A stretch of 64,000 bases of DNA from Lacinutrix sp. MedPE-SW. GTDB lineage: Bacteria; Bacteroidota; Bacteroidia; Flavobacteriales; Flavobacteriaceae. Of the stretch, positions 1 to 64,000 are shown in pieces. The stretch lies in the NCBI RefSeq assembly GCF_001874145.1, contig NZ_MPCX01000001.1, positions 372,001-436,000 on the forward strand. Direction: 5' to 3'. A program made the translations under genes and the position numbers. Every line of letters starts with the position of its first letter. Position 1 is the first letter of the stretch. Under the pieces are notes generated by a model. The model ran no database searches and was not told the DNA's origin. It was given only the letters and a program-made list of their open reading frames with translations.

Positions 1-14
1 AAAAATTCATTATT

Positions 15-47
15 AAAACCACTTTGCTCTAGCAAGGTGGTTTTTTT
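15..47 (+). terminator. Rho-independent terminator of a gene upstream of the window
   Basis: An 11-bp stem (AACCACTTTGC pairing with GCAAGGTGGTT, one G-T pair) with a four-base loop is followed by a run of seven T. It must end a plus-strand gene lying before the window. It closely resembles the terminator at 1249-1279 on the other side of the alginate lyase gene. Confidence 0.85.
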
Positions 48-132
48 ATAACCAATCAACTGGTTAACCAATTTTCATTTAACTTAGATACTTTATAAAA
101 CGAATTAATTGCAATTAATCTTTAAACTAAAA

Positions 133-1230
133 ATGATTAAAAAACTTACCAAACTACAGTTTCCACTATTTTTATTTTGTATTTTTTTTTCTTTAAACAG
201 TTGTAAAACCGATACCCAAAAAAATACTACAACACAACAAACCAAGACAGCTAAGACCGTTTATGCAAGTGATGTTATTCCCTTTTTCGACCATTGGAAA
301 TTAATTTTAGACGATGGCTCTAACGCTGGAATTGCAAATAATTTTGAAAACAAAGATTACTTTTACACCACAAACGATGGTAAAGATAATTGGGTAGTTT
401 TTAAAACACCAAATGGAGGAGATACTCATGGAACTTCAAATAACACAAGAACCGAATTAGCTCAAACAAAAAAATGGTATCCAAAAACAGCGAACGATAA
501 ACTTACAGCAACACTTAAAGTAATGAATGTTTCTGCAACTGGAGACGCTCGAGTAGCTGCAACACACGCAGTAGTTGTTGGACAAATACACAGTGCTGAT
601 GCTTTTTAAAACGAACCATTAAAAATATTCTACAAAAAATTTCCTGGTCATACTAAAGGTTCTGTGTTTTGGCATTACGAGATTAATACTGCTGGAAATA
701 ACAATGCTAAACGTTGGGATTACTCTCATGCTGTTTGGGGAGATGATTTTTCTGTAGTTGGTCTAGATGCAAACACATATCCAGAAGAGCCAAAAGATGG
801 GATTGCTTTAGGTGAAGAATTTAGTTATGAAATTGAAGTAAAAGATGGCATTATGAATTTAACTTTTACAAGCGAAGGACACGAAACTAAAACCTTTACT
901 AAAAACTTAATCGAATCTGAATACATAACAAAAGGAGATATACCAGAACAAACACAAAAACTATTTTTTCCAATTGGTCAAGATGGCGTAGAGCGTGCAG
1001 AAGCTTACACAGGAGAAGGCTGCTTTTTTAAACTTGGTTGTTACAACCAAACTAATGGTAAATCGCCTGAAGAGAATAAAAACTGGTGCTCTGGTGCAGA
1101 AACTCATGATGGCGATTTAAGTAAACAATATGCAGATGGCAACTATGCTGAAGTTTGGTTTAAAACGGCAAGTATACAAGTAAGTGAAGCTGCTGTTTCT
1201 AACGAAGGTTATTTTACCAAAAATGATTAA
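133..1230 (+). pseudogene. Polysaccharide lyase family 7 (alginate lyase) lipoprotein, interrupted by an in-frame TAA
   Basis: Secreted lipoprotein that would cleave alginate by beta-elimination. The ATG at 133 gives a lipoprotein signal ending in LNSC; the upstream TTG at 109 only lengthens it. PL7 motifs are visible: TRTEL (about residue 107), the QIH triad and, near the end, FKLGCYNQ. A TAA at 607-609 interrupts the frame between QIH and the next conserved block, NEPLKIFYKK. Both halves are in the same frame and both carry catalytic motifs, so a single A-to-T change (AAA Lys to TAA) explains the break. Neither half should be active alone. The total of about 365 codons is normal for the family. 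Alternatives are a sequencing error or stop-codon readthrough. It stands alone between two terminators. Confidence 0.85.
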
Positions 1231-1248
1231 AAAATATTAGAATAATTT

Positions 1249-1279
1249 AAAAACCACTTTGTAATTACAAAGTGGTTTT
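1249..1279. terminator. Bidirectional terminator between the alginate lyase and ankyrin genes
   Basis: A perfect inverted repeat (AAAACCACTTTG pairing with CAAAGTGGTTTT) has T-runs on both strands. It can serve the plus-strand lyase gene and the convergent minus-strand ankyrin gene. Confidence 0.85.
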
Positions 1280-1295
1280 TTTATAAATGAATTTT

Positions 1296-1766
1296 TTACT
1301 TTAAAAGCGCAATAATCTCATTAAAGCCTTTTGCTTCAGCATAATCTAAAGCTGTTTTTCCTACATTATCTTTTATAGTTGTATCTGCTCCATGTTGTAG
1401 TAATAATTTTACAACCTCTACTTTATCATATTGCGTAGCAAAAGCCAATGCAGTGGTTCCATTATTATTTACTTCATTTAAATTAGCTCCGTTTTCAATT
1501 AAAAATGTTGCAAATTCAACATTTCCTTTAAAACTCACACCTATTAAAGCTGTATTTCCAGAAGCATCTTTATCGTTTATTGGAGCATTGTGTTTTACCA
1601 AAGTTTTGGTCGCTGCTTCATTATCAAAATACGTTGCTAATATTAATGGTGTAAAACCACGTTGATCTTTAGCTTCCGCTAATTTTGGATTTTCGGTTAA
1701 AAGTGTATTTAATGTTGCGTTATCTTTATTTCTAATACTATTAAATACTTTATCTATATTATCCAT
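1296..1766 (-). CDS. Small ankyrin-repeat protein
   Basis: 156 residues made almost entirely of ankyrin repeats: four to five units with the signatures G-TPLILAT, GNTALIG, GTTALAFA and GKTALDYAEAKG. There is no signal peptide or membrane segment, so it is probably cytoplasmic. Ankyrin repeats mediate protein contacts and no enzyme domain is present. It lies 107 bp downstream of katG on the same strand. In Pseudomonas aeruginosa an ankyrin protein (AnkB) is encoded beside a catalase and supports its activity, so a similar helper role is a reasonable inference. A terminator between the two genes (1823-1854) suggests partly separate transcription. Confidence 0.85.
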   Translation of the reverse strand: MDNIDKVFNSIRNKDNATLNTLLTENPKLAEAKDQRGFTPLILATYFDNEAATKTLVKHNAPINDKDASGNTALIGVSFKGNVEFATFLIENGANLNEVNNNGTTALAFATQYDKVEVVKLLLQHGADTTIKDNVGKTALDYAEAKGFNEIIALLK

Positions 1767-1822
1767 TTTACTTGTGTTTAAACTTATATAAACTTTATTT
1801 TTTTATTCGTGATTTTAAATAA

Positions 1823-1854
1823 AAAAGGAATGGATTTTAAAATCCATTCCTTTT
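1823..1854 (-). terminator. Terminator downstream of katG
   Basis: A perfect 32-base palindrome (AAAAGGAATGGATTTT and its complement) lies 20 bases beyond the katG stop codon. The minus-strand end is T-rich. Confidence 0.85.
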
Positions 1855-1873
1855 AATTATAAATTAATGATAT

Positions 1874-4123
<2,250 letters not shown>

Positions 4124-4184
4124 TTAATTGAACATAAAATTAATTATAAATCACCTAAAATTAAGATTTAAAAAATTGATTGTT

Positions 4185-4200
4185 ACTATTTAATAATAGT
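4185..4200. promoter_or_regulatory. Palindrome upstream of katG, possible operator
   Basis: ACTATT-TAAT-AATAGT has 6-bp perfect arms and lies 83-98 bases upstream of the katG start. Peroxide regulators often bind such sites, but the sequence matches no named box that I can verify, and AT-rich palindromes arise by chance. Confidence 0.3.
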
Positions 4201-4247
4201 TTTAGACTATCGTATTTTAAAGCTCTATAACACAAAGCTATTGTTTT

Positions 4248-4282
4248 AAAAAAAAAAGCGCCACTTCCGAAGAAATGACGCC
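4248..4282 (-). terminator. Terminator of the fasciclin-domain gene
   Basis: Read on the minus strand, a 10-bp stem (with G-T pairs) closes on a UUCG tetraloop and is followed by about ten T. It begins about 29 bases after the stop codon of the fasciclin gene. Confidence 0.85.
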
Positions 4283-4310
4283 TGAGGGAAATAAATTAAT
4301 TATTATATAA

Positions 4311-4889
4311 TTACATTTTAGGAAGAACAACTGTATCTACAACATGTATTACACCATTAGATTGGTTTACATTTGCAATAGTTACTTTTGAAGCGTTTCC
4401 GTTTTCATCAGTGATATATAAATCTTTACCTTTCATCCAAGCTGTTAATGTTCCACCAGCTACAGTTTTAATTTCGGCTTTACCATTCATTTTTTTAATC
4501 ATTTTCATAATATCTTTAGCTTTAAAATCTCCAGCTACAACATGATATTTTAAAATGGCTTGTAATTTTTCTTTATTCTCTGGCTTAACTAAAGTTTCAA
4601 CAGTTCCTTCTGGTAACTTAGCAAAAGCATCATTTGTAGGAGCAAATACAGTAAAAGGTCCTTCGCTTTGTAACACATCAACTAATTCTGCAGCTTTAAC
4701 TGCCGCTACTAATGTTGTATGGTCTTTAGAATTTACAGCATTCTCAACAATATTTTTAGAAGGATACATTGCTGCACCTCCAACCATTACAGTTTTTTCT
4801 TTTTTCATTTTATCTTGAGCAAACGCACCAATAGTAACTAAAAGAGATAATGCTAAAACAGTTGATTTAAAAATGTTTTTGGTTTTCAT
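4311..4889 (-). CDS. Secreted fasciclin (FAS1) domain protein
   Basis: 192 residues: a signal peptide (MKTKNIFKSTVLALSLL, cleavage near GAFAQ) and one FAS1 domain with FTVFAPTNDAFAKLP and the C-terminal NGVIHVVDTVVLP. FAS1 domains are extracellular or periplasmic adhesion modules. I use the ATG at 4889; a TTG three codons upstream is less likely. The N-terminal part of the mature protein is rich in Lys and Met (DKMKKEK). It is transcribed divergently from tpx and its exact role is unknown. Confidence 0.9.
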   Translation of the reverse strand: MKTKNIFKSTVLALSLLVTIGAFAQDKMKKEKTVMVGGAAMYPSKNIVENAVNSKDHTTLVAAVKAAELVDVLQSEGPFTVFAPTNDAFAKLPEGTVETLVKPENKEKLQAILKYHVVAGDFKAKDIMKMIKKMNGKAEIKTVAGGTLTAWMKGKDLYITDENGNASKVTIANVNQSNGVIHVVDTVVLPKM

Positions 4890-5090
4890 AATTTTCAATT
4901 TTTTAAGTTTAAGTTATTTTGTTATTTGCCATATAAACGGTAACACAATCTATACGGTTTTTAAAATGATGTGCTTTAACAATTAATTAACTAAACCAAC
5001 CTTAATAGTTCTATTTGTTAAAATTTAGTATTTTGTTAAGTCTATTATATTAAGAGAATGTCTACTTTTATCAAACAAAAAATTTATAAA

Positions 5091-5597
5091 ATGGCTAATA
5101 TTACATTAGGAGGAACACCTATACAAACCTCAGGAAATTTACCTAGAGTTGGAGAAAAAGCTCCAAATTTTAATTTAACAGTAAGTGATTTATCTACTCA
5201 AGAATTATCTAACCTAAAAGGGCATAAAGTTTTGCTAAACATTTTCCCAAGTGTAGATACAGGAGTTTGCGCTCAATCTGCAAGAGAATTTAACAAAAAA
5301 GCTTCTGAAATGGAAAACACTAAAGTACTTTGTATCTCTAGAGATTTACCTTTTGCTCAAGCACGCTTTTGTGCAGCTGAAGGTTTAGATAATGTAATGA
5401 TGCTGTCTGATTTTAAAGATGGAAATTTTGGTAAAAACTATGGACTAGAAATAACTTCTGGTGGATTTGCTGGATTACATTCTAGATGTGTTATTGTTTT
5501 AGATGAAAATGGTACGGTAAAATATACAGAACAAGTACCGGAAATTGGCGAAGAACCTAACTACGAAGCGTCTTTGCAAGCATTAGCTAATGGATAA
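5091..5597 (+). CDS. tpx: Thiol peroxidase (Tpx, atypical 2-Cys peroxiredoxin)
   Basis: Cytoplasmic peroxidase that reduces hydrogen and alkyl peroxides with thioredoxin as electron donor. The peroxidatic cysteine is C60 in DTGVCAQS and the resolving cysteine is C94 in RFCAAEG, aligning with C61 and C95 of the E. coli enzyme. 168 residues is normal. The ATG at 5091 (MANITLGG) matches the family N-terminus; an in-frame ATG at 5058 would add 11 non-conserved residues. Its last 8 bases overlap the start of dgkA, so the two are probably co-transcribed. With katG nearby this forms a peroxide-defence neighbourhood. Confidence 0.96.
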   Translation: MANITLGGTPIQTSGNLPRVGEKAPNFNLTVSDLSTQELSNLKGHKVLLNIFPSVDTGVCAQSAREFNKKASEMENTKVLCISRDLPFAQARFCAAEGLDNVMMLSDFKDGNFGKNYGLEITSGGFAGLHSRCVIVLDENGTVKYTEQVPEIGEEPNYEASLQALANG

Positions 5598-5961
5598 AAA
5601 AAAGGAACCATTTATTATTAATAGAATTAAAAGTGTAGGTTTTGCCTTTAAAGGTGCCTACCTTTTAATTACTACTGAAGCCAGTATAAAAATTCAATTT
5701 TTTATTGGTGTAATTATGACTATTGCTGGATTTTATTTTAAAATAAATGCTACAGAATGGTGCATACAAATTTTAGTAATTACATTAATAATGGCGATAG
5801 AAGGTATTAACACTGCAATAGAAGAAATTGCAAATTTTATACACCCAGAACATCACCCAAAAATTGGATTAATAAAAGATTTAGCTGCAGGCGCAGTATT
5901 TATAGTAGCAATAGCTGCTGTAATAATAGGTTGCATTATTTACATACCTAAAATATTTTAA
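5590..5961 (+). CDS. dgkA: Diacylglycerol kinase family membrane protein (DgkA type)
   Basis: 123-residue inner-membrane protein of the small trimeric lipid-kinase family, which phosphorylates diacylglycerol or undecaprenol. Three hydrophobic segments are visible, at about residues 32-50, 57-72 and 95-118. The family signature EGINTAIEEIANF sits near residues 75-88, followed by KDLAAGAV. The substrate (lipid or undecaprenol) cannot be told from sequence. It starts 8 bases before tpx ends, implying translational coupling. Confidence 0.93.
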   Translation: MDKKKEPFIINRIKSVGFAFKGAYLLITTEASIKIQFFIGVIMTIAGFYFKINATEWCIQILVITLIMAIEGINTAIEEIANFIHPEHHPKIGLIKDLAAGAVFIVAIAAVIIGCIIYIPKIF

Positions 5962-6035
5962 TATATTTTTAAACACAATTACGCATTAGGAAAACCGTTA
6001 GTAATTTGTATTTTTACGCAATCTAAATTCCAGAA

Positions 6036-8486
6036 ATGGCCAAAGCAAAAGCAAAATCAAAATCTAAAACTACCAAGAAAAAAAGGACTTTTAAAAAGCC
6101 AAGTATAGAACTATCTAACCAACAAAAGTTAATTTTTGGAAGTTTACTAGTTCTTTTAGGTGTTTTAATTTTTATTGCTTTCCTATCCTTTTTATTTACA
6201 GGCAAAGCAGACCAAAGTTTAATAGAAGAATTACCTTCTAGAACTGTAAAAACTCAAAATTGGGCAAGCCAAAGTGGCGCTTGGGTGAGTGATTTATTTA
6301 TATATCGTGGTTTTGGTATTGCATCCTTTATATTTGCAGGTCTAATATTTTTATCTGGAATCTACACTTTATTAGATTTAAAGAAAAACAAACTTATTCA
6401 ACATTGGTTTTGGGGAACCATAATAGTAATTTGGATTTCAATTTTACTAGGTTTTATAGGCGATACTTATGGTATATTAAGCGGTACTATAGGTTTTGAA
6501 CTTAATCAATATTTACAAGCTTACATTGGTAAAATAGGAGTTGTACTCTTATTAATTTTTGGATTTATCACCTATTTAGCCACAAGGTTTAATTTTACTC
6601 CACAACGAATTGCTTCATTATTTAAAAAAGCAAAAAAAGATATTAAAACAGAATTTGAAGATGCATCAAAAGAAACTTTTGTTCCTATAGATAATACTTT
6701 AACTGAAGAAGCTGAAGCCATTAAAACAGCCTTTAATGTAGAAGAAACAACATTAGAACCTAATATTACAAATACAGTAGAAGAATTAAAAACACCTACT
6801 GAAACTATTAAAGTTGAAGATACTACGAATACAAGTTCAACTTCAGCTAAACTTGAAGTAGAAATACCAAAAGAGGAAACCATTGAAGAGGAAGAAGCTT
6901 TAGAGATTAAAGTTGAAAAAGTAGAAGAAGAAAAATCTGAAACCGATAACCTTTCAGATAAATTAGTTGCAGATTTTGGCCAATTTGATCCAACTCTTGA
7001 ATTGAGTAATTTTCAATTTCCACCATTAGACTTATTAAAAAAGTACGATGTTGAAGGCATTAAAATAGACCAACAAGAATTAGAAGACAATAAAAATAAA
7101 ATTGTTGAAACACTTAACAATTATAAAATAGGAATTCAAACCATTAAAGCAACCATTGGTCCTACCGTTACACTTTACGAGATCGTTCCAGATGCTGGAA
7201 TTAGAATTTCAAAAATTAAAAATCTTGAAGATGATATAGCGTTATCACTTGCTGCTTTAGGTATTAGAATTATTGCTCCAATTCCAGGAAAAGGAACCAT
7301 TGGTATTGAGGTACCAAATAAAAACTCTACAATCGTATCCATGCGATCTGTAATTGCATCTCAAAAATTTCAAAAGTCTGAAATGCACTTACCTATTGCT
7401 ATTGGCAAAACCATTAGTAACGAAACAATGGTTATAGATTTAGCAAAAATGCCACACCTTTTAATGGCTGGTGCAACAGGTCAAGGAAAATCTGTAGGTT
7501 TAAATGCTGTCTTAACCTCTTTATTATATAAAAAACATCCTGCCGAGGTTAAATTTGTATTAGTAGATCCTAAAAAAGTAGAATTAACATTATTCAATAA
7601 AATTGAACGCCATTATTTAGCAAAACTTCCAGATGAAGCTGAAGCGATTATTACAGATAATACAAAAGTAATTAACACACTTAATTCACTTTGTATTGAA
7701 ATGGATAACCGTTATGAAATGTTAAAAAATGCATTGTGTCGTAACATTGTAGAATACAATAAAAAATTTAAAGCACGTAAACTAAACCCAAATGATGGTC
7801 ACGCATTTTTACCATATATTGTTTTGGTTGTTGATGAGTTTGCCGATTTAATAATGACTGCCGGAAAAGAAGTAGAAACTCCAGTTGCACGATTAGCACA
7901 ACTTGCTCGAGCCATTGGTATTCACTTAATTATAGCAACGCAGCGTCCATCGGTTAATGTAATTACTGGTATTATTAAAGCCAACTTCCCAGCTCGAATT
8001 GCCTTTAGAGTATCTAGTAAAATAGATTCTCGTACCATTTTAGATGCTGGCGGAGCAGACCAACTTATAGGTCGTGGAGATATGCTATATACTCAAGGTA
8101 ATGATGTTACTAGAATACAATGTGCCTTTGTAGATACTCCAGAAGTAGAAAAAATTGTAGATTTTATTGGTGCACAAAAAGCCTATCCAGACGCATATTT
8201 ACTTCCAGAATATGTTGGTGAAGAAGGTGGCACGAGTCTTGATATAGATATTGCAGATAGAGATAAACTATTTAAAGAAGCTGCCGAAATTATTGTGACA
8301 GCACAACAAGGTTCTGCTTCTTTATTACAACGAAAACTTAAACTTGGCTACAACCGTGCCGGTAGAATAATAGATCAATTAGAAGCCGCCGGAATTGTTG
8401 GTGGTTTTGAAGGCAGTAAAGCAAGACAAGTTTTAGTTCCAGATTTAGTTGCTCTCGATCAATTATTAGAAAATGAAGGTAAATAA
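6036..8486 (+). CDS. ftsK: DNA translocase FtsK/SpoIIIE
   Basis: 816-residue septal DNA pump that clears and aligns chromosome termini at division. The N-terminus is very basic, followed by four membrane helices (about residues 35-55, 88-110, 122-145, 155-180). An acidic, Glu-rich linker covers roughly 210-310. The motor domain has Walker A GATGQGKS near 479-486 and Walker B VLVVDEFADL near 595. The C-terminal winged-helix gamma domain, which reads polar DNA motifs, is present (ASLLQRKLKLGYNRAGRI). The ATG at 6036 is the only good start. It leads a run of same-strand envelope genes with short spacers. Confidence 0.97.
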   Translation: MAKAKAKSKSKTTKKKRTFKKPSIELSNQQKLIFGSLLVLLGVLIFIAFLSFLFTGKADQSLIEELPSRTVKTQNWASQSGAWVSDLFIYRGFGIASFIFAGLIFLSGIYTLLDLKKNKLIQHWFWGTIIVIWISILLGFIGDTYGILSGTIGFELNQYLQAYIGKIGVVLLLIFGFITYLATRFNFTPQRIASLFKKAKKDIKTEFEDASKETFVPIDNTLTEEAEAIKTAFNVEETTLEPNITNTVEELKTPTETIKVEDTTNTSSTSAKLEVEIPKEETIEEEEALEIKVEKVEEEKSETDNLSDKLVADFGQFDPTLELSNFQFPPLDLLKKYDVEGIKIDQQELEDNKNKIVETLNNYKIGIQTIKATIGPTVTLYEIVPDAGIRISKIKNLEDDIALSLAALGIRIIAPIPGKGTIGIEVPNKNSTIVSMRSVIASQKFQKSEMHLPIAIGKTISNETMVIDLAKMPHLLMAGATGQGKSVGLNAVLTSLLYKKHPAEVKFVLVDPKKVELTLFNKIERHYLAKLPDEAEAIITDNTKVINTLNSLCIEMDNRYEMLKNALCRNIVEYNKKFKARKLNPNDGHAFLPYIVLVVDEFADLIMTAGKEVETPVARLAQLARAIGIHLIIATQRPSVNVITGIIKANFPARIAFRVSSKIDSRTILDAGGADQLIGRGDMLYTQGNDVTRIQCAFVDTPEVEKIVDFIGAQKAYPDAYLLPEYVGEEGGTSLDIDIADRDKLFKEAAEIIVTAQQGSASLLQRKLKLGYNRAGRIIDQLEAAGIVGGFEGSKARQVLVPDLVALDQLLENEGK

Positions 8487-8515
8487 ATTTTAAACAGTAC
8501 TATTAATATAAAAAA

Positions 8516-9157
8516 ATGAAAAAAGTAATACTATTATTAGCAATTATTATATCAAGCACAACATTTGCACAAAATGATGCAAAAGCAAAATCTTTATTAA
8601 ATGAAGTTTCTCAAAAAGTAAAAAGTTATAATAATATAGCCATAGATTTTAAATACGTTTTAGAAAATGCTTCTGAAAACATAAAACAAGAAACACGTGG
8701 AGATGTTACCATGCAAGGTGAAAAATTTAAATTAAATATTCTTGGCATTACAAGAGTTTTTGATGGCAGTAAATTATACACAATAAGCCCTGAAGATGAA
8801 GAAGTTACTATTTCTTCAGAAAACAGCTCTGAAGAAGGTACAATTACACCTAGTAAAATGTTATCGTTTTACGAAGATGGATTTACTTACAAAATGGATA
8901 TTACTCAAAATGTTCGTGGCAGAAAAATTCAGTATGTAAAATTAAATCCTATAGACTCTCAAGCTACTATAAAATACATATTATTAGGTATTGATGCAGA
9001 AACAAAACACATTTATAACCTAATAGAAATAGGACGTAACGGAACAAAAACAACTTTAACTGTTAATTCTTTTAAAACTAACGAGCCTATCTCGAAAAGC
9101 TTGTTTACATTTGACGAAAATAAGTACAAAGATTACTACATAAATAAATTAGACTAA
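8516..9157 (+). CDS. LolA-like outer-membrane lipoprotein carrier
   Basis: 213 residues with a signal peptide (cleavage near TTFAQ), so periplasmic. The pattern fits the LolA/LolB-like fold: an early QKVKSYNNIAIDFKY strand, DGSKLYTISPEDEEV, and a C-terminal lysine-containing strand. LolA ferries lipoproteins from inner to outer membrane. It follows ftsK by 29 bp and precedes an LptF/LptG permease by 8 bp, an envelope-biogenesis context. ftsK followed by lolA is also a common order in other bacteria. Confidence 0.85.
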   Translation: MKKVILLLAIIISSTTFAQNDAKAKSLLNEVSQKVKSYNNIAIDFKYVLENASENIKQETRGDVTMQGEKFKLNILGITRVFDGSKLYTISPEDEEVTISSENSSEEGTITPSKMLSFYEDGFTYKMDITQNVRGRKIQYVKLNPIDSQATIKYILLGIDAETKHIYNLIEIGRNGTKTTLTVNSFKTNEPISKSLFTFDENKYKDYYINKLD

Positions 9158-9165
9158 GTCTTTGA

Positions 9166-10857
9166 GTGAAAATACTAGATAGATACATATTAACTTCTTA
9201 TCTAAAAACTTTTATCAGCGTGTTTGTTATACTCATGCTGATTTTTGTATTACAAGCTATTTGGCTGTATATCAAAGAATTAGCTGGTAAAGATTTAGAT
9301 CCTGCAACAGTTGTAAAATTTTTATTTTACATTACTCCTACTTTAATACCTTTAATATTACCATTAACTATTTTGTTAGCATCTATAATGGTATTTGGTA
9401 ATTTTGCAGAGAATTATGAGTTTGCAGCTATGAAGTCTACAGGTATTTCGCTACAACGAGCCATGTCTGGTTTAAGCGTATTTATAGTAGCATTAAGTAT
9501 TACTACATTCTTTTTTAGTAATAACGTTATACCTTGGGCAGAATACAATAGCTTTAATTTAAGAAAAAACATAGCCAAAGTAAAACCTGCAATGGCTATT
9601 GCAGAAGGCCAATTCAACCAAATAGGTGAAGGTTTTAATATAAAAGTTTCTAAAAAAACTGGAGATCGCGGGCAGTTTTTAGAAAAAGTAGTGATACATC
9701 AAAGTCAAAAATCAAAACCAGGAAATTTTAAAACAATAATAGCTGAAAACGGAGAATTAGTAAGTGCAGAAAAATCTGATGTTTTAAAATTAATTCTTTT
9801 TAATGGTTATTATTATGATGATACACCACCTAAAAACTATAAAGAACGCTTAAGGAAACCTTTTGCTAAAAGTATATTTGATAAGTACACAATGAATATT
9901 GACTTATCGCAATTAAATGCTGTAGATTTAGACGATAAAAGCACAGATAATAAATATTCTATGCTTAATATTTCGCAATTAAATTATACAACAGATTCAT
10001 TGCATACAGAACGTCAAAAGGTTTATGAACTTTTTGCTACAAATTTAGAAAAGCGAACCAATATAAATACTGTTAACTTATCTGTTGAGCCCAAAAAAGA
10101 CACTACATATAATGGAAATATTATAGATCTATTTCAAAACAACAGAAAAATACAGCTTTTAGATTACGCCATTAACGCTACTTCGAGTACAACACAAATA
10201 ATACAAACTAAAGAAGCTAATTTAAAAACAAAATCTAATTGGTTAAATAGACATATTATTGCACTTCATGAAAAATTTGCATTAGCATTTGCCTGTGTTA
10301 TATTATTTTTTGTTGGTGCTCCTTTAGGCGCTTTAATTAGAAAAGGTGGTTTAGGTTTACCAATGGTAATTGCAATTGTACTTTTTCTTACCTATCATTT
10401 TATAGGAATTTTTGCAAAAAACAGTGCTAAAGATGGAACTTTAAATCCTGTTTTAGGCACTTGGTTTTCTACATTAATAATGTTGCCACTTAGTATTTAT
10501 TTAACCAGAAGAGCTACTGCAGATCGTGGTATTTTTGAATTTGACCATATTACCGTTCCAATAAAAAATTGGTATACAAAACGTTTTGGTAACAAAAAGA
10601 AAGCTTTAAAAAACGAATCTAAAAACAATATAGATGCTACTAATAAAGATATAGTAACAAGTAAAAAAACTTTTAAAAATAAAGGTTTAGCTGTTAATGC
10701 ATTTATAGCATTATTTCTTTTAGTTGCATTTGTAATTCTTCATTTTGTATTTGCTAATAACAAACTACCAGAATTTGCCGTAGCAGCAACACAATTAAGT
10801 GCTGTTTCTTTAATTGTAGCTGTATTTTATTTTATAAAATACAAATTCACAAAATAG
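9166..10857 (+). CDS. LptF/LptG family permease (YjgP/YjgQ)
   Basis: 563-residue inner-membrane subunit of the ABC system that extracts lipopolysaccharide and passes it to the Lpt bridge. N-terminal helices (about 12-32 and 50-75) and RAMSGL-type motifs are followed by a periplasmic beta-jellyroll region (roughly 120-370), then more helices with the conserved GAPLGALIRKGGLG. About 100 extra C-terminal residues include a Lys-rich loop and two further helices, beyond the usual 350-400-residue core. The GTG at 9166 begins the conserved KILDRYI; a TTG four bases earlier is out of frame. F and G types cannot be separated here. Confidence 0.9.
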   Translation: MKILDRYILTSYLKTFISVFVILMLIFVLQAIWLYIKELAGKDLDPATVVKFLFYITPTLIPLILPLTILLASIMVFGNFAENYEFAAMKSTGISLQRAMSGLSVFIVALSITTFFFSNNVIPWAEYNSFNLRKNIAKVKPAMAIAEGQFNQIGEGFNIKVSKKTGDRGQFLEKVVIHQSQKSKPGNFKTIIAENGELVSAEKSDVLKLILFNGYYYDDTPPKNYKERLRKPFAKSIFDKYTMNIDLSQLNAVDLDDKSTDNKYSMLNISQLNYTTDSLHTERQKVYELFATNLEKRTNINTVNLSVEPKKDTTYNGNIIDLFQNNRKIQLLDYAINATSSTTQIIQTKEANLKTKSNWLNRHIIALHEKFALAFACVILFFVGAPLGALIRKGGLGLPMVIAIVLFLTYHFIGIFAKNSAKDGTLNPVLGTWFSTLIMLPLSIYLTRRATADRGIFEFDHITVPIKNWYTKRFGNKKKALKNESKNNIDATNKDIVTSKKTFKNKGLAVNAFIALFLLVAFVILHFVFANNKLPEFAVAATQLSAVSLIVAVFYFIKYKFTK

Positions 10858-10925
10858 TTCTATATTTTCTTTACTTACTAGGTAAAAATCAAATCTCTTT
10901 TTAAAATAAAACCACAAATAAGCAA

Positions 10926-10933
10926 TATCTTTG
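10926..10933 (+). promoter_or_regulatory. -7 promoter element of the ribB/ribBA gene
   Basis: TATCTTTG matches the Bacteroidota -7 consensus TAnnTTTG and ends 13 bases before the ATG at 10947. The implied leader is about 10 bases, too short for an FMN riboswitch. Confidence 0.6.
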
Positions 10934-10946
10934 CATAATTAAAAGC

Positions 10947-12104
10947 ATGAATATGACGACTAAAACCGAATCTAAAGTGGCATTTAAATTAAATACAATT
11001 CAAGAAGCAATTAACGATATAAAAGCTGGTAAAGTAATAATTGTTGTCGATGATGAAGATAGAGAAAATGAAGGTGATTTTTTAGCCGCTGCAGAAACAG
11101 TAACTCCAGAAATGATTAATTTCATGGCTACTCATGGTCGCGGTTTAATTTGTGCTCCATTAACAGAGAATCGTTGTAAAGATTTAGGTTTACACATGAT
11201 GGTAAGTAATAATACAGATCCAATGGAGACTGCATTTACTGTGTCTGTAGATTTAAAAGGTCAAGGCGTTACTACAGGAATTTCTGCCGGAGATCGCTCT
11301 AAAACCATACAAGCTTTAGTTAATAACGACACAAAACCATTTGATTTAGCTAGACCTGGTCATATTTTTCCTCTTGTTGCTAAAGAAGGTGGTGTTTTAC
11401 GTAGAACGGGACATACAGAAGCTGCTATAGATTTTGCACGTTTAGCAGGATTACAACCTGCTGGTGTTATTGTTGAAATAATGAATGAAGATGGTACAAT
11501 GGCACGTTTACCGCAATTAATAGAAGTTGCTAAAAAGTTTGATTTAAAAATAGTTTCTATTGAAGATTTAGTGGCATACCGTATGGATCATGATTCACTA
11601 ATTAATAAAAAAGAAGATTTTAATATAGAAACACGTTTTGGTAGTTTTAGACTTCGTGCTTACCAACAAACTACAAACGACCAAGTTCATATTGCTCTTA
11701 CAAAAGGAGATTGGGCTACTAATGAGCCTGTTTTAACTAGGGTAAACTCTACTTTAGTAAACAATGATATATTAGGTACACTTACTAATAATGCTGATAA
11801 AAAATTAGACGATATGTTTCGTGTAATTAACGAAGAAGGAAAAGGTGCTATTTTATTTATTAATCAGCAATCTCAGTCTTTAAATCTTCTTAACCGTCTA
11901 AATGTTTTAAAAGAAAAACAAACCGAAGGTAAAATTACCAAAGCACCGGCAATAGCCATGGATAGTAAAGATTTTGGTATTGGTGCTCAAATTCTTCATG
12001 ATCTAAACATACATAAACTAAAATTAATCTCTAACTCACAACAAACAAAACGAGTTGGTATTATTGGTTATGGATTAGAGATTGTAAAATATGTTGGTTA
12101 TTAA
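10947..12104 (+). CDS. ribB: 3,4-dihydroxy-2-butanone-4-phosphate synthase with degenerate GTP cyclohydrolase II domain
   Basis: 385 residues. The N-terminal RibB domain (about 12-212) makes the four-carbon unit of riboflavin from ribulose 5-phosphate and is intact: metal-binding DDEDRENEGDF at 35-45, then THGRGLICAPL, GISAGDRSKTI and RRTGHTEAAID. The C-terminal half (about 225-385) has the length and layout of GTP cyclohydrolase II but has lost its chemistry. The three zinc cysteines align with Leu270, Asn281 and Ala283, and the RQEGRxIGL-type catalytic segment reads NQQSQSLNL. Only RibB activity is therefore expected, and a separate RibA should exist elsewhere. The start could be 10947 or the ATG two codons on. 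Confidence 0.93.
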   Translation: MNMTTKTESKVAFKLNTIQEAINDIKAGKVIIVVDDEDRENEGDFLAAAETVTPEMINFMATHGRGLICAPLTENRCKDLGLHMMVSNNTDPMETAFTVSVDLKGQGVTTGISAGDRSKTIQALVNNDTKPFDLARPGHIFPLVAKEGGVLRRTGHTEAAIDFARLAGLQPAGVIVEIMNEDGTMARLPQLIEVAKKFDLKIVSIEDLVAYRMDHDSLINKKEDFNIETRFGSFRLRAYQQTTNDQVHIALTKGDWATNEPVLTRVNSTLVNNDILGTLTNNADKKLDDMFRVINEEGKGAILFINQQSQSLNLLNRLNVLKEKQTEGKITKAPAIAMDSKDFGIGAQILHDLNIHKLKLISNSQQTKRVGIIGYGLEIVKYVGY

Positions 12105-12151
12105 GGCATAGAACCTTACAATTAACTTTAGGTTTTATAGATATAATAATT

Positions 12152-12179
12152 GATAATATAAATTCTCGTTTATATTATC
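12152..12179. terminator. AT-only hairpin between convergent genes, probable terminator
   Basis: GATAATATAAA and TTTATATTATC form an 11-bp stem around a six-base loop between the ends of the ribB gene and the T9SS cargo gene. The stem is all A-T except the closing G-C pair and no long T-run follows, so it would be a weak terminator. Confidence 0.4.
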
Positions 12180-12180
12180 A

Positions 12181-12975
12181 TTATTGCTTTATTATTCGTT
12201 TTATCACAGTAGTGCCAGAAGTAATTAATTTTAAAATATAAATACCTGATGGTAAATTTTTTAAAGACAAAGTAGAAGGTTTATTTATAACCATTAATTG
12301 TTTACCTGTTGCATCAAAAAGCTTAGCTATAGCTATATTATTTTTAGACTTTATAGAAATAGAGTTTTTTGTTGGATTTGGATAAACTATAACCGAGATG
12401 TTTTCTGTTTCAATTTCGCCAATACTTAACGTGCTAAACATTACAGACGAATATCCAGGTTCATATCCTCCAAAATAATCCTGTGTGGTTGAATTATCTA
12501 TATTAGAATTGTAAAAACTATCTAAAACGCCCATAGCGCCAATAGCAACAGGATCTGCATTATCTAAAAATGTCATTTCTCCTGAACTTGGCATATTAGT
12601 AACCGAAAATGAGACTAAATCTATATGCTCACCATTTACATGAGATATTAAAGATTGTCCTGGAGGATTATTAAATTGAAACACATCTCTACTTCCATCT
12701 CCCAAACCTTGACTTGTTAAAAAAGCTGCATCATATTCTTGTAAACTCCAAACACGTCCTGGCAACAAGCTATTTGCATTAATCAAATCTGCAGATCCTG
12801 CTGGCATTGTTAAGGTAAAACCCATATCTGAAGCATCGGTACCAGCATCAAAATCTGGTATAGCTACAATTTTAAAATTATAATTATCTGTATGTACTAT
12901 ACCGTAAGTATAGGATTGTGCATTAATATTAATTGAAAAAAATAATAATGCTAAAATTGAGTAAAAAATTTTCAT
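12181..12975 (-). CDS. Secreted protein with T9SS C-terminal sorting domain
   Basis: 264 residues with an N-terminal signal peptide (MKIFYSILALLFFSININAQ). The last 70 residues form a type A T9SS sorting domain, with the typical VYPNPTKNSISIKS, the middle LFDATGKQL and the end LPSGIYILKL...KRIIKQ. The protein should cross the outer membrane by T9SS and be attached to or released from the surface. The middle (about 20-185) is Gly/Asp-rich and I do not recognise it. It is the third gene of a minus-strand operon of exported proteins, 43 bp after its neighbour. Confidence 0.88.
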   Translation of the reverse strand: MKIFYSILALLFFSININAQSYTYGIVHTDNYNFKIVAIPDFDAGTDASDMGFTLTMPAGSADLINANSLLPGRVWSLQEYDAAFLTSQGLGDGSRDVFQFNNPPGQSLISHVNGEHIDLVSFSVTNMPSSGEMTFLDNADPVAIGAMGVLDSFYNSNIDNSTTQDYFGGYEPGYSSVMFSTLSIGEIETENISVIVYPNPTKNSISIKSKNNIAIAKLFDATGKQLMVINKPSTLSLKNLPSGIYILKLITSGTTVIKRIIKQ

Positions 12976-13018
12976 AATTTTTGTTTTATTTGGATTAATT
13001 AATAGCGTTTTATGTTGT

Positions 13019-14011
13019 TTAATTTCCCTCAGGAATAGTTGTATTTATTGTAAATGTTGGTGAGGCAAAACCATTTTCTGGATGCTGTAATACATTATCT
13101 TTAATAATATTACTATCATTATTAGAGCCTGAAAAACGACCACTGCCAGACATATCTGCGTCTATAAGCAAGTAACCAATAGATGTATAAGTTGCAGAAT
13201 TAAAGCTGTTTAATGGATCGTTTAATATGTCATCTTTAATAATATTAGCATCGTTATTTGGACCAGAAAAACGAATTTGACCATTAGAATTAGTATCACC
13301 TGTCCATAATGCTAAATCGCCATTTGCAAGTATAACTTGGGCATTATTGCCATAAGTAGCTGTGGCATTTGAGGTGAAGTTTATAGCAGTCCCAGTTTCT
13401 GTAACCGCTACAGGATTTGCACTCATAACACCTAAGTGATTTCTATGTTTTAAAACGATGTAATAATTTTTAGGAATAATGCCTAAAGAAATATCTGAAA
13501 CACCATCTAATGCAACCACATCTCCATCACGTTGTAGTAATACAGATGTGCCTTTTATAATATTAGAAACATCTGTTTCGTCTCTAAACTCTAACCAAAC
13601 CCAATCTACAATATCATCTTCAAAAGCACCAAGACTAGATGTTCCTCCAAGATTAAACACATTTGCATCAACCGTTTTTCCATCTCCAAAAGGAGAAACT
13701 ACAGGTAACAAACCTAAATCTCTTAAATCATCATTCATTAATCCTGTTGTTTCAGAATTTATAATTGCGCCTTGAAGAAATACTTTTGGATTAATTTTTA
13801 TTTTTATTACACGAGTTATAAAGCCTTCAGAAATTTGAATAGTTGATGACGATCGCTCTGCTACATTTACCTCTCCAATGGTATAAAGCATATTAATGTT
13901 TCCACTTGTAGAGTTTGCGCCACCGCTATCTATACTAAACCTTTCTATAGATTGAGTGTTTCCAAAAAATGGTAAAATCAGGATAACTAAAATGATAATT
14001 ATAGTTTTCAT
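13019..14011 (-). CDS. Secreted protein with two Asp/Asn-rich dockerin-like repeats
   Basis: 330 residues with a signal peptide ending near FFGNTQ. An early SGGANSTSGNINMLYTIGE block is common in flavobacterial exported proteins. The C-terminal third has two copies of an Asp/Asn-rich unit, DTNSNGQIRFSGPNNDANI and DADMSGSGRFSGSNNDSNI, each followed by IIKDxxL. The spacing of acidic residues resembles EF-hand or dockerin calcium loops, so calcium binding is a plausible inference. No sorting domain is present at the C-terminus. It is the middle gene of the three-gene secreted operon. The function is unknown. Confidence 0.8.
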   Translation of the reverse strand: MKTIIIILVILILPFFGNTQSIERFSIDSGGANSTSGNINMLYTIGEVNVAERSSSTIQISEGFITRVIKIKINPKVFLQGAIINSETTGLMNDDLRDLGLLPVVSPFGDGKTVDANVFNLGGTSSLGAFEDDIVDWVWLEFRDETDVSNIIKGTSVLLQRDGDVVALDGVSDISLGIIPKNYYIVLKHRNHLGVMSANPVAVTETGTAINFTSNATATYGNNAQVILANGDLALWTGDTNSNGQIRFSGPNNDANIIKDDILNDPLNSFNSATYTSIGYLLIDADMSGSGRFSGSNNDSNIIKDNVLQHPENGFASPTFTINTTIPEGN

Positions 14012-14034
14012 AATAATAAATTTTAAAATGATTT

Positions 14035-15336
14035 TTATTGAAAAGTTGTAAATTGAAACTCGCCTTGTATTGGTGCTCCCGCTGAATTATAGAGATATAC
14101 CAACATATTTCCATTTTGGCTGCTAACACGACATCTGTGTATTGAAGAAGAAGAAGCCGTTACATTTGATGCGAAAGATCTATAAAAATAATCAACATTA
14201 GAAATCGTTATTTCATACCTATTTAAACTTGCATTCCAAATCACACTAAAGTTTCCAGAACCCGATGATACTGTACCATTAGATATCACAAACCCATAAG
14301 CAACTGGTCCAACAGCTGCAGTTGTTTGAGTGGTATTATCTTCAAATTGTATAGATTTAAACTCTGCAGAACCATCAGAGTTAATTGCTGCTACAATAGA
14401 ACCTCCATTTTCCATTTCAATAAATTGTGATCCTGATGTAGAACCTTCAGGAACTTTCAGTTCTAACAAATCTTTTCCCGTTGGATGATCAAATGTTTCA
14501 ATTCTAACAGTATTCTCGATACCAGTTGCTTGTAATACAGAAAAAGTATTTATTGGATTTACAATACCAATACCTACACGACCTTCGTTTTCTGCCATTA
14601 AAATATCTCCATTAGATTTTAATTTAAATCTAACATCACTAGAAACTAAGTCATTATTAGAGCTAGTAATTTGAAATTCATTACTAACGTCACTAGTAAT
14701 AGACCAATCTGTTATCGATGGGTTTGGGTGAAAAAGTTCTAAGGATGAAGTACCAATAGGAGATGTAACACGAGCAGACGTATTATCTGTTCCAGAACCT
14801 ACAATATCTAATTTGGCATTAGGTAAATTGGTACCAATACCTACATTACCTTCATTATAAAAAGTGTTATTACCATTAATGTCCCAAACTTTATTCTCTA
14901 TATCTTTAGCAACTAGAGCATAAGGAACTGCTTTAAATTGTGTTGTTCCCAAATCTACTAAACCAGATCCCGTATTAATTTGTACATTAAGAAAATGCTC
15001 ATCATCTTGCCAATTTATACTAGAAAAATTACCTGCTGTAACACCTTCGCCTATATTAACTATTATAATACCGTTAGCATTGGTATTAATGGTGTGGCTT
15101 TCTTGATAAACATTATTTGTAAGAGCTGCACCCTCATAAATTATAAACTGAATACTTATAGGTTGTGATGCCAAAATATTACCTGATGCATCTTTTACAA
15201 GTGCTTTATAATTTATACTATTTTGCGCATAGCTGCTTAGTAGAAATAAAAATGTAATTAATAATGTTAAAACAATTTTATGAATTAAGTCATTATTACC
15301 TTGCCTTAATTGATGGTTACTTTTTGAAAATGTCAT
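14035..15336 (-). CDS. Secreted tail-fibre-like repeat protein
   Basis: 433 residues with an export signal (hydrophobic KIVLTLLITFLFLLSSYAQ after a polar start). The N-terminal 150 residues (NYKALVKDASGN, then QFKAVPYALVA) match a region common in Bacteroidota proteins annotated as tail-fibre or collagen-like. It is followed by NVGIGTNLPNAKLDI-type units and a beta-rich C-terminus. There is no sorting domain. It is the first gene of the operon, 23 bp before its neighbour. A structural surface or matrix role is likely but unproven. The ATG at 15336 gives a 20-residue polar extension before the hydrophobic core. Confidence 0.75.
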   Translation of the reverse strand: MTFSKSNHQLRQGNNDLIHKIVLTLLITFLFLLSSYAQNSINYKALVKDASGNILASQPISIQFIIYEGAALTNNVYQESHTINTNANGIIIVNIGEGVTAGNFSSINWQDDEHFLNVQINTGSGLVDLGTTQFKAVPYALVAKDIENKVWDINGNNTFYNEGNVGIGTNLPNAKLDIVGSGTDNTSARVTSPIGTSSLELFHPNPSITDWSITSDVSNEFQITSSNNDLVSSDVRFKLKSNGDILMAENEGRVGIGIVNPINTFSVLQATGIENTVRIETFDHPTGKDLLELKVPEGSTSGSQFIEMENGGSIVAAINSDGSAEFKSIQFEDNTTQTTAAVGPVAYGFVISNGTVSSGSGNFSVIWNASLNRYEITISNVDYFYRSFASNVTASSSSIHRCRVSSQNGNMLVYLYNSAGAPIQGEFQFTTFQ

Positions 15337-15434
15337 AATTTTTGGTTTTTTTGAAATGGTTAATAGCTATTCATTTCCTATTTATGTCCCAAAAATTAAA
15401 AGGTTAACATTTTTGTTAAAAAAATAAAACAAAA

Positions 15435-15468
15435 AAATCCCTTTTAAACCTAAGTCTAAAAGGGATTT
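15435..15468 (-). terminator. Terminator of the DegT aminotransferase gene
   Basis: A 12-bp stem (AAATCCCTTTTA pairing with TAAAAGGGATTT) with a 10-base loop lies 20 bases beyond the stop codon. On the minus strand it runs into seven T. Confidence 0.85.
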
Positions 15469-15487
15469 ATAATCTCTAATTATATTT

Positions 15488-16681
15488 TTAGAGAGAATTT
15501 AAAATGGCTTCTTTCATTTTTAATGCTCTACTTCTAACCTCTTCTTCTGTCCACGATAATTTAATTAGGCAAGAAATATTTCGACCAATATAATGATCAC
15601 TTTGAGTAAATGTTTTTTTACTCAATAAACTTAAAGAATCTTTTATTTCTTTAGATAAAGGGTATAAAGATTTAGCGTCTTTTAAATGATTCCATTTTCT
15701 AACATAATGCCAATTATTATCGTAATAATTCCAACAAACATCTACTCCATTTTCTTTAAAAGCTGCAATTGTTTTTCTTGCTATTTCTAAATCTGGTAAA
15801 TAGAAATTAAAAAAAGCATAACTTTCTTCGCCTCCTTTTGGCACAGTTCTAAAAGTAACTTCTGGAATTTCAGCAAGTGTCTCTCTTAAAATTGTATAAT
15901 TTTTTTTCTGAACTTCTAAAAACTCTGGTAGTCTTTTAATTTGAGCTAAACCAACTGCAGCGTGTAGTTCTGAAATTCTAAAATTATAGCCTAAAAAAGG
16001 ATGCGTTTCTGCGCCTCTATCATTACCAATGTGGTCATGCCCATGATCACTAAAATGGTCGGCGTTTATATAATATTGTTTGTTATTTGTTATAACCGCT
16101 CCACCTTCACCACAGGTTACAGTTTTCACAAAATCGAAAGAAAAACAACCTAAATCTCCTATACTTCCAAGTGGTTTATTGTTGTAACGACCTCCAATAG
16201 CTTGACATGCATCTTCAACTAAAAGTAGATTATACTTATTACAAACTTGCGATAGAGCATCCATATTAGCCATACTACCACACATTTGCACAACCATTAC
16301 AGCTTTTGTTTTTGATGTAATTGCAGCCTCTACAGCTTTTGCATCTAAACCTAAAGTATCATCTATATCAACAAGCACAGGAATTGCACCTAGTAATAAA
16401 ATAGCTTCAAAACTAGCTACAAAAGTAAATGTTGGCATAATAACTTCATCTCCTGCTCCAACACCTGCACTAGCTAATGCTACAGAAACAGCAGAGGTTC
16501 CATTAGAAACTAATTGTACATAATCGCTCTCTAAAGTTTTTTGTAATTCTGCTTCTAAGGCTTTAGCTTTCCAGTGTCCATTACGCATACCATCAAAACC
16601 ATAACGCATTAAAACTCCATTATCTAATACATCTTGTAATTCTTCTCTTTCTAAATCTCCAAAGCGTTCAAATCCTGGCAT
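15488..16681 (-). CDS. DegT/DnrJ/EryC1/StrS family PLP-dependent sugar aminotransferase
   Basis: 397-residue aminotransferase that transfers an amino group from glutamate to a keto-sugar nucleotide or similar substrate. The PLP lysine is K186 in SFDFVKTVTCGEGGA. D157 in VEDACQ contacts the pyridine nitrogen, and the N-terminal SNGTSA binds phosphate. The size is typical. No sugar-biosynthesis genes surround it and it appears monocistronic with its own promoter and terminator, so the substrate is unknown. Family members usually make amino-sugars for surface polysaccharides. Confidence 0.9.
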   Translation of the reverse strand: MPGFERFGDLEREELQDVLDNGVLMRYGFDGMRNGHWKAKALEAELQKTLESDYVQLVSNGTSAVSVALASAGVGAGDEVIMPTFTFVASFEAILLLGAIPVLVDIDDTLGLDAKAVEAAITSKTKAVMVVQMCGSMANMDALSQVCNKYNLLLVEDACQAIGGRYNNKPLGSIGDLGCFSFDFVKTVTCGEGGAVITNNKQYYINADHFSDHGHDHIGNDRGAETHPFLGYNFRISELHAAVGLAQIKRLPEFLEVQKKNYTILRETLAEIPEVTFRTVPKGGEESYAFFNFYLPDLEIARKTIAAFKENGVDVCWNYYDNNWHYVRKWNHLKDAKSLYPLSKEIKDSLSLLSKKTFTQSDHYIGRNISCLIKLSWTEEEVRSRALKMKEAILNSL

Positions 16682-16701
16682 AACTTTTATTATATTTTTC
16701 T

Positions 16702-16709
16702 CAAAAATA
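16702..16709 (-). promoter_or_regulatory. -7 promoter element of the DegT gene
   Basis: On the minus strand TATTTTTG matches TAnnTTTG, 20 bases before the ATG at 16681. No clear -33 TTTG was found. Confidence 0.45.
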
Positions 16710-16726
16710 CTTCTATTTCTAAAATT

Positions 16727-16762
16727 AAAAAAGCCTCTTAAAACAAAGTTTAAAAGGCTTTT
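16727..16762 (-). terminator. Terminator of the thioredoxin-like gene
   Basis: AAAAGCCT and AGGCTTTT arms enclose an A/T-rich interior that can extend the stem. The minus strand continues into T-rich sequence. It lies about 20 bases past the stop of the thioredoxin-like gene. Confidence 0.75.
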
Positions 16763-16782
16763 AATATATTAAAATAACTTAT

Positions 16783-17244
16783 TTAATACTTTTCTATAAT
16801 TCCATCAATAAAAGCAAAATGTCTATCTGTTTCTCTAAGAAAAGTATAACCCGATAATTCTCCAATTACATTTAAGTTTTTATTTAAAACAACTAAATTT
16901 GGATAACCTCCATTTTTATTATATTTCTTAACTAGAACTTTGTTTTTAACTTTTTGTTCTGGAGTTATTATATCTATACGTCTTGGCATATCTACTTTTA
17001 ATAAAACAAAATGTTTTGCTTTTTCTTCAAAAGCATCTGTATTAAAAAAATCTTTCTTAAGTAATTTACATGGTCCACACCAATCACTCCCAGTAAAATA
17101 AATTAATATTGGCTTGTTTGAACTAACAGATTCTTGTTTTGCTTCTTCTAAATCTAACAACCAATTTAGATTAGATATTTCTTCGTTTTGTGAAAAACCA
17201 ATTGTAGATATACAAATGGATAGTATTAGTAGTAGATTTCTCAT
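16783..17244 (-). CDS. Exported thioredoxin-fold protein with CGPC active site
   Basis: 153 residues with a signal peptide (MRNLLLILSICISTIGFS) and a thioredoxin fold. The redox motif C56-G-P-C59 sits in FTGSDWCGPCK, and the cis-Pro loop is likely in GGYPNLVVL. The SDWCGPCK form with a preceding PILIYF is typical of periplasmic thioredoxin-like (DUF255/Thioredoxin_7) proteins that reduce disulfides or assist cytochrome c maturation. The exact partner is unknown. It sits between two terminators or wide gaps and is probably transcribed alone. Confidence 0.88.
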   Translation of the reverse strand: MRNLLLILSICISTIGFSQNEEISNLNWLLDLEEAKQESVSSNKPILIYFTGSDWCGPCKLLKKDFFNTDAFEEKAKHFVLLKVDMPRRIDIITPEQKVKNKVLVKKYNKNGGYPNLVVLNKNLNVIGELSGYTFLRETDRHFAFIDGIIEKY

Positions 17245-17316
17245 TGTTTTAAACTTATAAACTGTACAATATTATAAAAAAAATATTATATACAATAATC
17301 TTGCCAACTTATTAAC

Positions 17317-17946
17317 TTAAAGCTTTATCACACTATCTTTAAGTTCTTTACGTACTTTTTTAAGTTTAGACATATAATCATTTTCTGCTCTGTAGCCTAT
17401 TGGCATAACCAACACTGATGAAAGATTTTTAGAAGACAAATTCAAAATTTTGTCGTAATCTTTATTTGTAAATCCTTCCATTGGGCAAGCATCGACACCT
17501 TCTAACGCACATACTGTTAATAAATTTCCCATTGCTAAATAAGCTTGCTTTACAGCCCAGTTAAGAATTTCCTGTTTCTCTTTCTTTTCAAAATCTTCAA
17601 TTAAAAAATGTTTAAAAGGATCTAAAATAGCATCAGGAGTATTTCTTATTTTTTTAACAAGATTAAAATAACTTTCAATATATTTTTTATCGATTAAAGT
17701 ATCTATACAAAAAACTAAAACATGAGATGCTTGAGCCACCTGTACTTGGTTCATAGAAAACGCTACCAATTCTTTTTGCTTTGTTTTATCCTCTATAACA
17801 AGTAGTTTTATAGGTTGTAAACCATAGGATGTGGCTGTTAAATTAAAAGCTTCTAAAATTGTTTCTAATGTTTTGTTAGAGACTTTTTTAGACGGGTCAA
17901 ATTCCTTAGTTGCATATCTCCACTTTAACGCATCAATTACATTCAT
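17317..17946 (-). CDS. Nitroreductase-family NAD(P)H-dependent oxidoreductase
   Basis: 209-residue FMN flavoprotein of the NfsB-like nitroreductase family. The start MNVIDALKWRYATKEFDPSK carries the conserved RYATKEFD FMN-binding segment, and further blocks include ATSYGLQP, the central AYLAMGNLL region and the C-terminal MPIGYRAE. These enzymes reduce quinones, nitroaromatics or flavins with NAD(P)H. I chose the ATG at 17946; the TTG seven codons upstream adds residues the family lacks. It is transcribed divergently from the thioesterase gene. Confidence 0.92.
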   Translation of the reverse strand: MNVIDALKWRYATKEFDPSKKVSNKTLETILEAFNLTATSYGLQPIKLLVIEDKTKQKELVAFSMNQVQVAQASHVLVFCIDTLIDKKYIESYFNLVKKIRNTPDAILDPFKHFLIEDFEKKEKQEILNWAVKQAYLAMGNLLTVCALEGVDACPMEGFTNKDYDKILNLSSKNLSSVLVMPIGYRAENDYMSKLKKVRKELKDSVIKL

Positions 17947-18028
17947 AAAATAGTATACTTTATGCAAAAATAGGATTACATTCGTTATAAAGCTAAAAAC
18001 TATAAGTATTTACAATAAAAATTAAAAA

Positions 18029-18418
18029 ATGAGAACAACTCAAGAACTTATTAACGACTCTGAAACTAAAATTTTTAAAGCAATATTTCCAAATACAACA
18101 AATCATTACAATACATTATTTGGAGGTACTGCACTTCATATGATGGATGAAGCATCATTTATATGTGCCACAAGATTTAGCAGAAAAAAAGTTGTTACTA
18201 TTTCTACTGATAAAATAGATTTTGAAAAACCTATACCTGAAGGCACAATTGTAGAATTAGTTGCACGAATACACAAAGTTGGAAACACTAGTTGTACAGT
18301 AAAAGTTGATATTTTTATGGAAAACATGTATAATTATGAAAGAGAATTAACTGTTACCGGTTTCTTTAAGTTCGTGGCTGTCAACGAACAAATGAAGCCA
18401 ATACCTATTTTAAATTAA
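18029..18418 (+). CDS. Acyl-CoA thioesterase, hotdog fold (YciA/BACH type)
   Basis: 129 residues, the size of a single hotdog-domain acyl-CoA hydrolase. The signature NTTNHYNTLFGGTALHMMDEASFICATRF contains the conserved N-x(3)-G-G and the catalytic Asp of MMDE; I name only these key residues. A second block is VVTISTDKIDFEKPIPEG. The family cleaves medium- or long-chain acyl-CoA in the cytoplasm. It lies directly upstream of tRNA-Ser. Confidence 0.9.
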   Translation: MRTTQELINDSETKIFKAIFPNTTNHYNTLFGGTALHMMDEASFICATRFSRKKVVTISTDKIDFEKPIPEGTIVELVARIHKVGNTSCTVKVDIFMENMYNYERELTVTGFFKFVAVNEQMKPIPILN

Positions 18419-18444
18419 TTTTTTTAAAAAAATCACAAAATTTA

Positions 18445-18476
18445 TTTGAAAAGAAAGAAAAAGGACACTATATTTG
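18445..18476 (+). promoter_or_regulatory. Canonical Bacteroidota promoter of tRNA-Ser
   Basis: TTTG at 18445-18448 and TATATTTG at 18469-18476 are separated by 20 bases, an almost perfect -33/-7 pair (TTTG / TAnnTTTG). It is the clearest promoter in the window and supports a Bacteroidota host. The tRNA begins 37 bases downstream. Confidence 0.85.
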
Positions 18477-18513
18477 CAGCCGCATTCAGGCAAATAGCTT
18501 GATAAGGCACTCA

Positions 18514-18598
18514 GGAGAAATGGCAGAGTGGTCGAATGCGGCAGTCTTGAAAACTGTTGAGGGTCACACCTCCGGGGGTTCGAATCCCTCTTTCTCCG
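18514..18598 (+). tRNA. tRNA-Ser (anticodon TGA)
   Basis: A class II cloverleaf. The acceptor GGAGAAA pairs with TTTCTCC, the anticodon loop CTTGAAA carries TGA, the variable arm is long (about GAGGGT paired with ACCTCC), and the T-loop TTCGAAT is present. The 3' CCA is not encoded. A terminator follows immediately, and the accessory island begins behind it. Confidence 0.95.
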
Positions 18599-18599
18599 C

Positions 18600-18635
18600 A
18601 AAACCCTTGTTAATCGTTTGATTTTCAAGGGTTTT
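18600..18635 (+). terminator. tRNA-Ser terminator; left copy of a 36-base direct repeat
   Basis: AAAACCCTTG and CAAGGGTTTT form a 10-bp stem followed by a T-rich tail. The whole 36-base unit recurs at 23489-23524 with 33 of 36 identical positions and the same length. The two copies bound the accessory region. Confidence 0.85.
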
Positions 18636-18803
18636 ATTTTTTAGCACCAATAAAGGCGTCTGTTTTACTATAATTAATCTATATTAAATTGAATCTAACC
18701 ACCTAAATTTAGATGAAATAGTGAAATATTGAATTAATTAATAAATTTTACTTCATCAGTAATTGTTACAACACCTCATTATATTTTAGAACTAAATAAT
18801 TCC

Positions 18804-19239
18804 TTAATAATAGAGTGAGTATACATCTAAAGATTCTTCAGGATAAGTAAACTTTAATAAACCATTAATATCATTTTCATTGAAATCTGATGATAACCAA
18901 TTATGAATATATTCATTATAAAGAAATACTGGTTACATTTTTTTCATTGTAAATTTTTATAAATAACGGATAGACATTCTTTGCTGAAAAAATAAACCTA
19001 ATAAATTTATCGATTACCGTATATGATTTTATTTGTTCATTTTTTTTACTTGAAGACACTAGGCTCAAACACCTAGTACAAGCATATTATTTCTCTCCTG
19101 ATGAATAACTAGCATATTTGAATAAGAAAAACCATTTAGACAATAATTTGATTTATTTAAAATTGATCTAAAATCTTCATTACTTAAAGCAACCTGATTT
19201 TGCTTTTCTATTTTTCTTGTCTTATACCTTATAAATCAT
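18804..19239 (-). pseudogene. Decayed SRAP/YedK (SOS response-associated peptidase, HMCES family) gene
   Basis: The reverse strand has no long ORF but carries SRAP segments in order. N-terminal: YKTRKIEKQ, then CLNGFSYSNMLVIHQE, where the family has NGF(S/A)HP and LxxxxQ. Next comes LSLVSSS, a mutated WGLVPSW. Then NVYPLFIKIYNEKK followed by stop-PVFLYNEYIHNWL, matching NPLMxxIHNxKKRMPV. Last is LLKFTYPEESLDVYSLYY, matching the family's P(Y/F)PxEELxxYPVS. The frame shifts at least twice, holds stops, and about 100 central residues (NARAE and FYEW blocks) are missing. The intact family forms DNA-protein crosslinks at abasic sites. This explains most of the otherwise empty 18.64-19.46 kb stretch; the rest of it holds nothing I recognise apart from the palindrome at 19343. 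Confidence 0.75.
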
Positions 19240-19342
19240 CACGTGTGCTTCTATAGCATATCTGGTACTAAATTTGTTAAACTACGTTTTTTTGGTTACC
19301 GCTAAAAAGCTGAATTTGCTGTAAAAAACTTATCAGAACGCC

Positions 19343-19447
19343 GTATACAAGTTATACCTTACATGTCTTTTGTTTTAGATAGTCTGATTTATTTAAACTA
19401 TCTTTAGTTTTGGATATGAGTCGGTACGACTCGTATACATAACCGTT
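19343..19447 (+). repeat. Imperfect palindromic element A, ending in AACCGTT before an orphan gene
   Basis: The left arm GTATACAAGTTATACC (19343-19358) pairs imperfectly with GGTACGACTCGTATAC (19423-19438). A second perfect hairpin, AGATAGT/ACTATCT (19377-19403), is nested inside. AACCGTT at 19441-19447 ends 12 bases before the next start codon. Elements B and C also end in AACCGTT just upstream of a gene. Confidence 0.55.
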
Positions 19448-19459
19448 ATAAATAATTTT

Positions 19460-20077
19460 ATGAAATCAATTTATTCTTTAACAATATTACTCACTATGTT
19501 ATCCTTTAATATTAGTAGTGGGCAAAATTATGATTTTGATATACTAACAAATAGCACATTTTCGACGCAAAATTTCCCTAATCAAGAAAGAACTCATCTT
19601 TTTAATTCAAGTGATTTCTCTTACTACATGAGGTTTTACAGTCTAAATGACTCCTTAAAATCAAGATTATATGACACAAAAAACAAACAAATTCATACCT
19701 TTTTTGTTGACAGTACGGATTCTATGAAATTGAAATACTTGAAAACTTTAAACATAGTAAAAAATGATATAAAATATTACTTTGACTTTTCTGAAATAAA
19801 GACAAAGAAAAATCACAAAGAAATAATCTTTAAAATTTTAAACGAAAAGAAAAGAAAAATTGGAAATTATAAATTCAAAATAAAAGAATCAAAAAAAAAC
19901 TTTTTCCAAATTTTTAAACACTCTGCGACAGAACTTTTTTTACTTAAAAAAATAGAAGCTCCGTATAATTTTACTGTATTAAAAGCAAAAGGAAGAAATA
20001 CTCATGGAAATATGATTAAGTATGAATTGAAATCATTGGAAAAAATTAGTTTATCAGTATCTCTTCCAAGTAAGTAA
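19460..20077 (+). CDS. Hypothetical exported protein
   Basis: 205 residues, not recognised. A signal peptide (MKSIYSLTILLTMLSFNISSG) with possible cleavage after SSGQ suggests export. The rest is Lys/Phe/Asn-rich with predicted beta strands and a basic stretch at about 110-150. It lacks a lipobox, repeats or catalytic motifs I can name. It is an orphan in the tRNA-Ser island, framed by palindromic elements A and B and without operon partners. It could be a structural or immunity-type protein, but nothing shows this. Confidence 0.6.
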   Translation: MKSIYSLTILLTMLSFNISSGQNYDFDILTNSTFSTQNFPNQERTHLFNSSDFSYYMRFYSLNDSLKSRLYDTKNKQIHTFFVDSTDSMKLKYLKTLNIVKNDIKYYFDFSEIKTKKNHKEIIFKILNEKKRKIGNYKFKIKESKKNFFQIFKHSATELFLLKKIEAPYNFTVLKAKGRNTHGNMIKYELKSLEKISLSVSLPSK

Positions 20078-20093
20078 ACTATTTACAACAAAG

Positions 20094-20211
20094 GCTATAA
20101 TCCATTGCTATGTTAATGCAAAAACCTAAATTAGTGAAAAAATAAATGGATTGATCCCTACTCTGAAAATCCTTCGGATTTTCGCCGCAACGGAATCATA
20201 GCTCAACCGTT
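20094..20211 (+). repeat. Palindromic intergenic element B (attC-like shape)
   Basis: The outer arms GCTATAATCCATTGC (20094-20108) and GCAACGGAATCATAGC (20187-20202) are near-complementary. An inner hairpin GAAAATCC-TTC-GGATTTTC (20165-20183) is perfect. It ends in AACCGTT (20205-20211), 25 bases before the next ATG. It shares TATAATYCATTRCTA and the AAAATCC/GGATTTT hairpin with element C, so they are one repeat family. Confidence 0.7.
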
Positions 20212-20236
20212 AGCAAATATCACATATAACTATAAA

Positions 20237-20668
20237 ATGAAATTAAGAGATGAGTTACTTCCAAATGCTTCTAATAAAAGAATCAATTTTGTACTCTCTA
20301 AAATTAAGGAAATTGAAACTCATTTAAACGATACTAACAAAGTAAATAAGTTAATTAATGAACTTAATAAATTTAGTTTCAGAAATTATGACAAACAATA
20401 TTTCCAAAATTTTAGAGCATATGAAAAAATAGAAGATGTAGCTAGAAATATAGCTCAAATACCACCTAAAAGAACAAATATTTCTGATAAAGAACTAGTT
20501 GAGATTATCGATCGAATTAGAAATGACGATATAAATTCACATTTTTACTATGAAATTATTGATGTAAATATTAGTTACGGTGCTGCTAGTGAAATTATTG
20601 ATTTTCCTGAAAACCAAGGTTTAAAAACCTCTAAAGATATCGCTACTTTTATTAGATACTGTAGATAG
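20237..20668 (+). CDS. Hypothetical cytoplasmic protein
   Basis: 143 residues, not recognised. It has no signal peptide or membrane segment. It appears mostly alpha-helical, with a Lys/Asn-rich N-terminal half (KIKEIETHLND), a central RTNISDKELVEIIDRIRNDD helix, and a C-terminal region with several Ile/Asp residues. It lies between palindromic elements, so it may be a mobile or cassette-borne gene. The start ATG is well placed 25 bases after AACCGTT. Confidence 0.55.
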   Translation: MKLRDELLPNASNKRINFVLSKIKEIETHLNDTNKVNKLINELNKFSFRNYDKQYFQNFRAYEKIEDVARNIAQIPPKRTNISDKELVEIIDRIRNDDINSHFYYEIIDVNISYGAASEIIDFPENQGLKTSKDIATFIRYCR

Positions 20669-20804
20669 AATTAAATGTGTTTTTAAGAACATATCTTTTT
20701 AAAAAACAGACTTTAAAGAAAAATTGAAAAGTTTTATAAAATTGATTAATTTTAAAAATTTAAGACAAAAGCAGTTGCCAACAAATAATTAAGATAAAAA
20801 AACA

Positions 20805-20901
20805 ACTCTACTTCGGTCACACTCAGCATAGGCTTTTAAGCTAATTTTGAGCTAGAATTCTCATTGTAGAGTCTTTCATGTTTTCCGCTTTCGCAAAAGC
20901 G
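20805..20901 (+). repeat. Palindromic intergenic element D
   Basis: ACTCTAC (20805-20811) and GTAGAGT (20866-20872) form perfect distant arms enclosing AGCT-rich inner repeats. A separate hairpin CGCTTT-CGCA-AAAGCG lies at 20886-20901. It fills the gene-free 20669-20965 stretch. It differs in sequence from B and C and lacks AACCGTT, so membership of the same family is doubtful. Confidence 0.4.
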
Positions 20902-20965
20902 TAATTAATTGCAAATAAGTGTAAATTTAAATAAATCAAAGAATAAATAAAGCACAAAGTTATAT

Positions 20966-21493
20966 ATGAAACATTCTAAAATTATAACTATACAGCATAT
21001 AATTGTGTTATTATTTTTTTTATGTACTACACACTCTATATCTTCTCAGTCTAATAACTCATTAGAAAGTTTTAGAATTAAATCTAAAATCGGTTCATTA
21101 AAGGTAGACTTAAGTATTTTTTATAGACGAGATGTTTCTAGCCACAAATATTATAGCAACCTTTCCTCTCAAGATTCAATTAATTACAAAATGCCCTCAG
21201 ACACAATATTAAGAAGAGTTAGAATATTTAAGCTTACTATAAATCAAAAAACATCAATAGGCGATTATAAAAATTCTATTATAAAAAATGTTAGGCTTGA
21301 GTATAAATATAAAGATAAAATTGTCCATGTAGAAAATGAAAAACTTAATCGACCAAAACAGAATATAACTCTATGGAAAGGAAAAAGTAATAGTAAACCT
21401 GAGCGTGTAAATAAAATAGATCAAGTTCTAATTATCTTAACATCAGAGAACCGTAATAAACTTAAAAATTCAAAATATATTGTGAATTTTTAA
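20966..21493 (+). CDS. Hypothetical exported protein
   Basis: 175 residues, not recognised. The N-terminal hydrophobic segment (IIVLLFFLCTTHSIS) followed by SSQSNN suggests Sec export with cleavage near residue 28. The mature part is basic, Lys/Ser/Asn-rich and probably beta-stranded (FRIKSKIGSLKVDLSIFYRR). There are no recognisable domains. It is an orphan gene of the tRNA-Ser island with long flanking spacers. Confidence 0.55.
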   Translation: MKHSKIITIQHIIVLLFFLCTTHSISSQSNNSLESFRIKSKIGSLKVDLSIFYRRDVSSHKYYSNLSSQDSINYKMPSDTILRRVRIFKLTINQKTSIGDYKNSIIKNVRLEYKYKDKIVHVENEKLNRPKQNITLWKGKSNSKPERVNKIDQVLIILTSENRNKLKNSKYIVNF

Positions 21494-21550
21494 GTTTATT
21501 ATATTAAGAAATAGTCAAGGTAAGCTATAATAACAGTAAACTTTAAAAAT

Positions 21551-21697
21551 ATGAATAAGCTAAATTATTTATCACCTAATTGTGGTTATAGCATTCTAAT
21601 AAAGTTATCAAAATTGTTTGGAGATTTTGTCCAATTAAATCAAGACGGTTTTGATATTTTAAAATATTGTTCCACAAAGGCTCACGAAGAAATTTAA
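21551..21697 (+). CDS. Possible 48-residue ORF in the island
   Basis: An ATG-initiated frame with a balanced, non-repetitive composition (SPNCGYSILIKLSKLFGDF, then DGFDILKYC). It contains two Cys and no signal peptide. It lies between two exported orphan genes on the same strand. It may be a small protein or a fragment of a decayed gene. It is the only candidate in the 21494-21770 stretch. Confidence 0.3.
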   Translation: MNKLNYLSPNCGYSILIKLSKLFGDFVQLNQDGFDILKYCSTKAHEEI

Positions 21698-21770
21698 CAT
21701 CCTTAAAATTTAATCAACACCTATTCAATACAGCTCATTTAGACCACACAACATTTTTAATCAATAACTT

Positions 21771-22682
21771 ATGAAAACCACACATTTTATCCTTGTAACA
21801 TTCTTACTTTTTCCACTATTATCTTACACTCAAACTGATGATAACCCAATTTTTAAATCTTTTTGGAATAATCTAGAACAAAAAACAAGACCACAATTTG
21901 AAGAAAATGTTAATGCCTTATATACTTTAGACAGACTTAAATTTAAAATAGATAAAATACAAGCGTTTAAAAATCAATATAATAAATTGCATAACCAGCT
22001 AGAAGAAACAAGAAAGCTATACTATTCAATTAAAGAAGAGCCAATACCTGCTGGTTTAGAAAAACAATCAATTCAAAATTTTGTCTATAAATTATTCCAA
22101 AAACATATTGAATCTATAGATGATAAAAGTTTGAAAGTAAATAATTTTCAAAATAATTTTATTTATTTAACCGAAATGACTGGTACAAATAAAGTAATTG
22201 AAAATGAGACCGATTTAGATAAAATTATGAAAATCTATATTGGTTTTGAAAATCTTACTAAATATCATAATTACCTTGTAGACAGAAGCACTAGTATGTA
22301 TTCTAGTTTTGAGTTAAAACTAAAGGATGAAACTGGAAAATATGATGAAAATGCTATTACGTGTAATGAGATTAAAGAGACTTTAGTACTTTGTGATGAA
22401 TTTGAAGAAAAAGCTAGATACCCATACCTTAAAGATATCGATTCTATATCCATACGTTTTGAATTACTTCCTAAAAAACACCAAAATTTTGAAGTTATAC
22501 CAATAAGATTAAGAAATGATGTTAGTCAAAAAATCAATAAATTAATTTTAGAATATAGAGGTCAAGAGTCTACAAGCTATTATGATTATTCACCTAGTGA
22601 TCTTTTTGATAAGTTCAATACAGATTTCACAGCAAGATTAAGAGAGAAAGCTCAAAGAATTAAAAAAAGAAAATGTTTGTAG
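21771..22682 (+). CDS. Hypothetical exported, largely helical protein
   Basis: 303 residues, not recognised. A signal peptide (MKTTHFILVTFLLFPLLSYTQ) precedes a long, mainly alpha-helical protein with possible coiled coils around 50-80 (QYNKLHNQLEETRKLYYS). A C-terminal basic end (RLREKAQRIKKRKCL) closes it. There is no lipobox and no enzymatic motif. It is the largest gene of the island, followed by palindromic element C. A structural periplasmic role is only a guess. Confidence 0.6.
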   Translation: MKTTHFILVTFLLFPLLSYTQTDDNPIFKSFWNNLEQKTRPQFEENVNALYTLDRLKFKIDKIQAFKNQYNKLHNQLEETRKLYYSIKEEPIPAGLEKQSIQNFVYKLFQKHIESIDDKSLKVNNFQNNFIYLTEMTGTNKVIENETDLDKIMKIYIGFENLTKYHNYLVDRSTSMYSSFELKLKDETGKYDENAITCNEIKETLVLCDEFEEKARYPYLKDIDSISIRFELLPKKHQNFEVIPIRLRNDVSQKINKLILEYRGQESTSYYDYSPSDLFDKFNTDFTARLREKAQRIKKRKCL

Positions 22683-22753
22683 ATTATTAAAAAACTCTTA
22701 TTCTAAATCTTATTGTTTTTTATTTATAGCAATGTGATTGTAAATTTAAAGAC

Positions 22754-22871
22754 GTTTATAATTCATTACTAATAAAAGCCTACTTACTAAAATCCTCACG
22801 GATTTTCTATTTGGTTTGTATTTGCTAAATTAGGTGCTTAAAACATGCAACAAACCATATACAAAACCGTT
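22754..22871 (+). repeat. Palindromic intergenic element C (same family as B)
   Basis: It begins with GTTTATAATTCATTACTA, like the start of element B, and contains the hairpin AAAATCC-TCAC-GGATTTT (22789-22806). GGTTTGTAT and ATACAAAACC are outer arms. AACCGTT at 22865-22871 ends 18 bases before the ATG at 22890. The AACCGTT core, hairpin and left end all recur in B. Confidence 0.7.
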
Positions 22872-22889
22872 GTGGTGCATATAACAAAA

Positions 22890-23387
22890 ATGACGTACAC
22901 TTTTGATATTAATCAACTTTATATTCTAAATACTTTGATTTTTGATTCGAGAATTGAATACTCTGACCTAAATTCGGAATTGAAAAATGGTTCTGTAGAA
23001 TATCCAATTGAAAGACGAACTTTTGAAAATGTTACACGTAAAAAAAACTTACGCGGAACCAAAACGAAATACAACGGAAAAAGTTCAATTTTAAAATTCA
23101 GCGGAATAAAATCAGTTTCGATTACAAAAGAAAATAATAATTTCAAAGACAATCATTTTATCCAAAATATTGAGCTGAATTCAGAGAAAAGCGTGGTTGA
23201 ATTAACTACTGCTTTCGGAATTGTTGTTGAATTTAATATGTCTGAATTATTTTGTGCAGAATTAATTGACTTGAAAGATTCTGAATTTGGAAAAGGTACA
23301 AGCTCTGGAAAACATGGATTTACGAAAGAGGAATGGAACGAATATTTGAAAAAAGAAAAATACGTGCTACAACAAAGAACTGAGTAA
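22890..23387 (+). CDS. Hypothetical cytoplasmic protein
   Basis: 165 residues, not recognised. I start at the ATG at 22890 (MTYTFDINQL) because the in-frame ATG at 22845 lies inside repeat element C. No signal peptide or helices in the membrane are seen. The central part looks beta-rich (KFSGIKSVSI, then VVELTTAFGIVVEFN), followed by a helical, charged tail (TKEEWNEYLKKEK). The DNA is visibly richer in GA and CG steps than neighbouring genes, which hints at a foreign origin. It is the last gene of the island. Confidence 0.6.
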   Translation: MTYTFDINQLYILNTLIFDSRIEYSDLNSELKNGSVEYPIERRTFENVTRKKNLRGTKTKYNGKSSILKFSGIKSVSITKENNNFKDNHFIQNIELNSEKSVVELTTAFGIVVEFNMSELFCAELIDLKDSEFGKGTSSGKHGFTKEEWNEYLKKEKYVLQQRTE

Positions 23388-23488
23388 AAAACAAGCTATT
23401 TTAAGCTAATTTTTGAAACAAAGTTTGCATCATAAGCCAACCCACTTTTTGCAATAACAAATAATACTCTTTTTTTAGTAGTTTTTTT

Positions 23489-23524
23489 AAAACCCTTGGT
23501 AATCATTTTATTTTCAAGGGTTTT
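23489..23524 (+). repeat. Right copy of the tRNA-Ser terminator repeat
   Basis: The same 36-base hairpin unit as 18600-18635, with three substitutions all in the loop. No tRNA lies before it. It marks the right border of the accessory island and may also act as a terminator. Confidence 0.8.
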
Positions 23525-23566
23525 TATTTTATCTATTTTAAAAGTTGACAATTCACTATCTTTATC

Positions 23567-24919
23567 GTGCTAAAAAAGATAAATTTGATCTACACAATTA
23601 TTGATGTTGAAACTTCTGGTCGTACTAACCGTATTACAGAAATCTCAATTTTTAAATACCACGACAATAAAATAATTGATGAGTTTACATCTCTGGTAAA
23701 CCCTAACTGTTACATTCCAGAACATATAACAGCATTAACAGGCATAGACAATGGTACTGTTGCAAATGCACCAGAATTTAGTGAAATAGCAAAACAAGTA
23801 ATAGAGATTACAAAAGACTGTATTTTTGTAGCCCATAATGTTAATTTCGATTATAATGTAATTAGAAATGAATTTAAAAACTTAAATATAGAATTTTCAA
23901 GAAAAAAATTATGTACAGTTAGACTTAGCCGTAAACTCCTTCCTGGACACCGTAGCTATAGTTTAGGTAAACTTTGTAAAGACCTAAATATTAGTATTAA
24001 TGGTAGACATAGAGCTCGTGGTGATGCAGAAGCAACAGTTATTCTATTTAAAAAACTTCAAGCACAAGAAAACGCAAAAGAAATATTTTTAAAATTTTTA
24101 AATAAAAATAGTAAACAAGCAACCTTACCGCCTAACTTACCAAGTGAAGTTTTTAACAATTTACCAAACAGTACTGGAATTTATTTTTTTAAAAATAAAA
24201 AAGGCAAAATAATTTATGTTGGTAAAGCTAAAGACATAAAAAAAAGAGTCTTAAGTCATTTTTACAGTAAAGCACAAAAATCTTTAGACATGGTTAGAGA
24301 GACAGCACATATAGATTTTGAACTGTCTGGGAGTGAATTTATTGCTTTACTAATGGAAGATGCTGCTATAAAACACCATTATCCTCAATATAATAAAGTT
24401 GCTAAAAAAACACCAAAAGGCTTTTCGTTATTTAGCTATCAAGACAGAAATGACATTATGCATATAGCTATTAATAATAGCAAAGCAACACCAAAACCAA
24501 TAATTACTTTTTATAGTATTAGAGAAGCTAGATTATATTTAGAACAAATTTGTGATACATTTAATCTCTGCCCAAAATTTTGCCATCTACAAGAAAATGT
24601 AGAGACATGCTCTCACTATTTAATAAAAAACTGTAAAGGGATTTGTAAAGGTGAAGAAACTGTAAAAAATTATAATAATCGTGTAACCAATGCAATTATA
24701 GAAATAGTTAATACAAGTAAAGATGCTATTTTAAAAGAAAAAGGCCGAAACGAAAATGAAGAAGCATTTGTAATGGTAAAAAATGGAAACTATTTAGGTT
24801 ACGGTTTTATAGACAAAAGCGAACAAATTACACACGAAAGTCAATTAGAAAATTTCCTTATAAAACAAAAAGACAATAGCGATATACAAAATATACTAAG
24901 AAAGAAATTATTAAAATAA
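23567..24919 (+). CDS. DnaQ-like 3'-5' exonuclease fused to a GIY-YIG nuclease domain
   Basis: 450 residues. The N-terminal DEDD-type exonuclease (about 8-165) has motif I DVETSG (D13, E15), motif II NVNFD and motif III HRARGDAEAT. A GIY-YIG domain follows (about 203-285) with GIYFF, YVGKAKD and the catalytic Glu region of FIALLMEDAAI, as in the N-terminal half of UvrC and in Cho. The C-terminal part has a Cys cluster (FNLCPKFC, then ETCSHY and NCKGICKG) as in UvrC-like proteins. DNA repair is the likely role: incision followed by trimming. The start is the GTG at 23567; no ATG fits. It is probably the first core gene after the island. Confidence 0.9.
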   Translation: MLKKINLIYTIIDVETSGRTNRITEISIFKYHDNKIIDEFTSLVNPNCYIPEHITALTGIDNGTVANAPEFSEIAKQVIEITKDCIFVAHNVNFDYNVIRNEFKNLNIEFSRKKLCTVRLSRKLLPGHRSYSLGKLCKDLNISINGRHRARGDAEATVILFKKLQAQENAKEIFLKFLNKNSKQATLPPNLPSEVFNNLPNSTGIYFFKNKKGKIIYVGKAKDIKKRVLSHFYSKAQKSLDMVRETAHIDFELSGSEFIALLMEDAAIKHHYPQYNKVAKKTPKGFSLFSYQDRNDIMHIAINNSKATPKPIITFYSIREARLYLEQICDTFNLCPKFCHLQENVETCSHYLIKNCKGICKGEETVKNYNNRVTNAIIEIVNTSKDAILKEKGRNENEEAFVMVKNGNYLGYGFIDKSEQITHESQLENFLIKQKDNSDIQNILRKKLLK

Positions 24920-24986
24920 ATTGTAAACACAATACTTCGGCATAATTAGTGTTTACATTATTTATATTTGAACTTAAATTCTATTT

Positions 24987-25763
24987 ATGAAACATCTATT
25001 TTTACTATTAGCAATTAGCTTTTCATTATTAACAAAAGCACAAAATAATGCTTTTCAAGCTGGCGAGAAACTAACTTTTACAGCAGGCTATAACATGTCT
25101 GGTTTAATGACGGATTTTGCACAAGTCACTATGGAAACTAGTAGCGTAAAAACAAGTAAATCTACATTATTAAGATTAAAATGTAAAGCAACAACATACT
25201 CTAAATGGGACAGTTTTTTTAAAATTAGAGACCTTTATGAAAGCTACGTAAACCCAAAAACACTAACACCATATTTATATAAAAGAGAAATTGATGAAGG
25301 TGGACATTATAAATACATGAAATATAATTTCAATCCTATATCTAATAGTATTAAAAGTCAAATGAAAAAAAGACGCAGTAACGGTACAATTTGGGAAGTT
25401 AATAAAAATTATGGCATTTCTGGAAACACTAAAGATATTGTAACTACAATTTATCATTTACGCAGCTTAGATATTAAAAAAGCATCAATTGGAGATAGTG
25501 ATACTTTTACAGTATTATTTGATAATGAAGAGAAAAAATTTAAATTTACTTTAGTAGGTATAGAGACTATTAATACTGCTTTAGGTAAAAAAGAATGTTT
25601 TAAACTTAGAATTAGTCTTGTAAATAGTGATGTTTTAAAAGGTAGCGGTAATTTATTATGGCTAACGGCAGATGAAAACAAAATACCAGTATACGCAAAA
25701 TTTAAAGTAGCTGTTGGAAGTGGAGAATTAAAAATTAAAAGTGCAACTGGTTTAAAAAATTAA
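24987..25763 (+). CDS. DUF3108 family exported protein
   Basis: 258 residues with a signal peptide (MKHLFLLLAISFSLLTKA). The FQAGEKLTFTAGYN opening, the SFFKIRDLYESYV block and the closing LLWLTADENKIPV are typical of DUF3108 proteins, probable periplasmic beta-barrel-like lipid or envelope proteins. The biochemical role is not known to me. A small membrane protein starts 6 bp after it, so they are probably one operon. Confidence 0.85.
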   Translation: MKHLFLLLAISFSLLTKAQNNAFQAGEKLTFTAGYNMSGLMTDFAQVTMETSSVKTSKSTLLRLKCKATTYSKWDSFFKIRDLYESYVNPKTLTPYLYKREIDEGGHYKYMKYNFNPISNSIKSQMKKRRSNGTIWEVNKNYGISGNTKDIVTTIYHLRSLDIKKASIGDSDTFTVLFDNEEKKFKFTLVGIETINTALGKKECFKLRISLVNSDVLKGSGNLLWLTADENKIPVYAKFKVAVGSGELKIKSATGLKN

Positions 25764-25768
25764 AAAAC

Positions 25769-26098
25769 ATGAGAAAAACTGCAATATATTTAGGATTAAT
25801 ATTTTCAATAATAGCTGTTGTATTAGCAGCATTACCATTTTCAAACTTTGCATTTGTTCCTGCCATATTAGCATTTATATTTGGCTTAATTGCATTTTTT
25901 AAATCTAAAACAGGAGTTCATAAAAAATCAACAATACAGCTTATATTTCTATTAACAATAATTGCACTTGCATTAGCCACATACAAATCTGTATATACAG
26001 TCACAGAGGTTGGAGATACAGAACAATTAGAACAACGTGAAGACAACTCGTTAGAAGAATCTATAGAAGAATTAGACGATATCGACATATCTGAGTAA
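25769..26098 (+). CDS. Small membrane protein of unknown function
   Basis: 109 residues. Hydrophobic segments at about 6-25, 26-44 and 53-70 suggest three membrane helices, followed by a strongly acidic tail (about 80-109, ending ELDDIDISE). I do not recognise a family. It is 6 bp downstream of the DUF3108 gene and 56 bp before the M28 peptidase gene. A membrane anchor or regulator of its upstream partner is possible. Confidence 0.75.
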   Translation: MRKTAIYLGLIFSIIAVVLAALPFSNFAFVPAILAFIFGLIAFFKSKTGVHKKSTIQLIFLLTIIALALATYKSVYTVTEVGDTEQLEQREDNSLEESIEELDDIDISE

Positions 26099-26154
26099 GA
26101 AAATTACTTCATTTTCAAACAATTTATATATATTTGAATTTCAAAATATTATAA

Positions 26155-27177
26155 ATGAAATTCTTTATTATATATAGTGTTTTTGCCATTGTAGGTTCTT
26201 GTGCAGAAACAAAATATTCAACAAAAGTTGAAAATTTAAATAACAGTGTAAAAGTTACAGATAGCTCATTAATTTCTAAATATTCTAAAACTATAACACC
26301 AAGCGAATTAGAAAAAAACTTATTTAAGTTTTCTTCAAAAGAATTTCAAGGTCGCGGTGTTAGCCAACCTGGACAAAAAAAAGCAGCAAGCTTTCTAAAA
26401 GATTTTTATTTAGAAAATAATATAGAAGTAAACTTACAAACCGTACCTGCTAGTTTTTTACCAGAAAAAATAACAACAGATTCAGAAAATGTTATTGCAT
26501 ACATTAAAGGAGAAGAAAAACCAGAAGAAGTTTTAATAATCTCAGGACATTTAGACCATTTAGGTATTGACAATGACGAAATTTATTTTGGTGCAGACGA
26601 TAATGGTTCTGGTTCAATGGCCATATTAGAAATCGCTCAAGCCTTTAAAATTGCAGAAAAAGAAGGCCATAAACCCAAAAGAAGCATACTATTTTTACAC
26701 TTAACTGCCGAAGAAATTGGATTACAAGGTTCACTATATTATACCCAAAATCCAAAATTTGAATTAAGTAAAACCATAGCCAACTTAAATATAGATATGA
26801 TTGGTCGTGTAGACAAACACCATAGCGACAACCCTAATTATATATATGTTATAGGTGCAGACCGCATTAGTAAAGAGCTTAACTTTATTAACGAAAAAAC
26901 AAATAATGCATTTACTAACCTAGAGTTAGATTATAAATATAATGCAGAAAGTGATAATAATAGATATTATTACAGAAGTGACCATTATAACTTTGCAAAG
27001 CAAAATATACCAGTAATATTCTATTTTAATGGTACACATGACGATTACCATAAACCTACAGATACACCAGAAAAAATAAACTATCCCTTATTAGCAAAAC
27101 GTTCAAAATTAATTTTTGCTACAGCATGGCAACTAGCAAATAGAGAAAACTTTTTACTACACAATACAGATATATAA
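26155..27177 (+). CDS. M28-family metallopeptidase, short form, lipoprotein
   Basis: 340-residue zinc aminopeptidase-like lipoprotein; the lipobox is FAIVGSC near residue 16. It keeps the di-zinc ligands of family M28: SGHLDHLG (His, Asp), GADDNGSGS, LTAEEIGLQGS, NIDMIGR and RSDHYNF (His). It resembles the next gene but lacks the roughly 180-residue PA-domain insert. Its last 110 residues are close to the neighbour's, with long near-identical DNA. It degrades peptides in the periplasm or at the outer membrane. The two genes are 76 bp apart, an apparent tandem duplication. Confidence 0.92.
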   Translation: MKFFIIYSVFAIVGSCAETKYSTKVENLNNSVKVTDSSLISKYSKTITPSELEKNLFKFSSKEFQGRGVSQPGQKKAASFLKDFYLENNIEVNLQTVPASFLPEKITTDSENVIAYIKGEEKPEEVLIISGHLDHLGIDNDEIYFGADDNGSGSMAILEIAQAFKIAEKEGHKPKRSILFLHLTAEEIGLQGSLYYTQNPKFELSKTIANLNIDMIGRVDKHHSDNPNYIYVIGADRISKELNFINEKTNNAFTNLELDYKYNAESDNNRYYYRSDHYNFAKQNIPVIFYFNGTHDDYHKPTDTPEKINYPLLAKRSKLIFATAWQLANRENFLLHNTDI

Positions 27178-27253
27178 ATCTAAAAGAAAATAAGACACGT
27201 TTTTTCTGTTTTTTTCTCGTATTTTAGACCTTTAATAACAACGTTTAAATTAT

Positions 27254-28810
27254 ATGAAAAAAGTAATTTCTCTGTTTTCAATTGCAACATTATTTCTAGC
27301 ATGCGGAACAACCAATAACACTAAAACTGTAAGCGAAAAAGTTGAAGCTAACCCAACAACTTATGCAAACACAATCACTGCTCAAGACTTAAAAACAGCG
27401 CTTTATAAATATGCGTCAGATGAGTTTCAAGGTCGTGAAACAGGACAACCAGGACAAAAATTAGCAGTAGAATTTTTAAAAAATCACTATATTAAATACG
27501 GTGTTCCAGCAGCAAAAAAAGATGGAGATTATTTTCAAAATGTACCATTAAAATTAATGAGTGCGCCAGATATTACGGTAACAGTAAATGGTAAAACTTT
27601 TAAGCAAGTAGACGACATAGTATCTGTAGGTAGTGGAGATACAAATAAAATAAACACATCCGAAATTATTTATGCAGGTTACGGTATAGACGATGAGAAC
27701 TACTCAAGCTATACAAACATGGAAGATTTAACCGGTAAAATAGTTTTAATAAAAAACGGTGAACCAAAAAACGAAGACGGAACTTTTGTAATCTCAGGAA
27801 CAAACGAAGAGTCTAAATGGTCTAACTTCAGGCAACAATTTGCAGCAAAAAAAGACGCAGCACAAAAACGTGGTGCAGCAGCAGTATTCTTTTACTATCC
27901 AGATGTTTACAAAATGATTGCTTTTAGATATGGAGCATCATCTGGTAGACTATCGTTAGCCCAAAACAACGATTCGTTTTATTATTTCATGATAAACGAA
28001 AACCTAGCAACAAGTCTAGTTCCAGACATAAGCAAAAACACTACAACACAAGCAGTAGCAACAAATATGAGCTTAGATTTTACAAACAAATCACAAGAAG
28101 TCTCATCAGAAAATGTAGCAGCAGTAATAAAAGGAACCGAAAAACCAGACGAGTACATAATAATCTCTGCACACTTAGACCACGAAGGAATAAAAGATGG
28201 TAAAATATATAACGGTGCAGATGATGATGGATCTGGAACAGTAGCCGTATTAGAAATAGCAGAAGCCTTCGCTAAAGCCAAAAAAGATGGTAATGGCCCA
28301 AAGCGCTCAATAGTATTTTTAAACGTAACAGGAGAAGAAAAAGGTCTATTAGGCTCAAGACACTATACAGACAACGACCCAATATTTCCATTAGCAAACA
28401 CAGTTGCAGATTTAAATATAGACATGATTGGACGTACAGATCCAAAACGTGAAAAGAAAAACAGAAATTATGTTTACCTAATAGGTAGCGATAAGTTAAG
28501 TACAGAGTTACACGAAATCTCAGAAGCTGTAAACACCAAGTACATGAATATTGACTTAGACTACAAATACAACGACGAAAACGACCCAAACCGTTTTTAT
28601 TATAGAAGTGACCATTACAACTTTGCAAAAAACAACATACCAGTAATATTCTATTTTAATGGTACACATGCAGATTATCACAAACCAAGTGACACAGTAG
28701 AAAAAATAGAATTCGATTTATTAGAAAACCGCACACGCTTAGTATTCTATACAGCATGGGAATTAGCCAATAGAGAAAATAGAATAGTTGTAGACAAAGC
28801 AACCGAGTAA
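27254..28810 (+). CDS. M28-family metallopeptidase with PA domain, lipoprotein
   Basis: 518-residue lipoprotein (lipobox TLFLACG) with a protease-associated (PA) insert around 130-280 and the M28 catalytic domain around 290-510. Zinc ligands match those of the preceding gene: SAHLDHEG, GADDDGSGT, VTGEEKGLLGS, NIDMIGR and RSDHYNF. Usual family members are aminopeptidases that trim peptides from food proteins. A REP-like element and a terminator follow the stop codon. It has the full family architecture and so is likely the parental copy of the pair. Confidence 0.94.
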   Translation: MKKVISLFSIATLFLACGTTNNTKTVSEKVEANPTTYANTITAQDLKTALYKYASDEFQGRETGQPGQKLAVEFLKNHYIKYGVPAAKKDGDYFQNVPLKLMSAPDITVTVNGKTFKQVDDIVSVGSGDTNKINTSEIIYAGYGIDDENYSSYTNMEDLTGKIVLIKNGEPKNEDGTFVISGTNEESKWSNFRQQFAAKKDAAQKRGAAAVFFYYPDVYKMIAFRYGASSGRLSLAQNNDSFYYFMINENLATSLVPDISKNTTTQAVATNMSLDFTNKSQEVSSENVAAVIKGTEKPDEYIIISAHLDHEGIKDGKIYNGADDDGSGTVAVLEIAEAFAKAKKDGNGPKRSIVFLNVTGEEKGLLGSRHYTDNDPIFPLANTVADLNIDMIGRTDPKREKKNRNYVYLIGSDKLSTELHEISEAVNTKYMNIDLDYKYNDENDPNRFYYRSDHYNFAKNNIPVIFYFNGTHADYHKPSDTVEKIEFDLLENRTRLVFYTAWELANRENRIVVDKATE

Positions 28811-28820
28811 AACAGTATTT

Positions 28821-28896
28821 GGGCGTTACCAATAGGTCGCGCTATCACTACTCGCTCTCTGCGAGGAGCTCAAACAAACCGTTCTATCGCTAACGC
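28821..28896 (+). repeat. REP-like palindromic element
   Basis: A GC-richer 76-base unit beginning GGGCGTTACC and ending ATCGCTAACGC, so its ends form an imperfect inverted repeat (GCGTTA / TAACGC). Inside lie CTCGCTCTCTGCGAG (a small hairpin) and AAACCGTTC. Similar sequences between genes recur in flavobacterial genomes from memory; I cannot search. No gene is present. Confidence 0.65.
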
Positions 28897-28938
28897 AAAA
28901 AAGAAATGCAGGAATTAAATTCCTGCATTTCTTTTTTT
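28897..28938. terminator. Terminator after the M28 peptidase gene
   Basis: A perfect inverted repeat (AAAAAAGAAATGCAGGAATT and its complement) around a short AA centre, ending in eight T on the plus strand. Confidence 0.85.
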
Positions 28939-28964
28939 TAGTATTGAAAAAGTATTGAAAACAA

Positions 28965-28994
28965 AAAAAGCCTTCAATAAATTGAAGGCTTTTT
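28965..28994 (-). terminator. Terminator of tRNA-His
   Basis: AAAAAGCCTTCAAT and ATTGAAGGCTTTTT form a perfect 14-bp stem. On the minus strand it directly follows tRNA-His and continues into a T-run. Confidence 0.8.
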
Positions 28995-29001
28995 GCTTTT
29001 G

Positions 29002-29076
29002 GGTGGAAGACCGGGTTCGAACCGGCGACTTTCGGTACCACAAACCGACGCTCTAACCAGCTGAGCTACAACCACC
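29002..29076 (-). tRNA. tRNA-His (anticodon GTG)
   Basis: On the minus strand the anticodon stem CGGT/ACCG frames TTGTGGT, with anticodon GTG. The D-arm (AGCTC...GAGC) and T-loop TTCGAAC are standard. An extra 5' G at -1, opposite discriminator C, is the histidine identity element. As I align it, the acceptor stem has two T-T mismatches (positions 5-68 and 6-67). CCA is not encoded in full. Confidence 0.9.
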
Positions 29077-29174
29077 ATTTGTGTGCATTTTTACAATGCG
29101 TGTGCAAATGTAATTGAAATCCTTTTTACTACAAAAACTTTTTCAAACATTTTAAAATATTTTTTTTAACTCCC

Positions 29175-29891
29175 TTACTTTAAATCAAATAGACTATCAA
29201 CAGTTACGTAACGCTCAACCGTAAAACCTTCTGCATACTCTACTCCTACCAATCTGCCTAAATCTCTGGCTCTATAATTTACACTATCTATAAAAGATTT
29301 GCTAGTTATTGGCGTTTCTGGCTCATTACTTTTGCTATTAAAAAACTGTGTACCATAAGCATTTACTGCTTCTTGCTTTTGTTCTATAAAGTTAGAAATA
29401 TCAACAACAAAATCTGGCTCAATATTTTTCCACTGTATATAATGGTAAACTAATTTAGGTCTCCATTTTTCCTGTAACTCATCATTAATAAATGTTTCTA
29501 TTTTAATTAGTCCACTTAAAAAACAAGCGTCACTTACTAGCTTACTGCCTTTACCATGATCTATATGTCTATCATCTATAGCATTACACAGTACTATTTC
29601 TGGTTGATACTTTCGTATCATTTTTATAATTTCTAGTTGGTGTGTTTTATCATTTATAAAAAAACCATCGGCAAAATTAAGATTCTCTCTAACTGCAACT
29701 CCCATAATTTTTGCAGCATCTGCTGCTTCTTGATCTCTAGTTTCTGCCGTACCACGAGTTCCTAATTCGCCACGTGTTAAATCTACAACACCTACTTTTT
29801 TACCTTGGGCAATTGCTTTACAAAGTGTTCCTCCAGCTCCTAATTCTACATCGTCTGGATGTGCACCAAAAGCTAATATATCTAATTTCAT
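29175..29891 (-). CDS. bshB1: Bacillithiol biosynthesis deacetylase BshB1
   Basis: 238-residue zinc hydrolase of the LmbE/PIG-L fold. It deacetylates GlcNAc-malate to GlcN-malate, the second step of bacillithiol (Cys-GlcN-malate) synthesis. Motif AHPDDVELGAGG at 10-21 carries the zinc ligands His and Asp, and DDRHIDHGKGS supplies the other His ligand. LTRGELGTRGTAETRD and the C-terminal VEYAEGF are characteristic of BshB1 rather than of generic PIG-L proteins. It is the last gene of an operon with a cysteine-pathway PLP enzyme and rlmF. Confidence 0.93.
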   Translation of the reverse strand: MKLDILAFGAHPDDVELGAGGTLCKAIAQGKKVGVVDLTRGELGTRGTAETRDQEAADAAKIMGVAVRENLNFADGFFINDKTHQLEIIKMIRKYQPEIVLCNAIDDRHIDHGKGSKLVSDACFLSGLIKIETFINDELQEKWRPKLVYHYIQWKNIEPDFVVDISNFIEQKQEAVNAYGTQFFNSKSNEPETPITSKSFIDSVNYRARDLGRLVGVEYAEGFTVERYVTVDSLFDLK

Positions 29892-29917
29892 ATTGTTATT
29901 ACATTTTAAAACATTGG

Positions 29918-30811
29918 CTATTTACTTTGCCATAGTTCTTGTTCTTTATTATTTAAAAAAGTCCAGGCTACTACTCTACTTTGCTTATTACCTAGACTCA
30001 TATTTATTACTTTTATAGTGGTTGCACCTAATTTTGTTAAAGATGTTTTCATTGTTTTAACATGATCTTTATTAGACACTAAAATGGTGTACCAAAAACA
30101 CTGTGTTTTAAACAGAGAACTTTCGTATAAATAATTATGTAAAAAAGCTTTTTCTCCGCCTTTATACCAAAGCTCATTAGCTTGTCCTGCAAAATTTCTT
30201 GTTACGGTATCTGTACTTTTCCCTAAGCCTTTTAATTTTCTAGTTGTTGCTGCTATTGCTTCAGCTTCATTTTTATAAAAAGGAGGATTACACAACGTGG
30301 CTTCAAATGTATCTTCAGGTTTTAAAATGCCTTTAAAAATTAAATTTTCATCCTTTTGTAAAATTAATTTAATTTCTTCTTTTAAATTATTTTTAGCAAT
30401 TATGTTTTCCGCAGAAGCGATTGCTTTCTCATTACAATCTGAAGCTAAAAAACGCCAATTATACTCGGCATTACCAAGTAAAGGATAAATACAATTGGCA
30501 CCTGTACCTACATCTAAAATTTTTGGTACACCTGTTATATTTAGTGTTTTTATTAAATCGTTTAAATAATGAATATAGTCTACTCTTCCTGGTATTGGCG
30601 GACATAAATTACCTTCTGGAAATTGCCAATAGTCTATATTATAATATGCCTTTAAAAGGCTCGTATTTAATAATTTTACACTCTCTGGGTTAGCAAAATC
30701 TATAGTGCTATTGCCGTGTTTATTTACAAAAATATGTGGTTGTAATTCAGGAAGTACTTTTACAAGTTTTTCTAAATCGTACTGTGCGTTGTGTTTATTA
30801 TTTTTATGCAA
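29918..30811 (-). CDS. rlmF: 23S rRNA adenine-1618 N6-methyltransferase RlmF
   Basis: 297-residue SAM-dependent enzyme that methylates A1618 of 23S rRNA. The family start HNAQYDLEKLVKVLPEL is present. The SAM-binding motif ILDVGTGANCIYPLLG lies near 100-115, and the catalytic N6-adenine motif CNPPFY near 170. LRGLGKS-type region KLKGLGKS follows. It starts 4 bp after the PLP enzyme gene and 27 bp before bshB1, on one strand, so the three are probably one operon. Confidence 0.94.
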   Translation of the reverse strand: MHKNNKHNAQYDLEKLVKVLPELQPHIFVNKHGNSTIDFANPESVKLLNTSLLKAYYNIDYWQFPEGNLCPPIPGRVDYIHYLNDLIKTLNITGVPKILDVGTGANCIYPLLGNAEYNWRFLASDCNEKAIASAENIIAKNNLKEEIKLILQKDENLIFKGILKPEDTFEATLCNPPFYKNEAEAIAATTRKLKGLGKSTDTVTRNFAGQANELWYKGGEKAFLHNYLYESSLFKTQCFWYTILVSNKDHVKTMKTSLTKLGATTIKVINMSLGNKQSRVVAWTFLNNKEQELWQSK

Positions 30812-30814
30812 AGC

Positions 30815-31963
30815 TTATAGAGATTTAATGGCTTGCTTAATGTCTTGTTTTAAATCTTTTACAGCTTCAATACCTACCGAGAAACGTATTAGTCCATCGC
30901 TTATTCCTAAAGCATCGCGTTGGGCTTGTGTTAATAATGAGTGCGACGTTTGTGCTGGGTTTAAAACTGTACTTTCTACACCTGCTAAACTCATGGATGC
31001 TTTAATTAGTTTTAATTTTTTTTGAAATTTTACCGCATCTAATTCATCTTGTAATTCAAAGGATAGCATAGCTCCAAAACCTTTCATTTGCATTTTTGCT
31101 AATTCATATTCTGGATGGCTTTTTAAACCTGGATAATAAACGTGTTTTACAAAATCTTGTTTTTCCAGCCATTTCGCCATTTTTAAAGCATTTTTTGTTT
31201 GTGCTTTAACACGTAAACCTAGCGTTTTCATACTGCGCTCTAACATCCAGATAGTAAAGTCGCTTAAACTGCCACCTAAGTTTTTAGAAACGTTCCAGAT
31301 TTTATCCATATGCTCCTTAGAACCTGCAACTGCTCCTGCACAAATATCACTATGTCCACCATAATATTTTGTAGCAGAGTGCATAATTAAATCTATACCA
31401 AAATCTGCTGGAGTTTGGTTTACAGAACTTGCAAAAGTATTATCTATACTTGTTATTATTTTTTTACGTTTTGCTAATTTAGCTACTGCTTTAATATCTG
31501 TTACTGTTAGTAAAGGATTAGATGGTGTTTCTATATGTATAAGTTTTGTATTAGGTTGTATTGCAGCCTCAAAATCTGCTTTGCTATACCCATTTGTAAA
31601 TGTAAATTCTATATCAAGTTTTGGAAACTCTTCTCTTATAAAATTTGTTGTGCCTCCATATATGGTATTTTGTACTACAATATGATCTCCTGCTTTTAAA
31701 AATGCTAAAAACATGTGGCTTATTGCTGCCATACCAGAACCAAAAATCATTGCTGTTTCTTTATGTTCAAGAGCTGCGATTTTTTTTGCTAAATATTCTT
31801 GATTAGGTGTATTAAAATAGCGTGGGTAACGTTTAATATCGACATCTAAATACTCGTAAGAAGAAGATAAATATATTGGTGATACCGCGCCTTTAAACTG
31901 CTCATCTTTAATCTCGCCAACGTGAGCACATATAGTGTTTAAACCTAATTTAGTTTTACTCAT
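30815..31963 (-). CDS. Trans-sulfuration family PLP enzyme (cystathionine synthase/lyase type)
   Basis: 382-residue enzyme of the Cys/Met metabolism PLP family. The PLP lysine sits in MHSATKYYGGHSD; other blocks are IFGSGMAAI, IETPSNPLL and DNTFAS, and the C-terminus has GVEST...PAQTSHSLLT and GLIRFSVGIE. It interconverts cystathionine, homocysteine and cysteine, or uses O-acyl-homoserine; subtypes cannot be distinguished by eye. It is the first gene of an operon with rlmF and bshB1. Supplying cysteine would fit bacillithiol synthesis, an inference from position. Confidence 0.9.
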   Translation of the reverse strand: MSKTKLGLNTICAHVGEIKDEQFKGAVSPIYLSSSYEYLDVDIKRYPRYFNTPNQEYLAKKIAALEHKETAMIFGSGMAAISHMFLAFLKAGDHIVVQNTIYGGTTNFIREEFPKLDIEFTFTNGYSKADFEAAIQPNTKLIHIETPSNPLLTVTDIKAVAKLAKRKKIITSIDNTFASSVNQTPADFGIDLIMHSATKYYGGHSDICAGAVAGSKEHMDKIWNVSKNLGGSLSDFTIWMLERSMKTLGLRVKAQTKNALKMAKWLEKQDFVKHVYYPGLKSHPEYELAKMQMKGFGAMLSFELQDELDAVKFQKKLKLIKASMSLAGVESTVLNPAQTSHSLLTQAQRDALGISDGLIRFSVGIEAVKDLKQDIKQAIKSL

Positions 31964-31991
31964 TCTTTAAAATATTTAAATTGTATTTGAA

Positions 31992-31999
31992 CAAATATA
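31992..31999 (-). promoter_or_regulatory. -7 promoter element of the PLP enzyme-rlmF-bshB1 operon
   Basis: TATATTTG on the minus strand, 28 bases before the ATG at 31963, matches TAnnTTTG. A TTTT lies at the -33 position rather than TTTG. Confidence 0.55.
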
Positions 32000-32092
32000 C
32001 GACAGAATTTTTCTTAAAATAAGTTAAAAACATATTGGTTTAACATGCTATTAACAAGATATAAAATCGATTTATTGTAATTTAGAGTCACT

Positions 32093-32464
32093 ATGATACA
32101 CACTGATAAAAAAGAAAACGAAGCATTTATAAAAGAGTCTGTTCAATACCTCGAAAAGTTAGGTTTTGAAAATATCAAGGCTGATGTTGAAGGTTTTGAG
32201 TCTCCAAAGTCTTACGTTAAGCAAGAAGGTGATATTAAAATAACACCCGATATTACAGCAACTAGGCGTAGTAAAAAATATTATTTTGAAATTGGTTTAA
32301 AAAGCGAAAAAGAACGCTTACTTAAAACAAAATGGCGTTTTCTTGATGTGTTAAGTAGAATGAATGATAACCGATTTAGAATTATAACTAAACGTGGGCA
32401 TTATAAGTTTACCAACGATATGTTGAACGATTTAAATTTAAATAAAACATTAATCAAGCTATAA
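32093..32464 (+). CDS. Conserved hypothetical protein, possibly nuclease-like
   Basis: 123 residues, cytoplasmic, basic. The order of helices and strands with PDITATRRSKKYYFEIGLKS is loosely reminiscent of PD-(D/E)xK restriction-like folds (D, then E-x-G-x-K). This match is weak and I would not claim nuclease activity. The C-terminal KRGHYKFTNDMLNDL block is distinctive. It is a single gene divergent from the PLP enzyme operon, ended by the terminator at 32490. Confidence 0.75.
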   Translation: MIHTDKKENEAFIKESVQYLEKLGFENIKADVEGFESPKSYVKQEGDIKITPDITATRRSKKYYFEIGLKSEKERLLKTKWRFLDVLSRMNDNRFRIITKRGHYKFTNDMLNDLNLNKTLIKL

Positions 32465-32489
32465 AATATTACTTATAGATGGTTATAAT

Positions 32490-32521
32490 AAAAGCAACAA
32501 AATCCACTATTTGTTGCTTTT
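32490..32521. terminator. Bidirectional terminator
   Basis: AAAAGCAACAAA and TTTGTTGCTTTT enclose an eight-base loop with A and T runs outside. It lies between the convergent 32093 gene and mscL. Confidence 0.85.
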
Positions 32522-32543
32522 TTTAATTTACTTAGTTTTTAAA

Positions 32544-32996
32544 TTACTTAGTACTGGAGTTCGCTTTTAGTAAACGGTTTTGTTCTTGCATTAACTCTGT
32601 TAAGTCTGAAAGTAATTGAATATCCTTTGGTGTTTTTACTGTTTTATCTTTAGTATCTTGAGATTTATCTCTCAATCTATTCATCGCTTTAACTACTAAA
32701 AATACTGTAATACCAATTATTATAAAATCCATAAAAGCTTCTAACAACGCACCATATTGTATTGAAACTTCTTCTGCTAAAATTGCTCCTGCTTGATCTG
32801 TAGATGATTCTCTTAATATAATTTTTTTATCCTGGAGGTTAATACCATCACTCATTAAAGATAATGGTGGCATTAAAACCTTTTTTACTAATACATCAAT
32901 AACTTTGTTAAATGAAGCACCTATAATTATACCAATGGCCATATCCATCATATTACCTTTTACGGCAAACTCTTTAAACTCTTTAAAAAACTGCAT
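32544..32996 (-). CDS. mscL: Large-conductance mechanosensitive channel MscL
   Basis: 150-residue pentameric channel that opens on membrane tension to release solutes at osmotic downshock. The N-terminal KEFKEFAVKGNMMDMAIGIIIG with VIDVLVKKVLMPPL marks the first helix, and a second helix (FMDFIIIGITVFLVVKAMNRL) follows; both are typical. The periplasmic loop is somewhat long. It ends in a charged C-terminal helix (LLSDLTELMQEQNRLL). It follows two microprotein genes on the same strand. Confidence 0.94.
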   Translation of the reverse strand: MQFFKEFKEFAVKGNMMDMAIGIIIGASFNKVIDVLVKKVLMPPLSLMSDGINLQDKKIILRESSTDQAGAILAEEVSIQYGALLEAFMDFIIIGITVFLVVKAMNRLRDKSQDTKDKTVKTPKDIQLLSDLTELMQEQNRLLKANSSTK

Positions 32997-33052
32997 AGAA
33001 AATTGTTTAGAAATTAATTCTGATTTTAAATAAAAATAAAATATAAGAAATA

Positions 33053-33157
33053 CTATTTAAAGCGTTTATTATAAGTTCTAATCATAATAATAGCCCAAAC
33101 TACAACGCAAAAGAAAACAAATATCGAAAACCAAAAAATTGCATTATTTATCTCCAT
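33053..33157 (-). CDS. 34-residue single-pass membrane microprotein
   Basis: The reading frame MEINNAIFWFSIF...TYNKRFK is one hydrophobic helix with a basic end, so N-out/C-in insertion is likely. Its ATG lies inside the last codons of the preceding 62-residue gene, an overlap of 14 bp. This suggests translational coupling. It is too short for usual gene finders. The function is unknown; small single-pass proteins often stabilise membrane complexes. Confidence 0.55.
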   Translation of the reverse strand: MEINNAIFWFSIFVFFCVVVWAIIMIRTYNKRFK

Positions 33158-33332
33158 TTGCAACTAGTTTTAAATAAATCATTAAACCTAATAATGTTGG
33201 AACCCAAAGACCTAAAAAGATTCCGCTAAGTTTTTCACCTGATAGAAATAAGTATTCTGCAAAAATTAATATTATTAAACATAATAATAGCATTAAGAAG
33301 TTAGCTAAACCCAATTTTTTTAAAAAACTCAT
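33144..33332 (-). CDS. 62-residue two-helix membrane protein
   Basis: 62 residues with two hydrophobic helices (about 10-30 and 36-55) and charged ends, not recognised. It lies 51 bp downstream of the cytochrome c biogenesis fusion gene and overlaps the 34-residue gene by 14 bp. Co-transcription with ccsBA would suggest a role in respiration or cytochrome assembly, but this rests on position alone. Confidence 0.7.
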   Translation of the reverse strand: MSFLKKLGLANFLMLLLCLIILIFAEYLFLSGEKLSGIFLGLWVPTLLGLMIYLKLVANGDK

Positions 33333-33383
33333 ATCTATAGTTGATAATTTAGACTAAGTTATAAAAAATAAATATTCAATACT

Positions 33384-36300
33384 TTATTTTTTATAATATT
33401 TAGCATATTTTAAATACGCTAAAAACCCTAAAACAGCTACAATACCAACTGCAATAGCAATAAATTTAACACTTACTATTTGGTCTCCACTTGCGTAAGA
33501 ATGCAAACCAGCAAGATAGAAGTTTACTCCAAAATAGGTCATCATTATACTTGCAAATGCAACAATAGACATTAGGTTAAAAAACCAACGACCACGTAAT
33601 CCTGGCACTAGTCTCATGTGAATAACAAAGGCATAAATCATTATACTAATTAACGCCCAAGTTTCTTTAGGGTCCCAACCCCAATAACGTCCCCAACTTT
33701 CATTTGCCCACATACCTCCTAAAAAGTTTCCAATAGTAAGCATTACTAAACCTACGGTTAAAGCCATTTCGTTAATTATGGTAAGCTCTTTTATGCTAAG
33801 TAGCATTTTATCTTTGTTCTTTGCATTTGTTAAAATCATTAAAAGCATGACTACAACACCTAAAATCATTCCTAAAGTAAATGGGCCGTAACTTGCTACA
33901 ATTACAGCAACATGAATCATTAACCAATAGCTATCTAAAACAGGTTGTAAGTTTGCAATTGCAGGATCCATCCAGTTCCAGTGCGCAATCATTAAAATCA
34001 TAGAAGTTACAAAAGCACCTGAAGCAATTGTTAAATCACTGGTTTCTCGTTTTCCTGAAATTAACTTTAATAATCCAGATTTTTTATTTTCGTTAGTTGC
34101 TGTTTTTGGTTCTTTTTTCTTACTAATACCAGTAATTAAACCAAAAAGCATTGTAGCCCAAGCTACATAAATCATAGACTCGTAAGCATCACTCCACGGT
34201 GCATGACCAGAAATATACCAACGTGCGATAAGACCTAAGGTATGTAACAAAAATAAACCTACAATAATCCAAATTAAAACTTTTACAGCTATTGTAAGTG
34301 CTTTGCTTTTATCTTTAAAAATTTGGACTATTAATAATATAAATAGTAATGAGCCAGCATACATATACCAACTAAAAAGTTTTTTGAAAATGTCATACTT
34401 ATTGTAAAGAATTTCTGTATTAATTTTCTCATCACTAAGCATAACTTCTGCTCCTAACTTTCTTTGATTTTTCTTGAAAGCCTCTAATAATTTGTTTGTT
34501 TCGGTATAATCTCCTGTTTGCTTTGCTTGATTTAGTCTATACAAATACAAGCCAAAGCTATTATCTATAAATCCACGGTAAGTAGAATCTTTTATTTGTT
34601 CTCTATAACCTTCTTTTCTATATTCTGGTTGAGATATCCATTTGTTATTTTCATCATTTGGAACAGGAAAAATTCTTAAAGACTTACCATCTATTGTATT
34701 ATATAATAAATTTACTCTAGAGTCTGTTTCTTTAAATTCTTTTTGAAAACCGCTAGGTATTTGCGCTCTATAAGCTTCTTCTAAATATGGAGATAGTTTG
34801 TAATCGCCACGGTTTGTAAAAAAGTGTGCTAATGTTGCATAGTTTTCAGATTTATCTAAACCTATTATTTTTCTAATAGAATCTCCCTTTTTAGGTTTTA
34901 AATAGATAATTGGTACGTTATACCATAATAAAGGACTTTCTTGTATAGATAAAAATATTTGATCTGCAGTAAAACCTTCGTAAGTATCACTTTTGCTTAG
35001 TTTTCTTAAAAATTCTGAAGCATAAGTATTTACAGGCATCATTCTACCGCCTATATCTTGTATTACTAGTTTTCCGAAATTTTCAGCTTCAGCTTTATTA
35101 ACAACATTTGCTTTTAAAATAGAATCTACTTGTGCTTTACTTTCTGCAAAAGAGATGCTTTGGGTTGGTTCTTCTTTTATATTAGTAGTTTCTACTTGCT
35201 GCTCTATAATTTGTTCTGTTTTACTACTATGAGCGCTATGGTCGTGCCCATCATGTTCGTTATGCTCTTGATCTTGTGCAAATCCTGACAATGCAAAACA
35301 TAATGCAAGAATTGTTGTAAACTTACTTTTTTTGGCTTTTACCTTTTCTAACATCTTTTTTAAATCGGCAAAACGTGTGTTTTTATCAAATAAAATAGCC
35401 ATTAAACCAAAATATAATAACATGTAACCCAAATAGGTTAACCAGGTTCCCCAACGATCATGATTTACAGATAGTATGGTACGTTGTTCGTTATTATCGA
35501 AACCAGATTGAAAAAAACGATATCCACGATGATCTAGTACGTGGTTCATATAAATTTTATAATCGAAATCACCTTTTTCTTCATCTAAAATAGTAACCTG
35601 ACTAGAGAAGGCAGAATAGCTATTTTCTGTTCCTGGATATTTATCTGCTACAAAGTCATTAAGTTTTACTTTAAAAGGAAGTTCTAATACTTTAGATCCA
35701 AATTTTAAATCGAAATCTAGACCGCCAACGTTTACTTTTTTCCATTGGTTATTAGTGCCTACTCCACCTAAAAGGTTTACTTTTTTAGTTTCTCCGTTTG
35801 CGGTTACATTTAAAACCACTCCATCTTCATCGCTTTTAAGAAGTTTAGATTTTTTAACTACATCAAACTCTCCTTTTATTACTGGCTTTGGAAACACCAT
35901 TTGCATGTTACCAATAACATAACGAGAACGTAACATTAGTGGTTGTATGCTATCTTTTATAAGTTTACCTTCATTCATGGTTGCCATTTGAAGGTACTCA
36001 CCTTCGAAAGGAGATTCTATTCGCAAACCTTCTTCATCGTTATAAATATTAATCGCTCCTTTTTTAGGGTTGTTTAATGTAAAAATTACGTTGTGTACTA
36101 ATTGATCTTCTCCAGCTTTTAAAAAGTGGTTGTGTGGTGTACCTTCTCCAGCTTCAACTAATTTTAAATATTCTTCTCCTGTTTCGTTAGGAATAATATC
36201 TTCTTCGGCATTTTCAATAAACTTATCTAAAGTAATTTCTATTGGTGTGTTACCATAAGTTGTATTAATGCTTAAAGAATTATTTAATCTTTCAGAAAAA

Positions 36301-36749
36301 TCTACTTTTTCTTCTATACGTAAACGTTGTGGCACACCATCTATCTTATAATCACCATTTACAAGTGCCGAAACATAGGTTTTTTCAGATAAAAAAGTGT
36401 TTTCTGTTTCGCCTTCAAAAATTGGCATTTTACCTTCGTAACCAATATATCGTGTTACAAAAGCACCTAAAAGAATAAATATAAATGATAAGTGTAATAC
36501 TAAAGTTGCCCACTTTTCTTTTTTATGTAATCTAAATCTAAAAATATTTCCAATAAAATTGATTACAAAAAACGCCATTATAGCTTCAAACCATAAGGTA
36601 TTATATATCCAGTATCGAGAATATGGAGTTGGAGATGTATCTTGTCCTGCGTCCATAAAAGTACCAATACCCATAGCTAGGGCAAAAGCAACAAATAAAA
36701 TAGCAGTTAAACGAGTAGAGAAGAGAATTTTTGCGAGTTTATTTTGCAT
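33384..36749 (-). CDS. ccsBA: Cytochrome c biogenesis fusion protein CcsB (ResB)-CcsA
   Basis: 1121-residue System II haem exporter and cytochrome c synthase. The N-terminal half is the CcsB/ResB part: early helices, then a large periplasmic region up to about residue 430, then a helix. Next comes an odd linker with a signal-like stretch (ILALCFALSGFAQ) and a His-rich segment (EHNEHDGHDHSAH). The C-terminal half is CcsA, with many helices and the haem-binding WWD signature WGRYWGWDPKETWA near residue 1020. It attaches haem to CXXCH motifs outside the inner membrane. I chose the ATG at 36749; a TTG ten codons upstream would fall on the -7 element. Confidence 0.94.
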   Translation of the reverse strand: MQNKLAKILFSTRLTAILFVAFALAMGIGTFMDAGQDTSPTPYSRYWIYNTLWFEAIMAFFVINFIGNIFRFRLHKKEKWATLVLHLSFIFILLGAFVTRYIGYEGKMPIFEGETENTFLSEKTYVSALVNGDYKIDGVPQRLRIEEKVDFSERLNNSLSINTTYGNTPIEITLDKFIENAEEDIIPNETGEEYLKLVEAGEGTPHNHFLKAGEDQLVHNVIFTLNNPKKGAINIYNDEEGLRIESPFEGEYLQMATMNEGKLIKDSIQPLMLRSRYVIGNMQMVFPKPVIKGEFDVVKKSKLLKSDEDGVVLNVTANGETKKVNLLGGVGTNNQWKKVNVGGLDFDLKFGSKVLELPFKVKLNDFVADKYPGTENSYSAFSSQVTILDEEKGDFDYKIYMNHVLDHRGYRFFQSGFDNNEQRTILSVNHDRWGTWLTYLGYMLLYFGLMAILFDKNTRFADLKKMLEKVKAKKSKFTTILALCFALSGFAQDQEHNEHDGHDHSAHSSKTEQIIEQQVETTNIKEEPTQSISFAESKAQVDSILKANVVNKAEAENFGKLVIQDIGGRMMPVNTYASEFLRKLSKSDTYEGFTADQIFLSIQESPLLWYNVPIIYLKPKKGDSIRKIIGLDKSENYATLAHFFTNRGDYKLSPYLEEAYRAQIPSGFQKEFKETDSRVNLLYNTIDGKSLRIFPVPNDENNKWISQPEYRKEGYREQIKDSTYRGFIDNSFGLYLYRLNQAKQTGDYTETNKLLEAFKKNQRKLGAEVMLSDEKINTEILYNKYDIFKKLFSWYMYAGSLLFILLIVQIFKDKSKALTIAVKVLIWIIVGLFLLHTLGLIARWYISGHAPWSDAYESMIYVAWATMLFGLITGISKKKEPKTATNENKKSGLLKLISGKRETSDLTIASGAFVTSMILMIAHWNWMDPAIANLQPVLDSYWLMIHVAVIVASYGPFTLGMILGVVVMLLMILTNAKNKDKMLLSIKELTIINEMALTVGLVMLTIGNFLGGMWANESWGRYWGWDPKETWALISIMIYAFVIHMRLVPGLRGRWFFNLMSIVAFASIMMTYFGVNFYLAGLHSYASGDQIVSVKFIAIAVGIVAVLGFLAYLKYAKYYKK

Positions 36750-36776
36750 AAGAATCAAGGCTATATTTAGCTCGTG

Positions 36777-36784
36777 CAAAGATA
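36777..36784 (-). promoter_or_regulatory. -7 promoter element of ccsBA
   Basis: TATCTTTG on the minus strand ends 28 bases before the ATG at 36749. It supports that start against the upstream TTG, which overlaps the element. No TTTG at -33 was seen. Confidence 0.55.
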
Positions 36785-36836
36785 AGGGTTTTTGGTTGTT
36801 TCTCTTTATTGAAAATACCGTTAAAAACTGTTAAAA

Positions 36837-37247
36837 TTATAAGTTCTTTTTTGTGCGATTTTCAAAAATTTTCATGTACATAAATGTGCTCATTTTTTGG
36901 GCACGGCGTTTAGCGTTTTCGGCAATTTCTCCTGTAAATAATTCGTCTATAGTTTGAATCCAGTACTGCAACCATATACCAAAATGGGTTTGGGTTAATT
37001 TACTATTACTAGCTTTATCTACATCTATATGTACTTGCAAAGGATTTCCTTGGTATTTGTTTTCTAATTTTCGAGACATAAACAAACTTGACTCCCAAAA
37101 CGTTGTAAGGTGTTCTAAATGTGACTCCCAATCTTCTATTATATTATTAAAAACAGGACCTAAGAGATTATCTTTTCTAACTTTAGAATAAAAACTAGAA
37201 ACTAATAAGTAAATATCTTCTCGAGAATTAATATCAATTTTGCACAT
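36837..37247 (-). CDS. Group III truncated haemoglobin
   Basis: 136-residue haem protein of the truncated haemoglobin family, group III (Ctb-like). The start DINSREDIYLLVSSFYSKVR and the LTTFWESSLF block are typical. The proximal His is in QTHFGIWLQYW (about residue 89). Group III members bind oxygen, NO or peroxide, and in Campylobacter one modulates responses to nitrosative stress. It is 88 bp upstream of ccsBA on the same strand. A -7 element lies directly before the ATG (37254-37261), so its mRNA may be almost leaderless. Confidence 0.92.
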   Translation of the reverse strand: MCKIDINSREDIYLLVSSFYSKVRKDNLLGPVFNNIIEDWESHLEHLTTFWESSLFMSRKLENKYQGNPLQVHIDVDKASNSKLTQTHFGIWLQYWIQTIDELFTGEIAENAKRRAQKMSTFMYMKIFENRTKKNL

Positions 37248-37253
37248 TGTTTA

Positions 37254-37261
37254 CAAAGATA
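37254..37261 (-). promoter_or_regulatory. -7 promoter element of the truncated haemoglobin gene
   Basis: TATCTTTG on the minus strand ends seven bases before the ATG, implying a leader of three bases or fewer. Confidence 0.5.
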
Positions 37262-37307
37262 GTTTAAACACCTTTTATATCATTAAATAGATACTTATTT
37301 TAGCGCT

Positions 37308-38084
37308 ATGATAACAGTAGTACTATTAGGCGCTGGAAATGTAGCGTCACATTTATATAAAGCTTTTAAAAACACAGATGAAGTTACTGTAAAACAATGG
37401 TATAACCGTAGTTTAAAAGCTATTGAATCGTATAAAAACGAGGTTAAAATTACAGATAATTTAAATGAATTAACTCTAGCAGATATTTATATTTTAGCGG
37501 TTAGCGATGATGCTATTGAAGATTTATCTAAAGCCTTGCCATTTGCAGACCGCTTGGTGGTTCATACTTCTGGAAGCACAAGTTTATACGCTGTAGATAT
37601 GAAACAAAAACGCGGTGTTTTTTATCCTTTACAAACATTCTCTAAAGATGCAGATGTAGATTTTAGTGAAGTACCTATTTGTGTAGAAGCTTTAAATAAA
37701 AAAGATTTACCTATTTTAAAACAGTTAGCTAAAGCTATAGGTAGTAAAAGTTATAAAGTAAATAGCGACCAAAGGCAAGCATTACATTTAGCAGCTGTAT
37801 TTGTAAACAATTTTGCAAATCAGTTATATCGCATTGCGCATGAAATTACCGAAGCTAATGGTGCAGAATTCGATATTTTAAAACCTTTAATTAAAGAAAC
37901 AGCTAATAAAGTTGAAAGTTTGTCTCCATTTATGGCACAAACTGGACCTGCCAAACGTAATGACAAAAAAACCATTCGCAGGCATATAAAACAATTAGAC
38001 AGCGATCACCATATTGCAGTTTACGATTTGTTAACAAAATCTATACAGAAAACTCATGGGTTTTCTAGAAAACCAAAAAAATAA
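37308..38084 (+). CDS. Rossmann-fold DUF2520 protein
   Basis: 258 residues. The N-terminal GAGNVASHL nucleotide-binding loop and VVHTSGST block fit the Rossmann-like domain, and the rest (VEALNKKDLPILKQLA through SLSPFMAQTGPAKR) is DUF2520. The family resembles ProC and other 6-phosphogluconate-dehydrogenase-like oxidoreductases; its substrate is unknown. It opens a seven-gene plus-strand run: its stop precedes the KdsC-like start by only 12 bp, so co-transcription is likely. Confidence 0.88.
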   Translation: MITVVLLGAGNVASHLYKAFKNTDEVTVKQWYNRSLKAIESYKNEVKITDNLNELTLADIYILAVSDDAIEDLSKALPFADRLVVHTSGSTSLYAVDMKQKRGVFYPLQTFSKDADVDFSEVPICVEALNKKDLPILKQLAKAIGSKSYKVNSDQRQALHLAAVFVNNFANQLYRIAHEITEANGAEFDILKPLIKETANKVESLSPFMAQTGPAKRNDKKTIRRHIKQLDSDHHIAVYDLLTKSIQKTHGFSRKPKK

Positions 38085-38096
38085 GAATTGCATATT

Positions 38097-38624
38097 ATGA
38101 CTGATAAAAGCTATAAAGAATATTTAAGCGACATTAACACATTTATATTTGATGTTGATGGCGTATTAACAGATGGTTCATTAACAATAACAACAACTGG
38201 AGAAATGCTTCGCACCATGAATGTTAAAGATGGTTATGCAATAAAACATGCTTTAAATAATGGTTACAATGTTTGCATTATTTCTGGCGGAACTAATGAA
38301 GGTGTTCGTAAAAGATTAGAACACTTAGGCGTAGCAGATGTCTATTTAGGCGCACACAATAAAATAGAACAATTTGAAGATTATATAGCTAAAAAAAATG
38401 TTGAAGCTAAAAATGTTTTATATATGGGAGACGACATACCAGATATTCCAGTTATGCAATTAGTTGGTTTAGCTACTTGCCCGCAAGATGCTGTAAAAGA
38501 AGTTAAAGCTGTTTCAAAATATATTTCACATAAAAAAGGTGGTAACGGTAGTGTTCGAGATGTTATAGAGCAAGTTTTAAAAGTCCGTAAAAACTGGGAA
38601 GGTTTTTATGATGCTTCTTTATAG
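38097..38624 (+). CDS. HAD-family phosphatase, KdsC (YrbI) type
   Basis: 175-residue HAD hydrolase of subfamily C0, like 3-deoxy-D-manno-octulosonate-8-phosphate phosphatase. Motif I FDVDGVLTDGSL gives the nucleophile and acid-base Asp pair, motif II ISGGTNEGVRKR the Ser/Thr, and motif IV YMGDDIPDIPVM the metal Asp pair. KdsC supplies Kdo for LPS. The ATG at 38097 (MTDKSYKEY) is better than the TTG three codons before. The neighbouring DUF2520 and UbiA genes are not in the Kdo pathway, so the role is inferred from the family. Confidence 0.88.
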   Translation: MTDKSYKEYLSDINTFIFDVDGVLTDGSLTITTTGEMLRTMNVKDGYAIKHALNNGYNVCIISGGTNEGVRKRLEHLGVADVYLGAHNKIEQFEDYIAKKNVEAKNVLYMGDDIPDIPVMQLVGLATCPQDAVKEVKAVSKYISHKKGGNGSVRDVIEQVLKVRKNWEGFYDASL

Positions 38625-38660
38625 ATAACCACTACATAAAAACTTTAAAAACTTAAACCA

Positions 38661-39569
38661 TTGAAAATATTAAACCTTATTAGATATAAAAATTTAATCA
38701 TGATTGCCATTGTGCAACTCTTAATTAAATATGCTTTATTCCCTGCTTTTGCTGTAGATATTACATTAAACGGTATTGGCTTTGCTGTATTGGTTTTTGC
38801 TACTATTTTTATTGCTGCTGGTGGATATGTTATTAATGATATTTACGACATAGAGACAGATGCTGTAAACAAACCAAATAAATTAATTGTAGGTAAAACT
38901 TTAAGCGAAGATACAGCCAACAAACTCTATATTTTATTTACTGTTATTGGTGTTGGTCTAGGCTATTACCTATCAAATTCTGTTGGCAGACCTCCATTTT
39001 TTATTGTTTTTCTTGCCACATCTGGTTTACTTTATATTTATGCTACTTACTTAAAGCAAATTGCTGTAGTTGGTAATATTGTAGTATCTGCAATAGTTGC
39101 TTTAAGTTTATTAATTGTTGGGATTTTTGAACTAATTCCTGCAATTAACTCAGGAAATCAAGTAGTACAATCTAGTATGTTTGAGGTTTTAACAGACTTT
39201 GCCATACTTGCTTTTTCAATTAATTTTATTAGAGAAATTGTAAAAGATATTCAAGATGTAGATGGCGACCATAAATCTGGTATGCAAACTTTACCAATTT
39301 TATTTGGCAAAACTAGAACAGCCAAAATAGCCTTTGCTCTTACGTGTCTTTTAATACTTATCATTGCTTACTATATTGGTACGTTTGTTTACATGCATAT
39401 AGAAGCAATTATCTACTTTTTAATATTAGTTATTGCGCCCTTAATTTACATTGCCATAAAATTATTTATGGCAGAAAATAATAAAGAGTTTAAACATATT
39501 AGTTTAATGCTTAAATTGGTTATGATAACCGGCATGTTCGCAATGGCATTATACTACTTTATTTTATAA
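38661..39569 (+). CDS. UbiA-family prenyltransferase
   Basis: 302-residue intramembrane enzyme with seven to nine helices. Two Asp-rich prenyl-diphosphate motifs are visible: NDIYDIETD near 73-81 and the second near 195, DIQDVDGDHKSG. The conserved start NLIRYKNLIMI supports the TTG at 38661. Bacteroidota members of this subgroup are often annotated as geranylgeranylglycerol-phosphate geranylgeranyltransferase, but the substrate cannot be settled here. It lies 8 bp upstream of the maf gene, in the same run. Confidence 0.88.
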   Translation: MKILNLIRYKNLIMIAIVQLLIKYALFPAFAVDITLNGIGFAVLVFATIFIAAGGYVINDIYDIETDAVNKPNKLIVGKTLSEDTANKLYILFTVIGVGLGYYLSNSVGRPPFFIVFLATSGLLYIYATYLKQIAVVGNIVVSAIVALSLLIVGIFELIPAINSGNQVVQSSMFEVLTDFAILAFSINFIREIVKDIQDVDGDHKSGMQTLPILFGKTRTAKIAFALTCLLILIIAYYIGTFVYMHIEAIIYFLILVIAPLIYIAIKLFMAENNKEFKHISLMLKLVMITGMFAMALYYFIL

Positions 39570-39576
39570 TTAAATT

Positions 39577-40170
39577 ATGCTTAACGATAAACTTAAAAAT
39601 CATAATATAATATTAGCCTCAGGATCTCCTAGAAGACATCAGTTTTTTAAAGATTTAGGTTTAGATTTTGAAGTTAGACTTAAAACCATAAAAGAAGATT
39701 ACCCAAATAGATTAGTTCATTTTGAAATAAGCGACTATTTAGCACAATTAAAATCTTTACCTTATTTAAATGAGTTAAAGGATAATGATATTTTAGTAAC
39801 CAGCGATACCATTGTTTGGCATAACAATATTGCTTTAGGAAAACCAAGAGACAATGACGAAGCTTTTGCAATAATTAAATCTCTTAGTGATGCCACACAT
39901 GAAGTTATTACTTCGGTTTGTATTAGAACAAAAACGTTTCAAAAAACTGTAAACGCAGTAACAAAAGTTACTTTTAAAGCCTTTACAGATAAAGAAATAT
40001 GGCATTACATAAATACTTGCGCACCATTAGATAAAGCCGGCGCATATGGTATTCAAGAGTGGATAGGACAAATAGGTGTTGTGAAAATAGAAGGCTCCTA
40101 TTTTAATGTAATGGGAATGCCTACACATTTAGTTTACGAAACGTTAAACTATATTGCAGATCACTGTTAG
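39577..40170 (+). CDS. maf: Maf-like nucleoside triphosphate pyrophosphatase
   Basis: 197 residues of the Maf/YceF/YhdE family, house-cleaning enzymes that hydrolyse dTTP, UTP or modified nucleotides to the monophosphate. Signatures are LASGSPRRHQFFKDLGLDF at the start, TSDTIVWHNNIALGKPRD in the middle and DKAGAYGIQEW near 155. Binding residues are conserved. It is directly downstream of the UbiA-family gene (8 bp) and before an unknown lipoprotein gene. Confidence 0.94.
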   Translation: MLNDKLKNHNIILASGSPRRHQFFKDLGLDFEVRLKTIKEDYPNRLVHFEISDYLAQLKSLPYLNELKDNDILVTSDTIVWHNNIALGKPRDNDEAFAIIKSLSDATHEVITSVCIRTKTFQKTVNAVTKVTFKAFTDKEIWHYINTCAPLDKAGAYGIQEWIGQIGVVKIEGSYFNVMGMPTHLVYETLNYIADHC

Positions 40171-40201
40171 ATAGCTAACTTTACATCTAAAACAGTTAGT
40201 A

Positions 40202-41113
40202 ATGAAGAACTTGAATGCCTTTAAACTTATATTAAGTTTCCTTTTTTTATGTACCTTTTTTTCGTGTAAAAATGAAAAAAACATAACAGGAGAGATTCTT
40301 GAAGAAATAAAACCTGAAACAACTTCTAAAGCTAAGGCATTTAAACCAAATCAAAATTTTAAAGATTACTGGTATAGTGGAGAAGCCGAGATTACATCAT
40401 TTAAATTATTGCAATCCAGATATGGCGAAATACGTGAAGGTACAGCTGTTTTGGTTTATGTTACAGAACCTTTTTTAAAAGACAAACAAGTAAAAGCAGA
40501 CCAAAATAATGCTTCAAATATTTCGGTATTAAAACTTAATGCAACTAAAAATTTTGTTACAGGTGTTTACCCATATTCTATAATGCAAAGTACATTTTAT
40601 CCTATAGCCAATAACCAACACGCAATAAAAGTTTCAAGCTCTGTACAAGAATGGTGTGGCCAACAATACGTGCAATTAAATAATAGAATTAACTTTGAAC
40701 TCAAACAGCATTCCTATTTTGAAACTACAGGAGACAAATTTTACAATATTGATAAAGCCATTTTAGAGAACGAGTTATGGACTAAACTTCGTATAAACCC
40801 AAAATCTCTACCTATTGGTGATATTAAAGTTATTCCGTCTTTAGAGTTCACCACTTTAAACCACAAACCCATTAAAGCATATAATGTAATTGCTAAACTA
40901 GAAGAAAATAAATATTCATTAAATTTTCCAGAGTTAAATAGAAATTTAAGTATTACTTTCAATAAAAATTTCCCATACGAAGTAATTTCTTGGCAAGAAA
41001 CTTTTAATGAACAGTCTATTAAAGCAACAAAATTAAAAACAATAAAATCTGCTTATTGGAATAAAAAAACGAAAAAGGATAGTATTTTACGTAAAAAGCT
41101 TCAATTAAAATAA
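40202..41113 (+). CDS. Lipoprotein of unknown function
   Basis: 303 residues with a lipobox (LCTFFSC) near residue 22. The mature part contains YWYSGEAEITSF and SSVQEWCGQQYVQL, with a pattern of long beta strands. It is a recurrent neighbour of maf in Bacteroidota and is sometimes mis-annotated as Maf, though it shares no Maf motifs. Function unknown, location the periplasmic side or outer membrane. Confidence 0.8.
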   Translation: MKNLNAFKLILSFLFLCTFFSCKNEKNITGEILEEIKPETTSKAKAFKPNQNFKDYWYSGEAEITSFKLLQSRYGEIREGTAVLVYVTEPFLKDKQVKADQNNASNISVLKLNATKNFVTGVYPYSIMQSTFYPIANNQHAIKVSSSVQEWCGQQYVQLNNRINFELKQHSYFETTGDKFYNIDKAILENELWTKLRINPKSLPIGDIKVIPSLEFTTLNHKPIKAYNVIAKLEENKYSLNFPELNRNLSITFNKNFPYEVISWQETFNEQSIKATKLKTIKSAYWNKKTKKDSILRKKLQLK

Positions 41114-41124
41114 TTAAAAAACTA

Positions 41125-41649
41125 TTGGAAACACACCAAATACCATTAATAAACACGCTAATAGTATTAGCTATATTTATAGTTATTAGAATTTTAGGAA
41201 AAATGACTATAAAAAAAATTGGTCAAAAAAGTGTAATTAATGATGCTCGTGTAAAATTAATTTCTCGCTATTTTACAGTAACATTATTACTAATTTTTAT
41301 ATTGGTTGAGGCCTTTATTTTTGGTGTTGAACCTAGAGATATTTCGCTTATATTTTCTTCAGTTTTTGCTGTAATTGGTATTGGTCTTTTCGCAATTTGG
41401 TCTATACTAAGTAATGTAACTTCGGGCATCATCATGTTTTTTTCATTTCCATATAAAGTAGGAGATAAAATAAAAATTCATGACAAAGATTACCCAATAG
41501 AAGCTATAATTGAAGATATTAGAGCTTTTCAACTTCATTTAAGATTAGATAATGGCGATTTAGTAACTTACCCAAACAATTTAATTCTTCAAAAAGCTGT
41601 AACTTTAGTCGAGAAAGATGCTATGGAAGATTTTGGAGACTTCCATTAA
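41125..41649 (+). CDS. Small mechanosensitive channel, MscS family
   Basis: 174 residues, a minimal MscS type: two to three helices (about 5-22, 50-68, 75-105), the pore-lining GIGLFAIWSILSNVTSGI and the beta-domain FPYKVGDKIKI, then TYPNNLIL. It lacks the large C-terminal cage domain. The start is the TTG at 41125, as no ATG precedes the first helix. It follows the lipoprotein gene by 11 bp and precedes corA by 12 bp. Confidence 0.88.
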   Translation: METHQIPLINTLIVLAIFIVIRILGKMTIKKIGQKSVINDARVKLISRYFTVTLLLIFILVEAFIFGVEPRDISLIFSSVFAVIGIGLFAIWSILSNVTSGIIMFFSFPYKVGDKIKIHDKDYPIEAIIEDIRAFQLHLRLDNGDLVTYPNNLILQKAVTLVEKDAMEDFGDFH

Positions 41650-41661
41650 TTAATTCTCAAT

Positions 41662-42741
41662 ATGGCTAAACGTAAACACAAAAAACGTACTCAAAATTAT
41701 AAAAAACAAGTTGGTCAAATACCAGGAGCACTTGTTTATACTGGAAAAAAAGAAACACAAAAACTTTTTATTGAAACTTTTGATTATAACATAGATACTG
41801 TTATTGAAAAAGAATTATTAAACATAGAAGAAGCTTTTCAATTTAAATCTTCTAACTCTGTAACATGGATTAATTTAAATGGTTTAAACCATATTGATGC
41901 AATAGAAACTCTTGGTAAGCATTACGATTTACACCCATTAGTATTAGAAGATATTGTAAATACTGGTCAACGTCCAAAATTTGATGAGTATGATGATTAC
42001 ATTTTTATAGTACTTAAAATGATGTATTATGATGAGTCTGAAACTATAGTTTCTGAACAAGTAAGTTTAATACTTGGCGAAAATTATGTACTTTCTTTAC
42101 AGGAAGCAGAAGGTGATGTTTTCGATGCTTTAAGAGAACGCATAAGGCAATCTAAAGGTAGAATTCGAGGTTTAGGTCCAGATTATTTATTGTACGCTTT
42201 AATAGATTCTATTGTAGATCACTATTATGCTATTATTGAAACAATGGGTAATAAAATTGAAGATCTAGAAGATAATTTATTCGAAGGCTTAACTAAAGAA
42301 GAAATTAGCTCAGATATACAAGAACTTAAAAGAGAAGTTTTAAAAATAAGACGTGCTATTTTTCCACTTCGTGAAATAATAAATCGTGTAGATAAAAGTG
42401 AAAGCAAACTTATAGACAGTAAAACCTTACATTATTTTGCCGATGTATACGATCATATAATTCAAGTATCAGACACTATAGATATATATCGCGAAATGAT
42501 TTGGGGATTAATGGATATGTATATGACGACCATTAGCAATAGAATGAACGAAGTCATGAAAGTATTAACTATAATTGCAACTATATTTATTCCATTAACT
42601 TTTATCGCTGGCGTATACGGGATGAACTTTGATAACATTCCAGAGCTACACTACAAATACGGCTACCATACTGTTTGGTTGGTAATGATTCTTATTTTTA
42701 TAGGGATGATGTATTATTTTAAACGTAAAAAATGGCTTTAA
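41662..42741 (+). CDS. corA: CorA family magnesium/cobalt transporter
   Basis: 359-residue pentameric divalent-cation channel. A long cytoplasmic part (about 1-290) ends in two membrane helices, and the signature YGMNF (GMN) is present in the last 40 residues just after the first helix. A basic N-terminus (MAKRKHKKRTQNYKK) is unusual. A short palindrome after the stop (AAATCAC/GTGATTT) may help termination. It closes the seven-gene run. Confidence 0.95.
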   Translation: MAKRKHKKRTQNYKKQVGQIPGALVYTGKKETQKLFIETFDYNIDTVIEKELLNIEEAFQFKSSNSVTWINLNGLNHIDAIETLGKHYDLHPLVLEDIVNTGQRPKFDEYDDYIFIVLKMMYYDESETIVSEQVSLILGENYVLSLQEAEGDVFDALRERIRQSKGRIRGLGPDYLLYALIDSIVDHYYAIIETMGNKIEDLEDNLFEGLTKEEISSDIQELKREVLKIRRAIFPLREIINRVDKSESKLIDSKTLHYFADVYDHIIQVSDTIDIYREMIWGLMDMYMTTISNRMNEVMKVLTIIATIFIPLTFIAGVYGMNFDNIPELHYKYGYHTVWLVMILIFIGMMYYFKRKKWL

Positions 42742-42807
42742 ATCACCAGTGATTTTTAATAAAAAGTTAAAGAAAACCTAAAATCCGTAATTAAAAAAGT
42801 GATTGTT

Positions 42808-42815
42808 TATATTTG
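42808..42815 (+). promoter_or_regulatory. -7 promoter element of the PIG-L deacetylase gene
   Basis: TATATTTG ends 39 bases before the ATG at 42855 and matches TAnnTTTG exactly. It overlaps the TTG at 42813, which is therefore not the start. Confidence 0.6.
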
Positions 42816-42854
42816 GGTACTCGTCAATTTCCCGAGATAAATTCAATAAAAACA

Positions 42855-45383
42855 ATGTATAAAATTACCGCTTCTCTCCTATTTATATTCGCTTTTTTTA
42901 TAAATAGTTTTGCTCAACAACCAGACAAATTAAATGCATCTCAAATACACCATGCTGTACAAAAACTTAACTTTTTAGGCTCTGTTTTATATGTAGCTGC
43001 ACATCCAGATGATGAAAACACAAGGTTAATTTCTTACATGTCTAACCATGTAAAAGCCAGAACAGCTTACTTGTCTTTAACACGTGGTGATGGTGGTCAA
43101 AATTTAATTGGCCCAGAGATAAGAGAACTTTTAGGTGTAATTAGAACACAAGAGTTATTAGCAGCAAGAAGAACCGACGGTGGCGAGCAACGCTTTACAA
43201 GAGCCAACGATTTTGGTTACTCTAAACACCCAGACGAAACCTTAGCTATATGGAATAAAGAACAGGTTTTAAGCGACGTTGTTTTAGCCATTCGTCAATT
43301 TAAACCAGATATTATTATTAATAGATTTAATCATAGAAATCCAGGAAGCACACACGGTCATCACACCAGTTCTGCAATGTTAAGTCTTGAAGCTTTCGAT
43401 TTAGCAAACAATAAAAACATATACCCAGAACAAGTTAAAAAATATGGTGCTTGGCAACCAAAACGAGAATTTTTTAATACATCGTGGTGGTTTTATGGTA
43501 GTCAAGAAAAATTTGACGCAGCAGATAAATCAAACTTATTAAGCTTCGATGTTGGTGTATATTACCCATCAAAAGGTCTTTCAAACAACGAAGTTGCAGC
43601 ATTAGCAAGCAGTAAACATTTATGCCAAGGATTTGGGCGTTTAACACAACGTGGATCGCAAACAGAATATGTAGAATTATTAAAAGGAGATTTACCAAAA
43701 GACAAATCGAATATTTTTGATGGCATAGATACATCTTGGAATCGCGTTAAAAACGGAAACTTTATCTATAGCGTATTAAATAAAGTTGAGACAGAGTTTA
43801 ATTTTCAAAATCCTGCAGCACATTTAAGCGAATTAATGTCTGCTCGTGAGTTAATACAAACTTTAGATAACGAGCATTGGAAAACAATTAAAACTAAAGA
43901 AATAGACGCAATAATTGAAGCTTGTGCTGGATTATATTTAGAAGCTTCTGCCACTGCTCCAACATCTAGTCCAGGAGAACAAATTGAAATCAATTTAGAA
44001 GTTTTAAATAGAAGTGCTTCAAATATAGAATTAACTTCATATTTAATTTCAACCAATAAAACAGCTAATTTAAAAGCTCAAAAATTAAATACTAACGAAA
44101 AATTTAATTTTAACGAAACTGTTAGTATTTCTGAAGAAACAAAACCAACAACTCCTTATTGGTTAGAACAAAAAGGAAGTTTAGGCATGTACACTGTAGA
44201 AGACAAAAGCTTAATTGGTAAGCCAGAAACGCCAAGGGCTTTAACTGTAGATTTTAACTTAAAAATAAACGGCAAACCACTTACCATTACAAAAAATGTA
44301 GTGTACAGATATTCTAAACCAGATAAAGGCGAATTGTACAGACCTTTTGAAATTATTCCAGAAGTCTCTGCAAAAGTATCTAAAAAAGTAATCATTTTTG
44401 AAAACGACCAACAAAAGGAAATTCCTGTAATAGTTCGCGCAGGTCGTGATAATGTTGAAGGCGTAATAAAAATGGATTACCCAAAAGACTGGAATGTTTA
44501 CCCAAAACAACAAAAAATAGAAATTGCAAATAAAGGCCAAGAACAAACTGTAATTTTTACTGTAATTCCACCAAAAAATCAAAGTGAAGGTATTTTATCT
44601 CCAATTGTAACTATTGGTGATAAAGACTACAACAAAGAATTAATTGAAATAGATTACGAACACATCCCATTTCAAACCGTTTTACTACCAAGCGAAAGTA
44701 AAATTGTACGTTTAGATATTAAAAAGAAAGGCGAAAACATTGCATACATTGAAGGTGCCGGAGATGTTGTTCCAGAAAGTTTAGAGCAAATTGGTTATAA
44801 TGTAATAACATTAAAACCAGAAGATATTACAACAGAAAAACTAAGTAATTTTGATGCAGTAGTTGTTGGAATTCGTGCTTACAATACTGTTGAAGCTTTA
44901 AAATTTAAGCAAGATATTTTGTTCGATTTTGTTGCTAATGGAGGCAACATGATTGTGCAGTATAATACAAGCCATCGTGTAAAAGTAAAAAACATCGCGC
45001 CTTACAGTTTAACTCTTTCTCGCGATCGTGTAACCGATGAGTTTGCCGAAGTTAAATTATTAGAACCAAAGCACGAGTTAATGAATTATCCTAACAAAAT
45101 CACTACTAAAGATTTTAATGGTTGGACTCAAGAGCGTGGTTTATATTTTCCTAACAAATGGGCAAAAGAATTTACACCTATGCTTGCTATGAGTGATAAA
45201 GGAGAATCTACAAAAAAAGGAAGCTTACTAGTAGCAAAACATGGAAAAGGCCATTATATCTATACTGGATTAAGTTTTTTTAGAGAATTTCCTGCTGGTG
45301 TTTCTGGTGCTTATCGCCTATTTGCAAATATGTTAAGTATTGGTAAAGGAGACATTTCTAATACCTTAGATATTAAAAACTAA
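42855..45383 (+). CDS. Exported PIG-L/LmbE-family deacetylase, multidomain
   Basis: 842 residues with a signal peptide (MYKITASLLFIFAFFINSFAQ). The first 250 residues are a PIG-L domain: YVAAHPDDENTRLI carries zinc ligands, followed by LTRGDGGQN and HHTSSAML. The rest (about 300-800) is beta-sandwich and a last alpha/beta domain (VVVGIRAYNT, NMIVQYNTS), like a class I amidotransferase-fold lid. It likely removes acetyl groups from a sugar or glycan in the periplasm; the substrate is unknown. It has its own promoter. Confidence 0.88.
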   Translation: MYKITASLLFIFAFFINSFAQQPDKLNASQIHHAVQKLNFLGSVLYVAAHPDDENTRLISYMSNHVKARTAYLSLTRGDGGQNLIGPEIRELLGVIRTQELLAARRTDGGEQRFTRANDFGYSKHPDETLAIWNKEQVLSDVVLAIRQFKPDIIINRFNHRNPGSTHGHHTSSAMLSLEAFDLANNKNIYPEQVKKYGAWQPKREFFNTSWWFYGSQEKFDAADKSNLLSFDVGVYYPSKGLSNNEVAALASSKHLCQGFGRLTQRGSQTEYVELLKGDLPKDKSNIFDGIDTSWNRVKNGNFIYSVLNKVETEFNFQNPAAHLSELMSARELIQTLDNEHWKTIKTKEIDAIIEACAGLYLEASATAPTSSPGEQIEINLEVLNRSASNIELTSYLISTNKTANLKAQKLNTNEKFNFNETVSISEETKPTTPYWLEQKGSLGMYTVEDKSLIGKPETPRALTVDFNLKINGKPLTITKNVVYRYSKPDKGELYRPFEIIPEVSAKVSKKVIIFENDQQKEIPVIVRAGRDNVEGVIKMDYPKDWNVYPKQQKIEIANKGQEQTVIFTVIPPKNQSEGILSPIVTIGDKDYNKELIEIDYEHIPFQTVLLPSESKIVRLDIKKKGENIAYIEGAGDVVPESLEQIGYNVITLKPEDITTEKLSNFDAVVVGIRAYNTVEALKFKQDILFDFVANGGNMIVQYNTSHRVKVKNIAPYSLTLSRDRVTDEFAEVKLLEPKHELMNYPNKITTKDFNGWTQERGLYFPNKWAKEFTPMLAMSDKGESTKKGSLLVAKHGKGHYIYTGLSFFREFPAGVSGAYRLFANMLSIGKGDISNTLDIKN

Positions 45384-45440
45384 AACACTAAAATTTAATT
45401 TAGTATAACTAACAATACTAAGTTTAAATACAATTTTACT

Positions 45441-45545
45441 ATGAAAGATCAACCAAAATACAAGTGGAATAAACTTTACACACTAATATTAGTTGCTAAT
45501 ACAGCTTACATTATTGCATTCTATATAATTACTAACACTTTTTAA
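45441..45545 (+). CDS. 34-residue membrane microprotein preceding a sodium symporter
   Basis: MKDQPKYKWNKLYTLI...IIAFYIITNTF: a basic start and one membrane helix. Its stop is two bases before the ATG of the symporter gene, so translational coupling is likely. Other SSS symporters are preceded by short helix genes of comparable design. It is too short for routine gene calling. Confidence 0.6.
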   Translation: MKDQPKYKWNKLYTLILVANTAYIIAFYIITNTF

Positions 45546-45547
45546 GC

Positions 45548-47260
45548 ATGCAGACATTAGATTGGATTGTTTTAATAGGCACATTATTAACTATAGTTAT
45601 TTATGGTACTATACAAACTAGAGGTAGTAAAAATGTACAAGACTATTTAAAAGGCGGCAATACATCAAAATGGTGGACTATTGGTTTATCTGTAATGGCA
45701 ACACAAGCCAGTGCTATAACCTTTTTATCAACACCTGGTCAAGCATTTAATGATGGTATGGGATTTGTTCAGTTTTATTTTGGACTTCCTATTGCGATGA
45801 TTGTAATTTGCATGGTTTTTATACCATTATATCACCGTTTAAAGGTATATACAGCTTACGAGTTTTTAGAAAATAGATTCGATAGAAAAACAAGAACCTT
45901 AACCGCAATTCTATTTTTAATACAACGTGGTCTAGCAGCAGGAATAACTATTTTTGCTCCTGCAATAATACTCTCTGCTGTACTTGGCTGGAATTTATTA
46001 TTACTTAATGTTATTATTGGAGTACTTGTAATAATTTATACCGTTTCTGGCGGAACTAAAGCTGTAAATGTTACCCAAAAACACCAAATGGTTGTAATTT
46101 TCACAGGAATGATTATTGCCTTTGTTTTAATTTTTAACAAATTACCAGACGATATTTCATTCACTAAAGCTGTAGAAATTGCAGGTGCTAGTGGCAAAAT
46201 GGAAGTGCTTGATTTTTCTTTCGATTTAAATAATCGTTACACCTTTTGGAGTGGTATTATTGGCGGCACTTTTTTAATGCTTTCATATTTTGGTACAGAC
46301 CAAAGCCAAGTACAACGTTATTTATCAGGAAAATCTGTAAAAGAAATGCAATTAGGCTTAATGTTTAATGGGCTTTTAAAAGTACCAATGCAATTTTTTA
46401 TTCTGTTTGTTGGTGTAATGGTTTTTGTGTTTTACCAGTTTAATCAAGCACCAGTAAACTTTAATCCAACAGCTACAGAAGTGGTTTTAAACTCACAATT
46501 TGCCGACGAGTATAAGGCCATTCAAGAAGAACAAACACTATTATTTACAGAAAAGAAAAATGCTATAAATGCTTTTACTTCAAATCCAGATAGAAATACA
46601 ACAACTATCGCTGCATTAAATTCTAAAAATGATGCGCTACGTGAAAAAGCTAGAATTTTAATAGAGAAAGCTGGCGAAGCCAAAAACCTAAAAGTTGAGA
46701 GTAACGATAAAGATTATGTTTTTATCCATTTTATACTTAATAATTTACCTAAGGGATTAATAGGCCTATTGTTAGCCGTTATATTATCGGCAGCGATGTC
46801 AAGTACAGCCAGTGAACTTAATGCGTTAGCAAGTACAACAACTATAGATTTATACAAACACAGAGTTGGTAAAAAAACCGAAACTCAAATGGTAAAAACC
46901 TCTAAATGGTTTACTCTTATTTGGGGAATTCTAGCAATATGTGTTGCCTGTATTGCCAACTTAGCCGAAAATTTAATACAACTTGTAAACATTATTGGTT
47001 CTATATTTTATGGAAATGTTTTAGGTATATTTTTACTTGCTTTTTTCTTCAAATTTGTAAGAGCAAATGCTGTATTTATAGCTGCATTTATAACACAGTT
47101 TATTGTTATCGCTCTATTTTTATTAAACGAATTCGAATATATAAACCTACCATTTTTATGGCTTAATTTTATTGGCTGCGTCATTGTTATTACAATTGCT
47201 TGTTTAATACAAGGTTTAAATCCAACTCAAGGAAAAGATTTGAGTGTACAATCTTCATAA
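45548..47260 (+). CDS. Sodium:solute symporter (SSS family)
   Basis: 570-residue transporter with about 13 membrane helices, which moves a solute with sodium. An early ATQASAITFLSTPGQAF and central TVSGGTKAV fit the family, as does the conserved LLAVILSAAMSSTASELN sodium-site helix. A soluble insertion of about 60 charged residues lies near 340-390. The substrate (sugar, amino acid or iodide-like) is not evident. It is paired with the microprotein gene upstream; a DUF1697 gene starts directly after. Confidence 0.92.
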   Translation: MQTLDWIVLIGTLLTIVIYGTIQTRGSKNVQDYLKGGNTSKWWTIGLSVMATQASAITFLSTPGQAFNDGMGFVQFYFGLPIAMIVICMVFIPLYHRLKVYTAYEFLENRFDRKTRTLTAILFLIQRGLAAGITIFAPAIILSAVLGWNLLLLNVIIGVLVIIYTVSGGTKAVNVTQKHQMVVIFTGMIIAFVLIFNKLPDDISFTKAVEIAGASGKMEVLDFSFDLNNRYTFWSGIIGGTFLMLSYFGTDQSQVQRYLSGKSVKEMQLGLMFNGLLKVPMQFFILFVGVMVFVFYQFNQAPVNFNPTATEVVLNSQFADEYKAIQEEQTLLFTEKKNAINAFTSNPDRNTTTIAALNSKNDALREKARILIEKAGEAKNLKVESNDKDYVFIHFILNNLPKGLIGLLLAVILSAAMSSTASELNALASTTTIDLYKHRVGKKTETQMVKTSKWFTLIWGILAICVACIANLAENLIQLVNIIGSIFYGNVLGIFLLAFFFKFVRANAVFIAAFITQFIVIALFLLNEFEYINLPFLWLNFIGCVIVITIACLIQGLNPTQGKDLSVQSS

Positions 47261-47261
47261 A

Positions 47262-47822
47262 ATGAAAAATGAAACTAAAACAATACGTTATGTCGCATTT
47301 TTAAGAGGAATAAATGTTGGTGGCAATAAAAAAGTGCCAATGGCTATTTTAAAAGAAAGCTTAAAAACTATTGGTTTTAGTAATATTGAAACACTTTTAA
47401 ATTCTGGCAATATTATTTTTGAAGCACCAAAAGATAGTATTGAAAATCTTGAAGAAAAAATGGCAAATCACTTAGAGCGTGCATTTAGCTTTGCAATACC
47501 AACAATAATTAAAACTGCTAAAAGTATTATAGAAATAGTTGAAGCAAATCCTTTTAAAAGCGAAACATTAACCAAAGATTTAAGGTTTTATATTTCCTTT
47601 TTAAAAACTAAAACAAACGCTCCATTTCAATTACCATGGCAAAGTGAAGACCAATCGTTTCAAATTTTAAGTTTAAAAGCTAATGCTATTATAAGTTTGC
47701 TTGATGTTTCAAAATCTAAAACACCAAAAGCTATGGCTGTTTTAGAAAAAGAATTCAGCAAAAATATAACCACCCGAAATTGGAATACAATTTTAAAAAT
47801 TGAAAAAAAATTAAATACGTAA
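47262..47822 (+). CDS. DUF1697 domain protein
   Basis: 186 residues, cytoplasmic. The opening YVAFLRGINVGGNKKVPM is the DUF1697 signature, followed by ETLLNSGNIIFEA and the helical end MAVLEKEFSKN. The family function is unknown. The ATG at 47262 is chosen over the TTG at 47244, which overlaps the end of the symporter gene. The spacing is one base after the symporter stop. Confidence 0.88.
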   Translation: MKNETKTIRYVAFLRGINVGGNKKVPMAILKESLKTIGFSNIETLLNSGNIIFEAPKDSIENLEEKMANHLERAFSFAIPTIIKTAKSIIEIVEANPFKSETLTKDLRFYISFLKTKTNAPFQLPWQSEDQSFQILSLKANAIISLLDVSKSKTPKAMAVLEKEFSKNITTRNWNTILKIEKKLNT

Positions 47823-47850
47823 CTTGTAAAAAAACTAAAATTTTTCACTT

Positions 47851-48222
47851 ATGAAATTAGGCGCATTTTCTGCAAGTCTAGCCGTTAAAGACTTAGTAGC
47901 ATCCAAAGCATTTTACGAAACTTTAGGTTTTAAAGTATTTGCCGGTAACTTAGAAAACAATTACCTAATCATGAAAAATGAAAACACCTTAATAGGTTTG
48001 TTTCAAGGTATGTTTGAAAATAATATTCTAACCTTTAATCCTGGTTGGGACGAGAATGCAAACACGTTAAAGGATTTTGATGATGTTAGAACCATACAAA
48101 AACATTTAAAATCTAAAGGTATTGCAATAACTAAAGAAGCAGACGAAAACACATCTGGACCTGCAAGTTTTGTTGTTATGGATCCAGATGGTAATGCCAT
48201 TTTAGTAGACCAACATATTTAA
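47851..48222 (+). CDS. VOC (glyoxalase/bleomycin-resistance) superfamily protein
   Basis: 123 residues, one VOC domain: SLAVKDLVASKAFYETLGF at the start and VMDPDGNAILVDQH at the end are the paired beta-alpha-beta-beta-beta motifs. Metal-binding residues usually lie in the second and last strands, and substrate is unclear. It is the last gene before a strong bidirectional terminator. Confidence 0.9.
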   Translation: MKLGAFSASLAVKDLVASKAFYETLGFKVFAGNLENNYLIMKNENTLIGLFQGMFENNILTFNPGWDENANTLKDFDDVRTIQKHLKSKGIAITKEADENTSGPASFVVMDPDGNAILVDQHI

Positions 48223-48237
48223 AATAAATATATTAAC

Positions 48238-48273
48238 AAAAAAAGCGCAATCTATAAATTGCGCTTTTTTTTG
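48238..48273. terminator. Bidirectional terminator
   Basis: AAAAGCGCAAT and ATTGCGCTTTT form an 11-bp stem with A and T runs on either side, between the convergent VOC and DUF2911 genes. Confidence 0.9.
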
Positions 48274-48304
48274 TTTTAAAATATAAAAATTGTTGTAGCA
48301 AATT

Positions 48305-49153
48305 CTACATCGCTCCCCATTCTTTTAATGAGTCTTTATTCATTTTTACATAATCTGCATTTTTAGCTTTTTCAGCTCCAGCTAAAGATGCTTTTGCAGC
48401 CGCAATAGCTTTTGCTTTATTTCCTGCTTTTGCATGAATTAATGACTGCTGACGTAAATACCAAAAACGAGGATTATCTTTTGTCATATCAATAGCTTTA
48501 TCAATCCAAGTAACAGCTTTATTAATATCTCCACCAGATTCTAAGTTATAACGTGCAGCAGCAAAATAATCTGCAGCTCCAGGACCATTCATTACTTTAT
48601 CTATACTAGCAGATACTTTTTTAGCTGTTGGTACTTCAATTTTAACACCTACATATACTTTTTCCCATAATAAACCTAACAAAGCAGAGTCGTTAGTTAA
48701 ATCATCAAAAGTTATAGTAAATGTTTCAATATTCATAGGCACATCAATAACATCAACATTTACTTTAGCTGCTACTAATTTTTCATCCCAGTTTTGTGGT
48801 GTTCCCCAATTATCTGTATTGGCATAAAAAATAACTTCCCATGTTTTAGCTCCTGGCTTTGTAAAAATTGCGTAAGAACCTGCTTTAACAGTTTTTCCTC
48901 CAATCACAACATCATCACTAAAAGTGATTTTAGTATTAGCATTAGCTCCTGTTCTCCACATTTTATCGTAAGGTACTAAATCACCAAAAATAGTACGACC
49001 TCTCATTCCTGGTCTTGAGTATTCTACTGTAATATCTGTTAAACCTACTTTTTGTTCAACCTTAGAAAACGGACTAGGTTGTGGTGTTTCTATTTGTGCA
49101 TTTCCAGCAAAAGAGGCTACAAATACTAAAGCAATCATCAATAATTTTTTCAT
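48305..49153 (-). CDS. Exported DUF2911 domain protein
   Basis: 282 residues with a signal peptide (LLMIALVFVASFAGNAQ). The DUF2911 region (about 25-175) contains ITVEYSRPGMRGRTIFG and WRTGANANTKI. The C-terminal 100 residues look like helical TPR-type repeats (DYFAAARYNLESGGDINKA). Its function is unknown; it is periplasmic. It is transcribed divergently from the light-response operon and shares its intergenic region. Confidence 0.9.
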   Translation of the reverse strand: MKKLLMIALVFVASFAGNAQIETPQPSPFSKVEQKVGLTDITVEYSRPGMRGRTIFGDLVPYDKMWRTGANANTKITFSDDVVIGGKTVKAGSYAIFTKPGAKTWEVIFYANTDNWGTPQNWDEKLVAAKVNVDVIDVPMNIETFTITFDDLTNDSALLGLLWEKVYVGVKIEVPTAKKVSASIDKVMNGPGAADYFAAARYNLESGGDINKAVTWIDKAIDMTKDNPRFWYLRQQSLIHAKAGNKAKAIAAAKASLAGAEKAKNADYVKMNKDSLKEWGAM

Positions 49154-49281
49154 AATATTTTTAATGTGTTAGTGTTAAATTTTCGAAAGTAAATTTACAA
49201 ATTAGAAAATCTTTAAAACGTTAAGAAAAACTTAAAATAAGTTTGAAGATAATTACTTAACTATTAAATGAAAGTTAATTT

Positions 49282-49324
49282 TGTTTAACTATTTTAAAAA
49301 ATGATTAAACATTTTGTATCTTTA
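49282..49324 (+). promoter_or_regulatory. Operator-promoter P1 of the photolyase operon
   Basis: TGTTTAA (49282-49288) and TTAAACA (49305-49311) form a perfect 7-bp inverted repeat with a 16-base spacer, followed after five bases by a -7 element TATCTTTA (49317-49324). GTTAATTTT lies just upstream. P2 at 56378-56420 has the same half-sites, spacings and flanks. There is no canonical TTTG at -33, so activation or repression by a specific regulator is likely. The -7 element excludes the ATG at 49324 as start. Confidence 0.75.
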
Positions 49325-49344
49325 TGCCACTAATAGAGAAAATT

Positions 49345-50001
49345 ATGGCAAAAAAGAAAAACATTACGCAAAACAATATCACTTCATTTTATATGGATTA
49401 TGTATTAGAATATGACGAGAAACCTAAATCTGTATACATTTTTGCAAAGCATAATAATTTTGATGAATCTAAATTTTACGAATATTTCACATCATTTGAT
49501 GCCATAGAAAAACATGTTTTTAAAGCTTTTCATGATAATACAATTGCCGTACTAAATAAAAGTGAAGATTATCATGATTTCGAACCAAGAAACAAGTTAT
49601 TGAGTTATTACTTTACTTTTTTCGAAAACTTAACAGCAAACAGAAGTTACGTTGTTTATGCATTAAACAAACATAAAAATAACCTTAAAAATTACAGTGT
49701 ATTAAAAGAATTAAAGCACAGTTTTACTGCTTATATTTCAAACTTAGGTATTGAGTTAATAGATATAAAAGAAGAACGTCTAGATAAAATTCAAAATCGC
49801 GGATTAAAAGAAAGTGCTTGGGTACAGCTTTTACTTACAATGAAGTTTTGGATGGATGATACTTCTTCAAGTTTTGAAAAAACAGATGTATTTATAGAAA
49901 AATCTGTAAATACCAGTTTTGACGTGCTTAACGTTGCGCCACTTAAAAGTTTAATAGACTTTGGCAAATTTATTTTCAAAGAGAAAGTAAAAATGAATTA
50001 A
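49345..50001 (+). CDS. TetR-like transcriptional regulator
   Basis: 218 residues. The N-terminal 50 residues fit a TetR-type helix-turn-helix (KSVYIFAKHNNFDESKFYEYF), followed by helical ligand domain. Its recognition helix is not the commonest form, but the length and layout fit. I use the ATG at 49345 (MAKKKNITQN), 20 bases after the -7 element. It is the first gene of the operon carrying AarF kinase, reductases and photolyases, behind operator P1. It is the natural candidate for binding P1 and P2. Confidence 0.8.
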   Translation: MAKKKNITQNNITSFYMDYVLEYDEKPKSVYIFAKHNNFDESKFYEYFTSFDAIEKHVFKAFHDNTIAVLNKSEDYHDFEPRNKLLSYYFTFFENLTANRSYVVYALNKHKNNLKNYSVLKELKHSFTAYISNLGIELIDIKEERLDKIQNRGLKESAWVQLLLTMKFWMDDTSSSFEKTDVFIEKSVNTSFDVLNVAPLKSLIDFGKFIFKEKVKMN

Positions 50002-50017
50002 TTAAAACAATACACTA

Positions 50018-51328
50018 TTGAAAACGATAGACAAAATACCTACATCTAAAATTCAACGCGCTTCTAAACTTGTACAAACAGGTGCTAAAGTTGGTGTTAA
50101 TTATCTTAAATACTACGGTGACAAATTAACCAAGACCGAAGATGAAGCAAAGTCTCGACTTAATGAAAATAATGCCGAAGATATTTACGATGGATTAAAA
50201 AAAATGAAAGGTAGCGCATTAAAAGTTGCACAAATGCTAAGCATGGAAAAAAGTATTTTACCACAAGCTTATGTAGAAAAATTTTCACTTTCACAGTTTT
50301 CTGTACCACCATTATCTGCTCCACTAGTTACAAAAACATTTAAAAAATATTTTGGAAAGTTACCTAGCGAAATCTTTGATAAATTTAATGCAACATCTGT
50401 AAATGCTGCAAGTATTGGTCAAGTACATTTAGCCGAAAAAAACGGTAAAAAACTAGCTGTAAAAATTCAATATCCTGGTGTTGCAGAAAGTATTTCTAGC
50501 GACTTAGCAATGGTTAAGCCTATTGCCATTCAAATGTTTAATATTAAGGGCAAAGATAGTGACAAATACTTTAAAGAAGTTGAAACTAAACTGGTTGAAG
50601 AAACAAATTACATACTAGAAGTTAAACAAAGTAAAGAGATTGCTGCTGCATGTAAACATATTCCAAATTTAAAATTCCCAGATTATTATGAAGCACTTTC
50701 TTCTGAAAGAATAATAACAATGGATTGGATGGAAGGCGAACATTTAAGTGAATTTACAGCGTATAATACCAATCAAGAAAAAGCAAATAACATTGGTCAA
50801 GCTTTATGGGATTTTTATATGTTTCAAATGCATAAGTTAAAAAAAGTACATGCAGATCCACATCCTGGTAATTTTTTAATTTCTAAAAAAGGCGAATTAA
50901 TTGCTTTAGATTTTGGTTGTATGAAAACTATACCAGAAGATTTTTACACACCATATTTTGAGCTTGCTAAAAAAGAAAGCATAAATGATCCTAAGATTTT
51001 TAACGAGAAAATGTTTCAGTTAGAAATACTTCGTGAAGACGATTCTCCCGAAGAACTAAAATTCTTTTCAGCGTTATTTCACAAAATGTTAAGTCTTTTT
51101 ACTCAACCATTTCATGTTGATACTTTTGATTTTTCAGATGAAGCTTTTTTTGGAAAAATAACAGCCTTAGGTCAAAAATATAGTAAAAGTACAGAGTTAC
51201 GTAAAATGAATGGTAATCGTGGTTCTAAACACTTTATATACATTAACCGTACGTTCTTTGGGCTATATAATTTAATGTTCGACTTAAAAGCAAAAAACAT
51301 TAAAATTAATAATTTTCAAAATTTATAA
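50018..51328 (+). CDS. AarF/UbiB (ABC1) family protein kinase-like protein
   Basis: 436-residue atypical kinase of the ABC1/ADCK family. Recognisable: a variant KxGQ motif (KVAQMLS, Gly replaced by Ala), the ASIGQVH loop, the VAIK-type lysine in LAVKIQYPG, HADPHPGNF and DFG in LDFGCMK. UbiB members support quinone biosynthesis or lipid transport. The start is the TTG at 50018 and the gene is 16 bp after the regulator. No other quinone genes are near, so this copy may be a special member linked to light response. Confidence 0.9.
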   Translation: MKTIDKIPTSKIQRASKLVQTGAKVGVNYLKYYGDKLTKTEDEAKSRLNENNAEDIYDGLKKMKGSALKVAQMLSMEKSILPQAYVEKFSLSQFSVPPLSAPLVTKTFKKYFGKLPSEIFDKFNATSVNAASIGQVHLAEKNGKKLAVKIQYPGVAESISSDLAMVKPIAIQMFNIKGKDSDKYFKEVETKLVEETNYILEVKQSKEIAAACKHIPNLKFPDYYEALSSERIITMDWMEGEHLSEFTAYNTNQEKANNIGQALWDFYMFQMHKLKKVHADPHPGNFLISKKGELIALDFGCMKTIPEDFYTPYFELAKKESINDPKIFNEKMFQLEILREDDSPEELKFFSALFHKMLSLFTQPFHVDTFDFSDEAFFGKITALGQKYSKSTELRKMNGNRGSKHFIYINRTFFGLYNLMFDLKAKNIKINNFQNL

Positions 51329-51946
51329 ATGCAGTATTTTAGCTTAAAAGACATTAACGCATTAGAGCATTTATATAAAATAAATCTTATTAATAGTTGC
51401 TCTGGATTTAAATCTGCAAACCTTATTGCCACAAAATCTAAAGATGGTATTGAAAATGTTGCAGTATTTAGCTCTGTGACTCATGTAGGCTCAAATCCGC
51501 CAATTTTAGGTTTCTTTTGCAGGCCAACAACTGTTTTAAGAAATACGTTTAATAACATACAAGAAACAAAGGAATACACTATAAATCATATTCATGATTT
51601 AAATTTTAAAGATGCTCATCATACTTCAGCTAAATATGATGAAACAATTTCTGAGTTCGATAAAACAAATCTTACTCCTGAATATAAAAATGATAGTTTC
51701 GCACCATTTGTAAAAAATGCTCCTGTACAACTTAAAATGAAATACGTAGGAAAATACAATATTTCCCAAAATGACACCATATTAGTTTTAGGAGAAATAC
51801 AAGAAATGTACATTAATAATAGTATTTTAGAGACAGACGGTTTTATTAATTTATCTAAAGCGAATATTGCAGCTATAAATGGTTTAGATGCTTATACTTT
51901 TCCAGAATTAAAAGAACGACTACCGTACCAACGACCTAAAAAATAG
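51329..51946 (+). CDS. Flavin reductase-like domain protein
   Basis: 205 residues of the flavin reductase (FMN-binding split barrel) family; SCSGFKSANLIATKSK and VGSNPPILGFFCRP form the flavin site, and YTINHIHDLN follows. Such proteins reduce FMN or FAD with NAD(P)H or bind flavin. Its ATG directly follows the kinase stop codon with no spacer. A flavin supply for the FAD-containing cryptochromes downstream is an attractive inference. Confidence 0.88.
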   Translation: MQYFSLKDINALEHLYKINLINSCSGFKSANLIATKSKDGIENVAVFSSVTHVGSNPPILGFFCRPTTVLRNTFNNIQETKEYTINHIHDLNFKDAHHTSAKYDETISEFDKTNLTPEYKNDSFAPFVKNAPVQLKMKYVGKYNISQNDTILVLGEIQEMYINNSILETDGFINLSKANIAAINGLDAYTFPELKERLPYQRPKK

Positions 51947-51949
51947 AAC

Positions 51950-53374
51950 ATGAAAATATTAGTTACAGGTGCTACTGGTTACATTGGGAAACGTATTATA
52001 CCTTTATTAATAGAGCAAGGTCATACTGTAGTTTGTGCGGTACGAGGCAAACTTAGAACCGAAAAAAAATACAACGACGAGCATAATGTACAAGTCATTG
52101 AAGTAGATTTTTTAAATAAAAACACTCTTAAAAATATCCCTAAAGATATTGATGCAGCATATTATTTAATTCACTCCATGTCTAACTCTGTTTCTAAGTT
52201 TCAAGAAATGGAAAAAGAATGTGCTGTAAATTTTAAATTTGCTGTACAACAAACCCAGTGTAAACAAGTAATTTACCTAAGTGGCATTACAAACGACACA
52301 AAATTATCAAAACACTTATTATCTAGACAAAATGTAGAAAAAGCATTACAATCTAGTACATATGCATTAACGGTTTTTAAAGCCGGAATTATTGTCGGTT
52401 CTGGAAGCTCATCTTTTGAAATTATTAGAGATTTAGTAGAAAAACTTCCTGTAATGATTGCTCCAAAATGGCTTAACACAAAAACGCAACCTATTGCCAT
52501 TAGAGATGTGCTTTCATTTTTAACAAAAAGTCTTGGAGACCAACGTTTATATAATACATCTCATGATATTTTTGGGCCAGAAATTTTAACCTATAAAGCG
52601 TTATTACTTCGTTTTGCTAAAGCAAGAAACTTAAAAAGAAGCATCATTACAGTTCCTGTGATGACTCCAAATTTATCAAGCTACTGGTTGTATTTTGTAA
52701 CCTCTACATCATATAAATTAGCAAGAACATTGGTTAATAGTATGGGTGTAGAAATTATTGGTAAGCCTAGTAATATTAATACTTTACTAGACATAAAACC
52801 AATAAATTATGATCAAGCCATAAAGTTAGCATTCAAAAAAATAGAGCAAAATAGTATTCTCTCAAGCTGGAAAGATGCTTTGGTAAGTAGTCGCCAAAAA
52901 AAACGCGTTTCTACAAAGTACATTAATGTTCCAGAGTATGGTTGCTTTAAAGATATTAAAGAGCGAAAAGTTAAAAATGAAGAAAGAACTTTTGCCAAAA
53001 TTTGTGCTATTGGAGGCGAAAATGGTTGGTATTATGGTAATACCTTATGGAAAATTAGAGGCTATCTAGATAAGCTTTTTGGAGGAATTGGACTAAGACG
53101 CGGTCGCACAAATAAACATACAATAAAAACTGGTGATGCTTTAGACTTTTGGCGTGTATTACTCGCAGATCCAGAGCATAAAAGATTACTTCTTTTTGCC
53201 GAAATGAAACTTCCCGGAGAAGCTTGGTTAGAGTTTAAAGTTGAAAATGGAAAAGTATTCCAAAGAGCTATTTTTAGACCAAAAGGATTAGCCGGAAGAC
53301 TATACTGGTATAGCGTTTTACCGTTTCATGGCTTAATTTTTAATGGCATGATTAATAAACTTGCCAATGCCTAA
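51950..53374 (+). CDS. NAD(P)-binding SDR-type protein with DUF2867 domain
   Basis: 474 residues. The N-terminal atypical SDR domain (about 1-290) begins KILVTGATGYIGKRI with the GxxGxxG loop. The C-terminal DUF2867 region (about 320-470) contains FWRVLLADPEHKRLLLFAEMK-type blocks; I give the key part as LLFAEMKLPGEAWLEF. The combination is found in photolyase-linked operons of several bacteria, with an unknown reaction. It starts 3 bp after the flavin reductase and overlaps DUF2256 at its end. Confidence 0.9.
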   Translation: MKILVTGATGYIGKRIIPLLIEQGHTVVCAVRGKLRTEKKYNDEHNVQVIEVDFLNKNTLKNIPKDIDAAYYLIHSMSNSVSKFQEMEKECAVNFKFAVQQTQCKQVIYLSGITNDTKLSKHLLSRQNVEKALQSSTYALTVFKAGIIVGSGSSSFEIIRDLVEKLPVMIAPKWLNTKTQPIAIRDVLSFLTKSLGDQRLYNTSHDIFGPEILTYKALLLRFAKARNLKRSIITVPVMTPNLSSYWLYFVTSTSYKLARTLVNSMGVEIIGKPSNINTLLDIKPINYDQAIKLAFKKIEQNSILSSWKDALVSSRQKKRVSTKYINVPEYGCFKDIKERKVKNEERTFAKICAIGGENGWYYGNTLWKIRGYLDKLFGGIGLRRGRTNKHTIKTGDALDFWRVLLADPEHKRLLLFAEMKLPGEAWLEFKVENGKVFQRAIFRPKGLAGRLYWYSVLPFHGLIFNGMINKLANA

Positions 53375-53519
53375 ATCAATAAAAAAACAAAATTTACCTA
53401 CAAAAATTTGTAAAACCTGCAAGCTTCCCTTTAGCTGGCGAAAAAAATGGAAAACAAATTGGAACGATGTAAAATACTGCAGTAAAAAATGCCGAATAAA
53501 CAAAATAAAACCAGTTTAG
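53367..53519 (+). CDS. DUF2256 zinc-ribbon-like small protein
   Basis: 50 residues. CKTCKLPFSWRKKW and the later YCSKKCR give a C-x2-C and C-x3-C pair, a probable zinc site. The family is almost always encoded next to cryptochromes or photolyases. The ATG lies within the last codons of the preceding gene (8-bp overlap) and the 3' end overlaps Cry-DASH by 31 bp. It was missed by simple ORF length cut-offs. Its function is unknown. Confidence 0.9.
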   Translation: MPKSIKKQNLPTKICKTCKLPFSWRKKWKTNWNDVKYCSKKCRINKIKPV

Positions 53520-54802
53520 TCTGGTTTAAAAACGACTTAAGGATTAATGATAACGCAACACTTTTAAACGCTGTAAACGAAAGTGAAACCGTTATCGCTA
53601 TCTACTGTTTTGATAACAGGTATTTTAAAAAAGATAAATTCGGCTTTAAAAAAACCGAAAAATTTAGAGCCAAATTTTTAATAGAAACAGTAACCGATTT
53701 AAAATTCCAACTACTAGGGTTAAACATCCCTTTGTTTGTGTATTGTGATTATACAGAAAATAGTATAGAAATACTTCAAAACACTTATGGTTTTGATGCT
53801 TTGTACCTTCAAAAAGAATGGACTACAGAAGAAAATAAGATCTTAGATTTAGTTAAAAAGAAACTAAACCCAAATGTAAAAATTCATGAAGAATACAATC
53901 AATTTTTATTTCACCCTGAAGATTTAAATTTTAATGTTGAATCTTTACCTTCAGTTTTTACCGATTTTAGAAAAAATCTTGAAAAAAATATTTTAGTTAG
54001 AACTTTACTTCCTACTGCAAATCCGGCAAACAGTAGTTATACATTTAAAAACGAAACAAGAGTACCTACATTAAAAGATTTAGGTTTTAGTGATTTTAAA
54101 ATTCATAATCAATCTGCCTTTCCTTTTAAAGGTGGTGAAACCGAAGCTTTAAAAAGATTAGAAAATTATTTTTTTCAAGAAAAAAAACTTGGCTTTTATA
54201 AAAAAACAAGAAACGGATTAATTGGCACAGATTATAGCTCTAAACTTTCTGCCTGGCTGGCAAATGGAAGTATTAGTGCAAAAACCATTTATTGGAAAGT
54301 AAAAGAATTCGAAACACTTCATTTTAAAAACCAATCTACATATTGGTTAATTTTCGAACTCATTTGGAGAGATTATTTTAAGTATGTATCTAAAAAAAAC
54401 AACAATAAAATATTTAAAATTGGCGGTATTTTAGATAAAACGTATCAATGGAAAGATAATAAAGATGCCGTAAATAAATGGATTAATGGTGAAACAAACG
54501 AGCCTTTTGTAAATGCAAACATGAACGAATTAAATAAAACTGGCTGGATGAGTAATCGTGGCAGACAAAATGTTGCTAGTTATTTTGCAAAAGAACTCCT
54601 ACTCGACTGGCGCATTGGTGCTGCTTATTTTGAGTCTTTATTAATAGATTACGATGTGCATAGTAATTACGGGAACTGGATGTATGTTTCTGGCGTTGGT
54701 AATGATCCAAGAAATAGAAAATTTAATATAAAATTACAAGCAGAACGCTACGATGCTAACGGTAAATACCAACGCATATGGCTACAAAACACTTTATTTT
54801 AA
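53489..54802 (+). CDS. cry: DASH-family cryptochrome
   Basis: 437-residue FAD photoreceptor/photolyase. The opening TSLVWFKNDLRINDN and the later VNANMNELNKTGWMSNRGRQNVASY-type segment (key part NMNELNKTGWMSNRGRQ) match the DASH group. The C-terminal FAD domain has DWRIGAAYFES, YDVHSNYGNW and GNDPRNRKFN. DASH enzymes repair cyclobutane dimers in single-stranded DNA and may also signal. It overlaps DUF2256 by 31 bp in another frame. An antenna domain of the normal length is present. Confidence 0.93.
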   Translation: MPNKQNKTSLVWFKNDLRINDNATLLNAVNESETVIAIYCFDNRYFKKDKFGFKKTEKFRAKFLIETVTDLKFQLLGLNIPLFVYCDYTENSIEILQNTYGFDALYLQKEWTTEENKILDLVKKKLNPNVKIHEEYNQFLFHPEDLNFNVESLPSVFTDFRKNLEKNILVRTLLPTANPANSSYTFKNETRVPTLKDLGFSDFKIHNQSAFPFKGGETEALKRLENYFFQEKKLGFYKKTRNGLIGTDYSSKLSAWLANGSISAKTIYWKVKEFETLHFKNQSTYWLIFELIWRDYFKYVSKKNNNKIFKIGGILDKTYQWKDNKDAVNKWINGETNEPFVNANMNELNKTGWMSNRGRQNVASYFAKELLLDWRIGAAYFESLLIDYDVHSNYGNWMYVSGVGNDPRNRKFNIKLQAERYDANGKYQRIWLQNTLF

Positions 54803-54808
54803 ATTATT

Positions 54809-56341
54809 TTGAAAACACTTAGACTCATACTTGGCGATCAATTAAACAGCAAACACTCTTGGTACAAAGAAGACCAATCTAATTACATATATTGTTTATT
54901 TGAAATGCGTCAAGAAACAAATTATGTAAAGCATCACATACAAAAAATAATAGGTTTTTTTGCAGCCATGCGAGACTTTAAAACAGTTTTAGAACAAAAT
55001 AACTGTAAGGTAATTTATTACACATTAGACCATAAAAATAATACTCAAAATCTAGTTGAAAATTTAAAATATTTAATTAAAAAACACAATATAGAAGCGT
55101 TTGAATATCAAGAACCAGATGAATATAGACTTGATAAACAATTAGTAGAGTTTTGTGAAGAATTAAATATAAATACTAAAGCTGTTAGTACAGAACATTT
55201 TTATACCAACCGTAAAGACTTAGCATTATTTTTTAAAGGTAAAAAACAATGGTTAATGGAAAGTTTTTATAGAGATATGCGAAAAAAACATAACATTTTA
55301 TTAGTCGCTAACCAACCAGAAGGCGGCAAATGGAATTATGATAAAAGCAATAGAAATAAATGGAATGAAAACACAAGCATTCCTAAGTATAAATCTTATA
55401 AAAACAACGTAGTAGATATAGTAAATTTAATAGAGTCTCAAAACATAGAAACCATTGGTAAGTTTAATACCGAGTATTTTGAATACCCCATAAATAGATC
55501 TCAAGCTTTAAATCAACTAAAATACTTTTGCGAGCATTTACTAAAACACTTTGGCGATTACCAAGATGCAATGCACACAAATCAAGCTTATTTGTACCAT
55601 TCTAGGCTATCCATTGCTTTAAATAGTAAAATTATTTCTCCAAATGCAGTAATTACAACCGTTTTAAACTATTGGAGAACTCACGGTAAGCATATAAGTA
55701 TCTCTCAAGTTGAAGGTTTTATTAGGCAAATTATTGGCTGGAGAGAATATATGCGCGGTATGTATTGGGCTTTAATGCCAGATTATAAATTGTTAAATAC
55801 TTTAGAAAACCATAACAAACTTCCTGAGTTTTATTGGACAGGAAAAACAAAAATGAATTGCCTTAAAACTTCTATAGAAAACACTTTAAATAATGGATAT
55901 GCTCACCATATTCAACGTTTAATGATTACTGGAAATTTTGCCTTATTAACGCAAATAAATCCAGACGAAGTCGATGCTTGGTATTTAGGTATATATGTAG
56001 ATGCTATAGAATGGGTTCAATTACCAAATACTAGAGGCATGAGCCAATTTGCAGATGGCGGAAAAATAGCAACAAAACCTTATGTTTCTAGTGGTAGTTA
56101 CATAAACAAAATGAGTAACTATTGTAAAAATTGTACTTATAATAATAGAGAAAAAACAAGCGATAATGCTTGCCCATTTAATAGTTTGTATTGGAACTTT
56201 TTAGACGACAAAAGAGAAATGCTTAGCGCAAATTTTAGAATGAAAATGATGTATAGCTTGCTCGATAAAATGAAGCCCGAAGATTTAAATAAAATAAAAA
56301 AAAGAGCTTCAAAAATAATTAGTAATCCTGATAACTTTTAA
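54809..56341 (+). CDS. FeS-type bacterial cryptochrome/(6-4) photolyase (FeS-BCP)
   Basis: 510-residue member of the FeS-BCP group (PhrB/CryB type), which repairs (6-4) photoproducts or acts as a light sensor and carries a [4Fe-4S] cluster. Four cysteines are at positions 351, 439, 442 and 455 (KMNC, YCKNC, ACPF); they align within one residue of the cluster ligands known in Rhodobacter CryB. FAD-domain motifs include QIIGWREYMRGMYW and PNTRGMSQFADGG. The TTG at 54809 is the start (KTLRLILGDQL). It is the last gene of the first operon, 6 bp after Cry-DASH. Confidence 0.93.
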   Translation: MKTLRLILGDQLNSKHSWYKEDQSNYIYCLFEMRQETNYVKHHIQKIIGFFAAMRDFKTVLEQNNCKVIYYTLDHKNNTQNLVENLKYLIKKHNIEAFEYQEPDEYRLDKQLVEFCEELNINTKAVSTEHFYTNRKDLALFFKGKKQWLMESFYRDMRKKHNILLVANQPEGGKWNYDKSNRNKWNENTSIPKYKSYKNNVVDIVNLIESQNIETIGKFNTEYFEYPINRSQALNQLKYFCEHLLKHFGDYQDAMHTNQAYLYHSRLSIALNSKIISPNAVITTVLNYWRTHGKHISISQVEGFIRQIIGWREYMRGMYWALMPDYKLLNTLENHNKLPEFYWTGKTKMNCLKTSIENTLNNGYAHHIQRLMITGNFALLTQINPDEVDAWYLGIYVDAIEWVQLPNTRGMSQFADGGKIATKPYVSSGSYINKMSNYCKNCTYNNREKTSDNACPFNSLYWNFLDDKREMLSANFRMKMMYSLLDKMKPEDLNKIKKRASKIISNPDNF

Positions 56342-56377
56342 AACAAATCACTAGTTACTAATATTTTTGTTAATTTT

Positions 56378-56420
56378 TGTTTAATTAAAACTCAAAAACA
56401 TTAAACATTTTGTATTTTTG
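56378..56420 (+). promoter_or_regulatory. Operator-promoter P2 of the second photolyase operon
   Basis: TGTTTAA (56378-56384), 16 bases, TTAAACA (56401-56407), 5 bases, then TATTTTTG (56413-56420), preceded by GTTAATTTTT. All spacings equal those of P1; 12-14 bases around the right half (ATTAAACATTTTGTAT) are identical. The downstream ATG is at 56446, giving a leader of about 22 bases. Confidence 0.75.
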
Positions 56421-56445
56421 AAATCATAGAGCAAACCTTTATTAT

Positions 56446-56871
56446 ATGATTTTAAATACAACACATACTAACAAAGAAAACAAAAGACTTTTAATAGATG
56501 TTGTTGGTAAACCTTTTAGTTTCAGGCAAATTATCAAATTAAAAGGTGTAGGTTCTAAACGAATGATAATAGAAAATGTTAGTCCAAATATTGCACAATA
56601 TCTCAATAAAATTTCAGATGTAAATTATGCTAATATAGAATTAAGACCAAAAGGAATTTTAATTCATATAAATAAAGGACTAAAAAACTTTACTTGGGCA
56701 ATACCATATTACCAACTTGTAATTTATAAAACAAATGGTTCTAGCATTCATGCTCAAGGAAAATTTATTCATTTTAGAAACAATAAAACTTTAAAGGAAA
56801 ACAAAGGTTTTTTTAATAAATTAATGAATCAAAAAATAAAATTCGATGAACAATATAATTTCCAAACCTAA
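56446..56871 (+). CDS. Protein of unknown function, first gene of second operon
   Basis: 141 residues, basic, no signal peptide or membrane helix. KGVGSKRMIIENVSPNIAQ and the TWAIPYYQLVIYKT strand look like a compact mixed alpha/beta or PH-like fold, but I do not recognise the family. It follows operator P2 by 25 bases and its end overlaps the next gene by 26 bp. Its position suggests a role in the light or UV response, with no direct evidence. Confidence 0.8.
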   Translation: MILNTTHTNKENKRLLIDVVGKPFSFRQIIKLKGVGSKRMIIENVSPNIAQYLNKISDVNYANIELRPKGILIHINKGLKNFTWAIPYYQLVIYKTNGSSIHAQGKFIHFRNNKTLKENKGFFNKLMNQKIKFDEQYNFQT

Positions 56872-57145
56872 TGCGGTTTTTACTATAGAAGATATAGATA
56901 GAATTATAGAAATGGCTTGGGAAGATAGAACACCTTTTGATGCTATTACATTTCAATTTGGCATAAAAGAACAAGAAGTTATTGAGTTAATGAGGCGAGA
57001 AATGAAACCTAGTAGTTTTAGATTATGGCGCGCTAGAGTTCAAGGTAGAAAAACCAAACACGCAAAAAATAGAAATTTTCAGGAAGGAAGATTTAAATGT
57101 TCTAGACAAAAACAAATTACACATAATAAAATAAGTAAAAGGTAA
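56846..57145 (+). CDS. TIGR03643 (DUF2805) family protein
   Basis: 99 residues, highly basic C-terminus. The block DIDRIIEMAWEDRTPFDAI followed by GIKEQEVIELMRREMKPSSF and RLWRARVQGRKTKH is the family signature. It resembles a small helix-turn-helix protein. Members occur near photolyase and cryptochrome genes in many bacteria; their role is unproven. It overlaps the preceding gene by 26 bp and lies 34 bp before the SDR gene. Confidence 0.88.
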   Translation: MNNIISKPNAVFTIEDIDRIIEMAWEDRTPFDAITFQFGIKEQEVIELMRREMKPSSFRLWRARVQGRKTKHAKNRNFQEGRFKCSRQKQITHNKISKR

Positions 57146-57179
57146 CTAGCGCTTTTGCATTACATTAAACAAATTTAAA

Positions 57180-57863
57180 ATGAAAAATATACTTATAATT
57201 GGCGGAAGCAAAGGCATTGGAAACGCCATAGTAAAACAACTAATAGATACTAATAATATTATAAATATTAGTCGCTCTACTCCTGCTTTATCTCATAAAA
57301 ATTTAAGACATATAAGTGCAGATGTTTTAGAAGATGAACTTCCAAAAATTGAAGCCATAGACACCTTAATTTATTGTCCTGGAAGTATAAATTTAAAACC
57401 AATTTCTAGGTTAAGCTTAGATGATTTTAAAGCAGATTTCGACATTAATGTTTTAGGCGCTGTAAAAAGCATACAACATTATCTACCAATTTTAAAAAAA
57501 GGAAATAAGCCATCAATACTACTATTTAGTACCGTAGCAACGGCATTAGGTATGCCTTATCATGCCAGTGTTGCCGCTTCTAAAGCTGCTGTAGAAGGTT
57601 TAACAAAATCTCTTGGCGCAGAGTTAGCACCAACTATAAGAGTTAATGCCATTGCACCAACAGTTACAGATACAGATTTAGCTTCAAAATTATTGCGCAA
57701 TGAAAAAATGATTGACAATATGAATGAACGTCACCCATTAAAAAAATTCTTGCAACCAGACGAAATAGCAGAAATGGCAAGTTTTTTAATATCAAACAAA
57801 GCTGCATCAATTTCTGGTCAAATTTTTAAAATGGATTGTGGTATTGTTAGTTTTAAAATTTAA
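57180..57863 (+). CDS. Short-chain dehydrogenase/reductase with altered active site
   Basis: 227 residues of the classical SDR fold. The nucleotide loop is GGSKGIG and the Asn/Ser elements (CPGSI, LLFSTVA) are present. The catalytic Tyr of Y-x3-K is replaced: the segment HASVAASK places Val131 four residues before Lys135. The same feature recurs in light-cluster SDRs as I recall. The protein may therefore bind NAD(P)H without normal reductase activity or use another residue. It is the third gene of the second operon. Confidence 0.9.
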   Translation: MKNILIIGGSKGIGNAIVKQLIDTNNIINISRSTPALSHKNLRHISADVLEDELPKIEAIDTLIYCPGSINLKPISRLSLDDFKADFDINVLGAVKSIQHYLPILKKGNKPSILLFSTVATALGMPYHASVAASKAAVEGLTKSLGAELAPTIRVNAIAPTVTDTDLASKLLRNEKMIDNMNERHPLKKFLQPDEIAEMASFLISNKAASISGQIFKMDCGIVSFKI

Positions 57864-57906
57864 TAAAACAACAATCTTTTAAATAAATAGTACTCAAAAT
57901 ATTAAT

Positions 57907-58368
57907 ATGAAAATATACCGTTTACATAAAAAACAAAACTTACCAATAAGCAAATCTCAAGCCTGGGAGTTTTTATCAAGTCCTAAAAACTTAAAAACAA
58001 TAACTCCAGATTATATGGGTTTCAATATTCTTTCTGGCGGAGACAAACCAATGTTTGCAGGACAAATAATACAATATATAGTAACACCAGTTTTAGGTAT
58101 TAAAACAAAATGGGTAACAGAAATTACACATGTTGTAGACGGCGAATATTTTGTAGACGAACAACGTTTTGGTCCATATGCTTTATGGCATCACAAACAT
58201 TTTATTAAAGAAATAGATGGTGGCGTTGAAATGGAAGATATAATAGATTACAAATTACCTATGGGTTTTCTAGGGCAATTAGTTCATCCTATTTTAGTAA
58301 AACCTAAATTAGAAGAAATATTTAATTATAGAACAAATAAGCTAGAAGAATTATTTGGCAAATATTAA
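57907..58368 (+). CDS. SRPBCC (START-like) family protein
   Basis: 153 residues with the helix-grip pattern: the PISKSQAWEFLSSPKNLKTITPDYMGF opening (key part QAWEFLSSPKNL), the EQRFGPYALWHHKHFIKE strand region and the C-terminal IFNYRTNKLEELF helix. Such proteins hold hydrophobic ligands. The gene lies 43 bp after the SDR gene and 3 bp before the photolyase gene. SRPBCC genes recur in photolyase clusters. Confidence 0.88.
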   Translation: MKIYRLHKKQNLPISKSQAWEFLSSPKNLKTITPDYMGFNILSGGDKPMFAGQIIQYIVTPVLGIKTKWVTEITHVVDGEYFVDEQRFGPYALWHHKHFIKEIDGGVEMEDIIDYKLPMGFLGQLVHPILVKPKLEEIFNYRTNKLEELFGKY

Positions 58369-58371
58369 ACT

Positions 58372-59676
58372 ATGAGTAAAACTGTAAACATTTTTTGGTT
58401 TCGTAGAGATTTAAGATTAGATGATAATGTTGGTTTTTTTGAAGCACTAAAAGCCGAACATCCCGTACTGCCAATTTTTATTTTTGATTCTGAAATATTA
58501 GATGAATTACCAGAAAACGATGCCCGTGTAAGTTTTATTTTTGAAACATTGCAAAACATGAGGCAAACATTACAAGATGAAAATAATAGCAGTCTAGCGA
58601 TGTTTTACGGTAAACCAATAGATATTTATAAGTCTTTAATTAAAGATTATAACATTAATACTGTTTACACCAATCATGATTATGAGCCATACGCAAAAGA
58701 AAGAGATAGTGAAATACAATCGTTTTTAGAAGAAAATAAAATTAACTTTAAAACTTATAAAGATCAGGTAATTTTTGAAAAAAACGAAGTAGTAAAAGAC
58801 GACGGTAAACCTTATGTAGTATACACTCCATACATGAAAAAATGGAAATCTAAATTTAAAGATTATGATTTAAAAATTTACTATACCAATACATTTTTAA
58901 ATAATTTAATTGAAAATACAAGGCTACCTAATTTAAGTTTAAGCGATATAGGTTTTAAAAAATCTAGTCAGGATATTAAAGACTATACTGTAACTCCTAC
59001 TTTGATACGAGATTATGAAGCTACAAGAAATTTTCCAGCCAAAGATACCACTTCACGTTTAGGTCCGCATTTAAGATTTGGCACTGTAAGCATTAGAAAA
59101 ATGGTAAAAAAAGCAACTGCAGAAAATAACGAGATTTTCTGGCAGGAACTTATATGGAGAGAATTTTTCATGCAAATTTTATGGCATTTTCCAGACACAC
59201 ATAAAGATGCATTTAAAGCTAAATACGATAATATTAAATGGCGAAACAATAATAAAGAATTTAAAGCTTGGTGCGATGGAAAAACTGGCTATCCTTTAGT
59301 AGATGCTGGAATGAGACAATTAAATCAAACCGGCTTTATGCATAATCGTGTACGCATGCTAGTTGGCAGTTTTTTATGTAAACACTTACTTATAGATTGG
59401 AGAAAAGGCGAAGCTTATTTTGCCCAAAAACTTCATGATTACGATATGGCTAGTAATGTAGGTAATTGGCAATGGGTTGCTGGATCTGGAGTAGATGCAT
59501 CTCCATATTTTAGAATATTTAATCCTACTACGCAAATAGATAAGTTTGATAAGGACAAAAAATATATAAAACAATGGATTCCAGAATTTGGTACAGATAA
59601 ATACCCAGAAAAAATTGTAGACCATAAAGAAGCTAGAGAACGCTGTTTAAAAGTTTACAAAGACGCTGTAGCATAA
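58372..59676 (+). CDS. phrB: Class I CPD photolyase (deoxyribodipyrimidine photolyase)
   Basis: 434-residue FAD enzyme that uses blue light to split cyclobutane pyrimidine dimers. The antenna-domain start VNIFWFRRDLRLDDN and FAD-domain motifs TSRLGPHLRFGTVS, WRxFxMQI-type and DAGMRQLNQTGFMHNRVRM (key part NQTGFMHNRVRM), then DWRKGEAYFAQKLHDYD and SNVGNWQWVAGSG are all present. It ends the second operon. This is the third photolyase/cryptochrome of the region, with a role distinct from the other two. Confidence 0.95.
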   Translation: MSKTVNIFWFRRDLRLDDNVGFFEALKAEHPVLPIFIFDSEILDELPENDARVSFIFETLQNMRQTLQDENNSSLAMFYGKPIDIYKSLIKDYNINTVYTNHDYEPYAKERDSEIQSFLEENKINFKTYKDQVIFEKNEVVKDDGKPYVVYTPYMKKWKSKFKDYDLKIYYTNTFLNNLIENTRLPNLSLSDIGFKKSSQDIKDYTVTPTLIRDYEATRNFPAKDTTSRLGPHLRFGTVSIRKMVKKATAENNEIFWQELIWREFFMQILWHFPDTHKDAFKAKYDNIKWRNNNKEFKAWCDGKTGYPLVDAGMRQLNQTGFMHNRVRMLVGSFLCKHLLIDWRKGEAYFAQKLHDYDMASNVGNWQWVAGSGVDASPYFRIFNPTTQIDKFDKDKKYIKQWIPEFGTDKYPEKIVDHKEARERCLKVYKDAVA

Positions 59677-59745
59677 ATAATAATTTCTTAACTTATTCAT
59701 TATTAGTTTTTTGTATATTTATAAACCAACCAAAAAACAAATAGT

Positions 59746-60108
59746 ATGAATACACAAGATGTTGCTAACCAATGGAAAACTATGTGCGAACAAGGTAAAA
59801 ACCTTGAATGTATTGAACAATTATATGCAGAAAATATTGTAAGCAGAGAAATGCCTGGAATGCCAAACGAAGTTACTACTGGTAAACAAAATGTTTGGAA
59901 TAAAAGTAAAGCATGGGAAGATAGCGTAGAAAGTGTTCACGCTAGTGAAATTGGAGAACCTGTAGTTGCAGGTAATTTTTTTACTGCCAAAATGGGTTTT
60001 GATTGTACTTTTAAAGAAGGCGGCAGACAGAAAATGGAAGAAGTTTGTGTTTATGAGGTAAAAGATGGTAAAATTACCAGTGAACAATATTTTTATAGTA
60101 TGCCATAA
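59746..60108 (+). CDS. SnoaL-like (NTF2 fold) protein
   Basis: 120 residues with one NTF2-like domain: DVANQWKTMCEQGKNLECIEQLYAENIVS opening (key part CIEQLYAENIVS), then GKQNVWNKSKAW, and the FYDVKDGKI-type end VYEVKDGKITSEQYF. The fold hosts enzymes and ligand binders; no catalytic residues are sure. It lies 69 bp after phrB, with a possible -7 element (TATATTTA, 59714-59721) of its own. A terminator follows. Confidence 0.85.
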   Translation: MNTQDVANQWKTMCEQGKNLECIEQLYAENIVSREMPGMPNEVTTGKQNVWNKSKAWEDSVESVHASEIGEPVVAGNFFTAKMGFDCTFKEGGRQKMEEVCVYEVKDGKITSEQYFYSMP

Positions 60109-60110
60109 TA

Positions 60111-60143
60111 AAAAAAGCTTCAGTTTAAACTGAAGCTTTTTTT
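60111..60143. terminator. Bidirectional terminator after the SnoaL-like gene
   Basis: A perfect inverted repeat (AAAAAAGCTTCAGTTT and its complement) with A and T tails; it serves the SnoaL-like gene and the convergent murA gene. Confidence 0.9.
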
Positions 60144-60162
60144 ATATAATTATTTAAAATTA

Positions 60163-61476
60163 TTAACTATCAACTCTTGTAATTTTAGCGCCAATACGCT
60201 GTAATCGTTTTACAATATGTTGGTAACCTCTATCTATTTGTTCAATATTATGTATTGTAGATGTTCCTTTGGCAGATAATGCAGCAATTAAAAGAGAAAT
60301 ACCTGCACGAATATCTGGCGACGTCATGGTTGTTGCTTTTAATTGAGATTTAAAATCATGACCAATTATTGTTGCTCTATGTGGATCACAAAGTATAATT
60401 TTTGCACCCATATCAATTACTTTATCTACAAAAAATAAACGGCTTTCAAACATTTTTTGGTGTACTAAAACTTCTCCTTTTGCTTGTGTTGCTACTACCA
60501 GTACTATACTTAATAAATCTGGTGTAAATCCTGGCCAAGGCGCATCGGCTATGGTTAAAATAGAACCATCAATGTAATTTTGTATTTCGTAACCATCTGT
60601 ATGTTTAGGTATAAAAATATCGTCACCACGTCTTTCAACAGTAATTCCTAATTTTCTAAATACGTTTGGTATTTGTCCTAAATCATCCCAGCTAACATTT
60701 TTTATTGTTAGTTCACTTTTAGTCATAGCAGCTAAACCTATCCAGCTTCCTATTTCTATCATATCTGGAAGCATGGTATGCTCTGTTCCGCCTAAAGTAT
60801 CAACACCTTCAATGGTTAATAAATTAGAACCAACACCAGAGATTTTTGCTCCCATACGGTTTAACATCTTACATAATTGTTGTAAGTATGGCTCGCAGGC
60901 TGCATTATATATAGTAGTGGTTCCTTTTGCTAAAACAGCAGCCATTACTATGTTTGCTGTTCCTGTTACAGAAGCTTCGTCAAGTAACATATCTGTACCA
61001 ACTAACTGCTCTGCTTCTACTCCATAAAAATAATCTTCACGATTATATCTAAATTTAGCTCCAAGGTTAATAAAGCCTTCAAAATGGGTATCTAAACGCC
61101 TTCTTCCTATTTTATCACCTCCTGGTTTTGGTATATAACCTTTACCAAATCTTGCTAGTAATGGTCCAACAATCATTATAGAACCTCTTAAACCGCGACC
61201 TTCTTCTTTAAATTTTGCAGATTCTAAATAATCTAAGTTTAAATCATCTGCTTGAAAAGAGTAAGTACCTTCATTAAGTTTTTCTACTTTTACTCCTAAA
61301 TTACTTAATAATACAATTAACTTATTAATATCAATTATATCTGGAATATTGTTTATAGTAACTTTTTCTGGAGTTAATAAAACTGCACATAATATTTGTA
61401 ATGCTTCGTTTTTTGCGCCTTGTGGTTGTATTTCGCCTTGTAATTGGTGACCACCTTCAATAATAAATGTACCCAT
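60163..61476 (-). CDS. murA: UDP-N-acetylglucosamine 1-carboxyvinyltransferase MurA, Asp-type
   Basis: 437-residue enzyme that attaches enolpyruvate to UDP-GlcNAc, the first committed step of peptidoglycan synthesis. K22 in GAKNEALQIL and the PWPGFTPDLL loop are conserved. The catalytic Cys115 of E. coli is Asp121 here, in PKPGGDKIGRRRLD. Asp-type MurA (as in mycobacteria and Chlamydia) is functional but not inactivated by fosfomycin. It follows the DUF4290 gene by 8 bp on the minus strand, suggesting co-transcription. Confidence 0.96.
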   Translation of the reverse strand: MGTFIIEGGHQLQGEIQPQGAKNEALQILCAVLLTPEKVTINNIPDIIDINKLIVLLSNLGVKVEKLNEGTYSFQADDLNLDYLESAKFKEEGRGLRGSIMIVGPLLARFGKGYIPKPGGDKIGRRRLDTHFEGFINLGAKFRYNREDYFYGVEAEQLVGTDMLLDEASVTGTANIVMAAVLAKGTTTIYNAACEPYLQQLCKMLNRMGAKISGVGSNLLTIEGVDTLGGTEHTMLPDMIEIGSWIGLAAMTKSELTIKNVSWDDLGQIPNVFRKLGITVERRGDDIFIPKHTDGYEIQNYIDGSILTIADAPWPGFTPDLLSIVLVVATQAKGEVLVHQKMFESRLFFVDKVIDMGAKIILCDPHRATIIGHDFKSQLKATTMTSPDIRAGISLLIAALSAKGTSTIHNIEQIDRGYQHIVKRLQRIGAKITRVDS

Positions 61477-61484
61477 TTGCTATT

Positions 61485-62132
61485 TTAGTATCTTTTTTTT
61501 CCTCGGTTGTTATTATTTTTCTTTGTACCCTTTTTATTATTTGAATACTTCTTTTTAGAGTTAGATTTTAATAAACTTGCCGCATCTGTTAAATCTTCTT
61601 TAGAGCCTTTTAAGTTTATTTCACCTTTAGATAATTCGTATAGGTGATTAAAAATCACTTCATCTTCTACGGTGTCTTTATTCCAATTTAAAAAACACTT
61701 TTTCATATGATTTGCAATAGTGAAAACTAAGGCTTCTTTTAAATCGCCTTCTTCCCAAGATACAGCAACATCAATCATTGTTTTAATATTATTTCCGTAG
61801 AAACGATATTTTGGAAAATTTTGAGGGTATTCTAAAGGTTCTGGTCGTTCTTCTAAAAGTTCTTTAGAGGGTTTTTCGTATGGAGAATCAACATCTAATT
61901 TAAAATTAGACATGATAAAAAGTTGATCCCAAAGCTTATGCTGAAAATCTGGAACATCTCGTAAATGTGGTTGTAAATTACCCATTACAGATATAATGGC
62001 TTTTGCTACCTTATTACGTTCTTCTTTAGTTTCTTGCTCTATGGCGTAATTTACCATTTTTTGAACGTGGCGTCCATATTCTGGAATTATTAAATGCTCT
62101 CGCTCTGTATTATATTCTATATCGTCTATCAA
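61485..62132 (-). CDS. DUF4290 family protein
   Basis: 215 residues with a DUF4290 region (DIEYNTEREHLIIPEYGRHVQ opening; key part LIIPEYGRHVQKMV). The start is set at the TTG at 62132, where homologues begin; an in-frame TTG at 62195 would add 21 non-conserved residues. The last 30 residues are a Lys/Asn-rich basic tail (NKKGTKKNNNNRGKKRY), suggesting nucleic-acid contact. Function unknown. It lies 8 bp before murA. Confidence 0.88.
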   Translation of the reverse strand: MIDDIEYNTEREHLIIPEYGRHVQKMVNYAIEQETKEERNKVAKAIISVMGNLQPHLRDVPDFQHKLWDQLFIMSNFKLDVDSPYEKPSKELLEERPEPLEYPQNFPKYRFYGNNIKTMIDVAVSWEEGDLKEALVFTIANHMKKCFLNWNKDTVEDEVIFNHLYELSKGEINLKGSKEDLTDAASLLKSNSKKKYSNNKKGTKKNNNNRGKKRY

Positions 62133-62230
62133 AATAAAAAATGTGTAGTAATTATAAAGTGCAATTGTAGTTTGTATTGCTTTCGCAAAATACAAAAGAA
62201 ATTAGAGTTTTTGCCAAATAAAAGTGAAAA

Positions 62231-62524
62231 TTATAGAGAAATTACACCTTCAATTTTATCGGCGACTTCTTTATATTTTTCTATAACTGCATCGGGATTT
62301 TTCATTCTAACATTTATTGAAACGCTAGTATACTTACCATTACTAGACTCTTTTGTTTTTATTACAGCTCCTAAATGATTAAAAATGGCTTCAATTTTAG
62401 CTATTTTATTATTTTGAGATTTTATTATAAACTTATACAAGTACTCTGCAGGCCAAAGCGTAGTATCTTGCAATTGAGTTTTTAATTTTGCATAAAATGC
62501 TTCAGGATTTTGTTCTTTATTCAT
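62231..62524 (-). CDS. DUF493 (YbeD-like) family protein
   Basis: 97 residues. LWPAEYLYKFIIKS and SNGKYTSVSINVRMKNPDAVIEKY match DUF493, a ferredoxin-like fold related to the regulatory ACT-like domain. In E. coli ybeD sits beside lipB, which is not the case here. It starts behind a -7 element at 62543-62550 and precedes DUF4290 and murA on the same strand. Confidence 0.88.
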   Translation of the reverse strand: MNKEQNPEAFYAKLKTQLQDTTLWPAEYLYKFIIKSQNNKIAKIEAIFNHLGAVIKTKESSNGKYTSVSINVRMKNPDAVIEKYKEVADKIEGVISL

Positions 62525-62542
62525 AGTATTATTTATAAGCTA

Positions 62543-62550
62543 CAAAGATA
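62543..62550 (-). promoter_or_regulatory. -7 promoter element of the DUF493-DUF4290-murA group
   Basis: TATCTTTG on the minus strand, 18 bases before the ATG at 62524, matches TAnnTTTG. No convincing -33 element. Confidence 0.5.
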
Positions 62551-62616
62551 AGTTATACTTTCGATTTTTTTTATATCAATTTTATTGCGAATTTTACAAT
62601 CTAAACTATACCTTAA

Positions 62617-63159
62617 TTGAATACAAAAACAATAGTAATTACCGGCGGTCCTGGAAGCGGGAAAACTTCTGTTATTAACGAGTTAACAAACAGACATTTT
62701 ACATGCTTCGAAGAAATTTCTAGACAAATAACTCTTAAAGCCAGAGAAGATGGCATAGAGCAATTATTTTTAACTAACCCTTTACAGTTTAGCGAATTAT
62801 TGTTAGATGGACGCATAAAACAATACAACAAAGCTATTGAAAGTAATAATGAGTTTGTTTTTTTAGATCGCGGTATTCCAGATATTCCTGCTTATATGGA
62901 TTTTAAAGGTGATGAGTATCCAGATGTATTTAATGATGCTTGTTTAAAAAATAAATATGACGCTGTATTTATTTTAGCACCTTGGCAAGAAATTTTTACT
63001 AGCGATAGTGAACGGTATGAAAATTTTGATCAAGCTATTGAGATTCATGAAAAATTAGTTGAAACTTATACTAATTGTGGTTACGATTTAATTGATGTTC
63101 CTTTTGGTTCTATTGAAGCTAGAACAGAACATATTATTAATATAGTAAAGGCGTTGTAA
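62617..63159 (+). CDS. AAA-family ATPase (P-loop NTPase)
   Basis: 180 residues with a P-loop GGPGSGKTS at about 9-17 and CFEEISRQI following, as in the small AAA_28 / nicotinamide-riboside-kinase-like NTPases. FLDRGIPDIPAYMDF provides the Walker B-like Asp. The exact substrate is unknown. The TTG at 62617 is the start (NTKTIVITGG); no ATG is available. Its stop overlaps the first base of the recQ start codon, so they are likely co-translated. Confidence 0.85.
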   Translation: MNTKTIVITGGPGSGKTSVINELTNRHFTCFEEISRQITLKAREDGIEQLFLTNPLQFSELLLDGRIKQYNKAIESNNEFVFLDRGIPDIPAYMDFKGDEYPDVFNDACLKNKYDAVFILAPWQEIFTSDSERYENFDQAIEIHEKLVETYTNCGYDLIDVPFGSIEARTEHIINIVKAL

Positions 63160-64000
63160 TGCAACATCCAATAGACATATTAGAACGCTATTGGAATTTT
63201 ACTTCATTTAGACCACTACAAGAAAATATTATAAATGCTGTATTACAAGGCGAAGACACCTTTGCTTTATTACCTACTGGCGGTGGAAAATCTGTATGTT
63301 TTCAAGTGCCTGCTTTAGTAAAAGATGGTATTTGTATTGTTATTTCTCCTTTGGTTGCACTAATGAAAGACCAAGTGCAAGCCTTACAAGCTAAAGGCAT
63401 TAAAGCAATGGCATTAACCAGTGGCATAACTTATAACCAATTAGACACACTATTAGATAACTGTATTTACGGAAATTATAAGTTTTTATACCTCTCGCCA
63501 GAACGTTTACAACAAGACATTGTTCAAGCTCGTATAAGACAAATGAATGTTAACTTAATTGCTGTAGATGAAGCACATTGTATTAGCCAATGGGGAAACG
63601 ACTTTAGACCAAGTTATAAAAACATTACCAAACTTAGAGAATTACAACCTACCGTAAACGTTATTGCTTTAACAGCTAGTGCAACCCCAAATGTGGTCGA
63701 AGATATTGTAAAAGAATTAGATTTTATAAGTCCTAAAATATTTAAACAATCCTTTTTGCGAAACAACCTATCTTATATGGTTTTTCATGAAGATGATAAA
63801 TATTACAGACTAGAAGCTATTTTAAAAAAGAATCCAGAATCATCAATTATTTATGTTAGAAACCGAAAAGCAACTTTAGAAATAAGTTCTTTTTTAAAAA
63901 GTAGAGGATTTAGTTCTTCATATTTTCATGGCGGACTAACAAATATTGAAAAAGATGAAGCGCTTGATAATTGGATGCAAAACCGAAAACAAGTTATGGT
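63159..64000 (+). CDS. recQ: ATP-dependent DNA helicase RecQ, 3' end beyond the window
   Basis: The visible first 280 residues are a RecQ-type SF2 helicase: motif 0 FRPLQENII, Walker A LLPTGGGKSVCFQ, motif II VDEAHCISQWG, motif III LTASATP. The reading frame is open to the window end, so the C-terminal RQC/HRDC region is not seen. The enzyme unwinds 3'-tailed DNA in repair and recombination. The ATG at 63159 overlaps the stop of the preceding gene (TAATG). Confidence 0.93.
   Translation, partial: MQHPIDILERYWNFTSFRPLQENIINAVLQGEDTFALLPTGGGKSVCFQVPALVKDGICIVISPLVALMKDQVQALQAKGIKAMALTSGITYNQLDTLLDNCIYGNYKFLYLSPERLQQDIVQARIRQMNVNLIAVDEAHCISQWGNDFRPSYKNITKLRELQPTVNVIALTASATPNVVEDIVKELDFISPKIFKQSFLRNNLSYMVFHEDDKYYRLEAILKKNPESSIIYVRNRKATLEISSFLKSRGFSSSYFHGGLTNIEKDEALDNWMQNRKQVM

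Follow-up and report, generated by a model that had tools for sequence, protein, structure and literature searches.

Two photolyase/cryptochrome operons of Lacinutrix sp. MedPE-SW start from promoters, P1 and P2, that carry the same inverted repeat, which raises the question of which protein reads it and in answer to which signal. The first-pass annotation had placed both operons in one regulon for light or UV, with a TetR-like protein, the product of the first P1-operon gene, as the binder. Comparison with relatives instead indicates that the shared switch is predicted to answer the B12-type light sensor of the carotenoid locus, and not the adjacent TetR. The features concerned are listed below by their position in the window, i.e., the whole 64,000-nucleotide (64-kb) stretch of DNA analysed.

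49274..49278, + strand: GTTAA, possible accessory half-site of P1 (putative role)
49282..49311, + strand: P1 operator TGTTTAA-N16-TTAAACA, exact match, kept in relatives
49317..49324, + strand: P1 -7 box TATCTTTA, 5 bp past the right arm
49345..50001, + strand: TetR-like protein, TetR_C_23 (E 2e-46; Pfam/NCBIfam), likely target rather than binder
50018..51328, + strand: ABC1/AarF-type kinase-like protein (Pfam ABC1)
51329..51946, + strand: flavin reductase-like protein (Pfam Flavin_Reduct)
51950..53374, + strand: NmrA/NAD(P)-binding and DUF2867 protein (Pfam/NCBIfam)
53367..53519, + strand: DUF2256 protein, 50 aa (Pfam/NCBIfam)
53489..54802, + strand: photolyase/cryptochrome family protein (Pfam/NCBIfam), first labelled Cry-DASH
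54809..56341, + strand: photolyase-related protein DPRP, FeS-BCP type (Pfam DPRP)
56369..56373, + strand: GTTAA, possible accessory half-site of P2 (putative role)
56378..56407, + strand: P2 operator TGTTTAA-N16-TTAAACA, exact match, kept in relatives
56413..56420, + strand: P2 -7 box TATTTTTG, 5 bp past the right arm
56446..56871, + strand: 141-aa protein (ORF), whose gene opens P2-type operons in relatives
56846..57145, + strand: TIGR03643/DUF2805 protein (Pfam/NCBIfam)
57180..57863, + strand: short-chain dehydrogenase, SDR (Pfam/NCBIfam)
57907..58368, + strand: 153-aa protein (ORF), first labelled SRPBCC
58372..59676, + strand: DNA photolyase (Pfam/NCBIfam), first labelled CPD
59746..60108, + strand: SnoaL-like protein (Pfam SnoaL_5), possibly the last P2-operon gene

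Pfam/NCBIfam matches upheld most of the gene labels (TetR_C_23, ABC1, flavin reductase, NmrA with DUF2867, DUF2256, photolyase, DPRP, TIGR03643, and SDR) but not SRPBCC, as the 153-aa protein has no Pfam match at E<=0.01. The 141-aa protein, whose gene lies downstream of 24 of the 96 fetched sites, matched neither Pfam (E<=0.01) nor NCBIfam. We set the TetR start at 49345 because the ORF start at 49324 falls inside the promoter box. The SnoaL-like gene is also found 3' of the photolyase gene in some relatives.

The coordinates, arms and boxes of P1 and P2 were all as first described. The bare palindrome occurs at 0 mismatches in the 64-kb window only at P1 and P2; allowing as many as 3 mismatches raises the count to 43, where shuffled sequence would give 36.9, so that within the window exact matches alone are informative. 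Three exact copies are present in the 3.04-Mb genome, with one for a backwards control, and in the genome search suggested by the first-pass annotation P1 and P2 were the sole occurrences of the operator with its box (TGTTTAA-N16-TTAAACA-N5-TAnnTTTR) at 0 mismatches. At 3 mismatches, the genome gave 9 and 10 matches versus 7 and 6 in the control.

In the comparison with relatives, also suggested there, the full element is found in 76 of 149 family genomes, and its backwards control in 0 of 149. Across these 76 genomes the arms and the -7 offset are conserved and the spacers have diverged. A 16-bp spacer is kept in 71 of 94 arm pairs, and the -7 box lies 5 bp past the right arm in 64 of 67 exact sites. 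The box occurs at three offsets from the right arm (+5, -15, and -36), separated by steps of 20 and 21 bp, or approximately two helical turns each. The +5 register is that of the photolyase operons, the -15 register that of crtI, FAS1 lipoproteins, a rhodopsin in one relative and others, and the -36 register that of merR. The third exact palindrome of the genome lies upstream of a FAS1 gene; we had considered it a chance match, lacking a box 5 bp downstream, and rejected this because it fits the crtI (-15) register with 0 mismatches. HtpG was rejected as a target, since in sites between htpG and TetR or FabH genes the box is directed away from htpG. In a control of 926 other gene starts, taken on annotated strands and possibly still including some genes beside known sites, the palindrome was found in 25 at up to 2 mismatches and was exact in 10.

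The candidate regulator is encoded elsewhere in the genome.

C18:20173-21099: MerR gene, LitR/CarH-type, first gene of merR-crtI-crtB-crtZ-crtY

The closest solved relatives of this protein are the CarH structures 3whp and 5c8d. It contains an N-terminal MerR winged-helix domain (Pfam MerR_1, 53.5 bits versus a cut-off of 21.6) and a four-helix B12-binding_2 domain (PF02607, 39.2 bits versus a cut-off of 23); the Rossmann B12-binding family PF02310 was unmatched, and the CarH alignment spans this region (query 128-229). In CarH, residues W131, E141, H142, and H177 hold AdoCbl (PMC11796333). All four matching residues are present in the Lacinutrix protein and are kept in 80, 80, 74, and 80, respectively, of 80 MerR orthologues (out of 122 matches), on which the following locus counts are also based. 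A site lies between the merR stop and crtI in 44 of 80 loci at up to 1 mismatch (36 of them exact), always with a CrtI match downstream (44/44), and a form of the operator overlaps the merR start in 47. At least one crtI-side site, merR-start form or upstream site at up to 1 mismatch is found in 67 of 80 loci. Counting against a MerR regulator, the remaining 13 have none of the counted TGTTTAA-type sites; eight of these 13 are K-type.

Sites in either main register are found in 92 genomes; 90 of these have the MerR, and the two exceptions (G079 and G147) are assemblies only 81% and 73% complete. Among 29 genomes lacking MerR, the site is found in two. Moreover, the fourth base of the operator varies with a residue of the MerR recognition helix: TGTTTAA fits better for 66 of 69 I-type MerR (three ties), and TGTCTAA for six of eight K-type MerR (one opposite, one tie). 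In one genome (G038), the P1 position is occupied by TGTCTAA-N16-TTAGACA. This covariation may correspond to a single event, as the K-type group amounts to little more than one lineage.

We therefore consider it likely that P1 and P2 are operators of the LitR/CarH-type MerR, in a regulon that is under repression in darkness and freed from it by light. By analogy with CarH, AdoCbl-bound MerR would in darkness occupy the inverted arms, covering the promoter; light would cleave the Co-C bond and release MerR from the operator, jointly inducing the carotenoid and photolyase genes along with other stress genes. The regulon itself is based on observed features: the shared operator, its conservation and registers, its occurrence at the regulator's own locus, the ligand residues, co-occurrence and recognition-helix covariation. 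The original proposal of one regulon thus gains support from conservation, shared registers, targets and co-occurrence with MerR in relatives. Physical binding by MerR, repression over activation, and AdoCbl loading are what we infer from these patterns, and light or UV as the signal is suggested indirectly, by the type of regulator and by the association with carotenoid and photolyase genes, to which one relative adds a rhodopsin gene.

MerR may also bind these operators in answer to another signal, such as cobalamin or redox state, or may be CarA-like, binding B12 without needing it. We consider this unlikely. The available excerpt of PMC8156234 describes a Myxococcus CarA that retains the B12 motif and functions without B12, and the promoters could fit activation: as first claimed, a canonical -33 box is missing, and of the 64 sites that precede TetR or the 141-aa gene in relatives only two have TTTG 18-21 bp before the box. 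Activation is thus conceivable for P1/P2-type promoters. However, between 74 and 80 of the 80 orthologues keep each of the residues that hold photolysable AdoCbl, and the targets are photoprotective.

That the TetR-like protein is itself a repressor acting on the inverted repeat is quite unlikely in our view, even though the two are associated. Almost half of the fetched sites (47/96) lie directly upstream of a TetR gene, and TetR is found in 68 of 76 motif genomes versus 27 of 73 others. The co-occurrence holds among genomes with a close MerR, where a photolyase-type site is present in 65 of 86 with TetR and 8 of 25 without, which counts against MerR as the binder, as do five MerR-bearing genomes (G007, G014, G040, G010, and G033) in which the 300 bp preceding the TetR gene are free of a site. 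In another MerR-bearing genome (G084), the site upstream of the TetR gene appears only at 2 mismatches. Nevertheless, 17 of the 92 site-bearing genomes have no match to the P1-operon TetR, and crt-register sites in MerR-bearing genomes are equally frequent with TetR (44/92) and without (13/28). The merR-crtI locus bears a site and no TetR, and a MerR-less genome (G059) has the TetR gene with no site in its 300 bp upstream. The binder proposed in the first-pass annotation is therefore probably wrong, and these comparisons make the TetR-like protein more plausible as a frequent target.

A third protein such as TIGR03643/DUF2805, which often adjoins the sites, occurs in 60 of 76 motif genomes and has a weak, below cut-off HTH-like match, is a highly improbable binder; we rejected it because it is missing from 16 of the 76, and MerR tracks the site better. 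Finally, recent copying or AT-rich chance, with no common regulator behind the likeness of P1 and P2, has a negligible probability: the genome is AT-rich and loose matches are many, yet the conservation of arms, offset and spacer length in relatives, with diverged spacer sequences and an empty backwards control, contradicts it.

The LitR/CarH-type MerR, our preferred regulator, resembles several known systems, here compared through the available excerpts of the sources. CarA/CarH of Myxococcus xanthus and CarH/LitR of Thermus and Bacillus share the MerR-type DNA-binding and AdoCbl-binding domains, the position beside crt genes and an operator overlapping the promoter (PMC8156234), whereas here photolyase operons and FAS1 genes are among the targets. 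By eye, the right arm TTAAACA of P1 and P2 fits four of five specified bases of the 11-bp CarH element nAnnTnnACAn. Tandem 11-bp repeats make up the Thermus CarH operator, and the known systems are described with three or four of them; here the repeat is inverted, its arms lie 23 bp apart with a 16-bp spacer, and GTTAA is sometimes added, so that P1/P2-type sites lack the tandem direct-repeat arrangement, itself variable within the LitR/CarH family. The class II LitR proteins PplR/PmlR of Pseudomonas are similarly linked to light-inducible photolyase, cryptochrome and GTP cyclohydrolase (PMC9758184), but are described there as having one of two B12 domains left and short LOV proteins as partners, while here the AdoCbl-ligand residues are kept. 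In Vibrio cholerae, a MerR-like gene and a photolyase share an operon and photolyase genes go up in blue light; ChrR is also used, and the excerpt gives no common operator (PMC5241685).

Closer relatives provide partial parallels. In Chryseobacterium lacus, crt genes are raised by light and another gene is speculated to be the regulator (PMC7064467), and the Nonlabens crt cluster starts with a MerR-family gene (PMC11855829); unlike here, neither excerpt includes an operator or a photolyase regulon. MliR of Bizionia, MerR-like and excerpted as lacking an effector domain, was rejected as this regulator for that reason (PMC9478572). The excerpt of the Dokdonia PRO95 account (PMC3587595) leaves photolyase, cryptochrome, MerR and fasciclin unmentioned. 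Among the matches listed, covering titles, abstract starts and few subscription papers, neither this operator nor a LitR/CarH photolyase regulon in Bacteroidota was found. Kimura et al. (2011) reportedly examined the transcriptome of Dokdonia MED134 in relation to light; the subject of Sumi et al. (2020) was reportedly PplR of P. putida.

Flavobacteria are major heterotrophs of the surface ocean and, to our knowledge, their light sensing is poorly known. As a tentative reading, to which we give somewhat less than even chances, one B12-type photoreceptor may run a light programme throughout the Flavobacteriaceae via a single operator at three -7 offsets, the inverted 23-bp operator being a new CarH-type DNA-binding arrangement. 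Its reach would include pigment, DNA repair, FAS1 lipoproteins, Porph_ging/GLPGLI-like proteins, isoprenoid supply, methionine repair and, in some genomes, rhodopsin. As the offsets are about two helical turns apart, the protein would meet the promoter on the same helix face. By naming one candidate regulator, a single operator and a few targets, the analysis opens the flavobacterial light response to direct tests, photolyase control and in places rhodopsin control included. Such a programme would give a common trigger, tied to cobalamin supply, to the 141-aa protein, TIGR03643, DUF2256, FAS1 and Porph_ging proteins of unknown function.

The operator may also extend beyond its two arms. GTTAA starts 8 bp before the left arm in P1 and 9 bp before it in P2, and 46 of 142 distinct operators have it at one of these two distances (-9 or -8), in direct orientation.

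The first-pass annotation had described one operator-promoter shared by two photolyase operons, and both copies are present as described: a palindrome, TGTTTAA-N16-TTAAACA, with a -7 box, TAnnTTTR, 5 bp after its right arm. They are the only exact palindromes within the window, and the gene identities proposed for the two operons agree with the library results wherever a library had an assignment. The sites and genes concerned are as follows.

Window 49282-49311: operator P1, before the operon running from TetR and ABC1 to photolyase
Window 49345-50001: TetR gene (TetR_C_23)
Window 56378-56407: operator P2, before the operon headed by the gene of a 141-aa protein
Window 56846-57145: TIGR03643/DUF2805 gene
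Contig C18 of the same genome, 20173-21099: gene of a MerR-type regulator (MerR)
Contig C18, 122383-122412 (1501-1530 of the fetched stretch L003): third exact palindrome
L003 1558-2538: ORF downstream of the third palindrome, a FAS1-domain lipoprotein gene

The genome, 3.04 Mb in 22 contigs, contains the palindrome three times and its reversed pattern, our backwards control, once; a mismatch-free palindrome with the box 5 bp on is found only at P1 and P2. The third copy matches with 0 mismatches a second (crtI) register, in which the box lies inside the spacer; in the sister genome G091 a second-register palindrome likewise stands before a FAS1 gene.

The full element was found at 107 sites in 76 of 149 family genomes (148 genera), the backwards pattern in none of the 149. 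We fetched 79 stretches, 78 of them picked at element sites, which cover 96 of the 107 sites, and took as target the first recognised same-strand gene within 900 bp. This gene was TetR at 47 sites, the 141-aa gene at 24, and a FabH-like gene, an "SRPBCC" gene and the gene of a 54-aa protein at six each; SDR, TspO, TIGR03643, photolyase or flavin reductase accounted for five in total, and no gene was recognised at two. Photolyase genes lie downstream at five of the six 54-aa-protein sites, and the FabH-like genes sit in TetR-ABC1-FabH or FabH units that diverge from htpG. In relatives, P2-type operons also contain GTP cyclohydrolase I, glutathione peroxidase and TspO. When one genome from each of 84,980 species was scanned for a stricter form of the P1 pattern, 49 stretches were returned, with flavobacterial titles save one labelled only Bacteroidia; 46 matches precede TetR (36), the 141-aa gene (5), the 54-aa-protein gene (4) or SRPBCC (1), and the other three lie within about 600 bp of a stretch end, where the downstream gene could not be judged. 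Ahead of the TetR and 141-aa genes, an arm spacing of 16 predominates (71 of 94 arm pairs at no more than one mismatch; spacing 26 in 11, 8-9 in 10), and 64 of the 67 exact sites there have the box 5 bp past the right arm. The spacing-26 pairs form a secondary peak upstream of both genes in relatives. At two TetR-ABC1 loci (L062 and L075) a second palindrome, with no box in the usual register, lies on the far side of ABC1, between it and the neighbour gene.

A search of the genome for MerR-type genes led to a 308-aa protein heading the carotenoid operon merR-crtI-crtB-crtZ-crtY (crt names based on Pfam Amino_oxidase, SQS_PSY, FA_hydroxylase and Lycopene_cycl). It contains a B12-binding_2 domain, and its closest solved structures are those of Thermus CarH. 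There are 122 matches to it in 120 of the 149 genomes; in the 80 orthologues examined, the residues at the four positions that hold AdoCbl in CarH (PMC11796333) are conserved in 80, 80, 74 and 80. We class this protein as a LitR/CarH-like regulator with a putative light response.

The palindrome recurs at the merR locus itself, which we scanned for 80 merR genes with strands derived from translation. After merR it is present at no more than one mismatch in 44 of 80 (exact in 36), with a CrtI match downstream in all 44 and a TAnnTTTR box ending exactly at the right arm in 42. Upstream, 53 of 80 carry it at no more than two mismatches, as do 25 of 926 other gene starts. In the commonest upstream form (47 genes, allowing three mismatches) the left arm lies 23 bp ahead of the ATG and the right arm overlaps the start codon, with a TAnnTTTG box ending in the left arm in 40; because coding partly dictates the right-arm sequence, the left arm and box are the informative part. 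The Lacinutrix merR has this form with two mismatches, and the palindrome scan of its locus found no crtI-side site after merR. At least one of these forms is present at 67 of the 80 loci, and eight of the other 13 belong to a divergent MerR group with K in place of I in the recognition helix.

Among eight K-type merR genes, the upstream region fits TGTCTAA-N16-TTAGACA better in six, ties in one and fits TGTTTAA better, though weakly (three mismatches), in one; among 69 I-type genes it fits TGTTTAA better in 66 and ties in three. The exact TGTCTAA palindrome occurs in seven of 149 genomes, four with a K-type MerR (G032, G038, G066, G135) and three I-type, where it looks like chance since the reversed TGTCTAA pattern is likewise found in four genomes. 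In G038 the variant occupies the P1 position, ahead of TetR-ABC1 and photolyase genes, and G066 and G135 have mixed sites before TetR, with one arm of each kind. G025 and G007, with a divergent MerR that retains I, have TGTTTAA sites. This is a strong hint that the operator base changes with the recognition-helix residue, rather than a record of many independent events, because the K-type proteins come from what is essentially a single lineage.

The first-pass annotation had proposed TetR as the protein binding the repeat. TetR has no match in eight of the 76 motif genomes, whereas MerR is present in 74, the exceptions (G079 and G147) being 81% and 73% complete. Among 92 genomes with a site in either searched register, TetR is present in 75 and absent from 17, and MerR is present in 90 and absent from two, although the association of crt-register sites with MerR is partly built in because many lie at merR itself. 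Two of 29 MerR-less genomes have a site. Among MerR-bearing genomes, crt-register sites show no dependence on TetR (44/92 with it, 13/28 without; P=1.0), but sites of either register lean towards it (73/92 against 17/28; P=0.08). Where the MerR is a close one the photolyase-type site is commoner with TetR (65/86) than without (8/25), which speaks against MerR as the probable binder, the reading we favour. TetR as a frequent target fits this bias, and a helper role for it is also compatible. Among 15 TetR upstreams inspected, eight have a site at no more than one mismatch and G084 one at two mismatches; none was found in MerR-less G059 or in MerR-bearing G007, G014, G040, G010 and G033.

The second-register pattern has 88 sites in 58 of 149 genomes (control 0 in all), of which we examined 46, chosen mainly away from merR. 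Twenty-four precede genes of one cluster that includes the FAS1 (fasciclin) lipoprotein, one of them only a 40-aa fragment, and nine precede Porph_ging proteins (stretches L352, L355, L365, L371, L383, L387, L388, L338, L349), which we take to be GLPGLI or GLPGLI-like. The others precede GHMP kinases (3), desaturases (2), CrtI-like proteins (2), and singly a bacteriorhodopsin-like protein, MsrA and a flavin reductase-like protein; two have an unassigned target and one no ORF. Pfam scans covered a single representative from each of six groups (FAS1, Porph_ging, kinase, desaturase, rhodopsin and MsrA). The site before the bacteriorhodopsin-like gene (L337, G122:C114:63441-63470) suggests that a rhodopsin can itself belong to the regulon. 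Measured from the right-arm end, the box offsets are +5 (photolyase operons), -15 (crtI register) and -36 (merR start), arithmetically 20 and 21 bp apart.

CarH binds promoter-overlapping operators in the dark as an AdoCbl-bound tetramer that disassembles in light (PMC8156234). Here the photolyase operators lie over the -33 zone, crtI-type ones enclose the -7 box and merR ones lie over the start. Because a protein bound in any of these placements would block RNA polymerase, we favour dark repression with light release as the probable mode of control; an activator role is possible, since a good -33 box is lacking.

LitR/CarH photoreceptors are already reported from other bacteria, and so are photolyase, cryptochrome and FolE genes linked to LitR (PMC9758184, PMC5241685). 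From Flavobacteriaceae, carotenoids raised by light are known, as is a crt cluster with a MerR gene (PMC7064467, PMC11855829). The operator, its photolyase, FAS1 and rhodopsin targets and its registers had no description in the literature searched, a library with few subscription papers.

GTTAA occurs at window 49274-49278 and 56369-56373. In relatives, 46 of 142 operators have it 8-9 bp ahead of the left arm, and 24 of 142 have TTAAC 7-20 bp ahead of that arm. These are possible third half-sites. The TIGR03643/DUF2805 protein has a weak, below-cut-off match to the helix-turn-helix family NirdL-like_HTH (E=0.006) and may bind DNA.
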